A DNA stretch of 64,000 nt from Paraflavitalea soli (GTDB lineage Bacteria > Bacteroidota > Bacteroidia > Chitinophagales > Chitinophagaceae), in NCBI RefSeq assembly GCF_003555545.1, contig NZ_CP032157.1, positions 1,554,546 through 1,618,545 on the forward strand, written 5' to 3'. The notes below the pieces were generated by a model that worked only from the letters and a program-made list of their open reading frames with translations, made no database searches and was not told where the DNA came from. Within the stretch, counting starts at the first letter, position 1. Each line of letters starts with the position of its first letter. The translations under genes were made by a program, and so were the position numbers. Positions 1-64,000 of this stretch are shown piece after piece.

Positions 1-1
1 T

Positions 2-1933
2 AAAGGCGTGCATGAACAGGAGCTGAACTATACCCATTATTCAAGGGAGCTTTCGTTGGACAAAGCCATCGCTGCCTGCTCTTACCAGGTAGGAGGGGTG
101 ACGTATAAAAGAGAATACTTCACCAGCTTTGGGGATGATGTGGGGGTTGTGCGGATCACGGCCAGCAAGCCAGGTATGATCAACCTCAGTGTGGGCATAT
201 CCCGGGAAGAAAAGGGACATGTAAGTGTGAGCAACAAGACCCTGGACATGTATGGCCAACTGGAGAATGGTACAGATGGAAAGGGCATGGAGTACCTGGC
301 CAAAGTAGCGCTGCAGGTAAAAGAGGGTAGCCTTCACGCGGAGAACAACCAGCTCATCGTGGAAAATGCATCTGAAGTGATCCTGTTCTTTTCTGCCAGG
401 ACGAGTTATAAGGACAATGCTTTCAGGGATCATGCCCGGCAGTTGTTGACCAAAGCGATGACCATTCCTTTTGCTGCACAAAAGAAAAAACACCTCACCA
501 ATTATCAAAAGCTCTTCGGACGCCAGCAAGTGTACCTCGGGGCCGGAGGATCAGATAGCCTGACTACCGATAAACGGCTGGAACATTTCTACAACGCTGC
601 CACGCCCGATAACCAGCTTACCGTACTGTTTTACCAATTCAGCCGGTACCTGTCTATTGCCAGCACCCGTGTAGGATTATTGCCGCCCAACTTACAGGGT
701 TTGTGGGCACACCAGATCCACACCCCCTGGAATGGAGATTACCACCTCGATGTGAATGTACAGATGAACCATTGGGGTGTAGAGCCAGGCAACCTGTCGG
801 AGCTGAACCTGCCCCTGGCAGCCCTGGTGAGCAGTTTGGTACCCCATGGCCAGCGTACTGCCAAGGCCTATTACAATGCAGATGGCTGGATAGCGCACGT
901 GATCACCAACCCCTGGATGTTTACCGAACCCGGCGAAAGCGCTTCCTGGGGTGTATCCAAGTCAGGCACCGGATGGTTGTGCAATAACCTGTGGGAGCAT
1001 TACCAGTTTTCCCGCGACAAGAACTACTTACAGAAAATATATCCTGTACTGAAGGGATCGGCTCAGTTCTATGCGGCCATCCTCGTTAAAGAACCGAAAA
1101 CAGGATGGCTGGTGACATCACCTTCCTCATCACCTGAGAACCATTTCTACCTGCCTGATGGCAGTGGCAGGCATGCCGCCATCTGCATGGGAGCTACCAT
1201 CGATAACCAGATCATCCGCGAGTTATTCAACAATGTGATCACTGCTTCGGAAGTATTGGGTATTGATGGCATATTCAGGAATGGGCTGAAGGAAAAGCTG
1301 GCACAGATACCACCTCCGGGGCGTATTGCTGCCGATGGCAGGCTGATGGAGTGGCTGGAAGAATACAAGGAGACCGAAGTAGAGCACCGCCATATATCGC
1401 ACCTGTATGGCCTGTATCCTGCCAACCTGATCACTCCTTCACAAACACCTGACCTGGCAGAAGCCTGTAAAAAATCGTTGAATGTGCGGGGAGATGATGG
1501 ACCCAGCTGGTCCATCGCTTACAAGCAATTGTTCTGGGCAAGGCTGCATGATGGCAACCGGGCTTATAAACTGTTCCGGGAGATCATGAAGCCCACCCTG
1601 AAGACGAATATCAACTATGGCGCAGGCGGCGGCGTATATCCCAACCTGCTATCCGCCGGTCCGCCCTTCCAGATCGACGGCAATTTTGGCGCCGGCGCCG
1701 GCATTGCTGAAATGTTGATCCAGAGTCATGAAGGGTTTATTAATTTTATTCCCGCGATCCCCGATGCCTGGAAGGCCGAAGGAGTGGTAAAAGGCATGAA
1801 GGCCCGGGGTAATATTACTGTTGATTTTGCCTGGAAGAATGGCACGGTAACGAACTATAAGATCACTTCTCCGCAACAACAAAAAGTGAAAGTGATGCTC
1901 AATGGAAAACTGATAACAGTAACAACGAAATAA
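2..1933 (+). CDS. GH95 alpha-L-fucosidase, C-terminal part (5' end outside window)
   Basis: The frame is open to the left edge of the window, so the N-terminus is missing. The visible ~643 residues match the glycoside hydrolase family 95 fold: the end of the N-terminal beta-sandwich (SYQVGGVTYKREYFTSFGDD), then the (alpha/alpha)6 catalytic barrel with WNGDYHLDVNVQMNHW, TSPSSSPENHF near residue 370, HRHISHLYGLYPANLI and QIDGNFGAGAGIAEML. In GH95 the asparagines of the NVQMN segment and acidic residues in the later motifs do inverting hydrolysis of terminal alpha-1,2-fucose; some members prefer alpha-L-galactose. It lies 134 nt ahead of a GH36 alpha-galactosidase on the same strand, which suggests joint trimming of fucosylated/galactosylated plant glycans. 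Family is certain; substrate is inferred. A signal peptide cannot be judged. Confidence 0.93.
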   Translation, partial: KGVHEQELNYTHYSRELSLDKAIAACSYQVGGVTYKREYFTSFGDDVGVVRITASKPGMINLSVGISREEKGHVSVSNKTLDMYGQLENGTDGKGMEYLAKVALQVKEGSLHAENNQLIVENASEVILFFSARTSYKDNAFRDHARQLLTKAMTIPFAAQKKKHLTNYQKLFGRQQVYLGAGGSDSLTTDKRLEHFYNAATPDNQLTVLFYQFSRYLSIASTRVGLLPPNLQGLWAHQIHTPWNGDYHLDVNVQMNHWGVEPGNLSELNLPLAALVSSLVPHGQRTAKAYYNADGWIAHVITNPWMFTEPGESASWGVSKSGTGWLCNNLWEHYQFSRDKNYLQKIYPVLKGSAQFYAAILVKEPKTGWLVTSPSSSPENHFYLPDGSGRHAAICMGATIDNQIIRELFNNVITASEVLGIDGIFRNGLKEKLAQIPPPGRIAADGRLMEWLEEYKETEVEHRHISHLYGLYPANLITPSQTPDLAEACKKSLNVRGDDGPSWSIAYKQLFWARLHDGNRAYKLFREIMKPTLKTNINYGAGGGVYPNLLSAGPPFQIDGNFGAGAGIAEMLIQSHEGFINFIPAIPDAWKAEGVVKGMKARGNITVDFAWKNGTVTNYKITSPQQQKVKVMLNGKLITVTTK

Positions 1934-1936
1934 CGA

Positions 1937-1961
1937 TGTCAGCCTGAGCCTGTCGAAGGCG
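1937..1961. repeat. Dispersed intergenic repeat (GTCAGCCTGAGCCTGTCGAAGG type)
   Basis: Three bases after the GH95 stop lies TGTCAGCCTGAGCCTGTCG followed by AAGGCG. This sequence type recurs between genes in many Bacteroidota genomes (recognition from memory). No second copy was noticed in this window. Confidence 0.5.
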
Positions 1962-1966
1962 TCTTA

Positions 1967-1999
1967 AGGGTGGGTCGCCCTTGAAGGGCGGCTCACCCT
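1967..1999. terminator. Long hairpin after the GH95 gene
   Basis: Arms at 1967-1981 and 1985-1999 pair over 15 positions with two mismatches around a TGA loop. There is no good T-run, so it may be a repeat-type hairpin that stabilises mRNA ends rather than a classical terminator. Confidence 0.55.
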
Positions 2000-2067
2000 G
2001 ATCTAAAAAGCTTTTAAATAAACAAGTACATACTTAACATACAACTTATCATCTGCAACCACGTACC

Positions 2068-4266
2068 ATGAAAAGACTGAGCGCAATTGGATGGATGGCC
2101 ACGGTAACAGTTTTATCTTTTGCAAGTCCTAAGGCACAGGCACAGCACACTATTATCCCTATCGAAACAAAAAACAATGCCCTTGTATTCCAAACAGATG
2201 CCAACCGGAATGTGGGCATTGTTTATATGGGACCCCGGCTCTCCGACAAACAGGAGTATGGCCAGGTAGCGGCCATGTATAAGCAAGGCGCCGATTATAC
2301 CGGCGTAAACAATGCAGCGTATGCTACAGCCGGTAGTAGGAACCTGTTTGAGCCCGCCATCGCTGTTACGCATGCAGATGGCAACAATTCCCTCGACCTG
2401 CAATATGTGCGGCATGAAACTAAAAAGCTGGACGACAATACCTCCCTGCTCACCATTTACCTGAAGGACCCGGCCTACAATTTTGAGGTGACCCTTTATT
2501 ACAAGTCCTGGTTCAATGAAGATGTGACCGAACAGTGGAGTGAGATCAGGCACAACGAAAAAGGCAATGTGCTGCTGAACAAGTTTGCCTCGGCTGGTTT
2601 GCACCTGAAAGCGGGCAGCTTTTGGCTTAACCAATTCCATGGCGATTGGGCCCGCGAAATGCAGCCCGAAGAAGCGCGCCTCACCCATGGCATCAAAACA
2701 TTGGATTCGAAACTGGGTACCCGCACCAACCTGTTTCAGCCCCCCGTATTTATGGTGTCACTTGATCAGCCAGCTACAGAAGAGGAGGGTACTGTTTTAT
2801 ACGGTGCCCTTGAATGGAGTGGTAACTTCCGCATAGACCTGGAATTGGATAACCAGGACAACCTGCGCATCATTGCCGGTATCAATAATTATGCATCACC
2901 CTATACCTTAAAGCCGGGAGAAGTATTCACCACGCCGGCCTTCTTATCTGTGCTGTCTACCCATGGTAAAGGGGAAGCCAGCCGCAAATTGCAGCAATGG
3001 GCACGCAACTACAAGATACTGGATGGAAAAGGTACCCGGCTTACCTTGTTGAACAACTGGGAAGCTACCTACTTTGATTTCAATGAGGCGAAGCTGAAAG
3101 AGTTGTTGAAGGATACAAAAAAACTGGGTGTGGACCTCTTTCTCCTGGACGATGGCTGGTTTGCCAACAAGTACCCGCGCAACAATGACAATGCAGGACT
3201 GGGAGATTGGCAGGAAAACAAAAAGAAATTGCCCAATGGCATAGCCTCCCTGGTGAAGGAAGCACAGGCGAATGGGGTGAAGTTTGGCATATGGATAGAA
3301 CCTGAAATGGTAAATCCTAAAAGTGAATTGTATGAGCAGCATCCCGATTGGATAGTTAAACAGCCCAACCGGTCTGAGCATTATTTCAGGAATCAACTGG
3401 TGCTCGATCTCAGCAATCCTGCCGTACAGGACCATGTATTCAATGTGGTGGATGGACTTTTTACAAAGAATCCGGCACTGGCTTATATCAAATGGGATTG
3501 CAATGCAGTTATCTACAATGCTTATTCTGCCAAGCTGGGCAACCAATCGCATTTTTATATACAGTATGTACAGGGGTTGTACGCTGTACTGAAAAAGATC
3601 AGGGCCAAATATCCCACCGTGCCCATGATGTTGTGCTCCGGTGGTGGTGGCCGGGTGGATTATGCCGCCCTGCAATATTTTACAGAGTTCTGGCCCAGCG
3701 ATAATACCGATCCGCTGGAACGTATTTATATGCAATGGGAGTATTCTTATTTCTATCCGGCTATCAGCATGTCGAACCATGTTACCGACTGGGGTAAGCA
3801 GCCCATTAAGTTCCGTACCGATGTGGCCATGATGGGCAAGCTGGGTTTTGATATTGTAGTGAGTGATCTGAAGGAAAAAGACCTTCGCTTTTGCCAGGAT
3901 GCATTGACTACTTACAATACAGTAAAACCCATTATCTGGCAGGGCGATCAATACCGCCTGCAAGGTCCCCGGGAAAATGCCGTAGCTGCTGTCATGTATG
4001 TGAATGCAGCAAAAACAAACGGCATTGTATTCAATTATCTTGTCAGCAACCGCTATGATGCGGGCAGCCTGCTGCCCATACGCCTGAAAGGACTTGATCC
4101 CCAAAAGCGGTATACGATCAGAGAGCTGAACGTTTACCCGGGCGTTACTTCCACCATCGACAGCAGCAAAGTATATACAGGTGAGTTCCTACTGAAAGTA
4201 GGCTTTAACCCGGAGGTAAAATCCGGCAGGAACAGTGTGGTGCTGGAAGTAAAAGCGGTGAATTGA
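2068..4266 (+). CDS. GH36 alpha-galactosidase, exported
   Basis: 732 residues, the usual length for the long GH36 alpha-galactosidases. An N-terminal signal peptide (MKRLSAIGWMATVTVLS...AQAQ) sends it to the periplasm or surface. Order: N-terminal beta-supersandwich (~30-320), TIM barrel (~330-640), C-terminal beta-sandwich. Motifs: LLDDGWF (~360), GIWIEPEMVNP (~410), YIKWDCN with the expected nucleophile Asp477, CSGGGGRVDY (~520) and FWPSDNTDP (541-549) carrying the acid/base aspartate. The family does retaining hydrolysis of alpha-1,6-galactosides such as raffinose, melibiose and galactomannan branches. It follows the GH95 gene but a hairpin separates them, so a shared transcript is uncertain. 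Convergent with the next gene. Confidence 0.95.
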   Translation: MKRLSAIGWMATVTVLSFASPKAQAQHTIIPIETKNNALVFQTDANRNVGIVYMGPRLSDKQEYGQVAAMYKQGADYTGVNNAAYATAGSRNLFEPAIAVTHADGNNSLDLQYVRHETKKLDDNTSLLTIYLKDPAYNFEVTLYYKSWFNEDVTEQWSEIRHNEKGNVLLNKFASAGLHLKAGSFWLNQFHGDWAREMQPEEARLTHGIKTLDSKLGTRTNLFQPPVFMVSLDQPATEEEGTVLYGALEWSGNFRIDLELDNQDNLRIIAGINNYASPYTLKPGEVFTTPAFLSVLSTHGKGEASRKLQQWARNYKILDGKGTRLTLLNNWEATYFDFNEAKLKELLKDTKKLGVDLFLLDDGWFANKYPRNNDNAGLGDWQENKKKLPNGIASLVKEAQANGVKFGIWIEPEMVNPKSELYEQHPDWIVKQPNRSEHYFRNQLVLDLSNPAVQDHVFNVVDGLFTKNPALAYIKWDCNAVIYNAYSAKLGNQSHFYIQYVQGLYAVLKKIRAKYPTVPMMLCSGGGGRVDYAALQYFTEFWPSDNTDPLERIYMQWEYSYFYPAISMSNHVTDWGKQPIKFRTDVAMMGKLGFDIVVSDLKEKDLRFCQDALTTYNTVKPIIWQGDQYRLQGPRENAVAAVMYVNAAKTNGIVFNYLVSNRYDAGSLLPIRLKGLDPQKRYTIRELNVYPGVTSTIDSSKVYTGEFLLKVGFNPEVKSGRNSVVLEVKAVN

Positions 4267-4289
4267 GTAGGTGTATGACAGATCAATAC

Positions 4290-4318
4290 AAGGTTGTTTA
4301 CTATTGGTGAACAACCTT
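4290..4318. terminator. Hairpin between convergent genes
   Basis: AAGGTTGTT (4290-4298) and AACAACCTT (4310-4318) form a perfect 9-bp stem. It spans the stop codon of the minus-strand amidohydrolase gene and lies 24 nt after the GH36 stop. No strong T-run on either side. Confidence 0.45.
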
Positions 4319-5584
4319 ACCATCTTTGATCACCAGGCGAACATCAAACAACACCTTCTTGAAATTGGTTTCGAGGTCCCCATTAAATACGACAATATCT
4401 GCTTTGGCGCCGGGACGCAGTACGCCGATATCATTTTTTCTGCCCAGGATCAGGGCTGCATTCCAGGTGGCTGTCTTCAGTACATCTGCTGCCGGCATAC
4501 CTTCTTCAAAATAAGCCGCCAGCGTTTGTTTGGCATCATCGCCGCGTGAAATACGGAGATCGAAATAGGCATCAGAACCAGCCCCAATCGTTACCCCTTT
4601 TTGCCTGGCCTTGGTAAGCCGGTCAGTAAGTGGCTGCAACATTTTCTTTAATTCTACCGTATCGTGGTCTTTTTTATGCATGGCTTCCTCCCGTTCGATG
4701 CCTCCTTGCAGAGACACATCCGTAGGTACCAGGTAAACGCCCTGGCGGACCATTTTCTCCAGCGTGCTGTCTGTTATATAGTAACCGTGTTCAATGCCGT
4801 CTACACCAGCAGCCAGTGCCTGGGTGATAATATTATCCGTGGTGGCATGGGCCGTTACCTTCTTGCCGTATTCGTGTGCTGTTTTTACGATCGCCTTCAT
4901 TTCATCCAGCGTTAATCCCATGCGTTCGCCAAAGGCCACCATTTTGATCACATCTACCTGGTTATTCACGTGCTCTTTTACTGCCAGCACCGCATCATCC
5001 ACCCCATTGATCACCCGGTATTCTAAATGGGTGATCTTCTCCTGTTCTTTTAACGGCAACTGGTAAAACTGTCCGTCCATGGCGCTCAGGATGGGGCCTG
5101 ATGTGAACATTCTGGGTCCTGGTATAAAACCCCGGCGAATGGCGGCAGCTACTTCCAGATCAAGGTATTGTCCCGAATTGCCCAGGTCACGAATAGCCGT
5201 AAAACCCGACTGCAGATAAGACTGCGCATAACCTGCTGCCCTGAGCACCCGGTACTCGCTGGAATGGAGCAATACATCAGCAGCCAGGTTGTCTTCCAAC
5301 CTTTGCGACATCAGCAAATGTGTATGGAGGTCAATTAATCCGGGAGTTACCGTAGCGTTGGACAAATTGATGACCGTAGTTCCCTTGGGTATGGTGAGCT
5401 TACTGCCGACTGCTTTGATGGAATTGCCCTCTACTAATATCTCCTGGTCTTTGAGGAATACATTTTTTTCCGCATCGTAAAACTTGCCCGCTTTGATCAG
5501 ATAAGGGCCGGAAGCAGGTATTTGGGCGATCATCGCCAGGGAGAATAATACAAGACAGATAAGGGTACTGAAACATTTTCTCAT
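4301..5584 (-). CDS. Exported amidohydrolase (imidazolonepropionase / prolidase-like family)
   Basis: About 427 residues from the ATG at 5584, which gives a clean signal peptide (MRKCFSTLICLVLFSLAMIAQ); an ATG 9 nt upstream is also possible. The metal-dependent hydrolase fold is seen in order: small beta-sandwich start, DLHTHLL metal motif, the KMVAFGERMG segment where a bridging lysine is expected, HATTDN, GVDGIEHGYYI, then GAGSDAYFDLR with the catalytic aspartate, and the closing GVLRPGAKADIVVFNGD. Exported members of this family include Xaa-Pro dipeptidase-like and ergothionase-like enzymes, so the substrate is open. Expressed away from the ArsR gene; the two promoters share a short intergenic region. 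Confidence 0.85.
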   Translation of the reverse strand: MRKCFSTLICLVLFSLAMIAQIPASGPYLIKAGKFYDAEKNVFLKDQEILVEGNSIKAVGSKLTIPKGTTVINLSNATVTPGLIDLHTHLLMSQRLEDNLAADVLLHSSEYRVLRAAGYAQSYLQSGFTAIRDLGNSGQYLDLEVAAAIRRGFIPGPRMFTSGPILSAMDGQFYQLPLKEQEKITHLEYRVINGVDDAVLAVKEHVNNQVDVIKMVAFGERMGLTLDEMKAIVKTAHEYGKKVTAHATTDNIITQALAAGVDGIEHGYYITDSTLEKMVRQGVYLVPTDVSLQGGIEREEAMHKKDHDTVELKKMLQPLTDRLTKARQKGVTIGAGSDAYFDLRISRGDDAKQTLAAYFEEGMPAADVLKTATWNAALILGRKNDIGVLRPGAKADIVVFNGDLETNFKKVLFDVRLVIKDGKVVHQ

Positions 5585-5713
5585 AGCGCTCATTATTATC
5601 AATCAGGAATTGGGCGCTAATGTAACGAAAAGCCTACAAAGGGTAGCCCCTACTGAACAAAATACCCCTTTGCCTTTAGGGCGGCGCTGGTTTGGTGATG
5701 GGCTAAAATAAAT

Positions 5714-5759
5714 TTGCGCAACCCATAGGTTGCGCGTATATTTGCAACCTGTGAGTTGC
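5714..5759 (+). promoter_or_regulatory. ArsR promoter overlapped by two palindromic operators
   Basis: TATATTTG at 5737-5744 fits the Bacteroidota -7 box TAnnTTTG, with TTG at 5714-5716 as the -33 box 20 nt upstream. GCGCAACCCATAGGTTGCGC (5716-5735) is an inverted repeat with 8-bp arms. A second, weaker copy (GCAAC 5744-5748 / GTTGC 5755-5759) covers the likely transcription start. The two palindromes share an 18-nt near-repeat. Binding here by the downstream ArsR dimer would block the polymerase, so autorepression is inferred. Confidence 0.7.
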
Positions 5760-5778
5760 GCATTAAACAGGTATACCA

Positions 5779-6093
5779 ATGAAAAAAGACGTATTTCAAG
5801 CTATAGCAGACCCCACCCGTAGAGCTATTTTAAGTCTGATCGCCTTACAAGCCATGACGCCGAATGCTTTGGCCGAGCATTTCGACACCAGCCGGCAGGC
5901 GGTCTCCAAACACATTAAAGTCCTTACTGAATGCAACCTCCTCAAACAGGAGCAATCAGGCAGGGAAATTTATTATCACTTCAATCCTAAGAAAATGAAA
6001 GAAGTAGTTGACTGGCTGGCGCAATTCCGCCAGCATTGGGAAACCAAGTTCAACCAACTGGACATTGTATTAAAAAACTTAAAAACAAAGTAA
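5779..6093 (+). CDS. ArsR-family winged-helix repressor
   Basis: 104 residues, a single winged-helix domain: [11 protein letters not shown] (helix 1-2), [23 protein letters not shown] (helix-turn-helix, ~27-50), then the wing [13 protein letters not shown]. No cysteine metal site of the ArsR/SmtB kind is present (the only cysteine is in TECNLL), so it probably does not sense metals but belongs to the ArsR group paired with SRPBCC proteins. It ends 2 nt before the SRPBCC start codon, so the two form an operon. Two palindromes overlap its promoter, suggesting autoregulation. Confidence 0.92.
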
Positions 6094-6095
6094 CC

Positions 6096-6590
6096 ATGAT
6101 CGCAAACAAAGAACCAAAGGTCACCAAAGACCTGGCCAACAAAAAGATCACTTTTGTAAGAGAGTTTGATGCACCATTGGAACAGGTATGGCATGCCTGG
6201 ACAGAAGCCAGCTTATTGGATCTGTGGTGGGCGCCCAGGCCCTGGAAGGCCATCACCAAAACGATGGACTTCAGCGAAGGTGGACATTGGTTGTACAATA
6301 TGATGGGACCAGACGGCACCGGGCAATTCTGCCGGGTAGATTTTAAAAAGATCGTTCCTTATAAAAGCTTTGCCACCGTTGATTCCTTTTGTAGTGAAGA
6401 TGGCAAAGTAAACGAGTCATTCCCCCAGACAGACTGGAACATAGAGTTCATTGCAACCAGTGAAGGAACCACTGTAAAGATTGACCTCACCTTTGCCAGT
6501 GAAGCCGATCTCCAAAAGATCCTTGAAATGGGCTTCGAACAAGGCTTTGCCATGGGACTTAGTAACCTGGATGAATTACTCGCTGAATAA
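6096..6590 (+). CDS. SRPBCC / AHSA1-like domain protein
   Basis: 164 residues from the ATG 2 nt after the ArsR stop; an earlier in-frame ATG inside arsR would add a tail with no family match. The START-like SRPBCC fold is seen as KITFVREFDAPLEQVWHAWTEASLLDLWW at the N-terminus, GGHWLYNMMGPDG in the middle, and the long C-terminal helix with EMGFEQGFAMGLSNLDELL. The fold holds a deep hydrophobic pocket; members bind lipids or small aromatic molecules and ArsR-SRPBCC pairs are common, but their ligands are mostly unknown. A strong terminator follows at 6604. Confidence 0.88.
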   Translation: MIANKEPKVTKDLANKKITFVREFDAPLEQVWHAWTEASLLDLWWAPRPWKAITKTMDFSEGGHWLYNMMGPDGTGQFCRVDFKKIVPYKSFATVDSFCSEDGKVNESFPQTDWNIEFIATSEGTTVKIDLTFASEADLQKILEMGFEQGFAMGLSNLDELLAE

Positions 6591-6603
6591 GTTTCTTATA
6601 GGT

Positions 6604-6639
6604 AAAAGGGGGTTCAGGTCATGGCCTGAACCCCCTTTT
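6604..6639. terminator. Strong bidirectional terminator
   Basis: Perfect 15-bp stem, arms 6604-6618 and 6625-6639, with A-run before and T-run after, placed between the convergent SRPBCC and DUF3823 genes. Confidence 0.9.
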
Positions 6640-6658
6640 ATGTGATCTTCTTCCGCTG

Positions 6659-7423
6659 TTAATTTTCAGTGTATTCCACATTAGCCATATCATAACCGTA
6701 GCTGGTGGTGGGTTCAAAATATAATTGTATGCTGGAGGCAAAAGCCCCTGTCCGGTTATGTTCCTTATCCCGCAGCTTAATAGGAATATTACCCGTCGAA
6801 GACTGGTAAACAGCTGTCATAGTATAATAGCCGATGGGTATATCCACCAGTTTGCCATAGTTGTTGGTGGAGGGTTGCCCATGCTTCATTTTTATCACCT
6901 GTCCTGTTGAACCGTCGATGAGTGGACCAGTAGGTGTGAGCGTGAATTCGATATTTTCGGAATCGTAAATACTGCTGCCAAACTGTTTGTCTAAGATAAT
7001 GGTTCCTCCATAGTCGCCAGTGAGCGGTACGCTTTTATCGCCGGTCAGCTTCCATTGAAAATTCCGGATGGCGCCATCGCCGCCAAATCCCTGCGCATTA
7101 TCGGGGTGCAGATCTATTTTGTAGGTTTTACCTTGGTAGGTCACATTCATTTCTGCATAGGCCTGCCAGCTGCCAGTAAACAATTTGATCCGGTAGGTTC
7201 CGTCATCCCCTGTGGATCCTGTCAGGTAACTGTTGTAGATAAGCGTGTTGTCGATCAGGATGGTAGCGCCTTTTATGGGTCGGCCCTGCGTGTCAGTAAC
7301 TTTTCCTTTGACCACTTTGTCCGTGGATGATCCACTGTCGTCCTCTCCTGACGCTTTTTTGTCACAGGAGAAAGCCAGTATAATGACCGCCATTAGTTGG
7401 ATATAATGTGTACGCATTTTCAT
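6659..7423 (-). CDS. DUF3823-type lipoprotein of a SusCD-like locus
   Basis: About 254 residues from ATG 7423. The N-terminus MKMRTHYIQLMAVIILAFSC has a lipobox-like cleavage site at the cysteine, followed by an acidic/serine linker. Residues ~40-130 look like a carboxypeptidase-D regulatory-type beta-sandwich (VVKGKVTDTQGRPIKGATI, DGTYRIKLFTGSW); the rest is a second beta-domain. This layout fits DUF3823 proteins, which occur beside SusC/SusD pairs and are thought to be surface glycan-binding accessories. It is the last gene in the locus but a terminator (7554-7587) separates it from DUF1735, so it may have its own promoter or be made at lower level. Confidence 0.75.
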   Translation of the reverse strand: MKMRTHYIQLMAVIILAFSCDKKASGEDDSGSSTDKVVKGKVTDTQGRPIKGATILIDNTLIYNSYLTGSTGDDGTYRIKLFTGSWQAYAEMNVTYQGKTYKIDLHPDNAQGFGGDGAIRNFQWKLTGDKSVPLTGDYGGTIILDKQFGSSIYDSENIEFTLTPTGPLIDGSTGQVIKMKHGQPSTNNYGKLVDIPIGYYTMTAVYQSSTGNIPIKLRDKEHNRTGAFASSIQLYFEPTTSYGYDMANVEYTEN

Positions 7424-7553
7424 ATTACAAAGCTGCAACTGATTTTACCTCCATACACCTTCAATTGGCTAAAATGCCGGATCAGCATACTTGAATGCTT
7501 GTAAAATGGGTTGAAGTGCTGCAGTAGGAACAAAAGCGGGGTGGGGCAATAAT

Positions 7554-7587
7554 AAAAAGGTTTCAGGCCGTGACCTGAAACCTTTTT
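7554..7587. terminator. Terminator between DUF1735 and DUF3823 genes
   Basis: Perfect 14-bp stem (7554-7567 / 7574-7587), A/T-runs on both sides. Its stem core TTTCAGG...CCTGAAA resembles that of the terminator at 6604-6639. Confidence 0.85.
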
Positions 7588-7632
7588 TTATGGACGGATA
7601 TTGATGTTAAGCGGGTTCTTAACGGGCTTGCG

Positions 7633-8517
7633 CTAGGGCAGCATGACTACTTTTTCAGTGACGATCCGCGTGGCCGGATTGGGGTAACCATATTTCAACC
7701 AAAAGGTATGAGTGGCCGGATCGTATCTGTTGTTGTACACCGGGTCTCCGGCAATGGCAGCTACTGCAGCCGTATTGCTGCCGGTACTGGTAGTGCCGGC
7801 CCCAGGTGCAATCGTTACGGTATTATCTGGATTGACTGTGATATTGATCTTTGTACCAGGGCCCAGGTCGCCCAGGTCTTTGGAAACGCTGGTAGCGCCA
7901 ATGGTAGGGAGATTTACTTCCAGATCAACATAATCCCTGGGCGATGTAGGGTGCTCAAAATGGCCGGTGGCGAGGTAATCGCCATCGTAAATATTCCGGA
8001 GCAGAATGCCCAGCAAAGCCTGCTTTGAAGTGGCAGGGATCTTAATGTTTGGATCACTTACCGATGCGATCTGCAAGCCCAATGCGTAAGTCTTTGTAGG
8101 GTCCATGGCTGCTTTTTTCAGCCTGAGGGACACTTCAATATAAGACTGTCCGGCAGGAATGGTAACCGTTGTATTGAGATCATAAGCGGCAGTTGGCAAT
8201 ACTTCATAGGTTGTCTGGTTTTCTGCATTGTAAGCCGTGACGATCGATGGTGTAGCGGCCAATGTTACCTGTACATCTTTGTCGGATGCGGGGCCTGTAA
8301 GGGACAGCGTAAAAACGCGCAGCTGCTCTTCGGCCGGAGTTGTAAACACAGCCTGGATATTGATGCCCCTGGTCTCATAGGCATTCATTACAGCAGCAAA
8401 GCGTTCGTTGTTGTTGGTCTTTAGGCCGGTTTCATTGTTGTCAAAGCCTTTATCTTTTAAGCAGCCGGTCATCGAAAGCGACAAGGCGGCCATTGCAAGG
8501 AAATATATTCGTTTCAT
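7633..8517 (-). CDS. DUF1735 (BT_3987-like) surface lipoprotein
   Basis: 294 residues starting MKRIYFLAMAALSLSMTGC, a lipoprotein signal with Cys at ~19. Residues ~35-170 match the DUF1735 beta-sandwich style (NNNERFAAVMNAYETRGINIQAVFTT..., VTLAATPSIVTAYNAENQTTYEVLP, TVTIPAGQSYIEVSLRLKK). The C-terminal part is another beta-rich domain. DUF1735 proteins are carried in polysaccharide-utilisation loci, often with endo-acting GH18 or glycan-binding modules, and sit on the cell surface. It starts 18 nt after the SusD stop and belongs to the SusC-SusD transcript. Confidence 0.8.
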   Translation of the reverse strand: MKRIYFLAMAALSLSMTGCLKDKGFDNNETGLKTNNNERFAAVMNAYETRGINIQAVFTTPAEEQLRVFTLSLTGPASDKDVQVTLAATPSIVTAYNAENQTTYEVLPTAAYDLNTTVTIPAGQSYIEVSLRLKKAAMDPTKTYALGLQIASVSDPNIKIPATSKQALLGILLRNIYDGDYLATGHFEHPTSPRDYVDLEVNLPTIGATSVSKDLGDLGPGTKINITVNPDNTVTIAPGAGTTSTGSNTAAVAAIAGDPVYNNRYDPATHTFWLKYGYPNPATRIVTEKVVMLP

Positions 8518-8535
8518 GTGTAGTAGTTTGTTGGT

Positions 8536-10065
8536 TTAACGGTCCCAGAATACGGTGGCAGTGTAAGGATCAATGGTGCCTTCTTTCTGTACGTTGGCTG
8601 CATTGTAACTGAACTCTGAAGTCGCATACAGGTAGCGGGTGGGCACATGGTCCGTCAGGCGACCTGCATCGATGGAAATAGAAGGTTGTACAACACCTGT
8701 CCTGCGGTGGTCACTCCAGGCTTCCAGGTGGTTGTTGCCATTGAAGGCAAAATATTTCTGCCAGATGATCACCTTGATCTGATCGGCCGTTGCAGCGGGC
8801 CAGGCTATTCTGGCGTCAGCATTACCCAGATAAGTATTTGCAGTAGCCACATCGTTGGGTACACCCAGCCAGCGGAAAGATTCCCTTACACCTTCTTCAT
8901 ACAAGGTTTTTGCATTGCCGGTCATCCATCCCCTGGCGACAGCTTCTGCCTGCAAAAAGTAACTTTCGAAAGCTGTCAGTACCCAGGAGTCCATGGTGGC
9001 CGATTTGGCCAATCCGGATGTTCCTCCGGCTATAGTAGGAGAGCCACCTATATCCGATAAATTGGTCTCGGTATAGATATGCGCCGGATCGTTGTTCAAT
9101 CCAAAGTCGATACCACGGTACTGACCTGCAAAAGTGCCACCACGTACAGGGCGGTAAAAATATTTGTGCCGCTCATCGTTCAATCCTTTCATCAGGTTTA
9201 GCGCAAAATTGTTGGCCCGGCGATAATCCTGGGAGTAGTTGCCCGATAAGGCAAAGGCATATGCCGTCCAGTAAGGATTGGGTTTATCGTTGGTATAACC
9301 GGGATTCACCGAAGCTGTCTGACCGGCTGTCAGGAAGCCGTTGCCTTCGGCAGTAATCGCTGCGATCTCGGTAGCAGGATTGAAACCGGCAACCTGACTC
9401 ATGTGGATCAATAAGCGCAATTTCAGCGTATTGCCAAACCTTGCCCATTGTGTTTTATTGCCGTGGAACATGATATCTGCAGTCGTAAGACCGATATTCT
9501 TGGAGGCATCTGCATTCTTGATCAGGTCCATACCATCAGTGATCTGTTTCAGCAGGTCTTTATAAATATCCTCTCCTTTATCATAGCCCGGTGTGATATT
9601 CTTTTTGACATCCATGGCCTTCGAATACGGCACGTTGCTGAACAGGTCTACCAATATCTGGTAGTGCAGGCTCTTCATGATCTTTGCAATGCCGGCATAG
9701 AAGTCCTGGCCCGATGCTTCCGCTTTCTGTTGCATGGTATGATAGTCGAAAATGATATCATAATTGTTGACCCAGTTCGGATTGCCAAAATCGGTGGTCA
9801 TCGAATACCGGTTTTCTGTTACGGCTCCATAGTTGGTGCCCACAGCCCAGTAACCCATCCAGGCGCCCAGGGTGGCAAAGGAATTATTGGTAGCGTTGTT
9901 AGTAGTAATGATGCCTGTACGGGCCATTGCCGCCGGTAATATCAGATCTGGCGTAATGCTGGTGGTAGTAGGCACATCGGGATTGCTATTGATATCGAAA
10001 AAGCTCTTGCCGCAGCCTGTCATCAGCAGGGCTGGTAATGCAAATACTATTATCAGTTTCTTCAT
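8536..10065 (-). CDS. SusD/RagB-family outer-membrane lipoprotein (SusD-like 2 type)
   Basis: 509 residues; lipoprotein signal MKKLIIVFALPALLMTGCGKS with Cys18. The helical TPR-like SusD fold is indicated by FFDINSNPDVPTTTSITPDLILPAAMART at the start, KIMKSLHYQILVDLFSNVPYSKA, WARFGNTLKLRLLIHMS and the C-terminal IIWQKYFAFNGNNHLEAWSDHRRTG. SusD proteins form a lid over the SusC barrel and capture glycans at the surface. It begins 9 nt after the SusC stop. The glycan cannot be told from sequence; no glycosidase lies in the same operon. Confidence 0.93.
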   Translation of the reverse strand: MKKLIIVFALPALLMTGCGKSFFDINSNPDVPTTTSITPDLILPAAMARTGIITTNNATNNSFATLGAWMGYWAVGTNYGAVTENRYSMTTDFGNPNWVNNYDIIFDYHTMQQKAEASGQDFYAGIAKIMKSLHYQILVDLFSNVPYSKAMDVKKNITPGYDKGEDIYKDLLKQITDGMDLIKNADASKNIGLTTADIMFHGNKTQWARFGNTLKLRLLIHMSQVAGFNPATEIAAITAEGNGFLTAGQTASVNPGYTNDKPNPYWTAYAFALSGNYSQDYRRANNFALNLMKGLNDERHKYFYRPVRGGTFAGQYRGIDFGLNNDPAHIYTETNLSDIGGSPTIAGGTSGLAKSATMDSWVLTAFESYFLQAEAVARGWMTGNAKTLYEEGVRESFRWLGVPNDVATANTYLGNADARIAWPAATADQIKVIIWQKYFAFNGNNHLEAWSDHRRTGVVQPSISIDAGRLTDHVPTRYLYATSEFSYNAANVQKEGTIDPYTATVFWDR

Positions 10066-10074
10066 ATACAGAGA

Positions 10075-13000
10075 TTAAAAAGTAAGGTTAATGGAAGCGC
10101 CAAAAATGCGGGTAGGCGGTGTGTTGAAAGAGTTGTTGACCCCTTGCGCATTACCTGTTGTATTGCTGAATTCCGGATCGGTATAGATATTGGAGGAAGG
10201 TACCCACATCAGCAGGTTGCGGCCACTCACGGTGATTACAGCACTTTTTACAAAACGGGTATGCTGTAAAATGGAAGTGGGCAGCTCATAGGATAGGGAT
10301 ACTTCCCGCAACTTCCAGGAGGCTGCACTGGTGTAGTAGGGAGTTTGCGTGTTTTGGAACACATCGGCCGTCCAGAAAGTAGCTGAACCACCGCTGGTCA
10401 ATACATCGGTATTGTCTACAAACTTTCCCGTACCATCATCATAGGCTGAATTGGGGAAAATAAAAGGCTTCCTGTCATACTTTGTTGTCAATGCGCCAGA
10501 TCCTTCAAACACAAGGCGTGTGCCGATACTATTGTATACATAGTGCCCGCCTCTGTAATCAGCCACAATGCTTAAAGAGAAGTCTTTGTACTTGAAACTT
10601 GGATTGATGCCAATTAAATGTTTGGGCAGTGTCCTTCCATAAGCTTTATTAACAGGATCGGTGCTGGGCAAGCCTGTTACCCGGTCCACGATCACTTTCC
10701 CATTTGGTGTTCTGCTGAAATCATTCAACTTAAGTACGAATGCCGGCATACCCACGATCGCATAGTTGAGGTTGGTGGTGCCCAGTTCGGTAAGGCCCTC
10801 ATAGATGCTGGTTACTTCATTATCAGAATACGTATAATTGGCTTTAAGGTCCATGCGGAAATCCTTGCCTGCCTCGATCAGGGGAGTCAGGCGAAGGTCA
10901 AATTCCAACCCTTTGTTGATGAAAGAGGCTGCATTGACGAGTGCAGACTGATAACCGGTAGAACTGGAGGTGGCCACCTCGATGATCTGATCGGTATTGT
11001 CCTGGTGGAAAGCAGTTGCCTCCAACATGATCTTATTGTTATTAAAGCCTAATTCAATACCCACTTCTTTACCATTCACAAACTCAGGCTTGATATCGGG
11101 GTTGTTGATGGTATTGTTGGCTGAGTAACCAGCCAGACCGCCATAGGGAAATCCTGTACCGGAACTGAAGGTTGATTCAAGGGAGTAAGGACTAAGGTTT
11201 ACCGTGCCTGATAAGGCCCAGGCGCCACGCAGTTTCAGGTAAGAGATCGGGGTAGTCTTTATTTGTGGGATCACTTCATGCAAGAGCAGGGACAAACTTC
11301 CACCTGGATAGAAGAAACTGTTCTTGTTGAGGTTCAGGCGGGAGTCCCATTCGTTTCTGCCCGTCAGTTCCAGAAAGGCCCAGTTGTCCCATCCAAAGCT
11401 AAGTTTGCCAAATAAGGCAGTCGTCCTGATCTCGGTGTTCGTTTGCGTGATCGTAGCCTCACCAGAACGGTTGCTCACATTATACAAAGTAGGAATGATC
11501 AGGTTATTACCACGGGACCTCAGTTCTTTGGTCTTGCGCTGGATCAATGAATAACCCACCAATCCATCTACTGAGAAACGGTTGATCTGTTTCTTATACG
11601 TCAAAAATGCTTCTGAGTTGAGGCGATAGGCAAAGCCCATTGCATCGGCCACAGAGGCCCTGGCATTTTGTATGCCCTTCAGATCGGTCGTATACCTCGA
11701 CACGTTGATGGCGCCCAGCACACTTTTATTACTCACATAGGCTACATTACTACCCAGGCGGTAGGTAAAATTGAGGCCATCCATAATTTTGTAAGCTGCC
11801 TCCAGGGTAGCCACCAGGTCATCAGAGCGGCCTTTATTTCGATCGATGTCGATCAACATATACGGATTCCAGCCAAAGCGGTTGTAATAACCATCTGCAG
11901 TGGCGTATGGGTTATTGCGCCAGTCCTCAAACTCTGAAATAGGTATGTGGGCGGCGGTCTTTAACAAACTGGTATAAATATTATTGGCGCCGCCCCTGTC
12001 CTGGTTCACAACATTATAATTGCCCTGTGTATAGGACATCCTGAATGAGGTGGTCAGTTTGCCAAACTCACGGCTGGCATTCAGCCTGATAGTCGTGCGG
12101 CGGTTCTCATCCTTGGGGATGAGGCCATTTACCTTTACATCCTGAAAGCTTAAATAATAACGGCTTTTTTCATCCCCACCGGAAAGAGACACATCATTTT
12201 GAAAAGTGATAGCGGGGCGAAAGAACTGCTCAACAGGTGTTTTGCTTTGTGCAGCATAGCGTACTCTTTTCTGGCTGCCGTCTTCCAACGGATCGCCCAG
12301 GTCTACTTCACTGCCATCGTAGCGGGGACCGTAGCTGTTGTTGGTCCATGGATCGAGCCTCGGTGTTCCATCCGGATTTTCGCCTTCCCCATTGCCAAAC
12401 TCCCTTTGCAGTTTGGGTAAAAAGGCTAATGACTCGCGCTGGATGGTGGTGCCAATAGAGATGACAGACTTATTGCGGGAGCCGCCCCTGGTGGTAATGA
12501 TGATCACACCGTTGCCGCCTTCCTGGCCGTATAATGCAGCACCTGTATTGCCTTTCAATACCGTCACATCCTGCACATCGTTGGGATTGATCGTATTGAT
12601 GAGCGATAAAGGCATGGGCGATCCATCGATTACCAGCAAGGCCTGGTTGTTCCCGGTGAGCGAGCGGATACCACGCAGGGTGATCCGCGTATCGGCAAAT
12701 ACCCCGTTGTTGGTGGTCTGAATATTCAAACCTGATACTTTGCCTGTTAATCCATTTTGAATATTGATCGGTTTTGCCCTGGTGCCATCATCGCCACTGA
12801 CCTTTGTGACAGAATAGCCAAGCTCTTTGGGCTGCCGGCGAATACCCAGGGCAGTGACTACTACCTCGTTGAGGTTATTGCTGTTTGAAACTAAAGCCAC
12901 TGACATGCTTTCGCTGGCTGAGATGGTTTGCGATGCATAGCCGGTGGAGGAGATGGTGAGTTGGGCGCCGTCGCTGACACGGATAGAGAATCGGCCGTTC

Positions 13001-13161
13001 TGATCAGTTTGTACAGCCCTTTTGGTGCTGGCTTCCAAAACGGTTGCAAAAGGAACGGACTCTCCTTTGGTGTCCCGTACCACGCCGGATACTGTTTTCT
13101 GCTGCGCTTGTACGTGCAGCAGCACTGAGAGGCAAAAGACTAACGTCAAAATTCGCTTCAT
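10075..13161 (-). CDS. SusC/RagA-family TonB-linked outer-membrane transporter
   Basis: 1028 residues from ATG 13161, which gives a standard signal peptide (MKRILTLVFCLSVLLHVQAQ); an upstream in-frame start would put 16 odd residues before it. Order: carboxypeptidase-D-like domain (~22-95, VSGVVRDTKGESVPFATV), SusC signature region LNEVVVTALGIRRQPKELGYS, TonB plug (~100-230, with GRSL-like RGIRSLTGNNQALLVIDG and GGNGVIIITTRGG), then the 22-strand barrel ending in INLTF. It imports oligosaccharides with TonB energy together with SusD. No extracytoplasmic sigma/anti-sigma pair or hybrid two-component gene is adjacent, so regulation is not evident here. Confidence 0.95.
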   Translation of the reverse strand: MKRILTLVFCLSVLLHVQAQQKTVSGVVRDTKGESVPFATVLEASTKRAVQTDQNGRFSIRVSDGAQLTISSTGYASQTISASESMSVALVSNSNNLNEVVVTALGIRRQPKELGYSVTKVSGDDGTRAKPINIQNGLTGKVSGLNIQTTNNGVFADTRITLRGIRSLTGNNQALLVIDGSPMPLSLINTINPNDVQDVTVLKGNTGAALYGQEGGNGVIIITTRGGSRNKSVISIGTTIQRESLAFLPKLQREFGNGEGENPDGTPRLDPWTNNSYGPRYDGSEVDLGDPLEDGSQKRVRYAAQSKTPVEQFFRPAITFQNDVSLSGGDEKSRYYLSFQDVKVNGLIPKDENRRTTIRLNASREFGKLTTSFRMSYTQGNYNVVNQDRGGANNIYTSLLKTAAHIPISEFEDWRNNPYATADGYYNRFGWNPYMLIDIDRNKGRSDDLVATLEAAYKIMDGLNFTYRLGSNVAYVSNKSVLGAINVSRYTTDLKGIQNARASVADAMGFAYRLNSEAFLTYKKQINRFSVDGLVGYSLIQRKTKELRSRGNNLIIPTLYNVSNRSGEATITQTNTEIRTTALFGKLSFGWDNWAFLELTGRNEWDSRLNLNKNSFFYPGGSLSLLLHEVIPQIKTTPISYLKLRGAWALSGTVNLSPYSLESTFSSGTGFPYGGLAGYSANNTINNPDIKPEFVNGKEVGIELGFNNNKIMLEATAFHQDNTDQIIEVATSSSTGYQSALVNAASFINKGLEFDLRLTPLIEAGKDFRMDLKANYTYSDNEVTSIYEGLTELGTTNLNYAIVGMPAFVLKLNDFSRTPNGKVIVDRVTGLPSTDPVNKAYGRTLPKHLIGINPSFKYKDFSLSIVADYRGGHYVYNSIGTRLVFEGSGALTTKYDRKPFIFPNSAYDDGTGKFVDNTDVLTSGGSATFWTADVFQNTQTPYYTSAASWKLREVSLSYELPTSILQHTRFVKSAVITVSGRNLLMWVPSSNIYTDPEFSNTTGNAQGVNNSFNTPPTRIFGASINLTF

Positions 13162-13235
13162 AAGTAGACCTTTGGTTAATTGATGAATGAATAGAGACAA
13201 TCTTATCAAGCGGTTTTGATCACAAAAGGAGCAGA

Positions 13236-13574
13236 ATGGATAAGTTTTATGCTAAACTGTCGAATATGGCAGTTGAAAAGACAAGCCCATTAACCTGGTT
13301 AGTGTTTATTTTTGTCATGTTAAACCCTATCTGGCAACCTTTCCTGGATGGCGTGAACCAGGACAAGCCGGCCTTGTACAATAGCGTGAATGCAAAAGAC
13401 TTTAACTGGGTGCGTGGCGGTAACGGTAAAACGAGGATCATGAATGAGCAGGAATACCGGGAAGACGCCCGTATTGTAATGGAGGATCGAAAGAAGAAGG
13501 GTATAGCCTATCAGCAAACAATAAAAAAGCCCGGTTACAAACCGGGCTTACAACCTGTTCCCGTTATTTTCTAA
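13236..13574 (+). CDS. Small hypothetical protein with one membrane helix (doubtful)
   Basis: 112 codons, ATG start, divergent from SusC with a 74-nt gap. It would encode a hydrophobic stretch (LTWLVFIFVMLNPIWQPFL) followed by a charged tail. Against it: the last ~16 codons run through the hairpin at 13527-13549 and the frame overlaps the 3' end of the P460 gene by 11 nt, while the region is expected to hold the SusC promoter. No family recognised. Confidence 0.35.
   Translation: MDKFYAKLSNMAVEKTSPLTWLVFIFVMLNPIWQPFLDGVNQDKPALYNSVNAKDFNWVRGGNGKTRIMNEQEYREDARIVMEDRKKKGIAYQQTIKKPGYKPGLQPVPVIF
13527..13549 (-). terminator. Terminator of the P460 gene
   Basis: AAGCCCGGT (13527-13535) pairs with ACCGGGCTT (13541-13549); read on the minus strand a T-run follows. 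It lies 15 nt past the P460 stop codon. Confidence 0.8.
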
Positions 13575-14049
13575 ACTCGCTAAAAACATGATCCGATTGT
13601 TGGGCGTGACAGTTAAAACACTGGCCCTTCACTGCCGTGGTTAACAGCCGCTCGGTATGACTATCGCCTTTAAATTCTTCATAGCCCCATCCGCCGGTGC
13701 TGGCATATTTTACACTGTCCCTTACCATCACATCCACATGATTACGGCCAGCTTCCGTGGTATTGCCATTCTGCTCTTTGGCATCCAGCACATCAAACAC
13801 CAGTACCGATCCCTTGGGAAAATAACCCGTGTTATAACCCTGCATGGCCGTGGCATTGGCATAAATATGATGGTAACCACCATTAAACCGGAAACCGGGG
13901 TTGGCGGGGCCGATCAATCCGGTTTTAATATGCGTCCACATACGATATCCTTCCGGGTAAGGCACTTCGGGGTCCTGGGTGGGGGATACAAAAGTAAAGC
14001 TGCCCAGCAAAAGCAGTGCAGCTAAACCAGAGCAAACAGTATTTCTCAT
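13564..14049 (-). CDS. Exported cytochrome P460-family protein
   Basis: 161 residues with an N-terminal signal (MRNTVCSGLAALLLLGSFTF). The P460 domain is seen as VPYPEGYRMWTHIKTGLI, then FRFNGGYHHIYANATAMQGY, FPKGSVLVFDVLDAKE, VDVMVRDSVKYASTGGWGYEEF and the haem c site C144-FNC147-H148 near the C-terminus. P460 cytochromes carry a haem cross-linked to a lysine and oxidise hydroxylamine or detoxify nitrogen oxides; many family members in Bacteroidota have no tested activity. The only cross-link lysine candidates lie in the middle part, so whether the chromophore forms is unknown. Single gene with its own terminator. Confidence 0.85.
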   Translation of the reverse strand: MRNTVCSGLAALLLLGSFTFVSPTQDPEVPYPEGYRMWTHIKTGLIGPANPGFRFNGGYHHIYANATAMQGYNTGYFPKGSVLVFDVLDAKEQNGNTTEAGRNHVDVMVRDSVKYASTGGWGYEEFKGDSHTERLLTTAVKGQCFNCHAQQSDHVFSEFRK

Positions 14050-14197
14050 GCAAATAGTATGATGTTGTATATCCCCAAGTTATTAATATCATCATTCCAA
14101 CGAAGAGAAAATAAACAATCAACAGTTTGCGACGTACAGAAAGCCATTGCCAAAGAAAAAGCCCTGCCTGCACAGCCACCACAAAGCGCGGCAGCCA

Positions 14198-14246
14198 TTC
14201 TGTGTTCTGTGTTCTGTATTCTGTATTCTAAATTCTGCCTTCTACT
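14198..14246. repeat. Tandem array of 7-nt units (TTCTGTR)
   Basis: Seven consecutive 7-nt units start at 14198: TTCTGTG twice, TTCTGTA twice, then the diverged TTCTAAA, TTCTGCC and TTCTACT. The last unit covers the stop codon of the permease/M1 gene (TAG at 14242-14244, minus strand). It is one of four short-unit arrays at gene 3' ends in this window. Confidence 0.8.
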
Positions 14247-17200
14247 TCACCACCTCCGCATTATTCGACTGGTCCGCATCCAGCCAATAACCATAAGGAT
14301 CGATCACGGCTACCGCTGGCTTTTTATTAACTACAATCGTCAGGTCGGTAATTGCCCTGGTAAACCGGTGCTGTTCCTGGTACGCAGGTGCTGTATGCCT
14401 GGTCCATCGATCTGAAGGGCTATCATACACCGCCAGGGTGAATACCTCATCCGGTGTAAGCGCCTGCGGTTTCGCTCCCGCTTCATTTGTTTTGCCAATG
14501 CTTACCTGCAATTGTAGTTTAAACCGGCCATCGGGCAGGGTGTCGCAACGCACCACCCGCAGCCTGTTGTCGTACGTGATCACCTGCTTAAAAAGGTCGT
14601 CCATACGTTTGGACTGGTCGGCAGTAGCCCCCGTGCCTAGCTCAGTAAGCAGGTCCGTGGTTGTTGCCTTGCTATGTGGAAAGCCATGTTTGTTGATCAG
14701 TCTTTGCAGGGATTGATTCATGCGGTCTTCTCCCAACATTTCCTGGATCGCATAAAGCGATAATCCCCCTTTTTGATAATACAGGTAGGGTTGGTTGGCT
14801 TGCAGCAGTGGCAATTCGGGTTCGCCCGTCATGTTGCGGAAGGCAAAATACAGGTTGTTGTCTGCCTGCAGCAGGCTGCGCAGGTATTGCTGGCCATACC
14901 GTCTTTGCGTAACCATATATTCCGTGTACTTGGCCAGCGATTCGGTGAGTACCGCCCTGCCCGGGGCATCCAGGGGCGCCAGGGCATTGGCCCACCACTG
15001 GTGTGCTACTTCATGGGCCGTCAATGCATAAGTATGGTTGAACCGGCTGGTGTCGCTCAGGTTACTCATAAAGTTGATCTTCTCCGCGCTGAACACCACC
15101 CCAGGGTATGCTGTAGCTGCTCCAGGATAATGCGGTATCGCTGCCAGGGTTAACTGGCGCAATGGGTAAGGACCAAAGTTGGCCTGTCCGTAATCAAGGG
15201 CATCTTTCATGGCCTGCAGGAGTGTAGGAAGGTTGTTGGCTTCCCCGGGTACATAATATACGCTTAACTCAATACCACGGTGCTGCTCCTTTTGCACTGC
15301 ATACCTGGCCGAGCTGAGGGCAAACATAAAGGCAATGGGCTGCTCCGTTTTGTAATGGAAATAGCTGCGGCCATTGGTCTGCCATGTCTTTTGCAGGGTA
15401 CCGGCGGTGACTACCTGCTGATCGGGCACGGTGGAGACTACCGTTTCAAAGTCGATGCGGTGGTAACTGGTATCTGCGGAGGTGCTGGCCGCCATGGGCG
15501 GCAAGCCTTGCGCCTTCCTCAGCGCGGCATCGCCCGTCTCAAAACGGTCATTGTAACCCAGAAAGGGAACATACTTCTCCAGTTCAATATAACTACCATT
15601 GCTCACCACCGAATGCTCGGAATTGAAGGGGGCAAAGGGGGATCGTTTTACCTCCATGGAAAATTGGATCGTTGTTTCCATACCAGGCTGCAGGGGAGTG
15701 GCCAGGGTATAAAAGTATTGCTTAAACCCTTCATCGGCTGTCGTCAACCTGGCCTGTGGAATGGCAAATTGAATGGAGGTAACATCGGGGTCAACGCCCA
15801 GCCACAAGGTGGAAATAGGTTGTGCTGATTCATTGCGCAACCGGTAAGATCCTTTCACGGTATACCTGCCGGCCGCGGGATACAGGTCTACCTCCGTCTT
15901 CACGGCAACAATATAGGGTTGCGATACTTGTGATTGAGACTTGTACTTTTGCTCATAAGCCACCTTCCAGTTTTTGCCCGTACCATTCGTCCGGCCTGTA
16001 TTGACGGCTGGTAGCTGGCTATTGATGTAAATACCCGAACCAATCCAGGTCAATAAGCAAACAGCCATCAGGAGCTTACCGGGCAATTGCCATTGCCTGC
16101 CCATCGTTTTCAAGCGTTGCCAGAAAGTAGTATGCGAACTGCCTTTCCACAAAGCTGCAGCCAGGAGTGACAATACTCCTGCGCAGGCAGCCCAGTATAA
16201 AAGGTACCAGCGCACCGTAGCAGCAGCATGGCCAAAACCATTCATGGGTGAGTATTGCAATTCCGGCAGCATTGCATAACGCAGCAGGGGATGCGTGATG
16301 CCCAGGCGCCGTGAGAAAATAATGAGGCCAACCGCTGTGAGGCTCAGCAGCATACCCAGGTATTTATTGGGTACTACCGTTTGTATGAATACGATCAGTA
16401 TTGCAAATAACAGGAGGGGAACACCGCTGTAAAAATACAAAGACAGGTAAGCGGGAATATCCACCTGCGGGAAGCCGGTAAAGAACTGCAGCCCGATGCC
16501 GATACAGATATTGGCGCTAATGAGCACCGCGATCAATACGGCGAGGGTAGCGCATTTAGCAGCCCATAAACTGGTATTGCGTACGGGTGTACTGAATACC
16601 AGGCCCTGCATATTGGCCGAGCGTTCGCGGCTGATAAGTTCTCCCGCATAAAAGATCAATAACAACAAGGCAGGACGGATAGAAACAAACTCCTCCACAA
16701 TAGCGCCGGTAAACGCATTGAACCGTATACCATAAGGACCATGCAATACATTTTCTTTAAGCTCTATCGCGTACAGGAAGATCCACAAAGCCAGCATCAC
16801 CAGGAAAGGAATATGTTTGAACACGGAAGCAACTTCCAGTTTGAATTGCGCTCTGAAGGTCGCCCATTGATAAGCCCATCCGTTGGGATGTGTGGCTACA
16901 CTTTGATAAGGAATAATAGTGGTGGGGCCGACTGCATTTTTTTGCTTGCGCATTTTACCGGCAGCAGGCAGGCGGAACCGGTAATAGCGGTAGCTGAGTA
17001 CCAGCAGCAGGATGGCAAGGGTCATCCAGCCTATACGGTTGGCGAGGAACGCCCCTTCCAGGGGAAAGAGGCGGCTATTGCGTACCGTGACTGGCCAGGA
17101 ACGGGTTTCGATCAATAAGGAAGTAATACCAAAAGGATCGAGCAGATAAGGTAGTAGTTGTGATCCCTGGGTACTTTTATCAGAGCTGGCCATGATCGGA

Positions 17201-17772
17201 GAATTGCCCAGGATCGATCCCAGGAAATACAGGATGAACAAGGATACCCCGGTCATATATACCGCCCGCATATTGCGGGTAAGCAGGGCCACGCTAAAGA
17301 TCACACTACAGCAAAATACAATATTGGGTAAACCAAACACGAGCAAGGGGTGGAGGAAATAACTTATTTTAAAAGGCCCCAGTTGATCGGGATTGACGGA
17401 TTGCGTGCCCATATAAATGCCCAGTACCCCTGCACAGAGGATCAGGAAAACGGCTATCAATAAACCGAGCAACCGCACCAGGAAATAGGGCAGTCGCTCA
17501 ATGGAAGTGGTGAATATGAGGCCATCCATAGCATAGGTGGTATCACGCAGCACCACATTGGCGCAGAATAAAGTGCTTACAAAAATGGCAAACAGGGAAA
17601 GGAAGCAGGTAATATAGCTGATCACATAGGGTGAGTTCTGGTGCAATTCACTGCCGCCGAAATTGCCTTTCGTGATCAGTATGCCCAGGCCTGCAAATAG
17701 GATAAAGGCTACCATGAAAGTGACCTGTTTGAAGTGGTACTTCAACTCAAAGTGCAGCAGGTTCTTTAACAT
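14242..17772 (-). CDS. ABC-2-type permease fused to M1-family aminopeptidase
   Basis: 1176 residues from ATG 17772. This start overlaps the ATPase stop (ATGTTAA) and has a GGAGG 7 nt upstream, unusual in this window. The N-terminal ~560 residues hold two blocks of about six membrane helices (ABC2 permease style). The C-terminal half is an extracytoplasmic peptidase with H920-E-x-x-H924, then Glu944 in LTESLAKYTEY, the zinc site of M1 peptidases. The usual GAMEN exopeptidase motif is not seen; AYPGVVFSAEK stands in its place. Such fusions are a named but uncharacterised family. Role inferred: an exporter that trims or senses peptides at the membrane, paired with the upstream ATPase and probably controlled by the divergent LytS/LytTR pair. 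Confidence 0.9.
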   Translation of the reverse strand: MLKNLLHFELKYHFKQVTFMVAFILFAGLGILITKGNFGGSELHQNSPYVISYITCFLSLFAIFVSTLFCANVVLRDTTYAMDGLIFTTSIERLPYFLVRLLGLLIAVFLILCAGVLGIYMGTQSVNPDQLGPFKISYFLHPLLVFGLPNIVFCCSVIFSVALLTRNMRAVYMTGVSLFILYFLGSILGNSPIMASSDKSTQGSQLLPYLLDPFGITSLLIETRSWPVTVRNSRLFPLEGAFLANRIGWMTLAILLLVLSYRYYRFRLPAAGKMRKQKNAVGPTTIIPYQSVATHPNGWAYQWATFRAQFKLEVASVFKHIPFLVMLALWIFLYAIELKENVLHGPYGIRFNAFTGAIVEEFVSIRPALLLLIFYAGELISRERSANMQGLVFSTPVRNTSLWAAKCATLAVLIAVLISANICIGIGLQFFTGFPQVDIPAYLSLYFYSGVPLLLFAILIVFIQTVVPNKYLGMLLSLTAVGLIIFSRRLGITHPLLRYAMLPELQYSPMNGFGHAAATVRWYLLYWAACAGVLSLLAAALWKGSSHTTFWQRLKTMGRQWQLPGKLLMAVCLLTWIGSGIYINSQLPAVNTGRTNGTGKNWKVAYEQKYKSQSQVSQPYIVAVKTEVDLYPAAGRYTVKGSYRLRNESAQPISTLWLGVDPDVTSIQFAIPQARLTTADEGFKQYFYTLATPLQPGMETTIQFSMEVKRSPFAPFNSEHSVVSNGSYIELEKYVPFLGYNDRFETGDAALRKAQGLPPMAASTSADTSYHRIDFETVVSTVPDQQVVTAGTLQKTWQTNGRSYFHYKTEQPIAFMFALSSARYAVQKEQHRGIELSVYYVPGEANNLPTLLQAMKDALDYGQANFGPYPLRQLTLAAIPHYPGAATAYPGVVFSAEKINFMSNLSDTSRFNHTYALTAHEVAHQWWANALAPLDAPGRAVLTESLAKYTEYMVTQRRYGQQYLRSLLQADNNLYFAFRNMTGEPELPLLQANQPYLYYQKGGLSLYAIQEMLGEDRMNQSLQRLINKHGFPHSKATTTDLLTELGTGATADQSKRMDDLFKQVITYDNRLRVVRCDTLPDGRFKLQLQVSIGKTNEAGAKPQALTPDEVFTLAVYDSPSDRWTRHTAPAYQEQHRFTRAITDLTIVVNKKPAVAVIDPYGYWLDADQSNNAEVVK

Positions 17773-18668
17773 GCAGTTTCCTCCTTTTTGGTGCGTTGTG
17801 CACCAAATAATGCCGAGAAATAAACAGCTGAGAGGTCGGGCTGAAAAGGCGTAAAGCCTGCATCCGGACAAATGCCCGATAATACCAGCACCTGCATCTT
17901 ACCTCCTGTGAGGCGGGTAGAGATCACGTTGAGCGCCGATTGATACTGTTTCAGTGCTTCTTTAGAAACCGTCTTCTGCCATACCTGTCCTTCCAGGGAA
18001 GCCGTTAATAAGGCCGGCTTGCCTTGCAGGATCACTTTGCCTCCCGCCATGATGGCCATTTCAGGACAGAGGTCGTGCACATCTTCCACAATATGCGTAG
18101 ACAGGATCACCACCACCTGCTCACCGATCTCACTCAGCAGGTCGTGAAAGCGGTTGCGCTCCAGCGGATCAAGCCCTGCTGTGGGCTCATCTACAATGAT
18201 CAGTTGTGGATTGCCCAGTAAGGCTTGCGCAATGCCAAAGCGCTGCCGCATACCGCCGGAAAAAGTGCTTACGGCTTGTTTCCTTACCTGGTATAAATTG
18301 GTTTGTTGCAGCAAGGCCAGTACCTGTTCTTTCCTTGCTTTCTTATCCGTGATGCCTTTCAATACCGCCAGGTGGTTCAACAGGTCTGCCGCTGCGATCT
18401 TGGGGTACACACCAAAATCCTGCGGCAGGTAGCCCAGCTGGCTGCGCAAGAGCTGTTGGTTTTGCAATACATCCGTACCATCAAACAATACCTGTCCGCT
18501 ATCAGGCGGCTGCAGGGTGGCCAGGGTACGCATTAAGGATGATTTACCGGCGCCATTGGGACCCAGCAGGCCAAAGAGACCATTGGAAATAGTGAGGCTC
18601 ACCTTGTTCAGCGCTTGCACGCCGTTGCTGTAGGTTTTGGAAAGCTGTTGTATTTGTAGTCGTTGCAT
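17766..18668 (-). CDS. ABC transporter ATP-binding protein
   Basis: 300 residues. Walker A GPNGAGKSS (~36-44), Q-loop LGYLPQDFGVYP, signature FSGGMRQR, Walker B LIIVDEPTAGLDP and the switch-region STHIVED are all intact, so the enzyme should hydrolyse ATP. The C-terminal ~80 residues are the variable domain common in ABC-2 drug/peptide exporters. Its stop overlaps the start of the permease-M1 gene by 7 nt, which implies translational coupling and a stoichiometric complex. Divergent from the LytS kinase. Confidence 0.95.
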   Translation of the reverse strand: MQRLQIQQLSKTYSNGVQALNKVSLTISNGLFGLLGPNGAGKSSLMRTLATLQPPDSGQVLFDGTDVLQNQQLLRSQLGYLPQDFGVYPKIAAADLLNHLAVLKGITDKKARKEQVLALLQQTNLYQVRKQAVSTFSGGMRQRFGIAQALLGNPQLIIVDEPTAGLDPLERNRFHDLLSEIGEQVVVILSTHIVEDVHDLCPEMAIMAGGKVILQGKPALLTASLEGQVWQKTVSKEALKQYQSALNVISTRLTGGKMQVLVLSGICPDAGFTPFQPDLSAVYFSALFGAQRTKKEETAC

Positions 18669-18769
18669 ATGTTTGATTTAAGAATGGATGAAAAGTAGTG
18701 CACCCTCATAGCTGTATAAAGTATCAATGACCAGGGGAAACAGCTACATGATGAACAACCGGCAGCAGC

Positions 18770-18795
18770 TGACCTGCGTGATTTATGACCTACAT
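18770..18795. promoter_or_regulatory. Direct repeat between the ABC exporter and LytS/LytTR genes
   Basis: TGACCTGCGT (18770-18779) and TGACCTACAT (18786-18795) are direct repeats 16 nt apart, centred in the shared upstream region. LytTR regulators bind direct repeats, though usually about 21 nt apart, so assignment is tentative. Confidence 0.3.
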
Positions 18796-18873
18796 CACGA
18801 AAAATGATACGTTTGTCATTATTATTTGCCTGCCTTGGTATTCAGGCGTTCTTTTAAGCTTTCATTTGATGGT

Positions 18874-20370
18874 ATGAAGCGATGGAATGACCTTTTGGGG
18901 ATGTTGAAAAAGCATTATGAAACCTGGCTGTATATCGGCTTGTTGTGCTGGGTTGTCATTTTTCAACTGCTGGAACAAAAATCAATGGGATGGGGATTTT
19001 ACCTAAAACACCTCTCCCTGGTCCTGTTCCTTCTCTTGCCTGTACTGGTATTCTCCTGGTATAAAGAACAATGGCTGCAAACCTGGTCCCGGCGGCGCTA
19101 CCTGTGGTGGTGGGTGATCTGCTTTGCTGTGTATTTGCCGCTGGTCATTTATGGCCTTGGCACCCTGGTATTGCCAAACAGCCATCTCCAGTTATTAATC
19201 GTAGTCAGTGCGGGTTGCAGTTTGCTCCTGGAATTGGTATTGGTGGCCAATGCCTGGTACCAGCAACGCCTGCACCAATGGAAATGGATACAAAAGCTTA
19301 GCCTGGAGAAGTCCATTCTTATCAGCGTTTCCCTCATCTCCGTCATACTGGCCATCATGGGCGTGTCGAGTATTGGCAACCCGGCCTATGACGAGCCCGG
19401 CAGGTTATTGCTGGGTTTTGAGTTCAGCCTGTGGAAAGTGATCACCCGCTTTGGCACTTTCCTGGGTTTTACCGTGCAATTCCTGTTCATGTACCTCTGC
19501 GGGTATTTCTTTTTTTACCTCAATAACCGCATCCTGGTTCCCAAAATACTGAAGCCCAAAGGGCTCATCCTGTACTGCATGAGTGCCCTGGCGGCGGTAG
19601 GCATTATATATCCTGTCATTGCCCAGCTATTGGCCTGGCTGCCTTTCAATCATCGCCTGGGGATGATCTTTTCTGCCAATCCATTTGTACTGGAGAATGC
19701 CTTTGGCGCCATCATCATTATCCTGCTGAGCCTGCCCGTGGTGCTGGCCTTGCAATGGTCGAAGCAGAATGGGCGGATCATGGCCCTCGAAAAGGAGAAA
19801 GCGGAAACCGAGCTGGACCTGCTCAAGCAACAATTGAACCCTCATTTCTTCTTTAATACCCTCAACAACCTGTATGCCCTGAGCCTGGCCCAGTCGAAGC
19901 AAACGCCGGAAAGCATTTTGCAGTTGTCGGAGCTGATGCGGTATGTGATCTACAAGACCAAAGAACCGGCCGTGAGCATACAGGAGGAGATCAGGTACCT
20001 GGAAGATTATATACAGTTGCAGCGGATCAGGTTGAAACGGAAGCCCGACATACAGTTTAGCCAGGAGGTAGCCGCTGATACTCCTTCAGTGCCTCCCTTG
20101 CTGTTGATCGTGTTGGTAGAAAACGCTTTCAAGCATGGGGTAGAACCGGCAGAAGAGCGGGCTTTCCTGCATATTTCCCTGCGGGCCGATGCGCGCCGCC
20201 TGTATTTCAGCTGTATCAATTCCTTTGAACAGGAGACTGCCAATAAAGGGGGGATCGGATTGGCCAACCTGCAAAGAAGACTGGCTTTGTTGTATCCCGG
20301 TAAACACCAGTTGAAAACGGGTATAGAAAATCATACATTTAAAGCTGAACTGGAGCTCGACCTATCATGA
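18874..20370 (+). CDS. LytS/YehU-type sensor histidine kinase
   Basis: 498 residues from ATG 18874 (MKRWNDLLGMLKKH); the open frame upstream begins only with TTG. Seven or so hydrophobic helices cover residues ~20-300, followed by a short coiled linker (MALEKEKAETELDLLKQQL) and the His_kinase domain with the phosphorylated histidine in LNPHFFFNTLNNLYAL. The HATPase domain shows LLIVLVENAFKHG and GGIGLANLQRRL. It phosphorylates the LytTR regulator whose gene overlaps by 4 nt (ATGA). The location back-to-back with the exporter suggests the membrane part senses a signal linked to the transported compound. Confidence 0.93.
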   Translation: MKRWNDLLGMLKKHYETWLYIGLLCWVVIFQLLEQKSMGWGFYLKHLSLVLFLLLPVLVFSWYKEQWLQTWSRRRYLWWWVICFAVYLPLVIYGLGTLVLPNSHLQLLIVVSAGCSLLLELVLVANAWYQQRLHQWKWIQKLSLEKSILISVSLISVILAIMGVSSIGNPAYDEPGRLLLGFEFSLWKVITRFGTFLGFTVQFLFMYLCGYFFFYLNNRILVPKILKPKGLILYCMSALAAVGIIYPVIAQLLAWLPFNHRLGMIFSANPFVLENAFGAIIIILLSLPVVLALQWSKQNGRIMALEKEKAETELDLLKQQLNPHFFFNTLNNLYALSLAQSKQTPESILQLSELMRYVIYKTKEPAVSIQEEIRYLEDYIQLQRIRLKRKPDIQFSQEVAADTPSVPPLLLIVLVENAFKHGVEPAEERAFLHISLRADARRLYFSCINSFEQETANKGGIGLANLQRRLALLYPGKHQLKTGIENHTFKAELELDLS

Positions 20371-21092
20371 AAATACGTTGTTTAATAGTCGATGATGAGC
20401 CGTTGGCCCATGAAGTGATCCTCAAATACATAGAGGATGTTCCCTTCCTGGAAACGGTAGGGCAGTGTTACCTGGCTACCGAAGCCCTGGCATTTCTCAG
20501 TACCTATACTGTAGACCTCATCTTCCTCGATATCCGCATGCCTAAGTTGAGCGGCCTCGACTTCCTGCGTACGCTGCAACAGCGGCCCCTGGTCATTATC
20601 ACTTCCGCTTATGAAGAACATGCCCTGGAGAGCTTCGACCTGGAAGTATGCGATTACCTGTTAAAGCCTTTCCGTTTCGACCGCTTTTTGAAAGCTGCCA
20701 ACCGCGCCCTGGCGCTGTATGCGCTGAAGAAGCAAGCCACTGAGCAACCTGCTGTCCCCGTTTCTCCGGCATCCTTTACAGCTGCCGAACCTGGCCGTAT
20801 TTATATCAAGTCCGATAAGAAACAAATACAACTGGAACTGGAGGAGGTATATTACCTGGAGAGTGTAGGCAACTATGTGAAAGTGTGGGGTGAACAAAAG
20901 TTTGTGTTAACGCCGCGTACCCTCACCAGTTTTGAAGAGCAGCTGCCGGCCGACACTTTTATGCGCATTCATAAGTCCTATATCCTCAATAAAAAATATG
21001 TGCATTACATTGAAGGCAATACCATTCGCCTGAAGAATGGGAAGGAACTACCAGTGGGGAAAAGCTACAAACAAGTGGTGAAGTTGCTTTGA
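20367..21092 (+). CDS. LytTR-family response regulator
   Basis: 241 residues. Receiver domain: IVDDEP acidic pair near the start, phosphorylated Asp in LIFLDIRMPKLSG (~50), Thr/Ser in IITSAYEEHA and Lys in DYLLKPF. A ~25-residue linker leads to the LytTR DNA-binding domain (~150-241: IYLESVGNYVKV-like YYLESVGNYVKVWGEQ, RIHKSYILNKKYVHYIEGNTI, LPVGKSYKQVVKLL). It shares a 4-nt overlap with the kinase gene, so the pair is co-translated. Probable target: the divergent exporter operon. Confidence 0.95.
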   Translation: MKIRCLIVDDEPLAHEVILKYIEDVPFLETVGQCYLATEALAFLSTYTVDLIFLDIRMPKLSGLDFLRTLQQRPLVIITSAYEEHALESFDLEVCDYLLKPFRFDRFLKAANRALALYALKKQATEQPAVPVSPASFTAAEPGRIYIKSDKKQIQLELEEVYYLESVGNYVKVWGEQKFVLTPRTLTSFEEQLPADTFMRIHKSYILNKKYVHYIEGNTIRLKNGKELPVGKSYKQVVKLL

Positions 21093-21108
21093 TAACCGGG
21101 CCTTCCTG

Positions 21109-21651
21109 TTAGCCTATCTGCCTTAACACAAAATCTGCCCGCTCCGCTACCGGTACAAGCGGTACTTCCACCAGCTTATATCCGGCCTGCTCATAGGCTT
21201 TCCGGAGTGCATGGTAAGTGGCCTGTGCTTCTGCCAGGTCTTGTTTCCGTTCATTGTCTGTTGTATAAATATCCTTCCAGAAGGGGAGTATAAACACCGT
21301 GGTATTGTACCGGTATTCCTGCAGGGCCTGCTGCAAGGCATCATTATAGGCAAAGTCCATGAGTATTTCATAGCCATAAGTGTCGGGAATACCCCTGTCA
21401 AAAAAGGATAGGTGCTGCGAGTGAGCCAGCGCCCGGAAATCGCGTATCGAGTATCCCAACATCAGGCAGGAATAATACCGGGCATCCTTCCAGGGAAGGG
21501 CGTCTCCGTTTGCTTCCAGCTGATCCTTAATGAGCGTTCGTGCTACCTCCGGCACATAGGGATATCCCCGCACATGCAGTTCCTGTAATAAGGTGGTTTT
21601 GCCCGTACCCGGACCTCCTGTGATGATATAGAAATTGTCTTTTAGTAACAT
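21109..21651 (-). CDS. P-loop ATPase / kinase-like protein (AAA_28 type)
   Basis: 180 residues. Walker A GGPGTGKTTLLQEL lies at ~12-20, followed by YPYVPEVARTLIKDQ and SFFDRGIPDTYGY (Walker-B-like DRG), then VFILPFWKDIYTTDNERKQD, and a final VPLVPVAERADFVL. This is the AAA_28 group of small nucleotide kinase-like proteins; substrates are unknown for most. It is convergent with the LytTR gene, ending 16 nt away. Confidence 0.85.
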   Translation of the reverse strand: MLLKDNFYIITGGPGTGKTTLLQELHVRGYPYVPEVARTLIKDQLEANGDALPWKDARYYSCLMLGYSIRDFRALAHSQHLSFFDRGIPDTYGYEILMDFAYNDALQQALQEYRYNTTVFILPFWKDIYTTDNERKQDLAEAQATYHALRKAYEQAGYKLVEVPLVPVAERADFVLRQIG

Positions 21652-21839
21652 AGGGATGTTTTAATGATACATGATGTTGCCTGGGATGATGGCAGGAAAG
21701 GGGTATATACGCACAAGTGCTGCTTAATGCTGTGTAGAAAGCGGCTTAAGCGATAAGGAAGAAATGTTGACCAGGGCTGTTAGCAGAAGAAGTGTGAGTG
21801 AGGATACAAAGGTAGGCAATTCAACATAAAATACAAAAA

Positions 21840-21868
21840 GGCCGCCCCATGATAGAACAGGGACGGCC
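21840..21868 (-). terminator. Terminator after the TlpA-like gene
   Basis: GGCCGCCCC (21840-21848) pairs with GGGACGGCC (21860-21868) with one mismatch; on the minus strand a TTTTTG run follows. It lies 18 nt past the stop codon at 21886. Confidence 0.8.
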
Positions 21869-21885
21869 ACTTTGTATTATATCAT

Positions 21886-23364
21886 TTACAGGTACTGCTC
21901 CAATTGCTTGTACAGCTCGCTTTTTTTGCTGGGCGGCAGGGCGTCCGGTTCCATGATCTTTCCGTCTTTGAGAAGTATATAACGCGGAATGGCAAACACG
22001 TCATTGTGGTTGAAAGCATTGAAAATGTTCCTGTACAATTTCTCAGAAGCCCGCAGGTGCGTGCCTTGCAGGTTGTAATACTTGATCATCGTTTTCCATT
22101 GTTTGTCGGCAGCTTCCTTGTCAATGGACACGTACATCAATTCAATGCCCTTGCTGTTTAGAAACTCTTTCAGATCTTTGTTGTATTTAAACTCTTCTTT
22201 GCAGGGGCCGCACCAGGTGGCCCAGAAGTCGATGAATACCGTTTTTCCTTTGGACAGGGCTGTGAGTTGATCTACCGTTTCAATACTGGCATAGTTTTCT
22301 ACAAACAGCTGGTTTTTGGCAAATTCAGCTTCCTGTTTAGTCAGGAAATCCTTTACTGCGGCAATGCCTGGCGTAAGTAAAGGCGTATACCGGCTGCGGG
22401 GATATGTTTTGATGAATGACTGGTAAAAGCCGGGTATTACCGACTGGTACCTCTTTTCCAATAGCAATTCATGGATATTGGAGGCCAGTAGGTATTCCCG
22501 CAGCGGTTCTTGCTTGTAATGATCGACCAGTACATTGTATACAGCTTTTTGGTATTCCTCCTCATTGGCAGGTTGTTTAAATACTCCCTGCATCTGCGGA
22601 AGAAAAAAACGAAAATACCAGCCGTTGTAAGTACGGCTATAATCAGCATACGTATCTGTTGCCATGGAGCGTGCATCGAAAATGTTTGATATCGCTGCCA
22701 GCTCCTGCCAGTAACCATGGATACGGTTGATCTTTTGAGCATCATACCGCGCACTGTCCTTATTAAACTCAAGTTCCCGTATTGGCCACATAAGCGTAGT
22801 ACTCAGAACAGCCGCATAATAATTCCTGATCAGGATTTCTGCATAGCTGTAGAATGCATCATCAATCTTGTGTTGCGCATGCAGCTGACGGAAAGGGGCG
22901 AGGCAACTGTCCAGCTCATGTTGTATCCTTTGCTTGTTGTGCGCAAACACCGTATCCTGTTTGTGGTACCTGGAGGCCGCGCTTTGGTAAAATTCAAAAG
23001 AAAGATTCGCCAGGGCCAGCTGGCCTTCCTGTTCGGGGCCTTCAATAGAGAGCGGATTAGCCTGGTTTTTCTCATCGATGGTAACCGTATAGGACTTGCC
23101 GGGCTTTACAAACAGCCTGTACATTTTTTTATATACAAAGCCATAAGCGCCGGCCACTTTTTCCTTGTTGGGTATCACCAGCGTGCCTGTACCATCCAGG
23201 GTATCTGCTGTCAGTTCGTTGATGAAATAGTTGCCTTGCAGCGGACGCATGAACCGAACCGTTTTTTCTTTGCCACCCATCACTTTGAAAGTAATGGCAG
23301 CTTGTTGTGCTTGCAGGGAAAAGAGCAAAAAGGTACAGAGTGCCAGGGATAATACAAATCGCAT
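21886..23364 (-). CDS. TlpA-family thiol-disulfide oxidoreductase with long N-terminal domain
   Basis: 492 residues, signal peptide MRFVLSLALCTFLLFSLQAQ. Residues ~20-115 form a beta-domain of the DUF4369-like sort often found ahead of Bacteroidota TlpA modules; ~120-345 are mostly helical. The C-terminal thioredoxin fold (~350-492) has the redox site W-C385-G-P-C388 in FWATWCGPCKEEF and the cis-Pro region FAIPRYILL. It works in the periplasm, reducing or isomerising disulfides, possibly for cytochrome maturation. It follows the GMC gene on the same strand after 125 nt. Confidence 0.9.
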   Translation of the reverse strand: MRFVLSLALCTFLLFSLQAQQAAITFKVMGGKEKTVRFMRPLQGNYFINELTADTLDGTGTLVIPNKEKVAGAYGFVYKKMYRLFVKPGKSYTVTIDEKNQANPLSIEGPEQEGQLALANLSFEFYQSAASRYHKQDTVFAHNKQRIQHELDSCLAPFRQLHAQHKIDDAFYSYAEILIRNYYAAVLSTTLMWPIRELEFNKDSARYDAQKINRIHGYWQELAAISNIFDARSMATDTYADYSRTYNGWYFRFFLPQMQGVFKQPANEEEYQKAVYNVLVDHYKQEPLREYLLASNIHELLLEKRYQSVIPGFYQSFIKTYPRSRYTPLLTPGIAAVKDFLTKQEAEFAKNQLFVENYASIETVDQLTALSKGKTVFIDFWATWCGPCKEEFKYNKDLKEFLNSKGIELMYVSIDKEAADKQWKTMIKYYNLQGTHLRASEKLYRNIFNAFNHNDVFAIPRYILLKDGKIMEPDALPPSKKSELYKQLEQYL

Positions 23365-23489
23365 ATACAGGAATTGATGAATGGTGCCTGCACAATATAC
23401 AGCTTCATCTTCTTATTGTAAGAGCAGAATGATCATTTAAGCCCATTTTAAGAACCGGTAGCGCGGCACAGCGTAACAGCGTGTGAAGG

Positions 23490-25751
23490 CTACAAACGTC
23501 CTGGCCCGATCTCCGGCTCATCGGTCTTAATATCAGTAAATGACACCTTGCCGGGTTTATCCGTTTTACCCAATAACCGCTCAGAGAATATCTTGGCAAT
23601 CGTGTACAAGGATTGCATGGGATTGGCCCCGATAGAAGTAGGGAACATACTGCTGTCCATCAGGTAGAGGTTCGGTATCTCTTTACCTGTTTTATAATTC
23701 CAGATGCGCTGATTGATGGAAGCTACTGAGGTGCCGGCTGTTGCCCCCATTTTATTGGTAGCCTGCAGGTGCGCCGAAGTAAGTATCGTGCGGTTGGGAA
23801 TAAACTGCAGGTTCTTTTCCACCAGGTCCGCCTGCTTAATGTCCGTCAGGTAAGTGCCCACCATCGGATTGAAGTTTTTCAATCCAAGTACATTCTCATT
23901 GGTAGGGATAATAACCTCCGTAGCCCCGGCCAGGAACATCATCCGGATGGCGATGGCCACCCCATTGCGGAAGCGGGCTTTATCACTATCGCTGAGGGCA
24001 TAGTTAAGCACGACATTACCGGCGCTGTCGAGTGATACCGAATTATTGTCCGAAGGCGTGTCCACCAGCATCACCCCAAAGCCTACGGATTGGTTGAACT
24101 GTACGATCTTCTTGTATACATCGATGCCACTTCCGGGAATCAGGAGAGCGCCATAGGCTGGTAAGGCGCCCATGGTCTCGAAGATGAAACCAGGCGTTAC
24201 ACCAAAAGCTTCGAGGTAAGTAGCACTGTCTAATCCTTCCAACAGGTTGATGGTCTTATTGACCACCCCGATCAGCGGAAATGAAGGGTGCATGATCAAT
24301 CCTTTGCCCACACGGGGGTTGTTTACTGCCGGTTGACTCTTTGCTGAGTTGAGTAATATTTTGGTCGACCCGATCGTGCCAGCAGCCAGGATCACATTAT
24401 CCGCATAAATATTTACCGTAGTGCCTGCCGGTATCTTCAGGCCGCAGGGATCAATGATGGTATTCTGATATTGTGGATCTGTCCAGGGAGTTTGCGTTAC
24501 CAACGTAGCGCCTGTCACGATCACGCCGCCATCTGTACCCGTAGATTTGAAGGTCAGTTGCTGTACACTTACATCGGGCAGCACGCTCAATGGATTGTTG
24601 GTGTCCTGCGCTGCAGGAAGAATGAGTTGCCGGGCTGCATCCCGTTTTTGCGTCACAGGTGAAGGGGATAACAGTAGCGGGAAACGATTGAGGTGGTACA
24701 GCGACGGATCAACACCATACGCATTGGCGCCATCCCACAGTGCCTGGTTATCAGCGTTGAGTTCCGTTTGTGATACGGCACGGGTAGCAATGGTATTGCG
24801 TACCCACTGGTAAGCGGCAGCAATGCGCTCCTGCGTATAATACCTGCCATCTACCCAGCCCTTTTCTACCCAGTTGGCAATACGGTATTGGATGGTTGAT
24901 TCCAGGGGGGAGAAGGCCAGGTCAATGTTGACGGTAGTTCCACCTCCCATGGCCTGGCCGCTGCGCACGATCACACTATTGTTGACTGTGGTAACAGTAT
25001 CGTTGCCAAACATGAGCCGGGAATAACTCATCGTATTCATAGAGCCCCATACTACCCAGGGACCTTGCTCGATCAATACTACTTTTTTACCGGCTTTCTG
25101 CAGTTCCGTAGCTACCGTAGCGCCGGCAGGGCCACTGCCGATCACGAGGTAATCGATCCCGTTTTGTTTTGCTTTGATCGTTTTTGTATTGGCATCGTAC
25201 ATCAGCCAGCTGGGCGGTATTTGGGGATAATGGATCTTGGAGTACTGCGGTGTACTGCTGATAAAGGTGGTTGGTACTTGAATGCCTGTGAGCGGCACAG
25301 CCAGCGGCAGGTCCCAGATCACCGACAGGAAGGCTTCACGAATGGTCATGGCGATCTGGGTGGATAGCGAACCAGCTGTTCCTTCGAAAAAGAACCCCAG
25401 TACCTGTGAGGCCTGGTCCTGCGTTAACCCGCCCATGCCATTGGCTACCGAAATGAACCGTTGGATAGCGGGGTTGCCGGATTGTTTCAGCTGCGCATAA
25501 AAAGGAAGCTGCTGCGGATTGGTGAGCAAACCAAGCAGGGTAAGTAAGGGGTTGGGCTGGGCCGACACTTCTTTCCAGAAACCGGCCTTTACATTGGCTG
25601 AAATATAGATGATATCAGCCAGTACCGCCTTGGGTATGGGAAGCTGGGTGACCGGAAACCACAGGTCAAACAATACATTAAAGCTGAGGTTGACACCGTT
25701 GGCCTGCGGGCCACCGGCTACGGCCGCTTTCTTTTTAGCTGTCTTTGCCAT
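23490..25751 (-). CDS. GMC-family FAD-dependent oxidoreductase with N-terminal extension
   Basis: 753 residues, ~200 longer than typical GMC enzymes at the N-terminus. FAD-binding motif GSGPAG at 205-210 with the acceptor loop VVLIEQGPWVVWGS; substrate domain with GQAMGGGTTVNIDLAF; a GMC C-terminal domain with the active-site His in SAHLQATNKMG and Asn in IGANPMQSLYTIA. The family oxidises alcohols, sugars or sterols. Residues 1-200 (LFDLWFPVTQLPIPKAVLADIIY...) do not look like a signal peptide; they recall small partner subunits of sugar dehydrogenases, which would make this a fusion, but this is uncertain. The Lys/Ala-rich start suggests a cytoplasmic enzyme. Confidence 0.88.
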   Translation of the reverse strand: MAKTAKKKAAVAGGPQANGVNLSFNVLFDLWFPVTQLPIPKAVLADIIYISANVKAGFWKEVSAQPNPLLTLLGLLTNPQQLPFYAQLKQSGNPAIQRFISVANGMGGLTQDQASQVLGFFFEGTAGSLSTQIAMTIREAFLSVIWDLPLAVPLTGIQVPTTFISSTPQYSKIHYPQIPPSWLMYDANTKTIKAKQNGIDYLVIGSGPAGATVATELQKAGKKVVLIEQGPWVVWGSMNTMSYSRLMFGNDTVTTVNNSVIVRSGQAMGGGTTVNIDLAFSPLESTIQYRIANWVEKGWVDGRYYTQERIAAAYQWVRNTIATRAVSQTELNADNQALWDGANAYGVDPSLYHLNRFPLLLSPSPVTQKRDAARQLILPAAQDTNNPLSVLPDVSVQQLTFKSTGTDGGVIVTGATLVTQTPWTDPQYQNTIIDPCGLKIPAGTTVNIYADNVILAAGTIGSTKILLNSAKSQPAVNNPRVGKGLIMHPSFPLIGVVNKTINLLEGLDSATYLEAFGVTPGFIFETMGALPAYGALLIPGSGIDVYKKIVQFNQSVGFGVMLVDTPSDNNSVSLDSAGNVVLNYALSDSDKARFRNGVAIAIRMMFLAGATEVIIPTNENVLGLKNFNPMVGTYLTDIKQADLVEKNLQFIPNRTILTSAHLQATNKMGATAGTSVASINQRIWNYKTGKEIPNLYLMDSSMFPTSIGANPMQSLYTIAKIFSERLLGKTDKPGKVSFTDIKTDEPEIGPGRL

Positions 25752-26060
25752 TGTAGGATAGTTTTATGGTTGAATAGTTAATATATGCATGGACGTTATT
25801 GTCCTTGCCTGGAATATTACGGGGTTGGATGTAGAGGTATGCAGATGGACGCACACAATGATCTTTTGTGAATTACCTGGTTGGAATAAATGTAACTGTA
25901 CACACTTGCTGCCTGGGAGAGTGGCGACTGGTTGGGTCAGATTGTTCAGCCTGAAAATTACAACTAAATCGGCAAGTAATTCTACTGGAAATGCACCGTT
26001 ATTGTACCGGTTGTGTATATTCGGGAGGCATTGATCCGTATAATAATAAGAAATTAATAC
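25752..26060. other. Intergenic region between divergent GMC and methyltransferase genes
   Basis: 309 nt, no plausible gene. It must hold the promoters of both flanking genes; a degraded -7-like TATATTCG lies ~40 nt before the methyltransferase start. Nothing else recognised. Confidence 0.5.
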
Positions 26061-26723
26061 ATGTTTAACAGGAAAGATACCTTACTGCTGCTATTGCTCC
26101 TTGGCCCGTTGCTCAGTACTGCACAGCTGGCGAAAAGGCCGCTCAGGGATGTGCAGGTGATGAAGCAGGCGAGGCTCGACACCATGGCATCGGTTATCAA
26201 TATCGTGAAAGGAGATGTGGTAGCAGATATTGGAAGCGGCAATGGCTACAACCTGCTCAGGCTCTCCAGGTATTTTCCACCTGTTAAGTATTATGCCGAA
26301 GACATTGATTCAGTCAGGTGCAACAAAAAGGCCTTTGCACAAATGATCAAAAACTTCAATCCAGGCATACCACTGGATAGTTTTGTATTGTCTTATGGAA
26401 CCACCCGCGCAACGGGCCTGCCCAAGGCCCATTTTACCAAAGTATTAATGATCGCAGTGGTGCATGAGTTTGATGAAAAAGAACCCATGTTTGCGGACAT
26501 ACGTTCCATTTTAAAACCCGGTGGTTTTGTTTTTATTGAGGAACCCCTGGTGCTGAAACCTGTTCCCAAAGACAAAGGATGCAACAATCCCTATCTGACC
26601 GAGGTGGCCCTGAAAAAGATCATAGCTGATAATGGGTTGCAGGTCATTGAAGAAAAGTATATCAACGATGCGGACAGTAATAAGTACCGGAAGATCTTTA
26701 AATGTTCTGTGAAAGTATTGTAG
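26061..26723 (+). CDS. SAM-methyltransferase-fold protein with an export signal
   Basis: 220 residues. The first ~21 residues are a convincing signal peptide (MFNRKDTLLLLLLLGPLLSTAQ). The rest is a class I methyltransferase fold: motif I VADIGSGNGYN (~56-66), acidic loop YYAEDID, motif IV-like TKVLMIAVVHEF, post-motif RSILKPGGFVFIEEP. S-adenosylmethionine is cytoplasmic, so an exported methyltransferase is odd; the signal may be a membrane anchor. Similar exported methyltransferase-like proteins exist in this phylum without known role. It is a lone gene ahead of the beta-helix protein. Confidence 0.85.
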   Translation: MFNRKDTLLLLLLLGPLLSTAQLAKRPLRDVQVMKQARLDTMASVINIVKGDVVADIGSGNGYNLLRLSRYFPPVKYYAEDIDSVRCNKKAFAQMIKNFNPGIPLDSFVLSYGTTRATGLPKAHFTKVLMIAVVHEFDEKEPMFADIRSILKPGGFVFIEEPLVLKPVPKDKGCNNPYLTEVALKKIIADNGLQVIEEKYINDADSNKYRKIFKCSVKVL

Positions 26724-26825
26724 TCTGCTAATCTGGCTTAGTGGATGGCGTATTTCCCCCGCTTTTGTATAGGCTGGTCTGCTTATTTTTAGCACTTTTA
26801 CCACCAAGGCTCAATGCACCCGTAC

Positions 26826-28880
26826 ATGAAAAGACCCAGCTTCGTTACCGGATTTTTGTTGTCATTATATAGTCTTGCCATAGCTCAGGCCCCTGCTCAA
26901 AACAAGAGCAGTTGGGTGTATCCCGGCAAGAACGGCAAACTGGTTTACAAAACCACGCCTTCCGGCGACCGCATCATGGACTTCTCACAAGCCGGCTACC
27001 GGGGTGGGGGCGTAGCCCTGCCCACAGTACCTGTAAAACGGATGGTAAAACCGTCAGGGAAAGATGATACCGAACTGATCCAGGCTGCTATTAATGAAGT
27101 AAGCAATATGCCCCTGGTGAATGGTTTCCGCGGCGCTGTTCAGCTGGCGCCGGGCACATTTACTTGCTCAGGCGCCTTGTACCTTTCGGCCAGTGGCGTT
27201 GTATTGAGGGGCAGCGGGTCGGGCAAAGGGGGCACCACCATCCGCATGACGGGCCCCAAACATACTGCCATCGTGATCGGTAAAAAGACCTTCGCCTCCG
27301 ATCCCAATGACGAACCCGCAGCGCCCGATGAACCCTTCACTGCCGCACAAACCACCATCACCGCTCCTTATACGCCTGCAGGTACCTATACCCTTGTGGT
27401 AGCCGATAGCAAAGCCTTTGCGGCCGGTGACAAGATCACCATCAAAAAGCCCGTGACGGATGCCTGGGTACACTTTATGGGGATGGACAATATGAAACGC
27501 GATGGAAAACCGCAGACCTGGATCGCCAAAAGCAGGAGCCTGGTGATGCAAAGAAAGATCACCGCTATTAAAGGTAACCAGTTGACCATTGATATTCCCC
27601 TGGCAGATGCCCTCGACAATCGCTTTTTCAGCACGCCCGGCCTCACCGTCAGCAAACTGCGTGCTGCTCCTGCGGTCACTGATGTGGGCGTGGAGCAATT
27701 GCATATTCAATGCCCGCCACTGGAAAGTTCTTATGGCAATGCTCCCTATGCCGGTGTGCGGATAGGTGGCAACGATTGCTGGATACGCCAGGTGTATTTT
27801 GAAGAGACCATGAACACCACGGTGTTTGCCGGTAACCGCAATACGATAGAGCAGGTGAAGATCACCCATACATACCCGAACCTGGGTGCTTCCAAGCCGG
27901 CAGACTTTAGTTTTGAAGGCAGTGAGAACCTGCTCAACAAATGTGAAGCGACCGGCGGCAATACCTACTTTGTGTGGACCAGCAGCCTGGTGCCCGGTCC
28001 CAACGTGATGCTCAATTGTACTTTCCGCGGACATGGCAGCCGTATCCAGCTGCACCAGCGCTGGGCTACGGGATTGCTGGTCGACAACTGCACCATGATA
28101 GATGGCGGCATCGACTTTATGAACCGGGGTGTAGCGGGCTCTGGTCATGGTTGGACCATGGGCTGGGCCGTAGCCTGGAATTCTATTGCAAAGACCTATA
28201 TCATACAACAGCCGCCGGGCGCCGCTAACTGGGCCATTGGTTGTATCGGCAGCCGGGAACAAACAGCCCGGTTGTTTGACAGCAGTCCGATCCTGGATGA
28301 AGGCTACTTCGAATCCCATGGCAAACCGGTGTTTCCCCAGAGCTTGTATCTGGCGCAATTGGCTGACCGGCTGGGCCAGCGGGCCATCGCCAACCTGGGG
28401 TATGCGTCTAATACCATCAGCCAGTTCCCCAATAAGCGGGTGCAGCCTACGCCTCCGCTGAAGACCGCGCCTGATCCGGTGCTTGGGGCCGACCTGGCGC
28501 TCCATCGTCCCATTAATTCCAATCAGATGCGCCATAACCTGCGGCAGTTTGCCGGGGAGAAAGCGGTAGATGCTGATCCTGCCACGTATTGGGCTACCAA
28601 CGACAGCAGCCAGCGCGCCACCCTCGAAATAGATATGGAAGGGCCGGTAGTGATCAATGCCCTGCTGTTGTCGGAAGCTGCCGGTATGGGTCAGGTGCTG
28701 GAATACAAAGTAGAAGGACAGGTAGACAGTGACTGGTTACTATTGTCGCAGGGCACCACCATTGGCAACCGCAAGGTGGATCAGTTTCCTGCTGTCACCG
28801 TGTGGAAGGTGCGGCTCACGATACTAAAAGTCAACAATTATGCAGCCATTCGGCAAGTTGGATTATATAACCGGAAATAG
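26826..28880 (+). CDS. Exported parallel beta-helix (pectate-lyase superfamily) protein with C-terminal F5/8-type domain
   Basis: 684 residues from ATG 26826 (signal MKRPSFVTGFLLSLYSLAIAQ); an ATG 12 nt upstream also fits. Residues ~75-150 start a right-handed beta-helix (KDDTELIQAAINEVSNMP, GAVQLAPGTFTCSGALYLSASGVVLRGSG). A non-helix insert (~160-260) interrupts it, and the helix continues to ~440 with RIGGNDCWIRQVYFEETMNT and LLVDNCTMIDGGIDFMNRG. The last ~135 residues resemble a discoidin (F5/8 type C) carbohydrate-binding domain (QFAGEKAVDADPATYWATND). Likely a surface or periplasmic polysaccharide lyase or hydrolase; catalytic residues not assigned. Confidence 0.8.
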   Translation: MKRPSFVTGFLLSLYSLAIAQAPAQNKSSWVYPGKNGKLVYKTTPSGDRIMDFSQAGYRGGGVALPTVPVKRMVKPSGKDDTELIQAAINEVSNMPLVNGFRGAVQLAPGTFTCSGALYLSASGVVLRGSGSGKGGTTIRMTGPKHTAIVIGKKTFASDPNDEPAAPDEPFTAAQTTITAPYTPAGTYTLVVADSKAFAAGDKITIKKPVTDAWVHFMGMDNMKRDGKPQTWIAKSRSLVMQRKITAIKGNQLTIDIPLADALDNRFFSTPGLTVSKLRAAPAVTDVGVEQLHIQCPPLESSYGNAPYAGVRIGGNDCWIRQVYFEETMNTTVFAGNRNTIEQVKITHTYPNLGASKPADFSFEGSENLLNKCEATGGNTYFVWTSSLVPGPNVMLNCTFRGHGSRIQLHQRWATGLLVDNCTMIDGGIDFMNRGVAGSGHGWTMGWAVAWNSIAKTYIIQQPPGAANWAIGCIGSREQTARLFDSSPILDEGYFESHGKPVFPQSLYLAQLADRLGQRAIANLGYASNTISQFPNKRVQPTPPLKTAPDPVLGADLALHRPINSNQMRHNLRQFAGEKAVDADPATYWATNDSSQRATLEIDMEGPVVINALLLSEAAGMGQVLEYKVEGQVDSDWLLLSQGTTIGNRKVDQFPAVTVWKVRLTILKVNNYAAIRQVGLYNRK

Positions 28881-28930
28881 TATTAATTTCAAGAGACAGC
28901 ACAGGCTGCTAACCAAAACGCGCATGTCTC

Positions 28931-29332
28931 ATGAAAATTGTCAACAGTACATTGATCCTCCGGGTGGCTGTAGCCATCATCCTGCTGGTGCATAGCATTC
29001 CGGGTATCTTCAACAATGGGATCAATGATTTTGGGAAGCTCTACCTCAACGAAATTGTCTTTGCACCGCTGGGTGTACCCATTGCCTGGGCCATCAAGCT
29101 ATCCCATATATTGGCTGCGGGCTGCTTGCTCTTCAACAGGTACATCAAACTCGCTTCTATTGTTACCATCTTTGTATTGGTCATGGGTATTATCCTGGTA
29201 CATTTCAAAGAAGGGTGGTTTGTGGTAGGCGGCGGCCGTAATGGTGTTGAGTTCAACTTTCTATTGATCTGCGTATTATTGTATTTAATGTTTCTACCGC
29301 AACAAGGCCATGCAAACAAGGGAGCAGTGTAA
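28931..29332 (+). CDS. DoxX-like small membrane protein
   Basis: 133 residues with four hydrophobic helices (~8-28, ~45-65, ~70-90, ~108-126). The pattern of the first helix (LRVAVAIILLVHSIPGIFN) and the spacing fit the DoxX superfamily, whose members have been linked to oxidant handling or quinone-dependent steps. Convergent with the next gene, which ends 2 nt away. Confidence 0.7.
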   Translation: MKIVNSTLILRVAVAIILLVHSIPGIFNNGINDFGKLYLNEIVFAPLGVPIAWAIKLSHILAAGCLLFNRYIKLASIVTIFVLVMGIILVHFKEGWFVVGGGRNGVEFNFLLICVLLYLMFLPQQGHANKGAV

Positions 29333-29333
29333 G

Positions 29334-29840
29334 CTACCCATTCTTCCAGTTCATCACCTTTATACACACGGGTATCAGTCCCAATGAAACCAGTATAAAT
29401 ATCCCCACTCTCAGGTAGTTCAAAGATCTCCATTGCCGCGCTCGCCGGAGCAGATCCGTGCCGGTTGTTTCACCATTGGCTATTTTCTGGAATTCAATAA
29501 TGTTGGGTGCAAAGTAACCAAGCGTCCATACCCGTATCGCAAAGTGAATGGCGAATAAGACCAGCAACCAATTGCGCACAGGGTCCAGCTTCCAGCAAAA
29601 GATTATGGCGAGAATAAAGGTGATCTCATGCAGGGAATGGATGATGATCCAAAAGGTTTTAAGGTCCAGGCCATAGGGGGCTTTGAAGAAGTGGAAAGAA
29701 GCCGGTGGAGCGGCTGACCACCTGGGCACAATGACTGCCGTTTCAAAGAGCTGTGCCCCATTCATGAGAAAATAAAAAAGTGTAGTAATAAAGAGCCATA
29801 TCTCGGCCCTCACCAGGTAATTGGCGGTGATTGTTTGCAT
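29334..29840 (-). CDS. Four-helix membrane protein, DUF1772 / anthrone-oxygenase-like
   Basis: 168 residues with four membrane segments (~10-32, ~65-85, ~92-112, ~140-160). NGAQLFETAVIVPRWSAAPP in the first loop resembles the start of DUF1772 proteins. It begins 7 nt after the MarR stop, so the two are co-transcribed and it is the probable regulated product of that MarR protein. Function unknown. Confidence 0.6.
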   Translation of the reverse strand: MQTITANYLVRAEIWLFITTLFYFLMNGAQLFETAVIVPRWSAAPPASFHFFKAPYGLDLKTFWIIIHSLHEITFILAIIFCWKLDPVRNWLLVLFAIHFAIRVWTLGYFAPNIIEFQKIANGETTGTDLLRRARQWRSLNYLRVGIFILVSLGLIPVCIKVMNWKNG

Positions 29841-29847
29841 GGCCAGG

Positions 29848-30315
29848 TTATTTGTCGTTAATATGGTCAGTCACCTCCGTCATGATAGCAACTGCCGACG
29901 TGAAATATTTTTCGATGATTTTTATTTCTGCTTCGGAAAAGGAGGAGATCAGGGCCGTTGTTTTCTGCTGTAGTTCTGCAAACAAGGGCTCCAGCAATTT
30001 GAGCGCATTTTGTGTATGCGGCACGATCAGCACCTTCCGGCGGTCGGTTTTGTCAAACTGCCGCTTCACCAGCTTCTTCTTTTCCAGCCGGTCTATTAAT
30101 CCCGTAATGGCTCCCGTGGTGAGGCCTGTAAGGGTAGAGAGCTCTCCGGCCGTCAACTCACCCTTTTGCATGATCAGCCCCAAGTACTTGTGATCGGTAC
30201 CCGAAAGCCCCGCTTTACGTGCAATGGCTTCATGCATCAGAATAGAAGTGTCAGAATACAGCCGGCTGGCGTCCCGGAAAGACGTGATGGTGCTTTCGCC
30301 TGGTTTCTTACTCAT
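29848..30315 (-). CDS. MarR-family transcriptional regulator
   Basis: 155 residues. Central winged helix: LGLIMQKGELTAGELSTLTGLTTGAITGLIDRLEKKKLVKRQ (HTH ~55-95) and the wing DKTDRRKVLIV; N- and C-terminal helices make the dimer. A perfect palindrome lies 24 nt upstream of its start, so autoregulation is likely. First gene of a two-gene operon with the DUF1772-like membrane protein. Ligand unknown. Confidence 0.93.
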   Translation of the reverse strand: MSKKPGESTITSFRDASRLYSDTSILMHEAIARKAGLSGTDHKYLGLIMQKGELTAGELSTLTGLTTGAITGLIDRLEKKKLVKRQFDKTDRRKVLIVPHTQNALKLLEPLFAELQQKTTALISSFSEAEIKIIEKYFTSAVAIMTEVTDHINDK

Positions 30316-30339
30316 TCGGTAAATATATTATCGACTAAT

Positions 30340-30358
30340 TATCTTAGTTGCTAAGATA
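30340..30358. promoter_or_regulatory. Palindromic operator upstream of the MarR gene
   Basis: TATCTTAGTTGCTAAGATA is a perfect inverted repeat (8-bp arms, 3-nt centre). The TTAG...CTAA core is of the kind bound by MarR dimers. Confidence 0.7.
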
Positions 30359-30413
30359 TATTATACTTTCCAATTGACCAGACTTTTTTTACGGGAGGGT
30401 TAAAGATCGGCAG

Positions 30414-30983
30414 CTAGGCTGTTTTCTTATTGAGTATTCTCCTCGCACAGTCTGCCGCACAGATCAGTCCTCCTGCACCCATAATAATATCTTTCAACAC
30501 CATTCTGCCGGAGCCGGAGAGGTAAGGGAAACCATGGTTGGGACTGGGGAAGTCGCCGCCCAGGTTGGGTACATATACTTCGGGTGTGGTAATGAGAAAA
30601 GAAAGGGTAACAAATGACATGACTGCCGTCAACAAACCACCCCAGAGACCAATACGGGGATAAACGATGCCTAGTAGTGTAAGGATACCAATGAACACGA
30701 TCACAGCGCCCAGGCCATAGGAAAAGGGATAAGTGCCATTCTGCTGGTGCCATTCAATATTTTTCGCTACTACTTTCCCTTCCGGGTTTTTGTAATTGGT
30801 ATAATCCGGGGCTTTCTCGTGGTAAAAAAAGCTCATGAAGGGACTGTTGGCAACGAAGGGCACAATGCCATCCGCTTCGTATTGGAAGGCTTTGAGAGCG
30901 CCGATCCAGGCCATCACGATAAAAATAGCGATCCTGAGCAAGTGAATAAAGCTTGTTTCTGCCTTGGCTAATCTTTCCAGCAT
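30414..30983 (-). CDS. YkgB/RclC-family (DUF417) inner-membrane protein
   Basis: 189 residues, four membrane helices, with the DUF417 hallmarks: LLRIAIFIVMAWIGALKAFQYEADGIVPFVANSPFMSF at the N-terminus and VYVPNLGGDFPSPNHGFPYLSGSGR before the last helix. In Escherichia coli the relative RclC takes part in reactive-chlorine resistance under the AraC-type regulator RclR. Here an AraC-family gene lies 63 nt upstream on the same strand, giving a similar pairing. Length matches RclC. Confidence 0.88.
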   Translation of the reverse strand: MLERLAKAETSFIHLLRIAIFIVMAWIGALKAFQYEADGIVPFVANSPFMSFFYHEKAPDYTNYKNPEGKVVAKNIEWHQQNGTYPFSYGLGAVIVFIGILTLLGIVYPRIGLWGGLLTAVMSFVTLSFLITTPEVYVPNLGGDFPSPNHGFPYLSGSGRMVLKDIIMGAGGLICAADCARRILNKKTA

Positions 30984-31046
30984 ATCAATGAATTTTCAAC
31001 AAAATTCATGGAATACGGGTGCTGGCGCCATAGACAGACATGGAAA

Positions 31047-31892
31047 TCAAATGGACGATTGTGCCACAATGGAGATGCCTACCGTTTCACGGAAGAAGGT
31101 AGGGGCCACACCGGTATGTTTCTTGAAGTACCGGCTGAAGTAATGTTCATCATCAAAATGCAGTTCGGCTGCTATTTCTTTCATGCTTTTGTAAGAAAGG
31201 TGGATGAGTTTTTTGGCTTCCAGTATTACCCGTTCCTGAATGAGGAAGGAGGGGGATTTCTGAAACCAGGCCTTGCATTGTTTGGAAAAATTATTGGGCG
31301 AAAGGTTCAGTTGGGCTGCATAAAAGGCTGGTGTACGCTCCTTGATGTAATGCTGTTCCAGCAAAGCTTTGAATTGAACGATGGGGTGGAGGGCCTGGCT
31401 TTCTTCCGCGACGGGTAGGGTGGCAGCTTTGGTTTTGCTGCAGATGGCCAGGATCAGTTGCAGCCAGGAACGGGCAACGGCCTGCGACCAGGTATCTGCG
31501 TGCTGCAGTTCTTCTTTCAGTTGGTCCAGCAGGTGATGAATGGAGGCGAAAGCCTCCTCACTCAATCCGATAAAGGGCTGTGCATAGATATTGTTGAACA
31601 GTAAACCATTGCAGGCCACTTCTTTTTTGTGGTGCTCGATACAATAGAAATCTGCATGGAACCAGAGCGACCGCACAGTAGCCTGTTCGTCCAGGTGAAG
31701 CTGTGCCAGTTGCCAGGGAGTTGTAAATAATACGATATTGCCGTCAACAGGGTAATCCGTAAAGTCGACCGTAATATGGCCAACTCCTTTGAACAGGGAT
31801 ATGCCATAAAGAGGCTGAGGACCTGCCTCATTGAAAGAGGTGACCTTGCTTTCCCTGACGATACATTGCCCGACGGATATCTTATTTTCCAT
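31047..31892 (-). CDS. AraC-family transcriptional regulator
   Basis: 281 residues. N-terminal cupin-like sensing part (~1-165) with several cysteines (CIVRES, YCIEHH, VACNG), and C-terminal double HTH (~180-275: YAAQLNLSPNNFSKQCKAWF and MKEIAAELHFDDEHYFSRYFKKHTGVAPTFF). It precedes the DUF417/RclC-like gene, its likely target. The cysteines could allow redox sensing as in RclR, but this is a guess from context. Confidence 0.9.
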   Translation of the reverse strand: MENKISVGQCIVRESKVTSFNEAGPQPLYGISLFKGVGHITVDFTDYPVDGNIVLFTTPWQLAQLHLDEQATVRSLWFHADFYCIEHHKKEVACNGLLFNNIYAQPFIGLSEEAFASIHHLLDQLKEELQHADTWSQAVARSWLQLILAICSKTKAATLPVAEESQALHPIVQFKALLEQHYIKERTPAFYAAQLNLSPNNFSKQCKAWFQKSPSFLIQERVILEAKKLIHLSYKSMKEIAAELHFDDEHYFSRYFKKHTGVAPTFFRETVGISIVAQSSI

Positions 31893-31927
31893 TTACTTCA
31901 CAATAGGTATTGCGAAGGTAATAACCA

Positions 31928-32521
31928 TTAACCACCTGTGGCAACCTTTAGTGGCTTCTCATTCAGCCGGCTTACCCCATTCATGTAGTTGTGATGCGAA
32001 AACCTGCTGCCGGTATATAATATCCAGGAGAAAACGAGCAGGATAATGACCGCCACCGTAAACTGCCACCATTTTTGCCGGCTTTTAGCTTTGATACAGA
32101 CCACCAGGAAGCAAACAATAAAACAGAGGATGGCGATAATCGTATTTCCATAGAATTGATAAGGGCGTTTTTCTTCATTTTTCAACTCCTGCAATACTTC
32201 GAGGTCATCTTTGGTGAGCCTGGAATAATCGGGTTCTACCCTGGCTGTGGCTTTCCAATGGGGCGATTGAGGTAGTAATGACAGGGATGAATAGTCCGAT
32301 CTAAAACTGGGATCAATGATCATATTCCTGAAAATGCTGGACATCATGCCCAGCAGAATGCACAGGGAAAGCGCCAGCAGCCATTTGTAGTTTTCCTTTC
32401 CGTTTATTTCATTTGCCAGGAAGTTTTTGAGCGGAGTGTATACCATGGTAATGGCGTACAATAAGAACACGCCGGGGATAAAGAATGCTATGAACAGGAA
32501 GAAGTCGAAGCCGATATTCAT
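31928..32521 (-). CDS. Hypothetical membrane protein
   Basis: 197 residues, not recognised. Predicted helices at ~5-25 (FFLFIAFFIPGVFLLYAITMVY), ~45-65, ~128-142 and ~150-168; the loop ~70-125 is hydrophilic and would lie in the periplasm or cytoplasm between helix 2 and 3. It starts 45 nt after the HExxH lipoprotein gene ends, same strand, so a two-gene operon is possible. Confidence 0.65.
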   Translation of the reverse strand: MNIGFDFFLFIAFFIPGVFLLYAITMVYTPLKNFLANEINGKENYKWLLALSLCILLGMMSSIFRNMIIDPSFRSDYSSLSLLPQSPHWKATARVEPDYSRLTKDDLEVLQELKNEEKRPYQFYGNTIIAILCFIVCFLVVCIKAKSRQKWWQFTVAVIILLVFSWILYTGSRFSHHNYMNGVSRLNEKPLKVATGG

Positions 32522-32566
32522 GCCAGTTAATTTGTAAGTTCAGGTAACAAAGGAGTGTCGGGAATA

Positions 32567-33181
32567 CTAGGGGTGCGAGGCAAGCCATAGCTCTTCCACG
32601 AGGTTGCCGATACCATAACTTACCAGTCTGGCATCCGGGCATTCAGTGGTCCCATGACCGCCGTCGCGGAAGGAGCCCGACAGGATATGCATGGTTTCAT
32701 GGGCAATGGTATTGATCAGGTTGGCCCGTTCCTTTTTATCCGTAGCATTCCAGTTCTTGATCCTGGCAGGTTTTATCGCTACCCTGTCATTGGCAGGGTC
32801 CGTTTGGGCAATGGCATTCCAGGGGTGCCGGGGATGTACAGAGTAATCAGGGATCTTTTTATTGATCAGGTCAAATACCTGCTGACCGGTCATTACGTCC
32901 GGCTGTCCGTTAATCAGGTCACAACTCACCAGCCATTGCTGGGCCAATACCCTTTGTTTAAATTCGTCGGAGGCTAATATCTTACACACGTCGGCCGTGG
33001 CTTCTTTGATGGCTTTCTTGCGTTTTTCGTTAAGGTTCTGCGTACCGATCTTCATGCAATTGGTGAGCGGACTTACCGATTCGAAATCGTCTGGTCCCGG
33101 TTTTTTGTATCCTCTCCACGCCCAGCTAAGGCAGCCCGATAATATTATGGAGATGGTAAGTAGCAGTAACAAGTGTCTCAT
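32567..33181 (-). CDS. Lipoprotein with an HExxH zinc-protease motif
   Basis: 204 residues from ATG 33181: MRHLLLLLTISIILSGC is a clean lipoprotein signal with Cys17; an earlier in-frame start lacks this. The middle is helical (NEKRKKAIKEATADVCKILA). H161-E-T-M-H165 in NTIAHETMHILSG followed by GGHG is a metzincin-like zinc site. No known peptidase family recognised, so it may be an uncharacterised metallopeptidase on the outer or inner membrane. Confidence 0.7.
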   Translation of the reverse strand: MRHLLLLLTISIILSGCLSWAWRGYKKPGPDDFESVSPLTNCMKIGTQNLNEKRKKAIKEATADVCKILASDEFKQRVLAQQWLVSCDLINGQPDVMTGQQVFDLINKKIPDYSVHPRHPWNAIAQTDPANDRVAIKPARIKNWNATDKKERANLINTIAHETMHILSGSFRDGGHGTTECPDARLVSYGIGNLVEELWLASHP

Positions 33182-33289
33182 GTAAGGAAGTATTTGCTGT
33201 AAAGCTACTTGTCGGGAAGGAGGGGACAACTGGTGTAAACACGGTATTTTTGATGGTGTTGACTGTTCAGGCTAGTTATTTAGATGACA

Positions 33290-35149
33290 TCAAAATGTGC
33301 AGCTCTTGATCAGGCCATTGGCCATAGTGATCTTTTTATTCTCCCCATCTTCTTTGATCTCTACAAACTTCTCCAGTCTTTTGGCGCGGGCTACAGTATA
33401 ATCCTGGTCGTAATAGTAATTGGTGGTGGTACGTACGGGGCCATTCTGCGATACATCCGACCCTGTATAGATCCGGGATGTCTTTAGCTGGTTGAAGCTA
33501 TGGATCACCTGGATAAAATACTTACCGGGCTTCAGGCCGCGGAATTCGAACCGGCCTTCACTGTCGGCATAGGCTTCAATAACATAGTCATTGGCTTCAT
33601 TGGACATATAGACACCTGTCTTTTTGCCTTCTTTCTTTTCCCGCAGGTCGTACCATTCTTCCAGGTAAGGGGTTACCGGGTAGAGTACCACTTTCACACC
33701 ACTGGCGTTGAAGATCAGGCCATCCACCTTGGTGCAGGCTTTACCGCGAATGGTAGAGAGGCCTCTTGACAACGCAGCTTTTGCCAAAGCAGGGTCGAAT
33801 GATCCAAGGGGGAAAATGGATTTCCGCGTAGTACCGCCACTGGCATTAAGCTGACCACCCAGGTCGGCGAATTGCTTGCGATCAAGATCGGCCAGTTTGG
33901 AATTGCCAATGGCATCGTAAGCTTCTGCCCGGTTTTGGTAGGCATACATATTTTTAGGGTCCAGCTCAATGGATTTGCTATAATTGGTAATGGCTTCCTG
34001 GAAATGTTGTTTGTCGTGGTGGATAAATCCCAGGTACAGGTAGCCTGTAGGATTTTTGGGATCCAGTTCCACTACCTTGGTGTAGTCTTTATTGGCTTCG
34101 GCGAGCATTTTACTGCGGTAGAGGAGGTGTCCGCGCTGTATATAGGCTTCGATCTGCTTTGGATCGATCTCGATGGCCCTGGTATGTTCCCGGATGGCTG
34201 CTTCTACCTGGTCTTTGCGGCCGTAACAATTGCCCCTGAACACATAGGAGATGGATACTTTGGGCGCCAGCTCGATCGCCTTGCTGTATTCAACGATAGC
34301 ATCATCATATTTTTCCTGGACATAATACACATGCCCCCGGTTATTGTAGGCATCGTAATCCTTTGGATACAGCTGGAGGTATTTGGCGTAATCGGCCAGC
34401 GCCTGGTCAAACTTACTCAGTTGTTTGTAAGCTACGGCACGGTTGAACCAGGCATCAGCATAGGTGGGATCGGTTTCCACTACCTTGGTATAGTCTGCAA
34501 TGGCCAGTTCACGCTTTTGCTGGTTGAGGTAAATATTACCACGATAATACAAGGATACTACAAAGCGCGGGTTGAGTTCAATCGCTTTGTTGAAATCGGC
34601 TAGCGCCAGGTCCAGCTGTTTTCTATTGTTATAGATCAGGCCTCTTTTAGCAATGGCGCGTACGTTGCGTGGATTGAGTTCAATCGCTTTGCTATAATCG
34701 GCCAGCGCATCATCTGGTTTTTCGAGTACCATAGCGGCGAGTGCGCGGGCAAAATAGTCGAGGGAGGTTTTGGGAGCACGTAAGAGGCCGAGGGCTTTTT
34801 CTGCTGTTTTCTTTGCAGTGGCCGTATTGTTTTGTATCCAGTAACAGTCGGCCAGCAGGGCATTGTACACGCCATTGTCGGGACTGATCTTAACCGCCCG
34901 TTCAAGATCGGCTTGTGCAGCCGTCATCCGGTTGTCGAATATTTCTCCGGCGCCATGTACGGCGTAGGCCAGTCCGTTGTTCTTGTCATTGTTGATAACG
35001 TCATTAGCCGTTTTCTTAGCCAGCTGGAAATTGCCTTCCAGCAATTGTGATACTGCGAGGTCGGCATTGGAACCGCTTTGTGCGAATGAGGGAGAAAAAA
35101 GGCCTGTAGTAATCAGGATCAGGAATAATAAAAAGGATGTGCGCATCAT
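33290..35149 (-). CDS. TPR-repeat protein with C-terminal beta-domain
   Basis: 619 residues from the tandem ATGs at 35149/35146, giving a signal peptide (RTSFLLFLILITTGLFSPSFAQ). Residues ~30-440 hold about eleven TPR units, visible as repeated A-x-x-DYxKAIELNP / DYTKVVELDP motifs. Residues ~470-600 form a CarboxypepD_reg/Cna-B-like domain (SEGRFEFRGLKPGKYFIQVIHS). Exported scaffold or binding protein; partner unknown. No linked partner gene. Confidence 0.88.
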   Translation of the reverse strand: MMRTSFLLFLILITTGLFSPSFAQSGSNADLAVSQLLEGNFQLAKKTANDVINNDKNNGLAYAVHGAGEIFDNRMTAAQADLERAVKISPDNGVYNALLADCYWIQNNTATAKKTAEKALGLLRAPKTSLDYFARALAAMVLEKPDDALADYSKAIELNPRNVRAIAKRGLIYNNRKQLDLALADFNKAIELNPRFVVSLYYRGNIYLNQQKRELAIADYTKVVETDPTYADAWFNRAVAYKQLSKFDQALADYAKYLQLYPKDYDAYNNRGHVYYVQEKYDDAIVEYSKAIELAPKVSISYVFRGNCYGRKDQVEAAIREHTRAIEIDPKQIEAYIQRGHLLYRSKMLAEANKDYTKVVELDPKNPTGYLYLGFIHHDKQHFQEAITNYSKSIELDPKNMYAYQNRAEAYDAIGNSKLADLDRKQFADLGGQLNASGGTTRKSIFPLGSFDPALAKAALSRGLSTIRGKACTKVDGLIFNASGVKVVLYPVTPYLEEWYDLREKKEGKKTGVYMSNEANDYVIEAYADSEGRFEFRGLKPGKYFIQVIHSFNQLKTSRIYTGSDVSQNGPVRTTTNYYYDQDYTVARAKRLEKFVEIKEDGENKKITMANGLIKSCTF

Positions 35150-35366
35150 GGCTTTGAGGTGTTTTTCAGCTATTTTTAGTGAACGGCTGCAGGCAACATG
35201 TAGACTCCCGCCTAAGGTAGCCCGCAGCAGGGGCAAAACTACCAATATAAAGACAACGATGATGCCAGACTGACAACCGAATTTTCAACAATTGGGCTGA
35301 TAATCATTAAATTACCTGCTTACCGGGAAGAAGGGTCTACTGGTTTTCAGGTAGTAAAAAGTAGAG

Positions 35367-35374
35367 TATATTTG
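35367..35374 (+). promoter_or_regulatory. -7 promoter box
   Basis: TATATTTG fits TAnnTTTG and lies 42 nt before the start codon at 35417. No clear -33 TTG. Confidence 0.45.
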
Positions 35375-35416
35375 GCAACAACCTTGGTATAATATAAGCA
35401 ATAACTGCGATCACTT

Positions 35417-36067
35417 ATGGACGCATCCCAACACGAACAGGAAGACATTTGGACAAGGGGTTGGACCATGTTCAGTACGCCAAAAGAAGAAGTAATGCAA
35501 TTATTTGCACCGTTGGGAGAAGTGCTGATCCAACCTGCGGGCATCACTTTCACTGCCTATCCTTTTCAGCCAGCCCTCGTCTGTAAACAGACCACCATTA
35601 CTGCCAGCGATATCATCAACATCGGCATCAATGCTGCGCCGCCCTCCATACGGATAGGAAATGAACTGATCTTTGTGCCGGCAACACTGAAGCGTGAATT
35701 GCTTTTCTATGCAAACCGTCACCAGATTCCCCTGGTGGAGCGGGGATATGTCTGGGACTTGCTATTGGAACCCTTCCTGGATACCGAATATACTCCCGAA
35801 ACTCATCAACGGCTCAATGGAATATTGGCAGGATATGGTTTGTCTGCCGAAACCATTCAGGTCATCCGGGAAGAGGTAAGGATCCAGATGCTGAAGTACA
35901 ACTTCGATACCATGCTTTGGGAGTGGGTTTCTTTAGGATTGCTGGACGTGCTGAGTGCAATGCGTCCCAAATACGATACAGACCAATTTGCCGACTTCTA
36001 CCGGAGGGCAATGGAAATAGCCTTGCTGCCCGGGAAATCCCCACCGTCTGTTAAATCAGAAGTATAG
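35417..36067 (+). CDS. Hypothetical protein
   Basis: 216 residues, no signal peptide, no family recognised. The N-terminal half is beta-rich (FAPLGEVLIQPAGITFTAYPF), the C-terminal half helical (TPETHQRLNGILAGYGLSAETIQVIREEV). It seems soluble and cytoplasmic. A -7 box lies upstream. A lipoprotein gene follows after 56 nt. Confidence 0.7.
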   Translation: MDASQHEQEDIWTRGWTMFSTPKEEVMQLFAPLGEVLIQPAGITFTAYPFQPALVCKQTTITASDIINIGINAAPPSIRIGNELIFVPATLKRELLFYANRHQIPLVERGYVWDLLLEPFLDTEYTPETHQRLNGILAGYGLSAETIQVIREEVRIQMLKYNFDTMLWEWVSLGLLDVLSAMRPKYDTDQFADFYRRAMEIALLPGKSPPSVKSEV

Positions 36068-36123
36068 TTGTCCGGATTTTGTAATTTCAGACCCCGACGA
36101 TTATAAAGAACGCGTCTCCACCA

Positions 36124-36876
36124 ATGAACCCCCACCTTGCACTGAGCCTGATCCTGATAGTACTGCTTTCCTGCAAAGAGCAACAAGCACCCCAAGCGCT
36201 TGCAGCTAATGCTGCTGATACGGTAAAGGCCGTCGCTGTCATAGATTCCACAGCTCCTTTGGTAGAAGATACTGCCCATCCTGCTGATCCCGTTGAACGA
36301 ACGGAGTTTTTTGCCGATAGTCTGCATATCGGTAAAAGAGGACTCAACAAGATTGAGTTATCATTATATAGTTCGGCTGACACCAGCTATGCGGTCATTC
36401 AATTCTTTTCCAAACAAAGCAACAAGTGGGTCTTGAAAAATGAATACCAATATGAGAGGCGGGCGGCTATATCATGTGATCCAAAACTAAGCGACTTTAA
36501 CAATGACGGACTAAAGGACTTTACTTATATTTCTATGGAGGCTGCCAGGGGCGCCAACGAAGTAAGGCGGCTATTTATCTATGATAAAGCCAGGGACATG
36601 CTGATCAGTATGCAGAATGCGGAAGATTATCCCAATATGCAATACAATAAAGAACTGAACTGTATCGATGCTTTTTTGGTGTATGGCGGTTGTTCGACCA
36701 TGTTTTTGCGCATTAAAGGGGATAGTCTAAAACCATTTGCCCGTGTTGAATTGGTTGATGGCCTGACGGTATCTACGTATGACAAGCAGGGCAAGGAAAA
36801 GATCATCTTTCAGGACAGTACCGAAAAAGCTGTTTATGTAAGGTATAAGAATTATAAGCCGCTGAAAGTGTATTAA
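36124..36876 (+). CDS. Hypothetical lipoprotein
   Basis: 250 residues starting MNPHLALSLILIVLLSC, a lipoprotein signal with Cys17, followed by an Ala/Asp-rich linker. DPKLSDFNNDGLKDFTYIS resembles a single FG-GAP-like Ca-binding repeat of the kind found in XAC2610-type proteins. Function unknown. 26 nt separate it from the SUKH gene. Confidence 0.75.
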   Translation: MNPHLALSLILIVLLSCKEQQAPQALAANAADTVKAVAVIDSTAPLVEDTAHPADPVERTEFFADSLHIGKRGLNKIELSLYSSADTSYAVIQFFSKQSNKWVLKNEYQYERRAAISCDPKLSDFNNDGLKDFTYISMEAARGANEVRRLFIYDKARDMLISMQNAEDYPNMQYNKELNCIDAFLVYGGCSTMFLRIKGDSLKPFARVELVDGLTVSTYDKQGKEKIIFQDSTEKAVYVRYKNYKPLKVY

Positions 36877-36902
36877 GAGTATTAAAAGGCAACAGCACTA
36901 TT

Positions 36903-37808
36903 ATGAATTTTAAATATATACCAACTGATAAAGCCTTCATCAATGAAGTTGCGTTAACATTTAAGGAAAGCCGTGACTTGATAAGGGCAAAGCTGGGAGG
37001 AAAACATTCAGTAGCCGACCAGCTGACAGGACTGGTAACTCGGGATGGCAAGCCTATAAACCTCCGGCGTGACATTTATCAAGACAAGCAACCGGCAGGG
37101 TGTTTTTTCTTTTTGAATTATAATGAAGATGACCAACTTAGGGACATAGAGGTGCACAGGTGTAAACAGATACAGGTTTTTGATACCCTGTTTGGATTTG
37201 ATGACAAGATTGATTTTATAGCTGGCCAATTATCGCATATGACCCTTGAACAAATAGAAAAATACTGGACTGATCGTTCCCTTAAGCTTAATAAATACCA
37301 ACTTTCGCAGTTGAATATCCCCCGGCTCCTTAGCACTACAAAAGATTACCTGATTTATGGTGGTTTACCAGACAGTTGTGCACCGGGACTCTCTTTCGAA
37401 GCTTGCGTGTTTGAAGTTATCCCTTCCCCAAATGAGGTATTTAATATTGACCTTGATGAACTGGACGACTACCTGATGATAGGAAGTAATGACAGTGGCG
37501 ACCCGATATGCATAGACCTCATCCATGAAAATGAAGTCGTTTTCCTAAATCATGACAACGACTTTGAAAGCGTTTTCATGAATAGTTCCATTCAGCAATT
37601 GGTTGAGTGCATGATCAGGTACAATGATTTCAATGCTTCTTTAAACCCAAGGTTCGAAAACAATACCTTTCTTCAAAATAGGTTTACGGACAATGAATTT
37701 GCGACGTTTTGTAATGATCTTCAACTAATTGATCTCAAAAGCCTGCTGGATAACAGCTTCTGGAAAACAGCGTCTGACTGCTTTCTCCTGGAAAGAGACA
37801 ATCAATAA
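36903..37808 (+). CDS. SUKH-type (SMI1/KNR4) immunity-like protein with extra N-terminal module
   Basis: 301 residues. Residues ~137-245 look like a SUKH domain: LSTTKDYLIYGGLPDSCAPGLSF, then LDDYLMIGSNDSGDPICIDL, VVFLNHDND and FMNSSIQQLVECMIRY. SUKH proteins neutralise nuclease or deaminase toxins of polymorphic and contact-dependent systems. Residues 1-120 (MNFKYIPTDKAFINEVALTF..., DIEVHRCKQIQVFDTLFGFDDKID) are a separate module not recognised. The gene looks more AT-rich than its neighbours, and no toxin gene is next to it, so it may be an orphan immunity gene gained by transfer. The repeat-rich region starts directly after it. Confidence 0.72.
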   Translation: MNFKYIPTDKAFINEVALTFKESRDLIRAKLGGKHSVADQLTGLVTRDGKPINLRRDIYQDKQPAGCFFFLNYNEDDQLRDIEVHRCKQIQVFDTLFGFDDKIDFIAGQLSHMTLEQIEKYWTDRSLKLNKYQLSQLNIPRLLSTTKDYLIYGGLPDSCAPGLSFEACVFEVIPSPNEVFNIDLDELDDYLMIGSNDSGDPICIDLIHENEVVFLNHDNDFESVFMNSSIQQLVECMIRYNDFNASLNPRFENNTFLQNRFTDNEFATFCNDLQLIDLKSLLDNSFWKTASDCFLLERDNQ

Positions 37809-37845
37809 TGACAGGCCGGCACCACCTGCCAACCTTCTACCAACC

Positions 37846-37949
37846 TGGCCTCAACTATGTACCATCCATGTGTCAAATGGGGGTGTTCTCCAATGAACGG
37901 TACATGTTTGACACATGGTTCACACATGGATGAGCAAAATTTGAGGCCA
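37846..37949. repeat. Nested inverted repeats with mutually exclusive pairings
   Basis: Outer arms TGGCCTCAA (37846-37854) / TTGAGGCCA (37941-37949). Inside, CATCCATGTG (37863-37872) pairs with CACATGGATG (37923-37932), while the overlapping CCATGTGTCAAA (37866-37877) pairs perfectly with TTTGACACATGG (37907-37918). Only one of the two inner stems can form at a time. Confidence 0.8.
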
Positions 37950-38039
37950 CATTGACAGTCAACGGCCGCCAGTTGGCCTACTGAGCGTCTACGGATTGCC
38001 TACGCTCTTAGGAACACTGGCCTCTTTTCATTGAGCGGT

Positions 38040-38072
38040 CAGGCAATACGTAGGTAATGCGTAGGTAATGCG
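38040..38072. repeat. Tandem 11-nt repeat
   Basis: CAGGCAATACG, TAGGTAATGCG and TAGGTAATGCG follow one another at 38040, 38051 and 38062. A near-inverted copy (GATTGCCTACGC) lies ~45 nt upstream. Confidence 0.7.
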
Positions 38073-38300
38073 TTCCCAATCTGGGACAAGACTGGCTGCT
38101 TTCCCCTATGGTCATATGCACTCACCATCACAAAGCTCTGTAAACGCATTTTAAGACCGCTTAAAGACAGGATCGGCTATCGTAAGTGTAGATGCTTGCT
38201 TAAATTGAAGTCGGCCGGAAATGGGCTGTAATGAGGTCTACGAAAGTGTGTACAGAAAACGCAATGAATTGTTGTATGTGCATGTGTATGGGGTACACAA

Positions 38301-39527
38301 TTACAGGCTACGCAGCTTCTTTTGGATCGCCTGCCGCTCGGCATCTGTGCGGGCCAGCAGCAGCGCCTGCTGGAAATATTGCAGGGATTTGGCCTGGTCA
38401 ATACCGGTATACAATTCACCCAGCAACAGGTAATAGAAGTGATGGTTGGTGAGCTGCAGTTTCTCTGCTTCAACGATCGCCGCCTCCCTGCCATTGGCCT
38501 TGGATAGTGCATAGGTGCGGTTGAGAGCAGCGATGGGAGAGTACTCTATTTGCAGAAGTTGGTTGTACAATTGTAAAATGCTTTCCCATTTTTCTTTACT
38601 GTCGTCCTTGCGGGTATTCCAGTAAGCAATACCCGCTTCCAGGTGGTATTGGGAAAGAGTAGGACCACTGGCGGCACAATGCAGAAAATATCCACCCTTG
38701 CTGATGAGGTCGGTATTCCACAGGTTGGTATCCTGCTCATCATACAGGATCAATTCTCCCGCAGCATTGAGGCGTGCATCAAACCTGGAAGCGTGAAAAC
38801 ACATCAATGAAAGCAGGGCATTTACTGCCGGCCTGTTGGTGGGAGGATGTTCCACCAGCATGGTGCACAAGCGCATGGCCTCATAGCAAAGCTCCTTACG
38901 CAAGGTATTGGTTGGCCCCAGGGAATAATAACCTTCATTGAACAACAGGTAGATGGTTTTCAATACGGTGGTCAGCCGGGTGTCGATAGCCGCCGGCGCG
39001 GGAAGAGCTATCGGGATATTGGCCTCGCGCAGTTTTTCCCGGGCCCGGAACAAGCGCTTGTTGATGGTTTCCTTATTGGTAAGGAATGCATCGGCAATCT
39101 CTTCGATGCCAAAGCCGCAAAGAATGCGCAGGGACAAACCGATCTGGGATTCAACGGGAATAGACGGGTGACAAATAGCAAACATCATCTGCAGCTGGCT
39201 GTCATTGATATTCTCGGGTGAGAGGTCAATATCCAGCTCCTGGGAGCCTTCTCCGCCGGTTTTAAGATCAGGAGCGATCTTCTTATCAAACAAGGCATCA
39301 CGCTGAACATGATTCCTGGCTTTGTTCTTCGCTACATTGTACAGCCAGGCCACCGGATTTTGCGGAATGCCTTTGATACCCCAGGTCTGCGCCGCTGTGA
39401 GAAAGGTGTCGCTGGCCAGGTCTTCGGCAGTTTCTATGTGGGCAAATCCGAAATGCCGGCAAAGCACGGATACGATCTTCCGGTATTCCGTCCTGAATAA
39501 ATGGGGTATCAGCTGGCCATTGTCCAT
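38301..39527 (-). CDS. ECF42-type RNA polymerase sigma factor with C-terminal TPR-like extension
   Basis: 408 residues, about twice the size of ordinary ECF factors. Sigma region 2 lies at ~10-75 (IVSVLCRHFGFAHIETAEDLASDTFLTAAQTWG, NPVAWLYNVAKNKARNH) and region 4 at ~115-165 (LRILCGFGIEEIADAFLTNKETINKRLFRAREKL). The remaining ~230 residues are helical and TPR-like (YYLLLGELYTGIDQAKSLQYFQQALLLA), as in the ECF42 group. That group has no anti-sigma factor and is linked to DGPF-motif proteins; here the DGPF gene lies 8 nt upstream on the same strand. The extension is thought to control activity. Confidence 0.92.
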   Translation of the reverse strand: MDNGQLIPHLFRTEYRKIVSVLCRHFGFAHIETAEDLASDTFLTAAQTWGIKGIPQNPVAWLYNVAKNKARNHVQRDALFDKKIAPDLKTGGEGSQELDIDLSPENINDSQLQMMFAICHPSIPVESQIGLSLRILCGFGIEEIADAFLTNKETINKRLFRAREKLREANIPIALPAPAAIDTRLTTVLKTIYLLFNEGYYSLGPTNTLRKELCYEAMRLCTMLVEHPPTNRPAVNALLSLMCFHASRFDARLNAAGELILYDEQDTNLWNTDLISKGGYFLHCAASGPTLSQYHLEAGIAYWNTRKDDSKEKWESILQLYNQLLQIEYSPIAALNRTYALSKANGREAAIVEAEKLQLTNHHFYYLLLGELYTGIDQAKSLQYFQQALLLARTDAERQAIQKKLRSL

Positions 39528-39535
39528 CCGTGGTC

Positions 39536-39892
39536 TTATCTGGTATTGTCTACTTTCACCACCTTTCTTACTTCCACACTGTTGCCTTCACCCTGTAAAA
39601 TAGGACAGGCCCTTGCCATGGTGGCGGCTTCCTCAAAGCTATCAGCTTTTACAATGATGAAGCCGGCAATGGATTCTTTTATCTCCGCAAATGGGCCATC
39701 GGTCATCACGTTGTTTGCTTTGAGCACTTTGCCTTCGGTAGACAGACCGGTGCCGCCGCCAAATTTGTTCTGTGCCGCAATGCCGCCTACCCAGTCCTGG
39801 TACTGCTTCATGTATACCTGCATTTGCTCGGGCGAAGGCTGTGCCTCTTTCGTGAGCAGGTCCAGACGCATCAATAATAAATATTCATCCAT
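39536..39892 (-). CDS. YCII/DGPF-domain protein
   Basis: 118 residues. A ferredoxin-like YCII-related domain with the name-giving DGPF motif at 65-68 (VMTDGPFAEIKESIAGF). It precedes the ECF42-type sigma factor gene by 8 nt. DGPF proteins are the conserved partner and often the target of ECF42 factors; their biochemical role is unknown, with a link to oxidative or envelope stress suspected. Confidence 0.93.
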   Translation of the reverse strand: MDEYLLLMRLDLLTKEAQPSPEQMQVYMKQYQDWVGGIAAQNKFGGGTGLSTEGKVLKANNVMTDGPFAEIKESIAGFIIVKADSFEEAATMARACPILQGEGNSVEVRKVVKVDNTR

Positions 39893-39963
39893 GGTGATAT
39901 TTTTACAGCAGTAACCAACTGGTATTCACCAGCTGGCCACTGCTTATGAAAGGTAAATGTAAG

Positions 39964-40530
39964 TTAGTTTTCTTTCGGCTGGTAGGTAAGGAGGATGGTG
40001 CCGCTCTTGAATACCCGGTGGCTGGTGAGCTGCAGGTTCAGCTGGTGGCCGATGCCTTCCAGGATGGGCGTACCTTCACCAAGGGCCACGGGATCGATCA
40101 TGAACTGGAAGTTATCCACCAGTCCGGCAGTGGCCAGCTGGGCCAATATGCTGCCGCTGCCCAGGATGGTCATGTCTTTGGAGGACTCCAGCTTCAGCTT
40201 TTTGACGGCATCCTCTATATGATCTTTAATGATCCGTGTATTGTTCCAGTCTGCTTTTTTGAGTGTACGGGAGAAAACGATCTTCTCCGATGCATTCATG
40301 CCTTTGGCCACTTCGGGCATGGCCTGCAGGGCCTGCGGCGTGGGCCAAAACCCTGCCATCATATCGTAAGTCGTACGGCCAAACAGGAGGATGCTGCCGG
40401 ATTGAGCGCCTTCTTTGGCATACTCACTTTCTTCGCTGTTGGGGTTATGGCTATGCCAGCTGGTATCTTCGTCCGCCCCCTTATAAAAGCCATTGAGGGT
40501 GATGAACTGGAAGGAGGATAACTTGCCCAT
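39964..40530 (-). CDS. RibD C-terminal / dihydrofolate-reductase-like protein
   Basis: 188 residues from ATG 40530, where family similarity begins (MGKLSSFQFITLNGFYKG). Motifs: GSILLFGRTTYDMMAGFWP and MTILGSGSILAQLATAGLVDNFQFMIDPVALGEG, typical of stand-alone RibD-C/DHFR-fold reductases that use NADPH. It lies 71 nt upstream of the DGPF gene on the same strand; genes of this kind often accompany ECF42-DGPF pairs. Substrate unknown. Confidence 0.9.
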   Translation of the reverse strand: MGKLSSFQFITLNGFYKGADEDTSWHSHNPNSEESEYAKEGAQSGSILLFGRTTYDMMAGFWPTPQALQAMPEVAKGMNASEKIVFSRTLKKADWNNTRIIKDHIEDAVKKLKLESSKDMTILGSGSILAQLATAGLVDNFQFMIDPVALGEGTPILEGIGHQLNLQLTSHRVFKSGTILLTYQPKEN

Positions 40531-40637
40531 GTTATTGGTTTTAATTGTTACGGAAACGTATGAATACAACCATAACAAATGAGGTGCCCGCGATTGGACA
40601 GGGCAGGCAAGGTATTTTCCGGACCAGGGTTTAAATA

Positions 40638-41306
40638 CTAATAGGTACCTACTTCAATTGGCTGTTCATCAACTGCCTGCAACAGTCTTTTCTTCCATTT
40701 GTTTAACTCTGCTTCCCGCGCTTCGGGCGACAGGCGGGCCGGTCCATATACAATATGCGGGTGCAGCACGCTCCAGCCGGTAAAGCCAAAAATGCCCCGG
40801 TGAATGGGTTTGAGCATATTGATGATATCGCCATTGAAGCCATCTTTCAGGTAAGCGCCTTCTTCGCCGCCGGTAGTGAGGGACAGCAGGGCCTTTTTGC
40901 CACTGAAGATACCCTGCTCATAGTACTTGCCGGCCCCATAAAAGCGGCCCATGGCAAATACCCGGTCAACCCAGCCTTTCAAAATGCCGGGTACACTGAA
41001 CCACCACAAGGGGAATTGCCAGATCATCAGGTCGCACCATTCCACTTTTTCCTGTTCCTGGTCTACATCGTAAGCAAAACTGCCTGTTTCGGTAGCATGC
41101 ATTTCCTCCAGTTGTTGTTTGAAGAAGGTGGCATTTTGCAAACGGGTAAAGTTGCTGCTGTCTGATACGGGATTGAACCGCATAGCATACAGGTTGGAGG
41201 TCTTCACTTCATGACCTGCTGCTTGCAGGGTTTCGATGGCTGTGGTGAACAGGGCGCCATTCATACTTTTGGGTTCGGGGTGTGCTAAAACGATCAGAAT
41301 TTTCAT
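40638..41306 (-). CDS. NAD(P)H-dependent flavin oxidoreductase (quinone reductase / MdaB-like)
   Basis: 222 residues in the flavodoxin-like fold: MKILIVLAHPEPKSMNGALF (phosphate-binding start), EWCDLMIWQFPLWWFSVPGILKGWVDRVF (FMN and quinone contacts) and KKALLSLTTGGEEGAY. It reduces quinones or nitro compounds by two electrons in the cytoplasm. Divergent from an HxlR regulator 101 nt away, a common redox-responsive pair. A -7 box lies in the gap. Confidence 0.93.
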   Translation of the reverse strand: MKILIVLAHPEPKSMNGALFTTAIETLQAAGHEVKTSNLYAMRFNPVSDSSNFTRLQNATFFKQQLEEMHATETGSFAYDVDQEQEKVEWCDLMIWQFPLWWFSVPGILKGWVDRVFAMGRFYGAGKYYEQGIFSGKKALLSLTTGGEEGAYLKDGFNGDIINMLKPIHRGIFGFTGWSVLHPHIVYGPARLSPEAREAELNKWKKRLLQAVDEQPIEVGTY

Positions 41307-41336
41307 GCGTAATCCCTGTTTTTATCAAGGGGGCAA

Positions 41337-41344
41337 CAAAATTA
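41337..41344 (-). promoter_or_regulatory. -7 promoter box of the oxidoreductase gene
   Basis: On the minus strand TAATTTTG fits TAnnTTTG, 31 nt before the start codon. No good -33 box seen. Confidence 0.4.
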
Positions 41345-41407
41345 TTCCGGTATCGGTTACTTTAGCAGGGCACATCGAATTGTACGGTGCACACAAAAAT
41401 GTAAGTA

Positions 41408-41794
41408 ATGGGAAAAAGGAAGTTAACATCTACCAATGCCATCAACCGGGAGCAACTGATTGAGTTTTGCGGCATGATCTACGCGGTGGATATGCTGGGC
41501 GGGCGTTGGAAGCTGCTCATATTGTACAAACTCGAAGCGCGGACCCTGCGTTTCAGTGAGCTGAAGAAACGAATACCCAATATCACCGACCGGATGCTCA
41601 CGCTGCATTTACAGGAACTGGAGAAAAACGGGCTGGTGCTCCGCAATGCTTATGCAGAAGTGCCGCCCCGAGTAGAATACCAGCTTACAGAAAGCGCCAA
41701 ACAACTGATACCTGTGTGGAAGCAGCTGGAGGAATGGGGATTACAGCACCGGGCTATAATGGAAGAAACAAGCGTAAAAACAGATACTTATTGA
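41408..41794 (+). CDS. HxlR-family transcriptional regulator
   Basis: 128 residues: CGMIYAVDMLGGRWKLLILYKLEARTLRFSELKKRIPNITDRMLTLHLQELEKNGLV is a full HxlR winged helix, with the wing VPPRVEYQLTESAKQL. A cysteine at ~22 (FCGMIYAV) lies where redox-sensing HxlR proteins carry theirs. It probably controls the divergent NAD(P)H oxidoreductase gene. Convergent with the truncated LytS kinase; a 7-nt repeat array lies in between. Confidence 0.93.
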   Translation: MGKRKLTSTNAINREQLIEFCGMIYAVDMLGGRWKLLILYKLEARTLRFSELKKRIPNITDRMLTLHLQELEKNGLVLRNAYAEVPPRVEYQLTESAKQLIPVWKQLEEWGLQHRAIMEETSVKTDTY

Positions 41795-41827
41795 TACTCA
41801 CCGTAAAAATGGAGAGCACCTGTCGAG

Positions 41828-41869
41828 TCAGCAGTGTATTCATTGCCGATTGCCGACTGCTGATTGCCG
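41828..41869. repeat. Tandem array of 7-nt units (ATTGCCG) with inverted copy
   Basis: ATTGCCG, ATTGCCG, ACTGCTG and ATTGCCG follow one another from 41842 to 41869. TCAGCAGT (41828-41835) is the inverse of ACTGCTGA (41856-41863), so a hairpin can form. The array starts 6 nt beyond the kinase stop (41876-41878, minus strand). Confidence 0.75.
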
Positions 41870-41875
41870 GGTTTT

Positions 41876-42580
41876 TCAGGATGCAGCCGGGATAGAGAAG
41901 GTAAAGGTGAGACCGTCGGGTGTGGTTTTTTCGATGTGCATTTGTTCCTGGTAGATCTTTTCCAGCCGCAATACCGTATTGCGCAGGCCCACGCCCTTGC
42001 CTTGCAGTAACCATTCAACGGGACCAATATAGCGGGCGCCTGTATTGCTGATGCTGATCTGTACTTTTCCTTTCCGTTTAATACAGCGGATATTGATGCG
42101 GCCGCCATGCACAGCGGGGCTGATGCCATGTATCACGGCATTTTCGATCAGCGGCTGTAATAACATGGGGGCGATCTTAGTGTGCATGACCTCTTCACTG
42201 GCTTCGATCATTACCTGCAGTCTTTCACCGAAGCGTTCCTTTTCCAATTCGAGGTAGGTCTTGATAAATTGTAGTTCTTCCCAAAGGCTCACTTCATCTT
42301 CTTTGGTAGCCTGCAGGGCATACCGGAAAGTATCGGCCAGTTTGGCGATCAGTTCGCGGGTTTGTTCCTGCTGTGGCGGGATGGTGGCATTGATCCTGTT
42401 GAGGGTATTGAAAAGAAAATGGGGTTGTATCTGGGCTTTGAGAACCTGTACATCTCCGTGATTGGCCCTTGCTTTCCACCTGCGTTCCCGGGCCTCGTGT
42501 ACTTTGGAATAGGCCCTGAACAGGCCGATATTCAGCCAGGCTATTACATCTGTTAATATTTTCTTCTCCAATAATATCAT
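41876..42580 (-). CDS. LytS-type histidine kinase lacking its membrane sensor part
   Basis: 234 residues, ~110-120 shorter than typical family members, which begin with four membrane helices. What is left is the coiled linker, the His site IQPHFLFNTLNRINA (~52-66), the N-box LLQPLIENAVIHGIS and the G-box GKGVGLRNTVLRLEKIY. The catalytic core looks intact. No LytTR regulator gene is next to it, although such kinases nearly always have one. Either it is a decayed remnant after a 5' deletion or a soluble kinase. A GGAGG and a TAGTTTTG box (42600-42607) lie just before the ATG, which argues it may still be expressed. Confidence 0.75.
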   Translation of the reverse strand: MILLEKKILTDVIAWLNIGLFRAYSKVHEARERRWKARANHGDVQVLKAQIQPHFLFNTLNRINATIPPQQEQTRELIAKLADTFRYALQATKEDEVSLWEELQFIKTYLELEKERFGERLQVMIEASEEVMHTKIAPMLLQPLIENAVIHGISPAVHGGRINIRCIKRKGKVQISISNTGARYIGPVEWLLQGKGVGLRNTVLRLEKIYQEQMHIEKTTPDGLTFTFSIPAAS

Positions 42581-42763
42581 CCTCCATTGAAATCTGCCAC
42601 AAAACTATTTTCTGTGCCGCTTTATTTTCGCAGCACAAATACCTGTATTTAAAATTGAGTAGTAATACCTGGTTCCTTTGCAGGCCGTGCAACACAGTCC
42701 CCTGCTGCATTGTCAATCGAACGTGCAGGATATCTTATCACGCGGAAAACAGGGGCGCGGCCC

Positions 42764-42771
42764 TATATTTG
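42764..42771 (+). promoter_or_regulatory. -7 promoter box of the TPR-kinase operon
   Basis: TATATTTG fits TAnnTTTG, 34 nt before the kinase start codon. Confidence 0.5.
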
Positions 42772-42805
42772 AAGCCTAAAACAAAGGCCTTAATAACAAG
42801 TAAGC

Positions 42806-44791
42806 ATGAAAACAGGATCGAAACAGGTATGGCTCCTTTTTTTCCTGTTCCTGCAGGTAACGGCATATGGACAACAATCTCTTCAGGAAGTGTATGACCT
42901 ATACCGGCCTCAATTGTCGCAGGCGAAAGGAGACACCACCCACGTAAAACTGCTATGGAAATACGGCTATGCCTTGATGCAGGCAGGTAGCGACAGCGCC
43001 TTGCCGGTACTGGAACAGGCCGAGCAACTGGCTATCAAGATAAATATGCCCGCCGGCGTGGCCGGTAGCGCCCGGATGAAAGGACAGGCCTACCTGCAAC
43101 GCCGGGACCCCGATGCCGCCAAAGCCCAGTTTGAAAGAGCCATCCAACTATACAGCGCCCTGCCCAAACAAACGGAGAACCTGGCCACGGCCTATGGGCT
43201 GTTGGGACAGACACTCGATAATGACGGTGCTACCGATGAAGGGATCGCCAAATTCCTGAAAGCGGCCGAAATTGCGGAAGCCAACGGTCATACCCGGCTG
43301 CTGGCCCAACTGTATACGAGTGTGTCTGCGGCCTTTGGCAAATTGCGGCATACAGAAAAGACGCTGGAGTATGCGGGTAAGGTAGAGCAAATAGCCATGC
43401 AGGTAAAGGATACGCTGATGCTGATCAATTCACTCAACAATAAGGCGGCCATCTATGGCATCCAGGGCAAGCATGCCGAAGCATTGGCTATCTACCGGAA
43501 GATCATGTTGCTGAGTGATCTTAAAAATTACTATACGGGGCGGGTGGTGAGCCGGCTCAATACCGGCGATCATTATGAAGTGACGGGGCAACTGGATTCG
43601 GCGGTACATTACCTGGGCGCGGCAGAATTATTAGCCCGGCAGGCCAATGACGAGTATCACCTGAGCCGTATTGACCTTGTCTTTGCACGCACGTACCTGA
43701 AGATGAAAGAATATGTAAAAGCCAAAACACGGGTAGAAAGGTCGATCGCCACGGCTTTACCGGCAAAAAACTATGAGACCCTGCGTTTCTGTTATGCCTG
43801 CCTTACCCGGGTATATGCCGGCCTGGGCAAAAGCGATTCCAGCATGGCCGCTTTTTCGCAATACCAGGAATACAATGACTCGCTGACGAGTGAGCGGGTA
43901 TCGGGCCAGGTAGTTGCTTACGAAACTAAATTCCAGACGCTCCAGAAAGACAAAGAGATCAGTAAAAAGCAACTGGCGCTGGTACAAAAAGACCTGGAGC
44001 TTAAACAGAAAAATACCTATATCCTGGTGGCGGTAGGCATTGTGATAGTGCTGCTATTGGTGGGCGCTATGCTTTGGTTCAACTACCGGCAAAAGCAGCG
44101 GCTGCAGGCACAGCAGTTGATCACCTTGCAAAGGGAACATGAAATATCCAGCATACAGGCCATGATGGACGGGGAAGAACGCGAGCGGGTAAGGATTGCC
44201 AGTAACCTGCATGATGGGGCCGGCAGTCTCTTGTCGGCCGTTAAATTATACCTGAGCGCCCTGGGCAATCAACACCAGCAGTTATCGGCATCCACTACTT
44301 ACCAGGAGACCCTGGGGCTGGTGAATGATGCTGCTTCCGAGATCCGGGAAACCTCTCACAACCTGATGCCCCGGGTGATCCGGCAACAGGGGCTGCGGGA
44401 AGCGGTGCGGACTTATTGCGATAAACTGAACAAGAATGATCAAATTGCAGTAGAGTTCAATGCTTATGGTGTGCCGAGGCGACTGGATGAAGCGATGGAA
44501 CTGATGGTGTACCGTACCATCCAGGAACTGATCGGGAATGTGCTGAAACATGCAGAGGCTACCCATGTGCTGGTGCAGCTGTCTTTTGACAAGGACCTGT
44601 TTAGTGTAACAGTGGAAGACAATGGAAAAGGGTTTGATAAGCGCAACCGCGAGCACAAGGCTGGCATAGGTATTTATGGTATACAAAGCAGGGTAGAGGC
44701 TTTTCATGGGACGATGGATATTGACTCTTCGCCTACGGGCACCAGTGTATATCTTGAATTTAAAACAACTGCATTAATACAGGAGGTATGA
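42806..44791 (+). CDS. TPR-containing sensor histidine kinase (NarL-type, HisKA_3)
   Basis: 661 residues. Signal peptide (MKTGSKQVWLLFFLFLQVTAYG), then about six TPR units in the periplasm (~40-380), coiled segment, one membrane helix (~410-430, TYILVAVGIVIVLLLVGAMLWF), and the cytoplasmic kinase. The phosphorylated His is in RIASNLHDGAGSLLSAV; HATPase motifs are LIGNVLKHA, VEDNGKGFD and GIGIYGIQSRVEAF. It controls the LuxR-type regulator whose gene overlaps its stop. The TPRs may bind a periplasmic protein or peptide. Confidence 0.94.
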   Translation: MKTGSKQVWLLFFLFLQVTAYGQQSLQEVYDLYRPQLSQAKGDTTHVKLLWKYGYALMQAGSDSALPVLEQAEQLAIKINMPAGVAGSARMKGQAYLQRRDPDAAKAQFERAIQLYSALPKQTENLATAYGLLGQTLDNDGATDEGIAKFLKAAEIAEANGHTRLLAQLYTSVSAAFGKLRHTEKTLEYAGKVEQIAMQVKDTLMLINSLNNKAAIYGIQGKHAEALAIYRKIMLLSDLKNYYTGRVVSRLNTGDHYEVTGQLDSAVHYLGAAELLARQANDEYHLSRIDLVFARTYLKMKEYVKAKTRVERSIATALPAKNYETLRFCYACLTRVYAGLGKSDSSMAAFSQYQEYNDSLTSERVSGQVVAYETKFQTLQKDKEISKKQLALVQKDLELKQKNTYILVAVGIVIVLLLVGAMLWFNYRQKQRLQAQQLITLQREHEISSIQAMMDGEERERVRIASNLHDGAGSLLSAVKLYLSALGNQHQQLSASTTYQETLGLVNDAASEIRETSHNLMPRVIRQQGLREAVRTYCDKLNKNDQIAVEFNAYGVPRRLDEAMELMVYRTIQELIGNVLKHAEATHVLVQLSFDKDLFSVTVEDNGKGFDKRNREHKAGIGIYGIQSRVEAFHGTMDIDSSPTGTSVYLEFKTTALIQEV

Positions 44792-44793
44792 CA

Positions 44794-45429
44794 ATGACGC
44801 GTGTAAGTCTGGTAGATGATCACCCTGCGATATTGAATGGATTGCGTATGATACTGGCCGGATTCCCATCTATAGAAGTGCTGGGGTCCTATACGGATGG
44901 CCAGCAGTTGATGAAGGGACTGGAAACTGCGTTGCCCGATCTGATCATTATGGATATCCAGCTGCCCGGTGAGGATGGAATTAGTTTGTGCAAAAGGGTC
45001 ATCGGCACTTATCCGGCAGTGAAAGTGATCGTCTTCACCAATTGTACGGACCGGCATTATATAAAAAGCATGCTTCAGCATGGCGCTTCGGGTTACCTGT
45101 TGAAGACGGCGGATAGTCACATCATTTTAGCGGCTATTGAGGCGGCCATGGCCGGGGAGCAATACATTCATGCCGAGCTGAAGGAGCAAATGTTCCAGCA
45201 GATCATTACCAATAAAAAGAGCGACCGCTATGCGCCCTCGCTCACCAAAAGGGAAAAAGAGATCATCCTGCTGATCGTGCAGGGGCTCAGTAACCAGGAA
45301 ATTGCGGAAAAGTTATTCCTGAGCGTGCGTACGGTAGAGAATCACCGCTTCAACCTCATCCAGAAACTGGATGTGAAGAATACCGCCGCGCTGGTGAAGA
45401 AGGCTATTGAAATGGGGTTGGTGGAGTAG
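44794..45429 (+). CDS. NarL/LuxR-type response regulator
   Basis: 211 residues. Receiver: VDDHPAIL, phosphorylated Asp in LIIMDIQLPGEDG, Thr in IVFTNCTD and Lys in GYLLKTAD. C-terminal LuxR HTH: LTKREKEIILLIVQGLSNQEIAEKLFLSVRTVENHR. Start: an ATG at 44788 overlaps the kinase stop (ATGA), but GGAGG at 44782-44786 leaves only 1 nt to it and 7 nt to the ATG at 44794, so the latter is preferred. Co-expressed with the kinase. Targets unknown. Confidence 0.93.
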   Translation: MTRVSLVDDHPAILNGLRMILAGFPSIEVLGSYTDGQQLMKGLETALPDLIIMDIQLPGEDGISLCKRVIGTYPAVKVIVFTNCTDRHYIKSMLQHGASGYLLKTADSHIILAAIEAAMAGEQYIHAELKEQMFQQIITNKKSDRYAPSLTKREKEIILLIVQGLSNQEIAEKLFLSVRTVENHRFNLIQKLDVKNTAALVKKAIEMGLVE

Positions 45430-45614
45430 GGAACAAAATGGGAGACGAGCCGGACAAAACCTATTTCCCGGACGATCGAGATCGACCTGCTGGAAATGAT
45501 TGATGCTGCTGAGATTCCTACCGCACGGAAGCCGGAGAATTTGATCCTGACGTAATGTTTGGATCTGGATTGGTGAGGTTAATGGAGATTTTGCAGAAGT
45601 AAGAGACAACCTTT
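45430..45614. other. Intergenic stretch after the response regulator
   Basis: Nothing recognised; short open frames only. The repeat at 45615-45757 follows, so the whole gap to the next gene is 327 nt. Confidence 0.5.
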
Positions 45615-45757
45615 GCTTCGACAGCAGATTTCTCACTCCGCTGCGCTGCGTTCGAAATGACAAAGAAAGGGAGGCGTCGTTCGAAATGACAAGGAAGAGG
45701 GATACGTTTCACACTTTGGTGTCATTTCGACCGCAGGGAGAAATCTGTTATCGAAGC
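45615..45757. repeat. Dispersed inverted-repeat element (TTCGAAATGAC type)
   Basis: Left arm GCTTCGACAGCAGATTTCTC (45615-45634) and the inverse right arm with GAGAAATCTG and TCGAAGC (45738-45757) enclose two direct copies of TTCGAAATGACA (45651, 45680) and the inverse GTCATTTCGA (45721). This motif family is widespread between genes in this phylum (from memory). The element touches the stop codon of the AraC gene. Confidence 0.7.
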
Positions 45758-46686
45758 TAAATACTCAAAAACTCATGTTTATATTCTGCCGGGGTCTTTA
45801 ACACCACCTCCTTAAACTGCTTGTTGAAATTGGACAGGGTATTAAAGCCGCATTCATAACAAATATGGGCAATGGGATCGTCTGTTTCTGTCAATAGTTT
45901 ACAGGCATGTTTAATACGTATCTCGGAAACAAAACGGGAGAAGGGTTTATTGTTCTTGATGGTGAAATAGCGGCTAAAGGAAGTGGGGGTCATATGCAGC
46001 AGCTCAGCCAGTTCTTCGAGTGCTATCTTGCGCCGGAAGTGTTTTAATACATAATCATATACAATATTGAGCCGGTCGGTCTCATGCTGGTCGTACTCAT
46101 CCTCATAAGGCCGGGAAGAAATATACCGGAACGCCTTGGTGCCTGCCATCAGCTCCAGTATACGCAACAGCTGTACCACACTTTGAATACCCTGCAGGTG
46201 TACCAGCTCCTGCATCATACGAATGATGTCTGTGCGGGGGGCGCCCTCAAATTCCAGTCCGCGCATGGCCCGGGTGAATAGTTTTTTCAGCACGGTCATC
46301 TCTTCTTTTTCCATGATGTGTTCGCCCAGGAAATGTTCATTGAAATAGATCACGATGCCATCGGTGCGCAGGGTGCTTTTCTTATTGAAATAAGCCTCAT
46401 CACTGCGCCACAGGTGGGGCAGGTGCGGACCGGTGAAGATCAGTTCGCCCGGTTTGAAGGCCTTGATGCTGTCGCCGATAAAACGGGTGCCGGTACCTTC
46501 CAGCACTACAAAAAGCTGGTATTCTGAATGCGCATGCCATACGGGATCAAAATACTTTTCCTGCAGGCGGCGGATCACAAATATATGGGAGAGGGGTATT
46601 TCTGATTTGTGCAGGGCTGCTTTCACAATAAGGCGTATTGGTATATAGTGTTGGTAGTTTTGTCTCTGATTGTCGAAATTAGGCAT
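45757..46686 (-). CDS. AraC-family regulator (cupin-sensor type)
   Basis: 309 residues. N-terminal cupin domain (~30-120: HAHSEYQLFVVLEGTGTRFIGDSIKAFKPGELIFTGPHLPHLW) typical of sugar-responsive AraC proteins of Bacteroidota; C-terminal double HTH (~205-305: ELAELLHMTPTSFSRYFTIKN and ICYECGFNTLSNFNKQFKEVVLKTPAEYK). Divergent from the ThuA-propeller operon, 104 nt away, so it probably activates it in response to a sugar. Confidence 0.93.
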   Translation of the reverse strand: MPNFDNQRQNYQHYIPIRLIVKAALHKSEIPLSHIFVIRRLQEKYFDPVWHAHSEYQLFVVLEGTGTRFIGDSIKAFKPGELIFTGPHLPHLWRSDEAYFNKKSTLRTDGIVIYFNEHFLGEHIMEKEEMTVLKKLFTRAMRGLEFEGAPRTDIIRMMQELVHLQGIQSVVQLLRILELMAGTKAFRYISSRPYEDEYDQHETDRLNIVYDYVLKHFRRKIALEELAELLHMTPTSFSRYFTIKNNKPFSRFVSEIRIKHACKLLTETDDPIAHICYECGFNTLSNFNKQFKEVVLKTPAEYKHEFLSI

Positions 46687-46790
46687 TAATCAGGATAAAA
46701 TACAGTCAGTATTGGATATAATTTGGCAAGGGTATGACCAATAATCTTGGGATATTCGTACTGATTGTATAACGAACCCAATTGATTGCC

Positions 46791-49700
46791 ATGTGCCGGA
46801 AAATTAACCTCCTTTATTGTATACCACTCTTGTGTTCTTTCCTGCTGATCAGTGCCGATACGGTAAGAAAGGCTGCCACACCCAGGCGCCTGGAAATTCT
46901 CTTACTTGGCCACAAGAGCAAACACCATGATTCTGAAAAACTGGCGGATATCCTCACCAAAGAATACTTTAAAGCCGGTATTAATATATCCTACAGCACC
47001 AATCCCAATGACCTCAATGAGACCGTGCTGAACCAATATGATGGCCTGATCGTATATGCCAACTACGATACCATCAGCAAAGCGCAGGAAAAAGCCCTGC
47101 TCAACTTTGTACGCAGCGGTAAAGGCTTTATCCCCCTGCACTCCGCTTCTTTTTGTTTCCGCAACTCACCCGAAGTAGTGGAGATGATCGGCGGACAATT
47201 CAAGAGCCATAAGTATGACTCCTTTCCCTCCGTGATCGTCAAGCCCGAACACCCGGTAATGAAAGGTGTAGCTCCTTTCGTAACACGGGATGAAACCTAT
47301 GTGCACGACAAGATCAGCAAGAATATAGAAGTGATCTCCGAAAGGGTGGAAGGCGATCACCATGAGCCCTATACCTGGGTGCGGCCCTATGGCAATGGCC
47401 GGGTATTTTATACAGCTTATGGTCATGATGAAGTAACCTTCAATAATCCCGGTTTTTTAACATTGGTGAAGAATGGCATACTCTGGGCTGTGAGTGATGA
47501 AGCGCGGGCCAGCCTGGCAGCTTACAAACTGGCTGATCCCACTTATTATGATGGCCCGGTGCCCAATTATGAAAAACGTGATCCCGCGCCGAAAGTTCAG
47601 GCGTCCTTAACGCCGGAGCAATCCATGTCGCTGATACAGGTGCCGGTGGGTTTTGGCCTGCAGCTGTTTGCCGCGGAGCCTGATGTGGTGAATCCTATTT
47701 ACATGAATTGGGATGAGCGCGGACGCCTGTGGGTGATCGAGACGGTGGATTATCCCAACGAGATCAAAGACGACGATAAAGGCGATGACCGCATTAAGAT
47801 ACTGGAAGATACGGATGGAGATGGGAAGGCCGATAAGTTCACCATCTTTGCCGATAAGCTGAATATACCTACCAGTTTCACCTTTGTGAACGGCGGCATT
47901 GTCGTGAGCGAGGCGCCTTCTTTCCTGTTCCTGAAAGATACCAATGGAGATAACAAAGCTGATATCCGGCAACCACTTTTAACAGGCTGGGGCAAAAGTG
48001 ATACCCATGCCCAGGCATCCAACCTGCGCTATGGCCTCGACAATATGATCTGGGGTGTGGTAGGTTATTCCGGGTTTTACAATGGCAAGAAAGGAAAAGA
48101 CTCCCTGCGCTTCGGTCAGGGGGTATACCGCTTTGCTCCGGATGGCAAGAACCTCGAATACCTTTCTTCCACCAGCAACAATACCTGGGGACTGGGTTTC
48201 TCAGAAGAGTTTGATGTATTTATTTCTACCGCCAACAATACGCACAGCGGTTTCCTGGGCATGCCCAAACGTTACTTCGACAAAGCAAATATCCGGGAGA
48301 GCGGTGTGGAGAAGATCGATGCACACTATGCCATACACGTAGCTACCAAAAACCTGCGCCAGGTGGATGTACATGGCGGCTTTACGGCTGCTGCCGGTCA
48401 TAGTCTGTACACGGCCCGTAATTTCCCCCAGGAATATTGGAACAAAGTGGCTTTTGTAACAGAACCTACCGGGCGTTTGATCCATAAACATGTATTGCAA
48501 CCCGCAGGTTCCGGCTTTAAAGAAGAAGGCGATGGCTGGAATATGCTGGTGAGTGCGGATGAATGGGCGGCGCCCATCCAGGCGGAAGTAGGGCCCGACG
48601 GGGCGCTGTGGGTAACAGACTGGTACGATTTCATTATTCAGCACAACCCCACGCCTTCGGTTGACCGCGGCGGCTACAAGGCAGAGACGGGCCAGGGTAA
48701 TGCATATGTGAATCCGTTGCGCGATCATGAGCGTGGACGTATTTACCGGATCTACAATAAGAGCAACAACCAGAAGAACAATACACAGCTCGATAAGAAA
48801 GATGTAGCAGGATTGGTAACTGCCTTGTCCAACGACAATATGTTCTGGCGTACTACTGCACAAAGATTGCTGGTAGAAAGCGGCAACAAAACGGTGCTGC
48901 CAGCTCTCTACAAACTGGTGCAGGACCAGCAACTGGATGGCGCCGGTATCAATGCGCCGGCCGTGCATGCGCTGTGGACGATGAAAGGCCTGAAAGTGCT
49001 GGATGGCACGAATGCCGCAGCCCTGGCAGTAGCCACGAAAGCCCTGCATCATCCCGCGGCTGGTGTGCGCAAGGCAGCCATCGAAGTGCTGCCGAAAACA
49101 CCCGCTACCTTCCTGGCTATGCAGCAGGCAGGTGTTTTTGAGGACAAAGACATGCGGGTACGGCTGGCAGGGGTGTTGGCCACCACAGACATGAAAACCT
49201 CAGCTGCCATTGGCAATGTATTGGTGGGTATGGCAGAAAAAGAAGAGAATGTTTCCGATACCTGGTTGCGCCATGCGCTCACCATTGCCAGTAAACTGAA
49301 CGAGGAGACCTTCCGCGCAGCCTTCCGGAAAAGAGGATTGAATGAAAATCCCGCCCTGATTGAAGCTTCTATTGCACAGCGCCTGGCCTTTGGATCAAGG
49401 CTTACCACCATTCCGCTGAGAAGAGGTTTTGGCAGGCCGCAACAGGGCGATGCACTGGAGCCTGAAGTAGCCAACAAAGAGATCCTGCTGGCAGGAGATA
49501 TAGAACGCATGACGGCCCGTCCGGGTGCGCCAGCGGCCCAAAGCAATGCACCGGCTGGTTTTAGCGGTATGGTGGCGGCTCAAGGTAATGGTGCCAATGG
49601 TTATGGCCTGTATATGCTTAACAATAAAATGTATTTCCAGGTAAACCAGAACGGCAAAGTATTCCAGGTCGTAACGCCCAATGAACTGCCCGCTAAGTTC

Positions 49701-50345
49701 TCTTTTAAAGCAGGTCTTCAAAAGAACGGTGCCCTGCGTTTGTTGATCAACGATAAAGAAGTGGCCGCGGCCAAAGCACCCGGCTTGTTTAAGAAAGAGT
49801 TGGACCTACCCCTCAGAATAGGATTTGATAACCGCAAAGGGGATGAGCGGATCACGGAGTACCCGGACTCCGCTTTCTTCCTGCGGGCAAATCTGACCAA
49901 CGCGAAACTGGAAACCCTGGCTGGTACGGGTGCAGCCACCGCCGCTCCTGTTACCGCCGGCAAAATAGACCGTACGATTGTGATCAAAGTGTTGAAAGAT
50001 GTGATGAAATATGATCAACAGCTCATCACGGTAAAAGCAGGCAGTACGGTTAAGATCGTGTTGCAGAACCCTGACTTTATGCAGCACAACCTGCTTATCC
50101 TTAAACCGGCGACTACGGATAAGGTAGGCGCTGCGGCAGATAAACTGGCCATGGACCCCAATGGCGCCAAACTGCAGTATGTGCCGAAGATGCCGGAAGT
50201 GTTACTGTCAACACCGCTGATCAATCCCGGAGGGAAATATACGGTGACCTTTAAAGTGCCGGATGCAGCAGGTGACTATCCATATATCTGTACATTCCCG
50301 GGCCATTGGCGCATTATGAATGGCGTATTGCGCGTGGTAAAATAA
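46791..50345 (+). CDS. ThuA - membrane-dehydrogenase-like propeller - HEAT - cupredoxin multidomain protein
   Basis: 1184 residues from ATG 46791 (signal MCRKINLLYCIPLLCSFLLIS). In order: ThuA-like domain (~28-240, HSASFCFRNSPEV, FYTAYGHDE); a beta-propeller of the glucose/sorbosone-dehydrogenase or DUF7133 sort (~275-640) with Ca-site-like DTDGDGKAD and DTNGDNKAD; a HEAT-like helical part (~650-860); a beta-sandwich of LamG type (~915-1060); and a C-terminal cupredoxin (~1075-1184) with type-1 copper ligands His1099 (MQHN), Cys1167, His1172 and Met1176 (CTFPGHWRIM). Relatives usually end in a CxxCH cytochrome domain; none is present here. Probably a periplasmic sugar-oxidising or sugar-binding protein that passes electrons through copper. 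First gene of an operon with an MFS transporter, an isomerase and a Gfo/Idh/MocA protein. Confidence 0.88.
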   Translation: MCRKINLLYCIPLLCSFLLISADTVRKAATPRRLEILLLGHKSKHHDSEKLADILTKEYFKAGINISYSTNPNDLNETVLNQYDGLIVYANYDTISKAQEKALLNFVRSGKGFIPLHSASFCFRNSPEVVEMIGGQFKSHKYDSFPSVIVKPEHPVMKGVAPFVTRDETYVHDKISKNIEVISERVEGDHHEPYTWVRPYGNGRVFYTAYGHDEVTFNNPGFLTLVKNGILWAVSDEARASLAAYKLADPTYYDGPVPNYEKRDPAPKVQASLTPEQSMSLIQVPVGFGLQLFAAEPDVVNPIYMNWDERGRLWVIETVDYPNEIKDDDKGDDRIKILEDTDGDGKADKFTIFADKLNIPTSFTFVNGGIVVSEAPSFLFLKDTNGDNKADIRQPLLTGWGKSDTHAQASNLRYGLDNMIWGVVGYSGFYNGKKGKDSLRFGQGVYRFAPDGKNLEYLSSTSNNTWGLGFSEEFDVFISTANNTHSGFLGMPKRYFDKANIRESGVEKIDAHYAIHVATKNLRQVDVHGGFTAAAGHSLYTARNFPQEYWNKVAFVTEPTGRLIHKHVLQPAGSGFKEEGDGWNMLVSADEWAAPIQAEVGPDGALWVTDWYDFIIQHNPTPSVDRGGYKAETGQGNAYVNPLRDHERGRIYRIYNKSNNQKNNTQLDKKDVAGLVTALSNDNMFWRTTAQRLLVESGNKTVLPALYKLVQDQQLDGAGINAPAVHALWTMKGLKVLDGTNAAALAVATKALHHPAAGVRKAAIEVLPKTPATFLAMQQAGVFEDKDMRVRLAGVLATTDMKTSAAIGNVLVGMAEKEENVSDTWLRHALTIASKLNEETFRAAFRKRGLNENPALIEASIAQRLAFGSRLTTIPLRRGFGRPQQGDALEPEVANKEILLAGDIERMTARPGAPAAQSNAPAGFSGMVAAQGNGANGYGLYMLNNKMYFQVNQNGKVFQVVTPNELPAKFSFKAGLQKNGALRLLINDKEVAAAKAPGLFKKELDLPLRIGFDNRKGDERITEYPDSAFFLRANLTNAKLETLAGTGAATAAPVTAGKIDRTIVIKVLKDVMKYDQQLITVKAGSTVKIVLQNPDFMQHNLLILKPATTDKVGAAADKLAMDPNGAKLQYVPKMPEVLLSTPLINPGGKYTVTFKVPDAAGDYPYICTFPGHWRIMNGVLRVVK

Positions 50346-50368
50346 GTTGAACCTGTAAACCTGTCAAT

Positions 50369-51919
50369 ATGCCAACTAACGATTCGCCAGGCAGCACACC
50401 TCACCGTGCAGACATGAAATTGTTCTATGCCTGTTTTGTGGCGCTGGTCACCACTTCCTTTGGTTTCATATTAAGGGCCATCTCGCTGCCGGAGTGGGGT
50501 ACCACTTTTAACCTTACGCAAACACAGCTGGGTGAAATAGCAGGTGTGGGCCTATGGCCTTTTGCGATCAGCATTGTATTGTTTAGCCTGATCATTGATA
50601 AGATCGGTTATAAGACGGCGATGATCTTTGCTTTTCTCTGTCATGTTACCTCGGCCATACTCACCATATTTGCTACCGGCTATTGGATGTTGTACATCGG
50701 CACTTTCATTGTGGCGCTGGGCAATGGTACGGTAGAAGCGGTGGTGAACCCGGTGGTAGCGACCATGTTTCCGCGGCAGAAAACAAAATGGCTCAATATA
50801 CTGCATGCAGCCTGGCCGGGCGGCCTGGTATTGGGCGGCATCATCGCCTTACTGATGGGACCCGGTACAGCCTGGGAATATAAAATAGCGCTGATCTTAT
50901 TGCCTACACTGGCTTATGGGGTGATGATGCTGGCCCGTAAGTTCCCGCTCAATGAACGGGTGCAGGCAGGTGTATCTTATAAGGAAATGCTGCAGGAAGT
51001 AGGGGCCATTGGCGCACTGATCATTGTGGCGCTGATCGTATTCCAGCTGGGAGCGGTATTTGCTTGGCCCACGGCGCTCAATATAACACTCATATTGGTG
51101 GTGACGATACTCTTCGGATGGTATACCCGCAGTCTGGGTCAGCCGCTGTTCATCATTTTATTGCTGATCATGATCCCGCTGGCTACTACAGAACTGGGTA
51201 CGGATAGCTGGATCACGGACCTGATGACGCCAGCCATGACGGCCATCGGGCTGCAGGCAGGGTGGGTGCTGGTGTATACTTCGGCCATCATGTTTGTGCT
51301 ACGTTTCTTTGCCGGTCCCATTGTGCATAAAGTATCACCGCTGGGACTGCTGGCGATCTGTTCGGCCATTGCGGCCGGCGGATTGTACATGCTGTCCTTC
51401 TCCAACGGGGTGATGATCCTGGTGGCAGCTACGGTGTATGGCCTGGGCAAAACCTTTTTCTGGCCCACCATGCTGGGCCTGGTAGCGGAGCGCTTTCCGA
51501 AAGGCGGCGCACTTACGCTCAACATTACGGGTGGATTGGGTATGATCGCAGCCGGTGTGATCGGCGCGGGTATCCTTGGTTTTATCCAGGATAAATCGGT
51601 CGACACAAAGATCAAGGCATATGACCAGACGCATCAAACAAGCATTCATAGCACCTATGTAACGGAAAACAAAACCAGTTTCTTTGGTGATTACCAGGCG
51701 CTGGACCAATCCAAACTGGCGCAGGCCAATGCGCAGGAGCTGGAAACAGTGACTGCCATCCGGGATGGCGCTAAAAAAGACGCGCTCCGGTACATTGTGG
51801 CTTTCCCCTTGCTCATGTTGGTGTGTTATGGATTGTTGATCTTGTATTTCCGGTCACGCGGGGGATACAAGGCGGTGATGTTGCAGGAGGAGGCGGTGAA
51901 TGCCAGCCATGAGCTTTGA
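50369..51919 (+). CDS. MFS transporter
   Basis: 516 residues with 12 predicted membrane helices; the motif between helices 2 and 3 reads LIIDKIGYKTAM, and a long loop (~410-470, DKSVDTKIKAYDQTHQ...) precedes the last helix. The start region MPTNDSPGSTPHRADMKLFYACF fits sugar-type MFS permeases of Bacteroidota. It begins 23 nt after the ThuA-cupredoxin gene, so it probably moves the (oxidised) sugar made by that protein into the cell. Substrate inferred from context only. Confidence 0.92.
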   Translation: MPTNDSPGSTPHRADMKLFYACFVALVTTSFGFILRAISLPEWGTTFNLTQTQLGEIAGVGLWPFAISIVLFSLIIDKIGYKTAMIFAFLCHVTSAILTIFATGYWMLYIGTFIVALGNGTVEAVVNPVVATMFPRQKTKWLNILHAAWPGGLVLGGIIALLMGPGTAWEYKIALILLPTLAYGVMMLARKFPLNERVQAGVSYKEMLQEVGAIGALIIVALIVFQLGAVFAWPTALNITLILVVTILFGWYTRSLGQPLFIILLLIMIPLATTELGTDSWITDLMTPAMTAIGLQAGWVLVYTSAIMFVLRFFAGPIVHKVSPLGLLAICSAIAAGGLYMLSFSNGVMILVAATVYGLGKTFFWPTMLGLVAERFPKGGALTLNITGGLGMIAAGVIGAGILGFIQDKSVDTKIKAYDQTHQTSIHSTYVTENKTSFFGDYQALDQSKLAQANAQELETVTAIRDGAKKDALRYIVAFPLLMLVCYGLLILYFRSRGGYKAVMLQEEAVNASHEL

Positions 51920-51984
51920 GCTGCGAGCTGCGAGTCCCTTTTCGTCGCAAACGGCTCGTTGCTCGAAGCTGGCAGCTCGCAGCT
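51919..51984. repeat. Tandem GAGCTGC units with inverted copy after the MFS gene
   Basis: GAGCTGC, GAGCTGC, GAG starts at 51918, on the MFS stop codon. AGCTGCGAGCTG (51919-51930) and CAGCTCGCAGCT (51973-51984) are perfect 12-bp inverse copies, allowing a 42-nt loop hairpin. Confidence 0.75.
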
Positions 51985-52032
51985 TCTTCTTAAAATAGTG
52001 TACCTCCCAATGAAAAATATTAATCTTAGATA

Positions 52033-52896
52033 ATGGCTTTAGACATTAAGTACGGCGTTAGTACCTGGCTATGGACCTCGCCGTTTACCACGGCTTCTAT
52101 ACCGGTATTGTTTCCAAAGATTGCCGCTATGGGATTTGAGGTGGTGGAGATTGCAGTAGAAGATCCTTCGCTCATTGATATACAGGTGGTGAAAAAGGCC
52201 ATGACAGAATATCAACTGCAGGTGAATATCTGCGGGGCTTTTGGCCCTTCGCGCGACCTTACGCATGAAGACCCGGCGGTGCACAAGAACTGCCTGGCGT
52301 ATATAGAAACCTGTCTCGATTACTGCGCAGCGGTAGGCACGGGTTTCTTTGGTGGACCTATGTATTCAGCCGTAGGTAAGGCACGTATGGTATCGCCTGA
52401 CCAGCGTAAGATAGACTGGGAGCGGGCGGTGACCAACCTGCGCAAAGTGTGTGAACTGGCGGCTGCCCGGGGATTACAGATCGCCCTGGAACCCTTGAAC
52501 CGCTTTGAATCGGACCTGGTGAATACAGCGGCTGATGTATTGCGATTGATCAGGGATATTAATCACCCTGCCGCCAAAGTAATGCTGGATGGATTTCATA
52601 TGAGTATTGAAGAAAAGGATGTGGCACAGGCCATCATTGCATCGGGCAAGGACCTGGTCCATTTGCAGGTGTCAGAAAACTACCGGGGTACACCGGGTAC
52701 GGGGCAAACGCCCTGGGCTTCCTACAAGCAAGGGTTGGAAGCCATCGATTATGCCGGGGTAGTAACCATCGAAAGTTTTACGCCGGATAACAAGGAACTG
52801 GCGGGCGCGGTATGCTTCTGGCATCCTATGGCGGAAAGCCAGGATGGATTTGCCACGGAAGGGTTAAGGTTCCTGAAAAGCTGGGCGAGGGAATAA
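52033..52896 (+). CDS. Sugar phosphate isomerase/epimerase-like TIM-barrel protein
   Basis: 287 residues, AP-endonuclease-2-like TIM barrel. Seen: YGVSTWLWTSPFT (strand 1), MGFEVVEIAVEDPSL, ICGAFGPSRDLTHEDP, GLQIALEPLNRFESDLVNTAADVLRLI with the metal-binding Glu, VMLDGFHMSIEEKDV (Asp and His metal ligands), HLQVSENYRGTPGTGQTPW and VVTIESFTPDN. The family epimerises or isomerises sugars such as D-tagatose/psicose or keto-sugars with Mn or Co. It sits between MFS and Gfo/Idh/MocA genes of the same direction. Likely acts on the imported sugar. Confidence 0.92.
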   Translation: MALDIKYGVSTWLWTSPFTTASIPVLFPKIAAMGFEVVEIAVEDPSLIDIQVVKKAMTEYQLQVNICGAFGPSRDLTHEDPAVHKNCLAYIETCLDYCAAVGTGFFGGPMYSAVGKARMVSPDQRKIDWERAVTNLRKVCELAAARGLQIALEPLNRFESDLVNTAADVLRLIRDINHPAAKVMLDGFHMSIEEKDVAQAIIASGKDLVHLQVSENYRGTPGTGQTPWASYKQGLEAIDYAGVVTIESFTPDNKELAGAVCFWHPMAESQDGFATEGLRFLKSWARE

Positions 52897-52897
52897 A

Positions 52898-52973
52898 GTC
52901 GGGAAGACGGAAAGTCCGTAAGTCCGGAAGAAAAACGGCAACGTTTCTAATGTGTTACTACAGACTTTCGGAC
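52898..52973. repeat. Tandem array of 8-nt units (GTCCGNAA) with inverted copy
   Basis: GTCGGGAA, GACGGAAA, GTCCGTAA and GTCCGGAA follow one another from 52898 to 52929, starting 2 nt after the isomerase stop. GACTTTCGGAC (52963-52973) is an inverse copy of 52914-52924 with one mismatch. Confidence 0.75.
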
Positions 52974-53026
52974 CAAGTGATGCAAGCTTCGATCTGATTA
53001 CGAAAACAAAAAAAAATATTACTGAT

Positions 53027-54157
53027 ATGGCTGGAAAGAAGATCAATGTCGCTATTGTAGGACTAGGGTTTGGCGCGGAGTTCATTCCCATTTATCAACG
53101 TCATCCGCATGCAAACATGTCTGCCATCTGTCAGCGCAATGCTGCCAAACTAAACGAAGTGGGCGACGCTTTTGGCGTGGAAAAGCGGTATACGGATTAT
53201 GATGAACTGCTAAAGGACCCCGCCATTGATGCGGTGCATATCAATACACCGATTCCGGACCATGCAGCCCAATCGATCAAGGCCTTAAAGGCGGGCAAGC
53301 ATGTGGCCTGTACGGTACCCATGGCCACCACGGTGGAGGAGTGCCGGCAAATTGTAGAACTGGTAAAAGCCACGGGCCTCACCTATATGATGATGGAAAC
53401 GGTGGTATATGCCCGTGAGTTTCTGTTTATGAAGGAACTATATGACAAAGGCGAACTGGGCAAGATCCAATTCCTGAAAGCCAGTCACCAGCAGGATATG
53501 GATGGATGGCCCAATTACTGGCCGGGATTGCCGCCCATGCATTATGCCACACATTGTGTAGGGCCTGTGCTGGCCCTCACGCGTGGAGAAGCGGAGTATG
53601 TATCCTGCTTTGGATCGGGCGCCATCCGGGAGGAATTGCAGGCTTATTACAACTCGCCTTTTGCAGTGGAGAGTACGCATATCAAATTCCGGAATGCTGA
53701 CCTCAGTGCGCATATCTATCGCTCCTTGTTTGATACGGCCCGTCAATACCGGGAAAGTTTTGAAGTGTACGGTTCCCAAAAATCTGTAGAGTGGCCTTTG
53801 ATCGAAGGCAGGCCGCTGGTTGTACATACGGCCAAAAGGCCGGAGCCGGAGATACCGGAAGAAGTACAATCGCCGGATTATGCACACCTGCTGCCGGAGC
53901 CTATACAGCGTTTTACAACGGGGGGCGTGTATGATGAGGATGATCACCAGCACCTCTCTTTTACGCAAGGGGCAGGGCATGGCGGATCACACCCGCACCT
54001 GGTGCATGAATTTGTAAGCGCCCTGGTGGATAAGCGATCGCCTTATCCCAATGCTGTACAGTCGGCCAATATTACCTGTGTAGGGATATTGGCGCATGAA
54101 TCGGCCATGCAGGGAGGCAAGCAGGTATACCTGCCTGATTTCACCTTTGAGCAGTAA
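53027..54157 (+). CDS. Gfo/Idh/MocA-family oxidoreductase with altered EKP motif
   Basis: 376 residues from ATG 53027 (MAGKKINVAIVGLGFGAEF); the open frame further upstream has no family match. Rossmann motif VAIVGLGFGAEF at 8-19; HINTPIPDHAAQSIKALKAGKHV; the C-terminal alpha/beta domain has HYATHCVGPVLALTRGE with the conserved histidine region. At the usual EKP site the sequence is C95-T96-V97-P98, so the lysine that normally contacts NAD(H) and substrate is missing. The partner ThuB in other bacteria makes 3-keto-sugars with ThuA. Last gene of the operon; a terminator follows. Confidence 0.92.
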   Translation: MAGKKINVAIVGLGFGAEFIPIYQRHPHANMSAICQRNAAKLNEVGDAFGVEKRYTDYDELLKDPAIDAVHINTPIPDHAAQSIKALKAGKHVACTVPMATTVEECRQIVELVKATGLTYMMMETVVYAREFLFMKELYDKGELGKIQFLKASHQQDMDGWPNYWPGLPPMHYATHCVGPVLALTRGEAEYVSCFGSGAIREELQAYYNSPFAVESTHIKFRNADLSAHIYRSLFDTARQYRESFEVYGSQKSVEWPLIEGRPLVVHTAKRPEPEIPEEVQSPDYAHLLPEPIQRFTTGGVYDEDDHQHLSFTQGAGHGGSHPHLVHEFVSALVDKRSPYPNAVQSANITCVGILAHESAMQGGKQVYLPDFTFEQ

Positions 54158-54180
54158 TTGTAGATAAAGTATATGCCAGT

Positions 54181-54218
54181 GCCCTTGTTCCTGTTTGTCC
54201 AGGGAACAGGGGCTTTTT
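54181..54218 (+). terminator. Terminator of the ThuA/MFS/isomerase/Gfo operon
   Basis: GCCCTTGTTCC (54181-54191) pairs with GGAACAGGGGC (54203-54213), one G-T pair, followed by five T. Confidence 0.85.
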
Positions 54219-54230
54219 CATGGATGCAGG

Positions 54231-55298
54231 CTAGGGTAGTATATATTTGATCAACAGTTCAAAAGCCTGTTTGGCTACCCGGGCGCCATAATTGCCCTGG
54301 GTAAAGACGACCACCAGGTCCAGGTCTTCGATGATCATGATGTATTGCCCGCCATTACCTGATGCCAAAATCACTTCTTCCTGTTTGTTATTTGATTTGA
54401 TCCTGATGTTCTCCCGGTACCAGTAATAGCCATAAAAGGTTGGCTGAGGGATGGCCAGCGTAGTTTTGCTGATCCCCACATAGGAAAAGTCTGGAATGGG
54501 TATCGTAGCCTGCGTTGATTCCTGTATCCATTTGGATGAAATGATCCTGTTCCCTTTCCATACCCCTTTGTTGTTGACCAGCTGGCCTATTTTCAACATG
54601 TCGAGCGGACGTATATAAAATGAACCTGCCGTCATAGCATGACCAGCCGGATCAATTGTCCAGCGGTAGTGGGTGATACCGAGCGGATCGAACAGGTACT
54701 TTTTGGCAAAATCCATGGTCGACATGCCGGTAGCTTTACTGATGATCCCGCTGATGATCATGGGCGCGCTGGATGAATAGGCCCATACTGTGCCGGGTTG
54801 ATCTTTCATGGGTAGTTCGAGCGAGAATTTTACCCAGTCTTTGGTAGTGGCCATCTCGTTCTCACAATCTTTGGTACCATCGAATTCTTCACAATCAAAG
54901 CCGGCCTTCATTTCAAGCAGGTCTTTGATGGTCATGGCTTTTTTCCGGGCATCTTTCCCCAAGGTCTGGGCATACTCAGGAAAGAAGGAGAGTACCGGCT
55001 GGTGTACATCCTTAATAAATCCCTTATCAATAGCGATGCCTGCCAACAGGCTGGTAATAGATTTAAAAGCGGAACGGGTATCGTGCAGGGAATCCCTGTT
55101 GTAGCCATTGAAATAATGTTCATACAGCAGACTATCGCCCCGGGCGATCAATACGCTATGGACACCTGGCCAGGTCTTGTTCTCAATTTGATTGGTCATC
55201 TCATCCAGCCTGGTAGATTGTTTTGCCTGCCTTACCTGGCACTGTGTACCTATACTGACAGATAGGATCAATAACAGCACCGTATTCAATTTTTTCAT
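54231..55298 (-). CDS. Serine hydrolase (class C beta-lactamase fold)
   Basis: 355 residues; signal MKKLNTVLLLILSVSIGTQC, probably a lipoprotein. Beta-lactamase/transpeptidase fold: catalytic S-x-x-K in TRSAFKSITSLL, Tyr motif WAYSSSAPMIISG, and ASGNGGQYIMII as the third (KTG-like) element. Members hydrolyse esters, peptides or lactams in the periplasm. Divergent from the PanE-like gene with a palindrome between them. Confidence 0.9.
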   Translation of the reverse strand: MKKLNTVLLLILSVSIGTQCQVRQAKQSTRLDEMTNQIENKTWPGVHSVLIARGDSLLYEHYFNGYNRDSLHDTRSAFKSITSLLAGIAIDKGFIKDVHQPVLSFFPEYAQTLGKDARKKAMTIKDLLEMKAGFDCEEFDGTKDCENEMATTKDWVKFSLELPMKDQPGTVWAYSSSAPMIISGIISKATGMSTMDFAKKYLFDPLGITHYRWTIDPAGHAMTAGSFYIRPLDMLKIGQLVNNKGVWKGNRIISSKWIQESTQATIPIPDFSYVGISKTTLAIPQPTFYGYYWYRENIRIKSNNKQEEVILASGNGGQYIMIIEDLDLVVVFTQGNYGARVAKQAFELLIKYILP

Positions 55299-55339
55299 AA
55301 CGGGAAAGAAGGGTTTAAGAAGCGGTAAAATACTCTTTT

Positions 55340-55360
55340 CTGTTGTTTGGTAAACAGCAG
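55340..55360. promoter_or_regulatory. Palindrome between divergent hydrolase and PanE-like genes
   Basis: CTGTTGTTT (55340-55348) and AAACAGCAG (55352-55360) form an inverted repeat with one mismatch and a 3-nt centre, ~42 nt before the hydrolase start. It may be an operator; no regulator gene is next to it. Confidence 0.4.
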
Positions 55361-55460
55361 GTGTTACAAGATGCTGTTAAAAATGTAACTGATCCAGCCA
55401 GAATGGAGAAAACTGCCCCTGTTCCGGTGTTGAAATTTGCATGACCTTTACCTTCCTCAA

Positions 55461-56390
55461 ATGAAAGTTATGGAACAGATCTATATTATTGGTGCCGGTG
55501 CAGTGGGAAAGGTATTGGCAGTAACACTGGCACTCAACAACAGAAAGGTAGTATTGCTGCGAGGCAGTGTTGACAACCAGGGAAGCTATATAGAAAACAT
55601 TCAGGTGACAACTGCGCAGCACGGGGTAATGGAGGCTAACATTGAAGTGAGCAGCTTAAGTAATGTCCCTGTATTGAATGGACTGGTGGTGCTGACCAAT
55701 AAATCCTTTGGCAACGCCGGACTGGCGCAGGCATTAAAAGGTAAGACTGGCGATTCACCCATCGTACTTTTACAGAATGGCCTGGGTGTAGAACAGGTAT
55801 TTATAGATCATAGTTTCCCGCAGGTATACCGTTGTGTATTGTTTATGACCAGCCAGGTAATGGCAGAAAATAAGATCAGCTTCAAACCGGTAGCGGTTTC
55901 CCCGATAGGCCTCATAAAAGGCGGAGACAATCAGCTCAACAATATAGTAGCACAACTCAACTGCCCGCAGTTTGGCTTCCGGACGGAAAGCAATATTCAA
56001 CCCATCATCTGGAAAAAGGCCATTGCCAACAGTGTGTTCAATTCCATCTGTCCTTTACTGGATATTGACAATGGTATCTTTTGCCGTGATGAAGGGGTAA
56101 TGGCTATGGCCAGCAGGGTGATCAAAGAATGTGTAGGTATTGCCCAGGCTAAGGGCGTGGCCATCACAGAAGCGGAAGTAACAGAAACGGTATTAATGAT
56201 CAGCCGGCTGTCTGACGGGCAACTGATCTCTACGCTGCAGGATATTAACCACAAACGCCCTACGGAGATAGAAACACTGAACTTTGCTATGGTGGATATA
56301 GCGCAATCCCTACAACTGGGATATACTGTAACAGAAACTAAGTTATTGGGCGAGCTGACTAAATGGAAATCTGATCTGCACCGGTTGTAG
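55461..56390 (+). CDS. Ketopantoate reductase-like protein (ApbA/PanE family)
   Basis: 309 residues from ATG 55461; an ATG 9 nt later fits too. Rossmann start IYIIGAGAVGKVLAVTLA, the loop LVVLTNKSFGNAGLAQAL, LLQNGLGVEQV (PanE motif), the catalytic-lysine region IIWKKAIANSVFNSICPLL and the C-terminal helical domain with RPTEIETLNFAMVDIA. The reaction in the family is NADPH-dependent reduction of 2-dehydropantoate in pantothenate synthesis, but paralogues reduce other 2-oxo acids. No other pantothenate gene is nearby. Confidence 0.88.
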   Translation: MKVMEQIYIIGAGAVGKVLAVTLALNNRKVVLLRGSVDNQGSYIENIQVTTAQHGVMEANIEVSSLSNVPVLNGLVVLTNKSFGNAGLAQALKGKTGDSPIVLLQNGLGVEQVFIDHSFPQVYRCVLFMTSQVMAENKISFKPVAVSPIGLIKGGDNQLNNIVAQLNCPQFGFRTESNIQPIIWKKAIANSVFNSICPLLDIDNGIFCRDEGVMAMASRVIKECVGIAQAKGVAITEAEVTETVLMISRLSDGQLISTLQDINHKRPTEIETLNFAMVDIAQSLQLGYTVTETKLLGELTKWKSDLHRL

Positions 56391-56396
56391 TACGGA

Positions 56397-57008
56397 TTAA
56401 CGGCGCATAGAAAGGTTTTCATGCACCCATTTAACTTCTTCTTCCGGTGTCACCATATCGGCTTTGCTGCTGATCCTGCTAAAAGTGTTGGAAGGATGGT
56501 CATAGGGTTGGCTATCGTCGAAATAGGGACCTACTACACCCAATATCCATCCATCTTCGGCTGCCCAGTGGGGTGGATTGACGCGGTATCTGAACACCTC
56601 GTAATGTACGAAGTTGTTTTGTCCGTCAAAATCAATAGTTACCCTTTTCAGGTGCTCTAGTTCATCCGGACAGGCATCCAATTCTGTGGGATACTCCAGC
56701 CAGTTGACCAGGTTGCTGGCAGCCGCTTTTTCAATAGTATAGAACTCCCGGGGAAAGAGATCGGTCATGTTGTGATCGTTCAACAACAGAAAAGTAGTTT
56801 CCCTTGTTTGCAGGTTTTTGGCATATTCATACACCTCATCTGCTGTAAGCGCTTGCCCGCTTTCCAGTTTGTCATACAGGGGTTGTACTCTTTCAAACCT
56901 TTGCTGATACAATTTCCGGCGTCCATTTTTAAGAACGATGATCCGGTAAATAAAAAAGCCGGCAATAGCGGCCACGATGGCAAGAATGGTCCAGAGTAAA
57001 GGGCTCAT
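56397..57008 (-). CDS. Hypothetical membrane-anchored protein
   Basis: 203 residues, one N-terminal membrane helix (MSPLLWTILAIVAAIAGFFIY) and a soluble domain with no family recognised. Notable: conserved-looking ERVQPLYDKLESGQALTADEVYEYAKNLQTRETTFLLL, and FVHYEVFRYRVNPPHWAAEDGW. Convergent with the PanE-like gene (6-nt gap). Confidence 0.7.
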   Translation of the reverse strand: MSPLLWTILAIVAAIAGFFIYRIIVLKNGRRKLYQQRFERVQPLYDKLESGQALTADEVYEYAKNLQTRETTFLLLNDHNMTDLFPREFYTIEKAAASNLVNWLEYPTELDACPDELEHLKRVTIDFDGQNNFVHYEVFRYRVNPPHWAAEDGWILGVVGPYFDDSQPYDHPSNTFSRISSKADMVTPEEEVKWVHENLSMRR

Positions 57009-57023
57009 AAGTGTTGTTTAAGT

Positions 57024-57054
57024 GAAGGGGCCTGCATGCGGCGCAGGCCCCTTC
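57024..57054 (-). terminator. GC-rich hairpin downstream of the 57.2-57.8 kb gene
   Basis: GAAGGGGCCTGC (57024-57035) and GCAGGCCCCTTC (57043-57054) make a perfect 12-bp stem. It is 118 nt past the stop at 57172 on the minus strand, with no T-run. Confidence 0.55.
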
Positions 57055-57171
57055 AAATTACTTATTTTACTGTTAGCTCCCAAGGTGATATTTTACTACA
57101 TAGCCTGGCCTTATCGTTTGGCCAGGATCTCGTTATGTGCATACATAGCAATCGTTTGCGCCTTTCTATTA

Positions 57172-57765
57172 CTATTCTGTTAACGGATCGAGTTTCCAGT
57201 ATTTACCATTGTCGTCCTGCGCAAAGAGGGTATGCCGGCCACCATAGGCAATGGCGTGGAAGAATGTTTTGGGCCTGGTGTGGATATAACCTTTGGTGAT
57301 CACTGCATTGTCTTTGAGCAGGGCTACCTGTATCAGTTGGTCCTCATCCGTATCAGGATTATTGAGGCACACAAATTCCTGCATATTGGCAGCAAAGACA
57401 GGCACCCCGATGAGGGTATCACATTTGCCGGTCAGCTGGTTTACCAGGTAGTAGCGTTCGTTGTGCAATTCAGTCTTTTTGACCAGGGCCAGTTTGGTGC
57501 TGCGCACATCTCCCAGGTAGCTGTATTCGCCCATGTCGGTATCGGTATTGATATCATTAAAGACCTTATACTGTTGATTGGGCATTGGAATGAGCAAGCG
57601 GCCGGCTTGTTTTCTTACCTGGTTATTGAATACCAGGAAGGGGGTGCGTACCACGCTGTCATATTGCGCTTTTTTAATGGCAATGTATTGGCAGGAAATG
57701 CTTTTTTGGGCAGTTACCTGCATGGCAAGTACCAATGCCATGGCAAGGATGGTGAAGGACTTCAT
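57172..57765 (-). CDS. Hypothetical exported protein
   Basis: 197 residues, signal peptide MKSFTILAMALVLAMQVTAQ. Mature part is beta-rich, repeating stretches such as YVDLEV-free KLALVKKTELHNERYYLVNQLTGKCDTLIGVP and AIAYGGRHTLFAQDDNGKYWKLDP, recalling WG/propeller-like blades, but no family was assigned. Single gene, divergent from the serine hydrolase at 57842. Confidence 0.7.
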   Translation of the reverse strand: MKSFTILAMALVLAMQVTAQKSISCQYIAIKKAQYDSVVRTPFLVFNNQVRKQAGRLLIPMPNQQYKVFNDINTDTDMGEYSYLGDVRSTKLALVKKTELHNERYYLVNQLTGKCDTLIGVPVFAANMQEFVCLNNPDTDEDQLIQVALLKDNAVITKGYIHTRPKTFFHAIAYGGRHTLFAQDDNGKYWKLDPLTE

Positions 57766-57841
57766 AATTTAGGGGTGTTGGGGATAAACGGGTTCCAGGA
57801 TAATCAAACCCGCTCGTAAATTTATAACCAAAATTGCTATT

Positions 57842-58960
57842 ATGCAAGTAGCCCCTAAGATCTTCCGCTTATTATTATTTATTCATCTATGTTGTTGCTT
57901 CTTATTGTTATTGAATGGTCCTTTGTACGCGCAGAAAGGAATAGAAGAAAAAATAGATAAGATCATTTTGAAAGCGATGACGGAAGAGGAATTCCCTGGC
58001 ATGGCCGTAGCCGTTATCCAGGACAATAAGGTCCTTTTTAAGAAGACCTATGGCCTGCGCGCCCGGAGCGGCAAGGAAAAGGTGGATGAGCAAACCATTT
58101 TCAGTATTGGTTCGGTATCCAAAGCTTTTACAGCAGTAGGACTGATGCAACTGGTACAGGAAGGAAAAATAGCGTTGGAAGATCCTGTTAAGAAACACCT
58201 GAAGCAATTACCGGAAGCATGGGGCAATATCACGGTTCAACAATTTATGACGCACACCAGCGGCATACCGGATGTAAAGGGAGAAAAGGATGGATCTTCC
58301 TTTGAAGCAACGGTAAAAAAAGCCGGTAAACTACCCATGGCTTTTGCTGCGGGCAAGAAACAGCAATACAATAACTTCAACTATGCCATCCTGGGCAAAC
58401 TCATGGAAGCGGTCACGGGTAAAAGCTATCTTGACTATATGACGCAATCCATATTCGCACCCCTGCAAATGAACCGTACGGGTGTGAAGCCGCGTGCATC
58501 GAATGTTGCCATGGGGCACCTGGAAAAGAAAGGTCAATGGAAAGAAGTGGTCTCTCATTTCGAGCCGGGCGATTATGGTCTGCCTTCTGGTGGCTTACAG
58601 ACCACATTGAGCGATTTCATCAAATTAAGCCAGGGGATCAATGGGAATACTTTGTTGCGCCCCAAAAATACCAATGCCATGTGGGTACCGTATTCCACTA
58701 AATTGTCCAATACACCCGGCTGGCATTCCCGGATGGCTGGCGCGGCAATTGTTGTCCATAAAGGAGGCGGGGGTACAGGCATTGGCAGTGTGTGTGATTA
58801 TAAGATCGTGCCATCACAAAAACTGTATGTTATCGTGATGACCAATAAGGCGGGTAATAAACTTTCACCAGCGGCCATTACGGATGATATTTTGTTCAAG
58901 TGTTTCCATATTCCTCCGGATACGAAGGGGCCTGATGCAGGGGAAGGCAATGAGCATTAG
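57842..58960 (+). CDS. Serine hydrolase (class C beta-lactamase fold)
   Basis: 372 residues; signal peptide with a very hydrophobic core (IFRLLLFIHLCCCFLLLLNGPLYA). S-x-x-K in SIGSVSKAFTAVG, Tyr-x-Asn in QQYNNFNYAILGKLM and a late IVVHKGGGGTGIGS (KTG-like HKG). This is the broad family of periplasmic esterases and D-amino-acid peptidases; not a close paralogue of the hydrolase at 54231 by visible motifs. Confidence 0.9.
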   Translation: MQVAPKIFRLLLFIHLCCCFLLLLNGPLYAQKGIEEKIDKIILKAMTEEEFPGMAVAVIQDNKVLFKKTYGLRARSGKEKVDEQTIFSIGSVSKAFTAVGLMQLVQEGKIALEDPVKKHLKQLPEAWGNITVQQFMTHTSGIPDVKGEKDGSSFEATVKKAGKLPMAFAAGKKQQYNNFNYAILGKLMEAVTGKSYLDYMTQSIFAPLQMNRTGVKPRASNVAMGHLEKKGQWKEVVSHFEPGDYGLPSGGLQTTLSDFIKLSQGINGNTLLRPKNTNAMWVPYSTKLSNTPGWHSRMAGAAIVVHKGGGGTGIGSVCDYKIVPSQKLYVIVMTNKAGNKLSPAAITDDILFKCFHIPPDTKGPDAGEGNEH

Positions 58961-58996
58961 GAAGGCGACCCACTCTTTAAAGCCCGACATACCACT

Positions 58997-59042
58997 TGTG
59001 ACGATCGTCACAGGCAAACTCCCTGCGCCCTACTGACCTTTG
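58997..59042 (+). promoter_or_regulatory. CRP/FNR-type palindrome and promoter
   Basis: TGTGACGATCGTCACA (58997-59012) is a perfect 16-bp palindrome with the TGTGA-N6-TCACA form bound by CRP/FNR proteins. GACCTTTG (59035-59042) fits the -7 box with one mismatch, which puts the palindrome centre at about -45 from the likely start, an activator position. Confidence 0.6.
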
Positions 59043-59080
59043 TGTTGTAATTGATCTGTACAAAATAAAAACTCAAGCAC

Positions 59081-59428
59081 ATGAACAACGCAGCAAAGAC
59101 AACGGTACTGGCATTTATTGATGCCCTGAACAAGGAAGATTTCAAAGCAGCCAAAGCACAGGTAAACGATGACCTGACCTTTATCGGTGTGATGGGCACC
59201 CGCAATGGGGCGGCTGCTTATTTTGCGGATATGGAGAAAATGAAACTGAAGTACGAGGTGAAAGAGGCCATTGCAGAAGGGGATACGGTGTGCCTGCAGT
59301 ACGATATCAATATGGGCGGCGGGAATACTATTTTCGCCATTGGCTGGTACAGCCTGGTGCAGGGAAAGATCAGCACGTTCAAGGTGGTATTTGATCCCCG
59401 TCCTTTGCTGGAGAAAGCAGGCAGGTAA
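59081..59428 (+). CDS. SnoaL-like NTF2-fold protein
   Basis: 115 residues in the NTF2/SnoaL fold: VLAFIDALNKEDFKAAKAQVNDDLTFIGVMGTRNGAAAYFADM, then FAIGWYSLVQGKISTFKVVFDPRPLLE. Such proteins bind small hydrophobic ligands or act as simple isomerases or hydrolases. First in a row of small genes (AraC, DUF1569, VOC) all in the same direction. Perfect CRP-type palindrome 69 nt upstream. Confidence 0.88.
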   Translation: MNNAAKTTVLAFIDALNKEDFKAAKAQVNDDLTFIGVMGTRNGAAAYFADMEKMKLKYEVKEAIAEGDTVCLQYDINMGGGNTIFAIGWYSLVQGKISTFKVVFDPRPLLEKAGR

Positions 59429-59490
59429 TGCTGGAGAGTAAAGAAACTGGTCCATTTTTCCGAACTTAGTAGTTCATTCAACCCGGATCA

Positions 59491-59922
59491 ATGGCAGGCA
59501 ATACGGACGAACAATACCCAAGGATATTCCTTTACCGGCGACTGGTACAGGCCAAGCTGTTCATTGATGCACACTATGCAGAAAAGATCGACCTCAACAA
59601 CATAGCGGATGAAGTCTATTCTTCGAAGTTTCATTTCATCAGGCAGTTCAAAAGCATTTACCACAAGACACCGCACCAATACCTGATCGCGGTAAGAATG
59701 GAGAAAGCCAGGGAGTTGCTCAAAGCGGGCAGGTCTGTATCAGACGTGTGTTATGCGGTAGGCTTTGAAAGCCTGGGATCATTCAGCGCGCTGTTCAAAC
59801 GCCTGCACCGGATAACGCCGTTGGAATACCTCAAACAGCAGCAGGCGATCAAAGTGCAAATACAGGAATCCCCTTTAAGTTTTATCCCCGCCTGTTTTGC
59901 CCGTAAGAGCGGCTGGCTGTAA
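59491..59922 (+). CDS. Short AraC-family regulator (HTH only)
   Basis: 143 residues: only the two-HTH DNA-binding domain (~15-115: FIDAHYAEKIDLNNIADEVYSSKFHFIRQFKSIY and SVSDVCYAVGFESLGSFSALFKRLHRITPLEYL), no sensing domain. Such short AraC proteins act in stress regulons. Starts 62 nt after the SnoaL gene and probably shares its promoter. Confidence 0.92.
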   Translation: MAGNTDEQYPRIFLYRRLVQAKLFIDAHYAEKIDLNNIADEVYSSKFHFIRQFKSIYHKTPHQYLIAVRMEKARELLKAGRSVSDVCYAVGFESLGSFSALFKRLHRITPLEYLKQQQAIKVQIQESPLSFIPACFARKSGWL

Positions 59923-59985
59923 AAACAGCAATTTTAGAGAAATGGATTGCTGCCTGCCGGCTTTTCTTTGTGGCAAAAGGAAACC

Positions 59986-60429
59986 ATGAAAACAGTATTT
60001 GACAAAGCCACCCGGGATTCACTCATCAGCAGGATCCGCCAGGTGAATGAGAATAGCCCACGCCAATGGGGTAAAATGACGGTGTACCAGATGGTGAAAC
60101 ATTGTGCCACCTGGGAAGCCTGGATATTGGAGAGTAAGCCCAACAAGCATACACTGCTGGGCATGATCTTTGGAAAAATGGCTTTGAAGAACATGCTGAA
60201 GGATGAAAAACCCATGGCGCGTAATGTACCCACCAGCGCGGCATTCAAGGTGCAGGGGAGTGGTAATGTGGAAGCGCAAAAAGCGGAGTGGATCGCGCAG
60301 ATAGAACGGTATGCGCATTATGTGAACCATGGATTTGTACACGATTTCTTTGGTAAGATGACCACGGAGCAGGTAGGGCGCCTGGCCTACAAACATACGG
60401 ATCACCACCTGCGTCAATTCAATTGTTAA
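59986..60429 (+). CDS. DUF1569 (DinB-like) protein
   Basis: 147 residues from ATG 59986 (MKTVFDKATRDSLISRIRQV). Four-helix bundle of the DinB/DUF1569 type: NSPRQWGKMTVYQMVKHCATWEAWI, KNMLKDEKPMARNVPTSAAF, VNHGFVHDFFGKMTTEQVGRLAYKHTDHHLRQF. The three histidines in VKHC, NHGFVHDFFG and HTDHHLRQF are candidate metal ligands. Function unknown; possible thiol- or stress-linked transferase. Confidence 0.88.
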   Translation: MKTVFDKATRDSLISRIRQVNENSPRQWGKMTVYQMVKHCATWEAWILESKPNKHTLLGMIFGKMALKNMLKDEKPMARNVPTSAAFKVQGSGNVEAQKAEWIAQIERYAHYVNHGFVHDFFGKMTTEQVGRLAYKHTDHHLRQFNC

Positions 60430-60445
60430 ATAAAACAGCCATTAT

Positions 60446-60868
60446 ATGATCACGCGATTCACTCATTTTAGTCTGTGGGTACTGGACCAGGACAGCGCCT
60501 ACGATTTCTATGTCAACAAGCTGGGTTTTAAAGTAGTGACGGATGTGCCGATGGTGCCTGCCAACAAGGGCAATCGCTGGCTTACCGTAAGGCCTCCCCA
60601 AATGGAGGGCATCGAGATCAACCTTTCGCTGATCACCGAAGGGATGTGGTATTCGAAAGAAACGGCGGAGACCCTGCGGGAACTGGTGCGCAAAGGGACA
60701 TTTGGCTGTGGGGTGCTTACCTGCGATGATATCTATGCCACGTATGAAGAGCTGAAAGCAAAGGGTGTTCGTTTTACGAAAGCGCCTGCCAAAGAGTTCT
60801 ATGGTACGGAAGCCTTTTTCAAAGACGATTCGGGTAACTGGTTCTCACTGGCGCAGCTGAATCCCTGA
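60446..60868 (+). CDS. VOC-family (glyoxalase/bleomycin-resistance fold) protein
   Basis: 140 residues. Two beta-alpha-beta-beta-beta halves: RFTHFSLWVLDQDSAYDFYVNKLGFKVVTDV and YATYEELKAKGVRFTKAPAKEFYGTEAFFKDDSGNWFSLAQ. The metal ligand positions are His (THFS) and Glu (TEAFF) with others less clear. Likely an isomerase, dioxygenase or antibiotic-binding protein. Starts 16 nt after DUF1569, same operon; a terminator follows. Confidence 0.9.
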   Translation: MITRFTHFSLWVLDQDSAYDFYVNKLGFKVVTDVPMVPANKGNRWLTVRPPQMEGIEINLSLITEGMWYSKETAETLRELVRKGTFGCGVLTCDDIYATYEELKAKGVRFTKAPAKEFYGTEAFFKDDSGNWFSLAQLNP

Positions 60869-60894
60869 ATAAACGGATAGGCTATATTGCAAAG

Positions 60895-60936
60895 GACGGC
60901 GTATCCTTTACCAACTGGTAAGGAGCGCCGTCTTTT
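60895..60936 (+). terminator. Terminator after the VOC gene
   Basis: GACGGCG (60895-60901) pairs with CGCCGTC (60926-60932), with an inner CCTTTACC/GGTAAGG stem, then four T. Confidence 0.75.
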
Positions 60937-61014
60937 CGTTAAAATGGGTGTTTTAACGGGTCCCTGCTACGGGTAATACCAATACATTTAGGGGAACACC
61001 TATTAATTTTTTAT

Positions 61015-61542
61015 ATGGATAGTTTCTATGCCCCTTACATGCAGGGAAATGATGCGCTCTTTGAAGGCATCAGCCGTATGGCCGCCATCAAAAGTGCTGC
61101 ACTGGTGGTGAAGGTCGAAACCAAACACCGCCTGTTTACCAGCAAAACAGTATTCGAAGGGTACGCTACTAAAAAAATGGATACCTGTGCCCACTTATGG
61201 AATGAAGAAGGATTTCAGATCGAGGACATGAACGACTTCGATCTGGGACCATTGATCACGCTGCCATTGGGCAAACCCCGTAATCTGACGGATCTGCTGG
61301 AAGATATATTGAAGCGCAAGAAAATGGATTATGGTTTTCTGTATCCCGAAAGGGAGCCTCATCTTGTACAATTGGTACAGGTGGTTACGCGGCGGGAAGA
61401 AAGGAAATTTGCCATAGTAGGTAACAATACGATCTGTGTTTGTGATAGTACAGACAGGCATTTGACCTATGATCCCAATAAAGATGGTAAACCCTGCGAT
61501 TTCGACCCTCCCCACAAATATAAATGCACCTCCAGTAAATAA
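61015..61542 (+). CDS. Hypothetical protein (first of a three-gene cassette)
   Basis: 175 residues, no signal peptide or membrane helix, no family recognised. N-terminus MDSFYAPYMQGNDALFEGIS; a cysteine-rich C-terminus (ICVCDSTD, KPCDFDPPHKYKCTSS) could bind metal or be secretion related. It ends 9 nt before the next gene, so they form an operon. Confidence 0.7.
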   Translation: MDSFYAPYMQGNDALFEGISRMAAIKSAALVVKVETKHRLFTSKTVFEGYATKKMDTCAHLWNEEGFQIEDMNDFDLGPLITLPLGKPRNLTDLLEDILKRKKMDYGFLYPEREPHLVQLVQVVTRREERKFAIVGNNTICVCDSTDRHLTYDPNKDGKPCDFDPPHKYKCTSSK

Positions 61543-61551
61543 GACTTACCC

Positions 61552-62796
61552 ATGTTTTCAAACGCAGGAACTTTACTTGACCGCCTTCAGGGGTTATTCA
61601 GCAAGGGCTTTTTGGTCGGGGGTATTGTACCCCTGGTGCTGTTGTTCTTCATCAACTGGGGCTTGCTGTATTTTTTTTACCACGATCTCTATACGGCCTG
61701 GTTGCCTTATGTATTACCGCCCAATGAGGGTGAGATCTTGTATTGGGTGAAAGTGGTGCTGATCCTTTTTACGGGTGGCCTGGTGATCTGGAACCTGAAC
61801 CCCTGGTTCAGACAATTACTGGAAGGGCGATTTTGGCCCAGGTTTTTCTATAACTGGCTCAGGAATGTGCAATATGACAAGCGTAAAAAGATGGTCGCTG
61901 AAAAAGAAAATATGGATCTTGTACTGTTTGATTACCGCACAAAAGTGGAAGAATGGATACAGAAACTCGTAAACGCCCGGTCAGGTAAAGCAGCAGAACC
62001 GGAAGCACCTGTTTCTGATGACCTGGAAAAAGCCTTTACAAAACTCAGGAACAGTACGCGCTCTGCCGCCATCATTCCATTCAAAGACATGGAAGATTTT
62101 GCCAAAGAATTGGAAAAGGAGCTACAAAACACAGCAAAGGTGGGCAAGGGACTAGACGCTATCCACACCGGATTGGTGAAACTATTAAGGGAAACCCGGA
62201 GCAACCTGGAATACCGATACGACCGCCTCGTTGTTGATATGAAGCAACGTTTCCCTTCGGAGGATGGTGGGTTAGGACCTACCAGCATGGCCAATTTTTC
62301 CATGGTGCACCGTGAGTATGGCGGTAAACGTTACGGATTGGATATTGAACATTTCTGGATCCGGCTACTGAAAGTGATCCGGGGCGACAAGGACTTTTAC
62401 CCGATGCTGGAAGAATCGAAAAACCAACTCGACTTCAGCATTGCCTTTACCATTGTTTTGGGTGTGACTACACTAATATGGATAATCCTTGGCTTTTGTG
62501 CGGAAGGCTTCTGGCCATTTACATTGGTGGCGGTCCTGGGGCCTATTGCTACCAATATCGCTTACCAGGTGGCCATACAAAGCTACCGGGGATTCACCGA
62601 AGTGGTGCGCAGCGCCATTGACCTCAACCGGTTTCAATTGCTGCAATTGCTGCATATTGAATTGCCTGGTGATGGGGCAACCGAAAAAGCACTATGGAAA
62701 AAACTGGAAACAGGCGATGATACTTTATCGTATCAGCATCCGGCGCCAGCTGCTAAAAAAGAAGCGGTGGCAGAGGATGGTGAAGCATTCGGTTGA
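61552..62796 (+). CDS. Hypothetical four-helix membrane protein with large soluble insert
   Basis: 414 residues. Membrane helices at ~22-45 (GFLVGGIVPLVLLFFINWGLL), ~60-82 (YWVKVVLILFTGGLVIWNL), ~300-320 and ~325-342; the ~210-residue part in between is charged and partly coiled (KLVNARSGKAAEPEAPVSDD, AIHTGLVKLLRETRSNLEY). The helix pairs at both ends with a cytoplasmic middle recall signalling or pore-scaffold proteins, but no family was recognised. Its stop overlaps no start; the third gene begins 23 nt later. Confidence 0.75.
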   Translation: MFSNAGTLLDRLQGLFSKGFLVGGIVPLVLLFFINWGLLYFFYHDLYTAWLPYVLPPNEGEILYWVKVVLILFTGGLVIWNLNPWFRQLLEGRFWPRFFYNWLRNVQYDKRKKMVAEKENMDLVLFDYRTKVEEWIQKLVNARSGKAAEPEAPVSDDLEKAFTKLRNSTRSAAIIPFKDMEDFAKELEKELQNTAKVGKGLDAIHTGLVKLLRETRSNLEYRYDRLVVDMKQRFPSEDGGLGPTSMANFSMVHREYGGKRYGLDIEHFWIRLLKVIRGDKDFYPMLEESKNQLDFSIAFTIVLGVTTLIWIILGFCAEGFWPFTLVAVLGPIATNIAYQVAIQSYRGFTEVVRSAIDLNRFQLLQLLHIELPGDGATEKALWKKLETGDDTLSYQHPAPAAKKEAVAEDGEAFG

Positions 62797-62819
62797 TCAA
62801 GCAAAGTACCAATCAAGAA

Positions 62820-63269
62820 ATGAAACAGATAATCCGCTTTATTGTCAAACACCGGGTATATTTTATTTGGCTTTCATTGGTAGCTGTACTCGCTACTTTG
62901 AAAGGGTGTTTCCTGAAAAATGCTTTATTGGATACTGCGCCCGCACCAGCTTCCAAACCATCTCCCCTGGTAGAGGCTGCGCCGGATTCGGCCATCCTGC
63001 TCTTGTCCTTAACCAAAGAAGAAGCCATCTTGTGCCGCGGGATACATAAAGGAAGCCAGGTCATCCTTTGCCGGACAGATTCAACGACGGGAGCAACACC
63101 TGCTGACTGTTACGGCCCCATCCGTGTAGCCGCGGCCCATAGCAATAGCACCGAGACGCCAGGTGATCTTTTATTCCTGCAGGTGCCCATCACAGAAGTG
63201 TGGAAGATCAACGCTTGTTTAGCTGCCACCAAAAGGTCTATTTTGCTGCTTCCACCCAAGAGCCGGTAA
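62820..63269 (+). CDS. Hypothetical membrane-anchored protein (third of cassette)
   Basis: 149 residues from ATG 62820; an upstream start would be a TTG overlapping the previous stop. An N-terminal helix (YFIWLSLVAVLATLKGC) ends in a cysteine that could be a lipobox with a non-standard Lys, then a Pro/Ala linker and a small domain (AILLLSLTKEEAILCRGIHKG, LLFLQVPITEVWKINACL). No family recognised. Confidence 0.7.
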   Translation: MKQIIRFIVKHRVYFIWLSLVAVLATLKGCFLKNALLDTAPAPASKPSPLVEAAPDSAILLLSLTKEEAILCRGIHKGSQVILCRTDSTTGATPADCYGPIRVAAAHSNSTETPGDLLFLQVPITEVWKINACLAATKRSILLLPPKSR

Positions 63270-63301
63270 AAAGGTTATCGCTAGTAACAGCTTTTCATAT
63301 A

Positions 63302-63335
63302 AAAAGCCCCCGGGATGTAGTACCAGGGGGCTTTT
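63302..63335. terminator. Bidirectional terminator
   Basis: AAAAGCCCCC (63302-63311) and GGGGGCTTTT (63326-63335) pair perfectly, between convergent genes. Confidence 0.88.
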
Positions 63336-63355
63336 GTATTTGGAGAGGCTATGCT

Positions 63356-64000
63356 TTAGTGGGGCATGTTCAAAGGGCGCCGCCGTAAAACTTCATTCAG
63401 GGCTAATAGTTGATTGGGGAAATTGGGCAACCTTAAGCAGGGTGAATGAAAGACCAGGTTTTCGAGGCTGCTTCCCCTGAAGAAAGCTTCATTGAAACCT
63501 TTTTGTGGCAGGGGACTGGGACCGGGATCGTTGACAAAGAAATCGCCAATGGGATCGTTATCATCATCCGCTGCACTGGGGTTGTCATCTGCGCCCATGC
63601 CGGTCATAAAACCGGATAGGCCGGCTGCAGATCCGATATTCCTGGGTCTTATGTGGGTGAATAGGTTCCGTGTCTCTCCTTTGTGACAACCACTACAAGT
63701 GCCAAAAGAAAATTCCCGGCGTTTGAAGGGATCAATGGGATTAGCAGCATTACCCCGCCAATGATAGCTGTTGGGTGGTGTATTGTCGGGAGCACTTACT
63801 ACTATGGGGGCATGAATGCCTTTAACCGGGTCGGGTATGGTATAATTGGGATTGAGGTTGGCAGGAGTAAAAGGCACGGTATTGGCGAAGGCTGCCATAG
63901 CCGCCAGCTTGCCGGCATTAAAACCAACTAAAAAGCCATTGGAGCCTACCATCGGTTCATGACTGGGATGGATGATGTTTAGTTTATGGGTGGTGCCATC
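63356..64000 (-). CDS. Partial c-type haem protein (5' end outside window)
   Basis: The frame stays open through the right edge (upstream codons read DGTTHKLNIIHPSHEP), so the N-terminus is missing; ~214 residues are visible. GTCSGCHKGETRNLFTHIRPRN holds a CxxCH haem c motif. The rest has short conserved-looking stretches (HYHWRGNAANPIDPFKRREF, SLENLVFHSP). Exported di- or mono-haem protein of unknown role. Confidence 0.8.
   Translation of the reverse strand, partial: DGTTHKLNIIHPSHEPMVGSNGFLVGFNAGKLAAMAAFANTVPFTPANLNPNYTIPDPVKGIHAPIVVSAPDNTPPNSYHWRGNAANPIDPFKRREFSFGTCSGCHKGETRNLFTHIRPRNIGSAAGLSGFMTGMGADDNPSAADDDNDPIGDFFVNDPGPSPLPQKGFNEAFFRGSSLENLVFHSPCLRLPNFPNQLLALNEVLRRRPLNMPH

Follow-up and report, generated by a model that had tools for sequence, protein, structure and literature searches.

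A ThuA-bearing protein of Paraflavitalea soli whose sugar-dehydrogenase-like propeller is followed by blue copper instead of haem

The locus and its copper-tailed protein

We analyzed a 64,000-nucleotide stretch of the Paraflavitalea soli genome, here called the window, which holds a gene for an 1184-residue protein that ends in a blue-copper domain. A transporter gene and two sugar-enzyme genes lie behind it on the same strand, and a divergent AraC-type gene lies in front, as a possible regulator of the operon. The genes and the domains of the copper protein are as follows.

45757..46686, minus strand: AraC-type regulator, divergent (PF12833, E 5.2e-20)
46791..50345, plus strand: ThuA - DUF7133 propeller - HEAT - laminin-G-like - blue-copper protein, 1184 aa
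46911..47489, plus strand: ThuA domain, residues 41-233 (Pfam PF06283)
47613..48761, plus strand: six-bladed propeller, DUF7133/TIGR02604, residues 275-657
49032..49235, plus strand: HEAT-like repeats, residues 748-815, below the Pfam cut-off
49572..49844, plus strand: laminin-G/ConA-like domain, residues 928-1018, below the Pfam cut-off
49983..50336, plus strand: type-1 blue-copper domain, residues 1065-1182, ligands H1099, C1167, H1172, M1176
50369..51919, plus strand: MFS transporter (PF07690, E 3.7e-19), starting 23 bases past the stop codon of the copper gene
52033..52896, plus strand: TIM-barrel sugar isomerase/epimerase (PF01261, E 2.5e-39)
53027..54157, plus strand: Gfo/Idh/MocA oxidoreductase (PF01408, E 7.9e-26)

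Counted from the ATG at 46791, the frame has 1184 residues, and from a TTG that lies nine bases further upstream it would have 1187. A signal-like segment can be recognized by eye at the N-terminus, which suggests that the protein is probably exported. In Pfam, the ThuA domain matches PF06283 at residues 41-233 (E 8.5e-38, 131.1 bits against a cut-off of 33.4) and the propeller matches DUF7133 at residues 275-657 (E 2.8e-120). The protein also scores 258.2 with the NCBIfam family TIGR02604, “PVC-type heme-binding CxxCH protein,” against a cut-off of 122.2. The two middle domains stay under their Pfam cut-offs, with PF13646 (HEAT) at E 6.4e-4 and 20.4 bits against 27.7, and PF13385 (laminin G) at E 1.5e-4 and 22.4 bits against 27.6. 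The AlphaFold2 model of the whole protein (mean pLDDT 82.4, pTM 0.79) has a run of helices at residues 672-870, in the HEAT-like region, and laminin G structures, including 1qu0, are among its Foldseek matches. The same Foldseek list held laccases and unrelated large proteins, which were left unused. When viral contigs were searched for the protein, no stretch fitted six peptide patterns.

The first-pass annotation of this DNA had placed a complete set of type-1 copper ligands at the C-terminus, and all four are there: His1099, Cys1167, His1172 and Met1176, with the azurin-type spacing C-x4-H-x3-M. A profile search likewise bears out the copper assignment, as residues 1065-1182 match Copper-bind (PF00127) at E 1.9e-11 and 44.7 bits, over the cut-off of 21.2, and their best alignment is not to a non-copper fold. 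Among solved structures, auracyanins and azurins are the nearest in sequence (2aan, E 1.3e-12). The predicted domain has a cupredoxin fold and matches the auracyanins 6kol (TM 0.87) and 2aan (TM 0.86, both by target length); 1qhq is also among the cupredoxin structures that Foldseek matched to it. Across 85 copper-bearing homologs, H1099 is present in all, and C1167, H1172 and M1176 are present in 84 each, the single exception being one sequence cut by a contig end, so the loss of ligands that the annotation had allowed for was not seen. The PF00127 match, the auracyanin and azurin relatives and the conserved ligands rule out a chance or mis-called copper domain. Auracyanin and azurin share with it the fold, the four ligands and their spacing, but here the domain is part of an 1184-residue multidomain protein, and the azurin equivalog TIGR02695 is not reached (41.1, under its cut-off of 105.1 in NCBIfam). 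In a genome-wide scan, the 1184-residue protein was the only PF00127 match.

Copper and haem behind related propellers

Relatives were gathered in several scans. A species-genome scan gave 69 loci with relatives; 29 of 147 genomes of the family matched at E<=1e-30; 85 of 296 genomes of the phylum had a match when the copper domain alone was the query, many of these matches being short stand-alone azurins; and 20 of 145 genomes matched in the phylum of L100, a Verrucomicrobia contig. From 198 propeller frames, 136 non-redundant propellers covering at least 270 positions were kept. These comprise 85 with a copper domain, 38 with CxxCH after the propeller (assigned by motif), none with both, 6 with neither and 7 cut by contig ends; the set is biased to copper because the 1184-residue protein seeded it. 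A sample seeded by the Pfam family alone had matches in 7 of 118 Bacteroidota genomes, at 16 places (E<=1e-40), of which 4 have a copper domain, 1 is split and 11 have CxxCH, again by motif.

A motif search confirmed that CxxCH is absent throughout the 1184 residues, as had been reported. The accompanying expectation, of a CxxCH at the end of most relatives, is borne out for the propeller family at large, at the 11 of 16 places just given, but fails for ThuA-bearing propellers, where only 1 of the 88 in the gathered seeded set has the motif, next to 81 with copper, 1 split and 5 cut by contig ends. The copper domain sits where related propellers have a cytochrome c domain. Proteins of the TIGR02604 CxxCH type likewise have a propeller followed by HEAT repeats and a redox domain, but the protein here carries blue copper rather than cytochrome c, an N-terminal ThuA domain and other active-site residues. 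The same genome also encodes a protein of 1139 aa (L259) with the order ThuA-GSDH-PKD-cytochrome c. It follows the common plan of ThuA, dehydrogenase propeller, beta domain and carrier, and differs from the copper-tailed protein by its GSDH-type propeller and its haem. The 1184-residue protein is thus a real, conserved variant of a known plan, with blue copper replacing haem behind a ThuA-bearing, sugar-dehydrogenase-like propeller.

Some rows needed correction or depart from the main order. Three rows that initially seemed to combine copper and haem are one protein (L100, L190, L213), an artefact of having L100 in the training alignment; with L100 left out, the count of such proteins is 0. 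A seemingly copper-less ThuA-propeller, L014, lies on a contig that ends inside the gene and was counted as cut, and a copper-bearing piece with a near-identical flank (L107) sits at another contig end. In L108, L165, L166, L180, L183 and L184 the order is propeller-copper-ThuA, with ThuA behind the copper domain. L164 and L168 are shorter (659-720 residues) and match DUF7133 weakly, and they have the same copper end.

The phylogenetic trees place the two carriers on intermingled branches. In a tree of 50 chosen propellers, which included the long branches L208 and L220, a single clade of all 24 copper rows was rejected (p-AU 4e-41), and with it a single origin of all copper forms, because two copper-bearing proteins, L224 and L178 (the latter GDSL-propeller-copper), lie among haem rows. 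One clade for the 22 main copper rows is allowed by the tree test (p 0.148). Since the copper rows are split across haem rows, copper and haem were exchanged at least twice, in one direction or the other. L100 has a propeller that is 50% identical to that of the 1184-residue protein over residues 252-841; cytochrome c follows it, and ThuA is absent. This haem-bearing protein falls inside the main copper clade with weak support in the 50-propeller tree and outside it in the other tree. It has the active-site residues of the 1184-residue protein, and the residues typical of the haem clades occur in L224 and L178, which carry copper, so that the electron carrier, copper or haem, does not track the active-site type of the propeller. 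Together, these comparisons suggest that in bacteria the two built-in electron carriers can be swapped.

The copper domain also occurs apart from the propeller. At L221, a ThuA-propeller frame (1140-4220, minus strand) has no copper domain, and an azurin gene (587-1102, minus strand; Copper-bind, E 5.1e-13 in Pfam) lies between it and the TIM-barrel gene. This azurin is closest to the copper domain that is fused into L185, at 65% identity, with the next best rows at no more than 40%. L185 is also the sister of L221 in the tree, and their ThuA-propeller parts share 64% identity across 947 residues. With a fused domain in one sister and a separate one in the other, the copper domain is a partner that can be attached or separate, which is what one would expect of an electron carrier.

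The propeller and its partner genes

The propeller, as modelled, is six-bladed and has the fold of PQQ sugar dehydrogenases and AA12 enzymes: the best 16 of 50 structural alignments in VIA-align are all to one or the other. Other propellers and ThuA proteins make up rows 17-50. Profile comparison likewise points to GSDH, with P 3.4e-11 for one profile and only P 9.6e-5, probability 58 over 71 columns, for a narrower one. PF07995 is absent from the Pfam matches of the protein at E<=1. At 17% identity, the profile alignment pairs N463, N464, W592 and A594 with R, N, R and R of GSDH. The three arginines in this set, opposite N463, W592 and A594, are what we take to be PQQ-binding residues. Position 594 is G, A or S in 82 of 83 copper rows and Arg in 36 of 38 haem rows. 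Because of this split and the changed residues at the PQQ-arginine positions, the active site of the copper-type propeller appears to differ from that of the haem type. In a scan for PQQ synthesis, PqqC had no match in the genome, but the control profiles were silent too, and all PqqE matches in the genome were below the cut-off. Compared with PQQ sugar dehydrogenases of the GSDH and AA12 types, the PQQ-contacting arginines appear not to be kept here, and copper stands in place of haem. An AA12 pyranose dehydrogenase is reported to have a fused cytochrome b domain (PMC4332668).

The gene row behind the copper gene recurs in relatives. At the 49 copper-type loci that have 4 kb or more of flanking sequence on either side, a Gfo/Idh gene lies on the same strand as the copper gene in 48, a TIM-barrel gene in 41 and an MFS gene in 16; an AraC gene is present in 20, mostly on the opposite strand. 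CxxCH occurs in another open reading frame at 6 of the 49. At three of them (L092, L095, L096), the Gfo gene is followed by a gene for a monohaem cytochrome c of 139-154 aa, and the L095 copy, which we checked in Pfam, matches Cytochrom_C at E 2.9e-9. The P. soli genome encodes a relative of this small cytochrome, 52% identical, between genes for a TIM barrel and a 3-keto-disaccharide hydrolase.

The partner enzymes resemble those of known keto-sugar pathways. For the TIM barrel of P. soli, the nearest solved structure is the epimerase 7cj4, with D-psicose/D-tagatose 3-epimerases, and the 3-keto-D-glucoside 4-epimerase 6wn6 also matched; for the Gfo/Idh enzyme, glucose-fructose oxidoreductase is nearest, followed by DgpA. 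Gfo-type enzymes usually have an EKP motif, which is replaced by TVP in 50 of 62 copies of this partner, the other 12 being unmatched by the pattern. In Caulobacter, a lactose 3-dehydrogenase (lacABC) is reported to work alongside a reductase, a transporter and two epimerases (PMC9007349). The LacABC systems and our locus both join an oxidizing enzyme outside the cytoplasm, where the copper-tailed protein would also act, to a nearby transporter, an epimerase and a sugar reductase-like gene. Similarly, a glycoside dehydrogenase operon of Agrobacterium is reported to encode a Gfo reductase along with two isomerase-like TIM barrels, for a pathway with oxidation, elimination, hydration and reduction steps (PMC10628242). 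At our locus, the LacABC-type partners (transporter, epimerase, reductase) are present by family only, and the Gfo enzyme is without the usual EKP. The propeller-copper protein stands in for LacABC, and, in contrast, no keto-sugar hydrolase (PF06439, DUF1080) was found among the ten window neighbours scanned; one is encoded elsewhere in the genome. Since the operon has the same kinds of partner genes as known keto-sugar operons, we infer by analogy that it may carry out keto-sugar chemistry.

Proposed function and alternatives

We think it fairly probable that the protein is an exported sugar dehydrogenase-like enzyme with a built-in copper electron exit that feeds the keto-sugar processing of its operon. 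Outside the cytoplasm, the propeller (residues 275-657) would oxidize a sugar or a glycoside, with a keto sugar as the most likely product. Electrons would leave singly through the C-terminal azurin/auracyanin-type copper centre, and a small c-type cytochrome would relay them to a terminal oxidase. The MFS transporter would import the oxidized sugar, and the TIM-barrel epimerase and Gfo/Idh enzyme would process it. The ThuA domain may have a role in this scheme. A bolder version, possible but on balance doubtful, is a propeller dehydrogenase without known PQQ use that hands its electrons directly to the attached blue copper, with haem and copper as cassettes on one chassis across Bacteroidota and Verrucomicrobia, whatever the active-site type.

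How the copper is used can be argued from its surroundings. The first-pass annotation had suggested either electron transfer through copper or a copper-dependent sugar oxidation. The former is supported by the exchange of copper and haem domains, the split form and the cytochrome gene at 3 of 49 loci, and we take copper to be a probable replacement for haem in carrying electrons; the latter finds no support. Proximity within one protein is what would favour copper as the sugar-oxidizing centre, but type-1 sites lack an open coordination position, and the site here is a fully liganded one. Moreover, the Pfam scan gave no multicopper-oxidase domain over the cut-off (PF07731, 12.2 bits against 20.4), the split form puts the copper domain in another protein, and the propeller is the expected site of oxidation, so that we regard this role as hardly credible. 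It is also very unlikely, if somewhat less so, that the domain serves copper storage, a chaperone function or structure and carries no electrons, given the complete and conserved His-Cys-His-Met set with azurin spacing, the haem domain in the same place in related proteins and the nearby cytochrome c genes. The small number of loci with such a gene counts against the proposed route, as do the TVP in most copies of the Gfo partner and the lack of a 3-keto-disaccharide hydrolase among the ten neighbours scanned.

The propeller itself invites more doubt. It might be a hydrolase, a lyase or a sugar-binding scaffold, with the carriers serving another redox purpose and any keto-sugar chemistry left entirely to the TIM-barrel and Gfo enzymes. 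We consider this unlikely, though far from negligible. The propeller type found here appears to be without the PQQ arginines that haem types partly keep, and PQQ synthesis was not found in the genome, with weak controls; moreover, Lac161_ORF7, a haem-type relative with the order TIGR02604-HEAT-cytochrome c, is reported to hydrolyse lactose with a Km of 1.8 mM (PMC5342196). The Lac161 cosmid is reported to rescue S. meliloti and not to rescue E. coli (PMC5342196), a pattern that, in our reading, would also fit an oxidative route. A propeller with no electrons to release is hard to square with the copper domain or CxxCH that follows 123 of 136 propellers. The best structural matches to PQQ sugar dehydrogenases and AA12 enzymes argue in the same direction, though a shared fold proves no function. 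We thus continue to favour the dehydrogenase-like enzyme with a copper exit.

Our literature search found no paper with “DUF7133” or with “PVC-type heme-binding CxxCH” in its title, and none on the ThuA-propeller-copper architecture. The conservation of the gene row suggests that Bacteroidota have an oxidative sugar pathway of which we found no description in the literature. Natural copper and haem pairs behind like propellers, together with fused and split sisters, make carrier exchange directly testable. TIGR02604/DUF7133 proteins can be abundant: in one Verrucomicrobia genome, 34 frames contain 39 matched stretches.

Haem counterparts and copper-ended relatives

The P. soli genome also carries cytochrome c genes at three loci outside the window:

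L259:2171-5587 (own genome, 3.51 Mb), ThuA-GSDH-PKD-cytochrome c protein, 1139 aa
L260:1752-5179 (own genome, 2.43 Mb), DUF7133-HEAT-cytochrome c gene, with a separate ThuA gene (245 aa) directly 5' of it
L264 (own genome, 6.18 Mb), small cytochrome c gene, flanked on one side by a TIM-barrel isomerase gene and on the other by a 3-keto-disaccharide hydrolase gene

In its overall plan, the L259 protein is a haem counterpart to the window protein, and both occur in one genome. The DUF7133-HEAT-cytochrome c protein of L260 carries two CxxCH motifs.

DUF7133 is abundant in the 5.2-Mb genome that holds L100, the Verrucomicrobia locus with a propeller-cytochrome c protein, where its matches amount to 39 stretches in 34 frames. 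Copper ends are also found on DUF7133 proteins of ∼950 to 1000 aa (L170, L171, and L178), and a domain scan of L171 and L178 placed a GDSL lipase domain in both. Two longer frames, from the same phylum as L100, end in the copper motif, and neither matched the propeller profile in a profile search:

L225:3280-6771, frame of ∼1160 aa, copper motif at the end
L226:2151-5624, frame of ∼1160 aa, copper motif at the end

Sequence motifs of the two enzyme partners

The usual motif of Gfo/Idh enzymes is C-EKP-MA, and glucose-fructose oxidoreductase, a near relative of the Gfo/Idh partner (window 53027-54157, forward strand), has CEKPMA when the two are aligned. At this place, the partner has CTVPMA in 50 of 62 copies, the remaining 12 being unmatched by the pattern. 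Judged from this motif, the Gfo/Idh partner is without the usual catalytic lysine.

In the TIM-barrel partner (window 52033-52896, forward strand), the sequence is HxQVSEN at a place where alignment shows a histidine in the related epimerase 7cj4. The pattern matched 38 of the 51 TIM-barrel copies, and glutamine was present in all 32 among the matches listed. A metal ligand may be altered in this partner. In L091, the TIM-barrel gene (10474-11330) is represented by two shorter ORFs of 134 and 171 aa, perhaps through a frameshift.

Gene surroundings in Dyadobacter and in the window

In several Dyadobacter loci, L064, L067, and L083 among them, the copper-type gene is preceded by a DUF3823 gene and by genes whose sizes match those of SusC and SusD. 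L067 additionally has one GH43 and one GH5-like gene downstream. Given these neighbors, the copper-type gene in those Dyadobacter loci may belong to a glycan-use locus.

Between the genes of the window operon, repeat-like and palindrome-like stretches were noticed by eye at 51919-52010 and 52897-52975.
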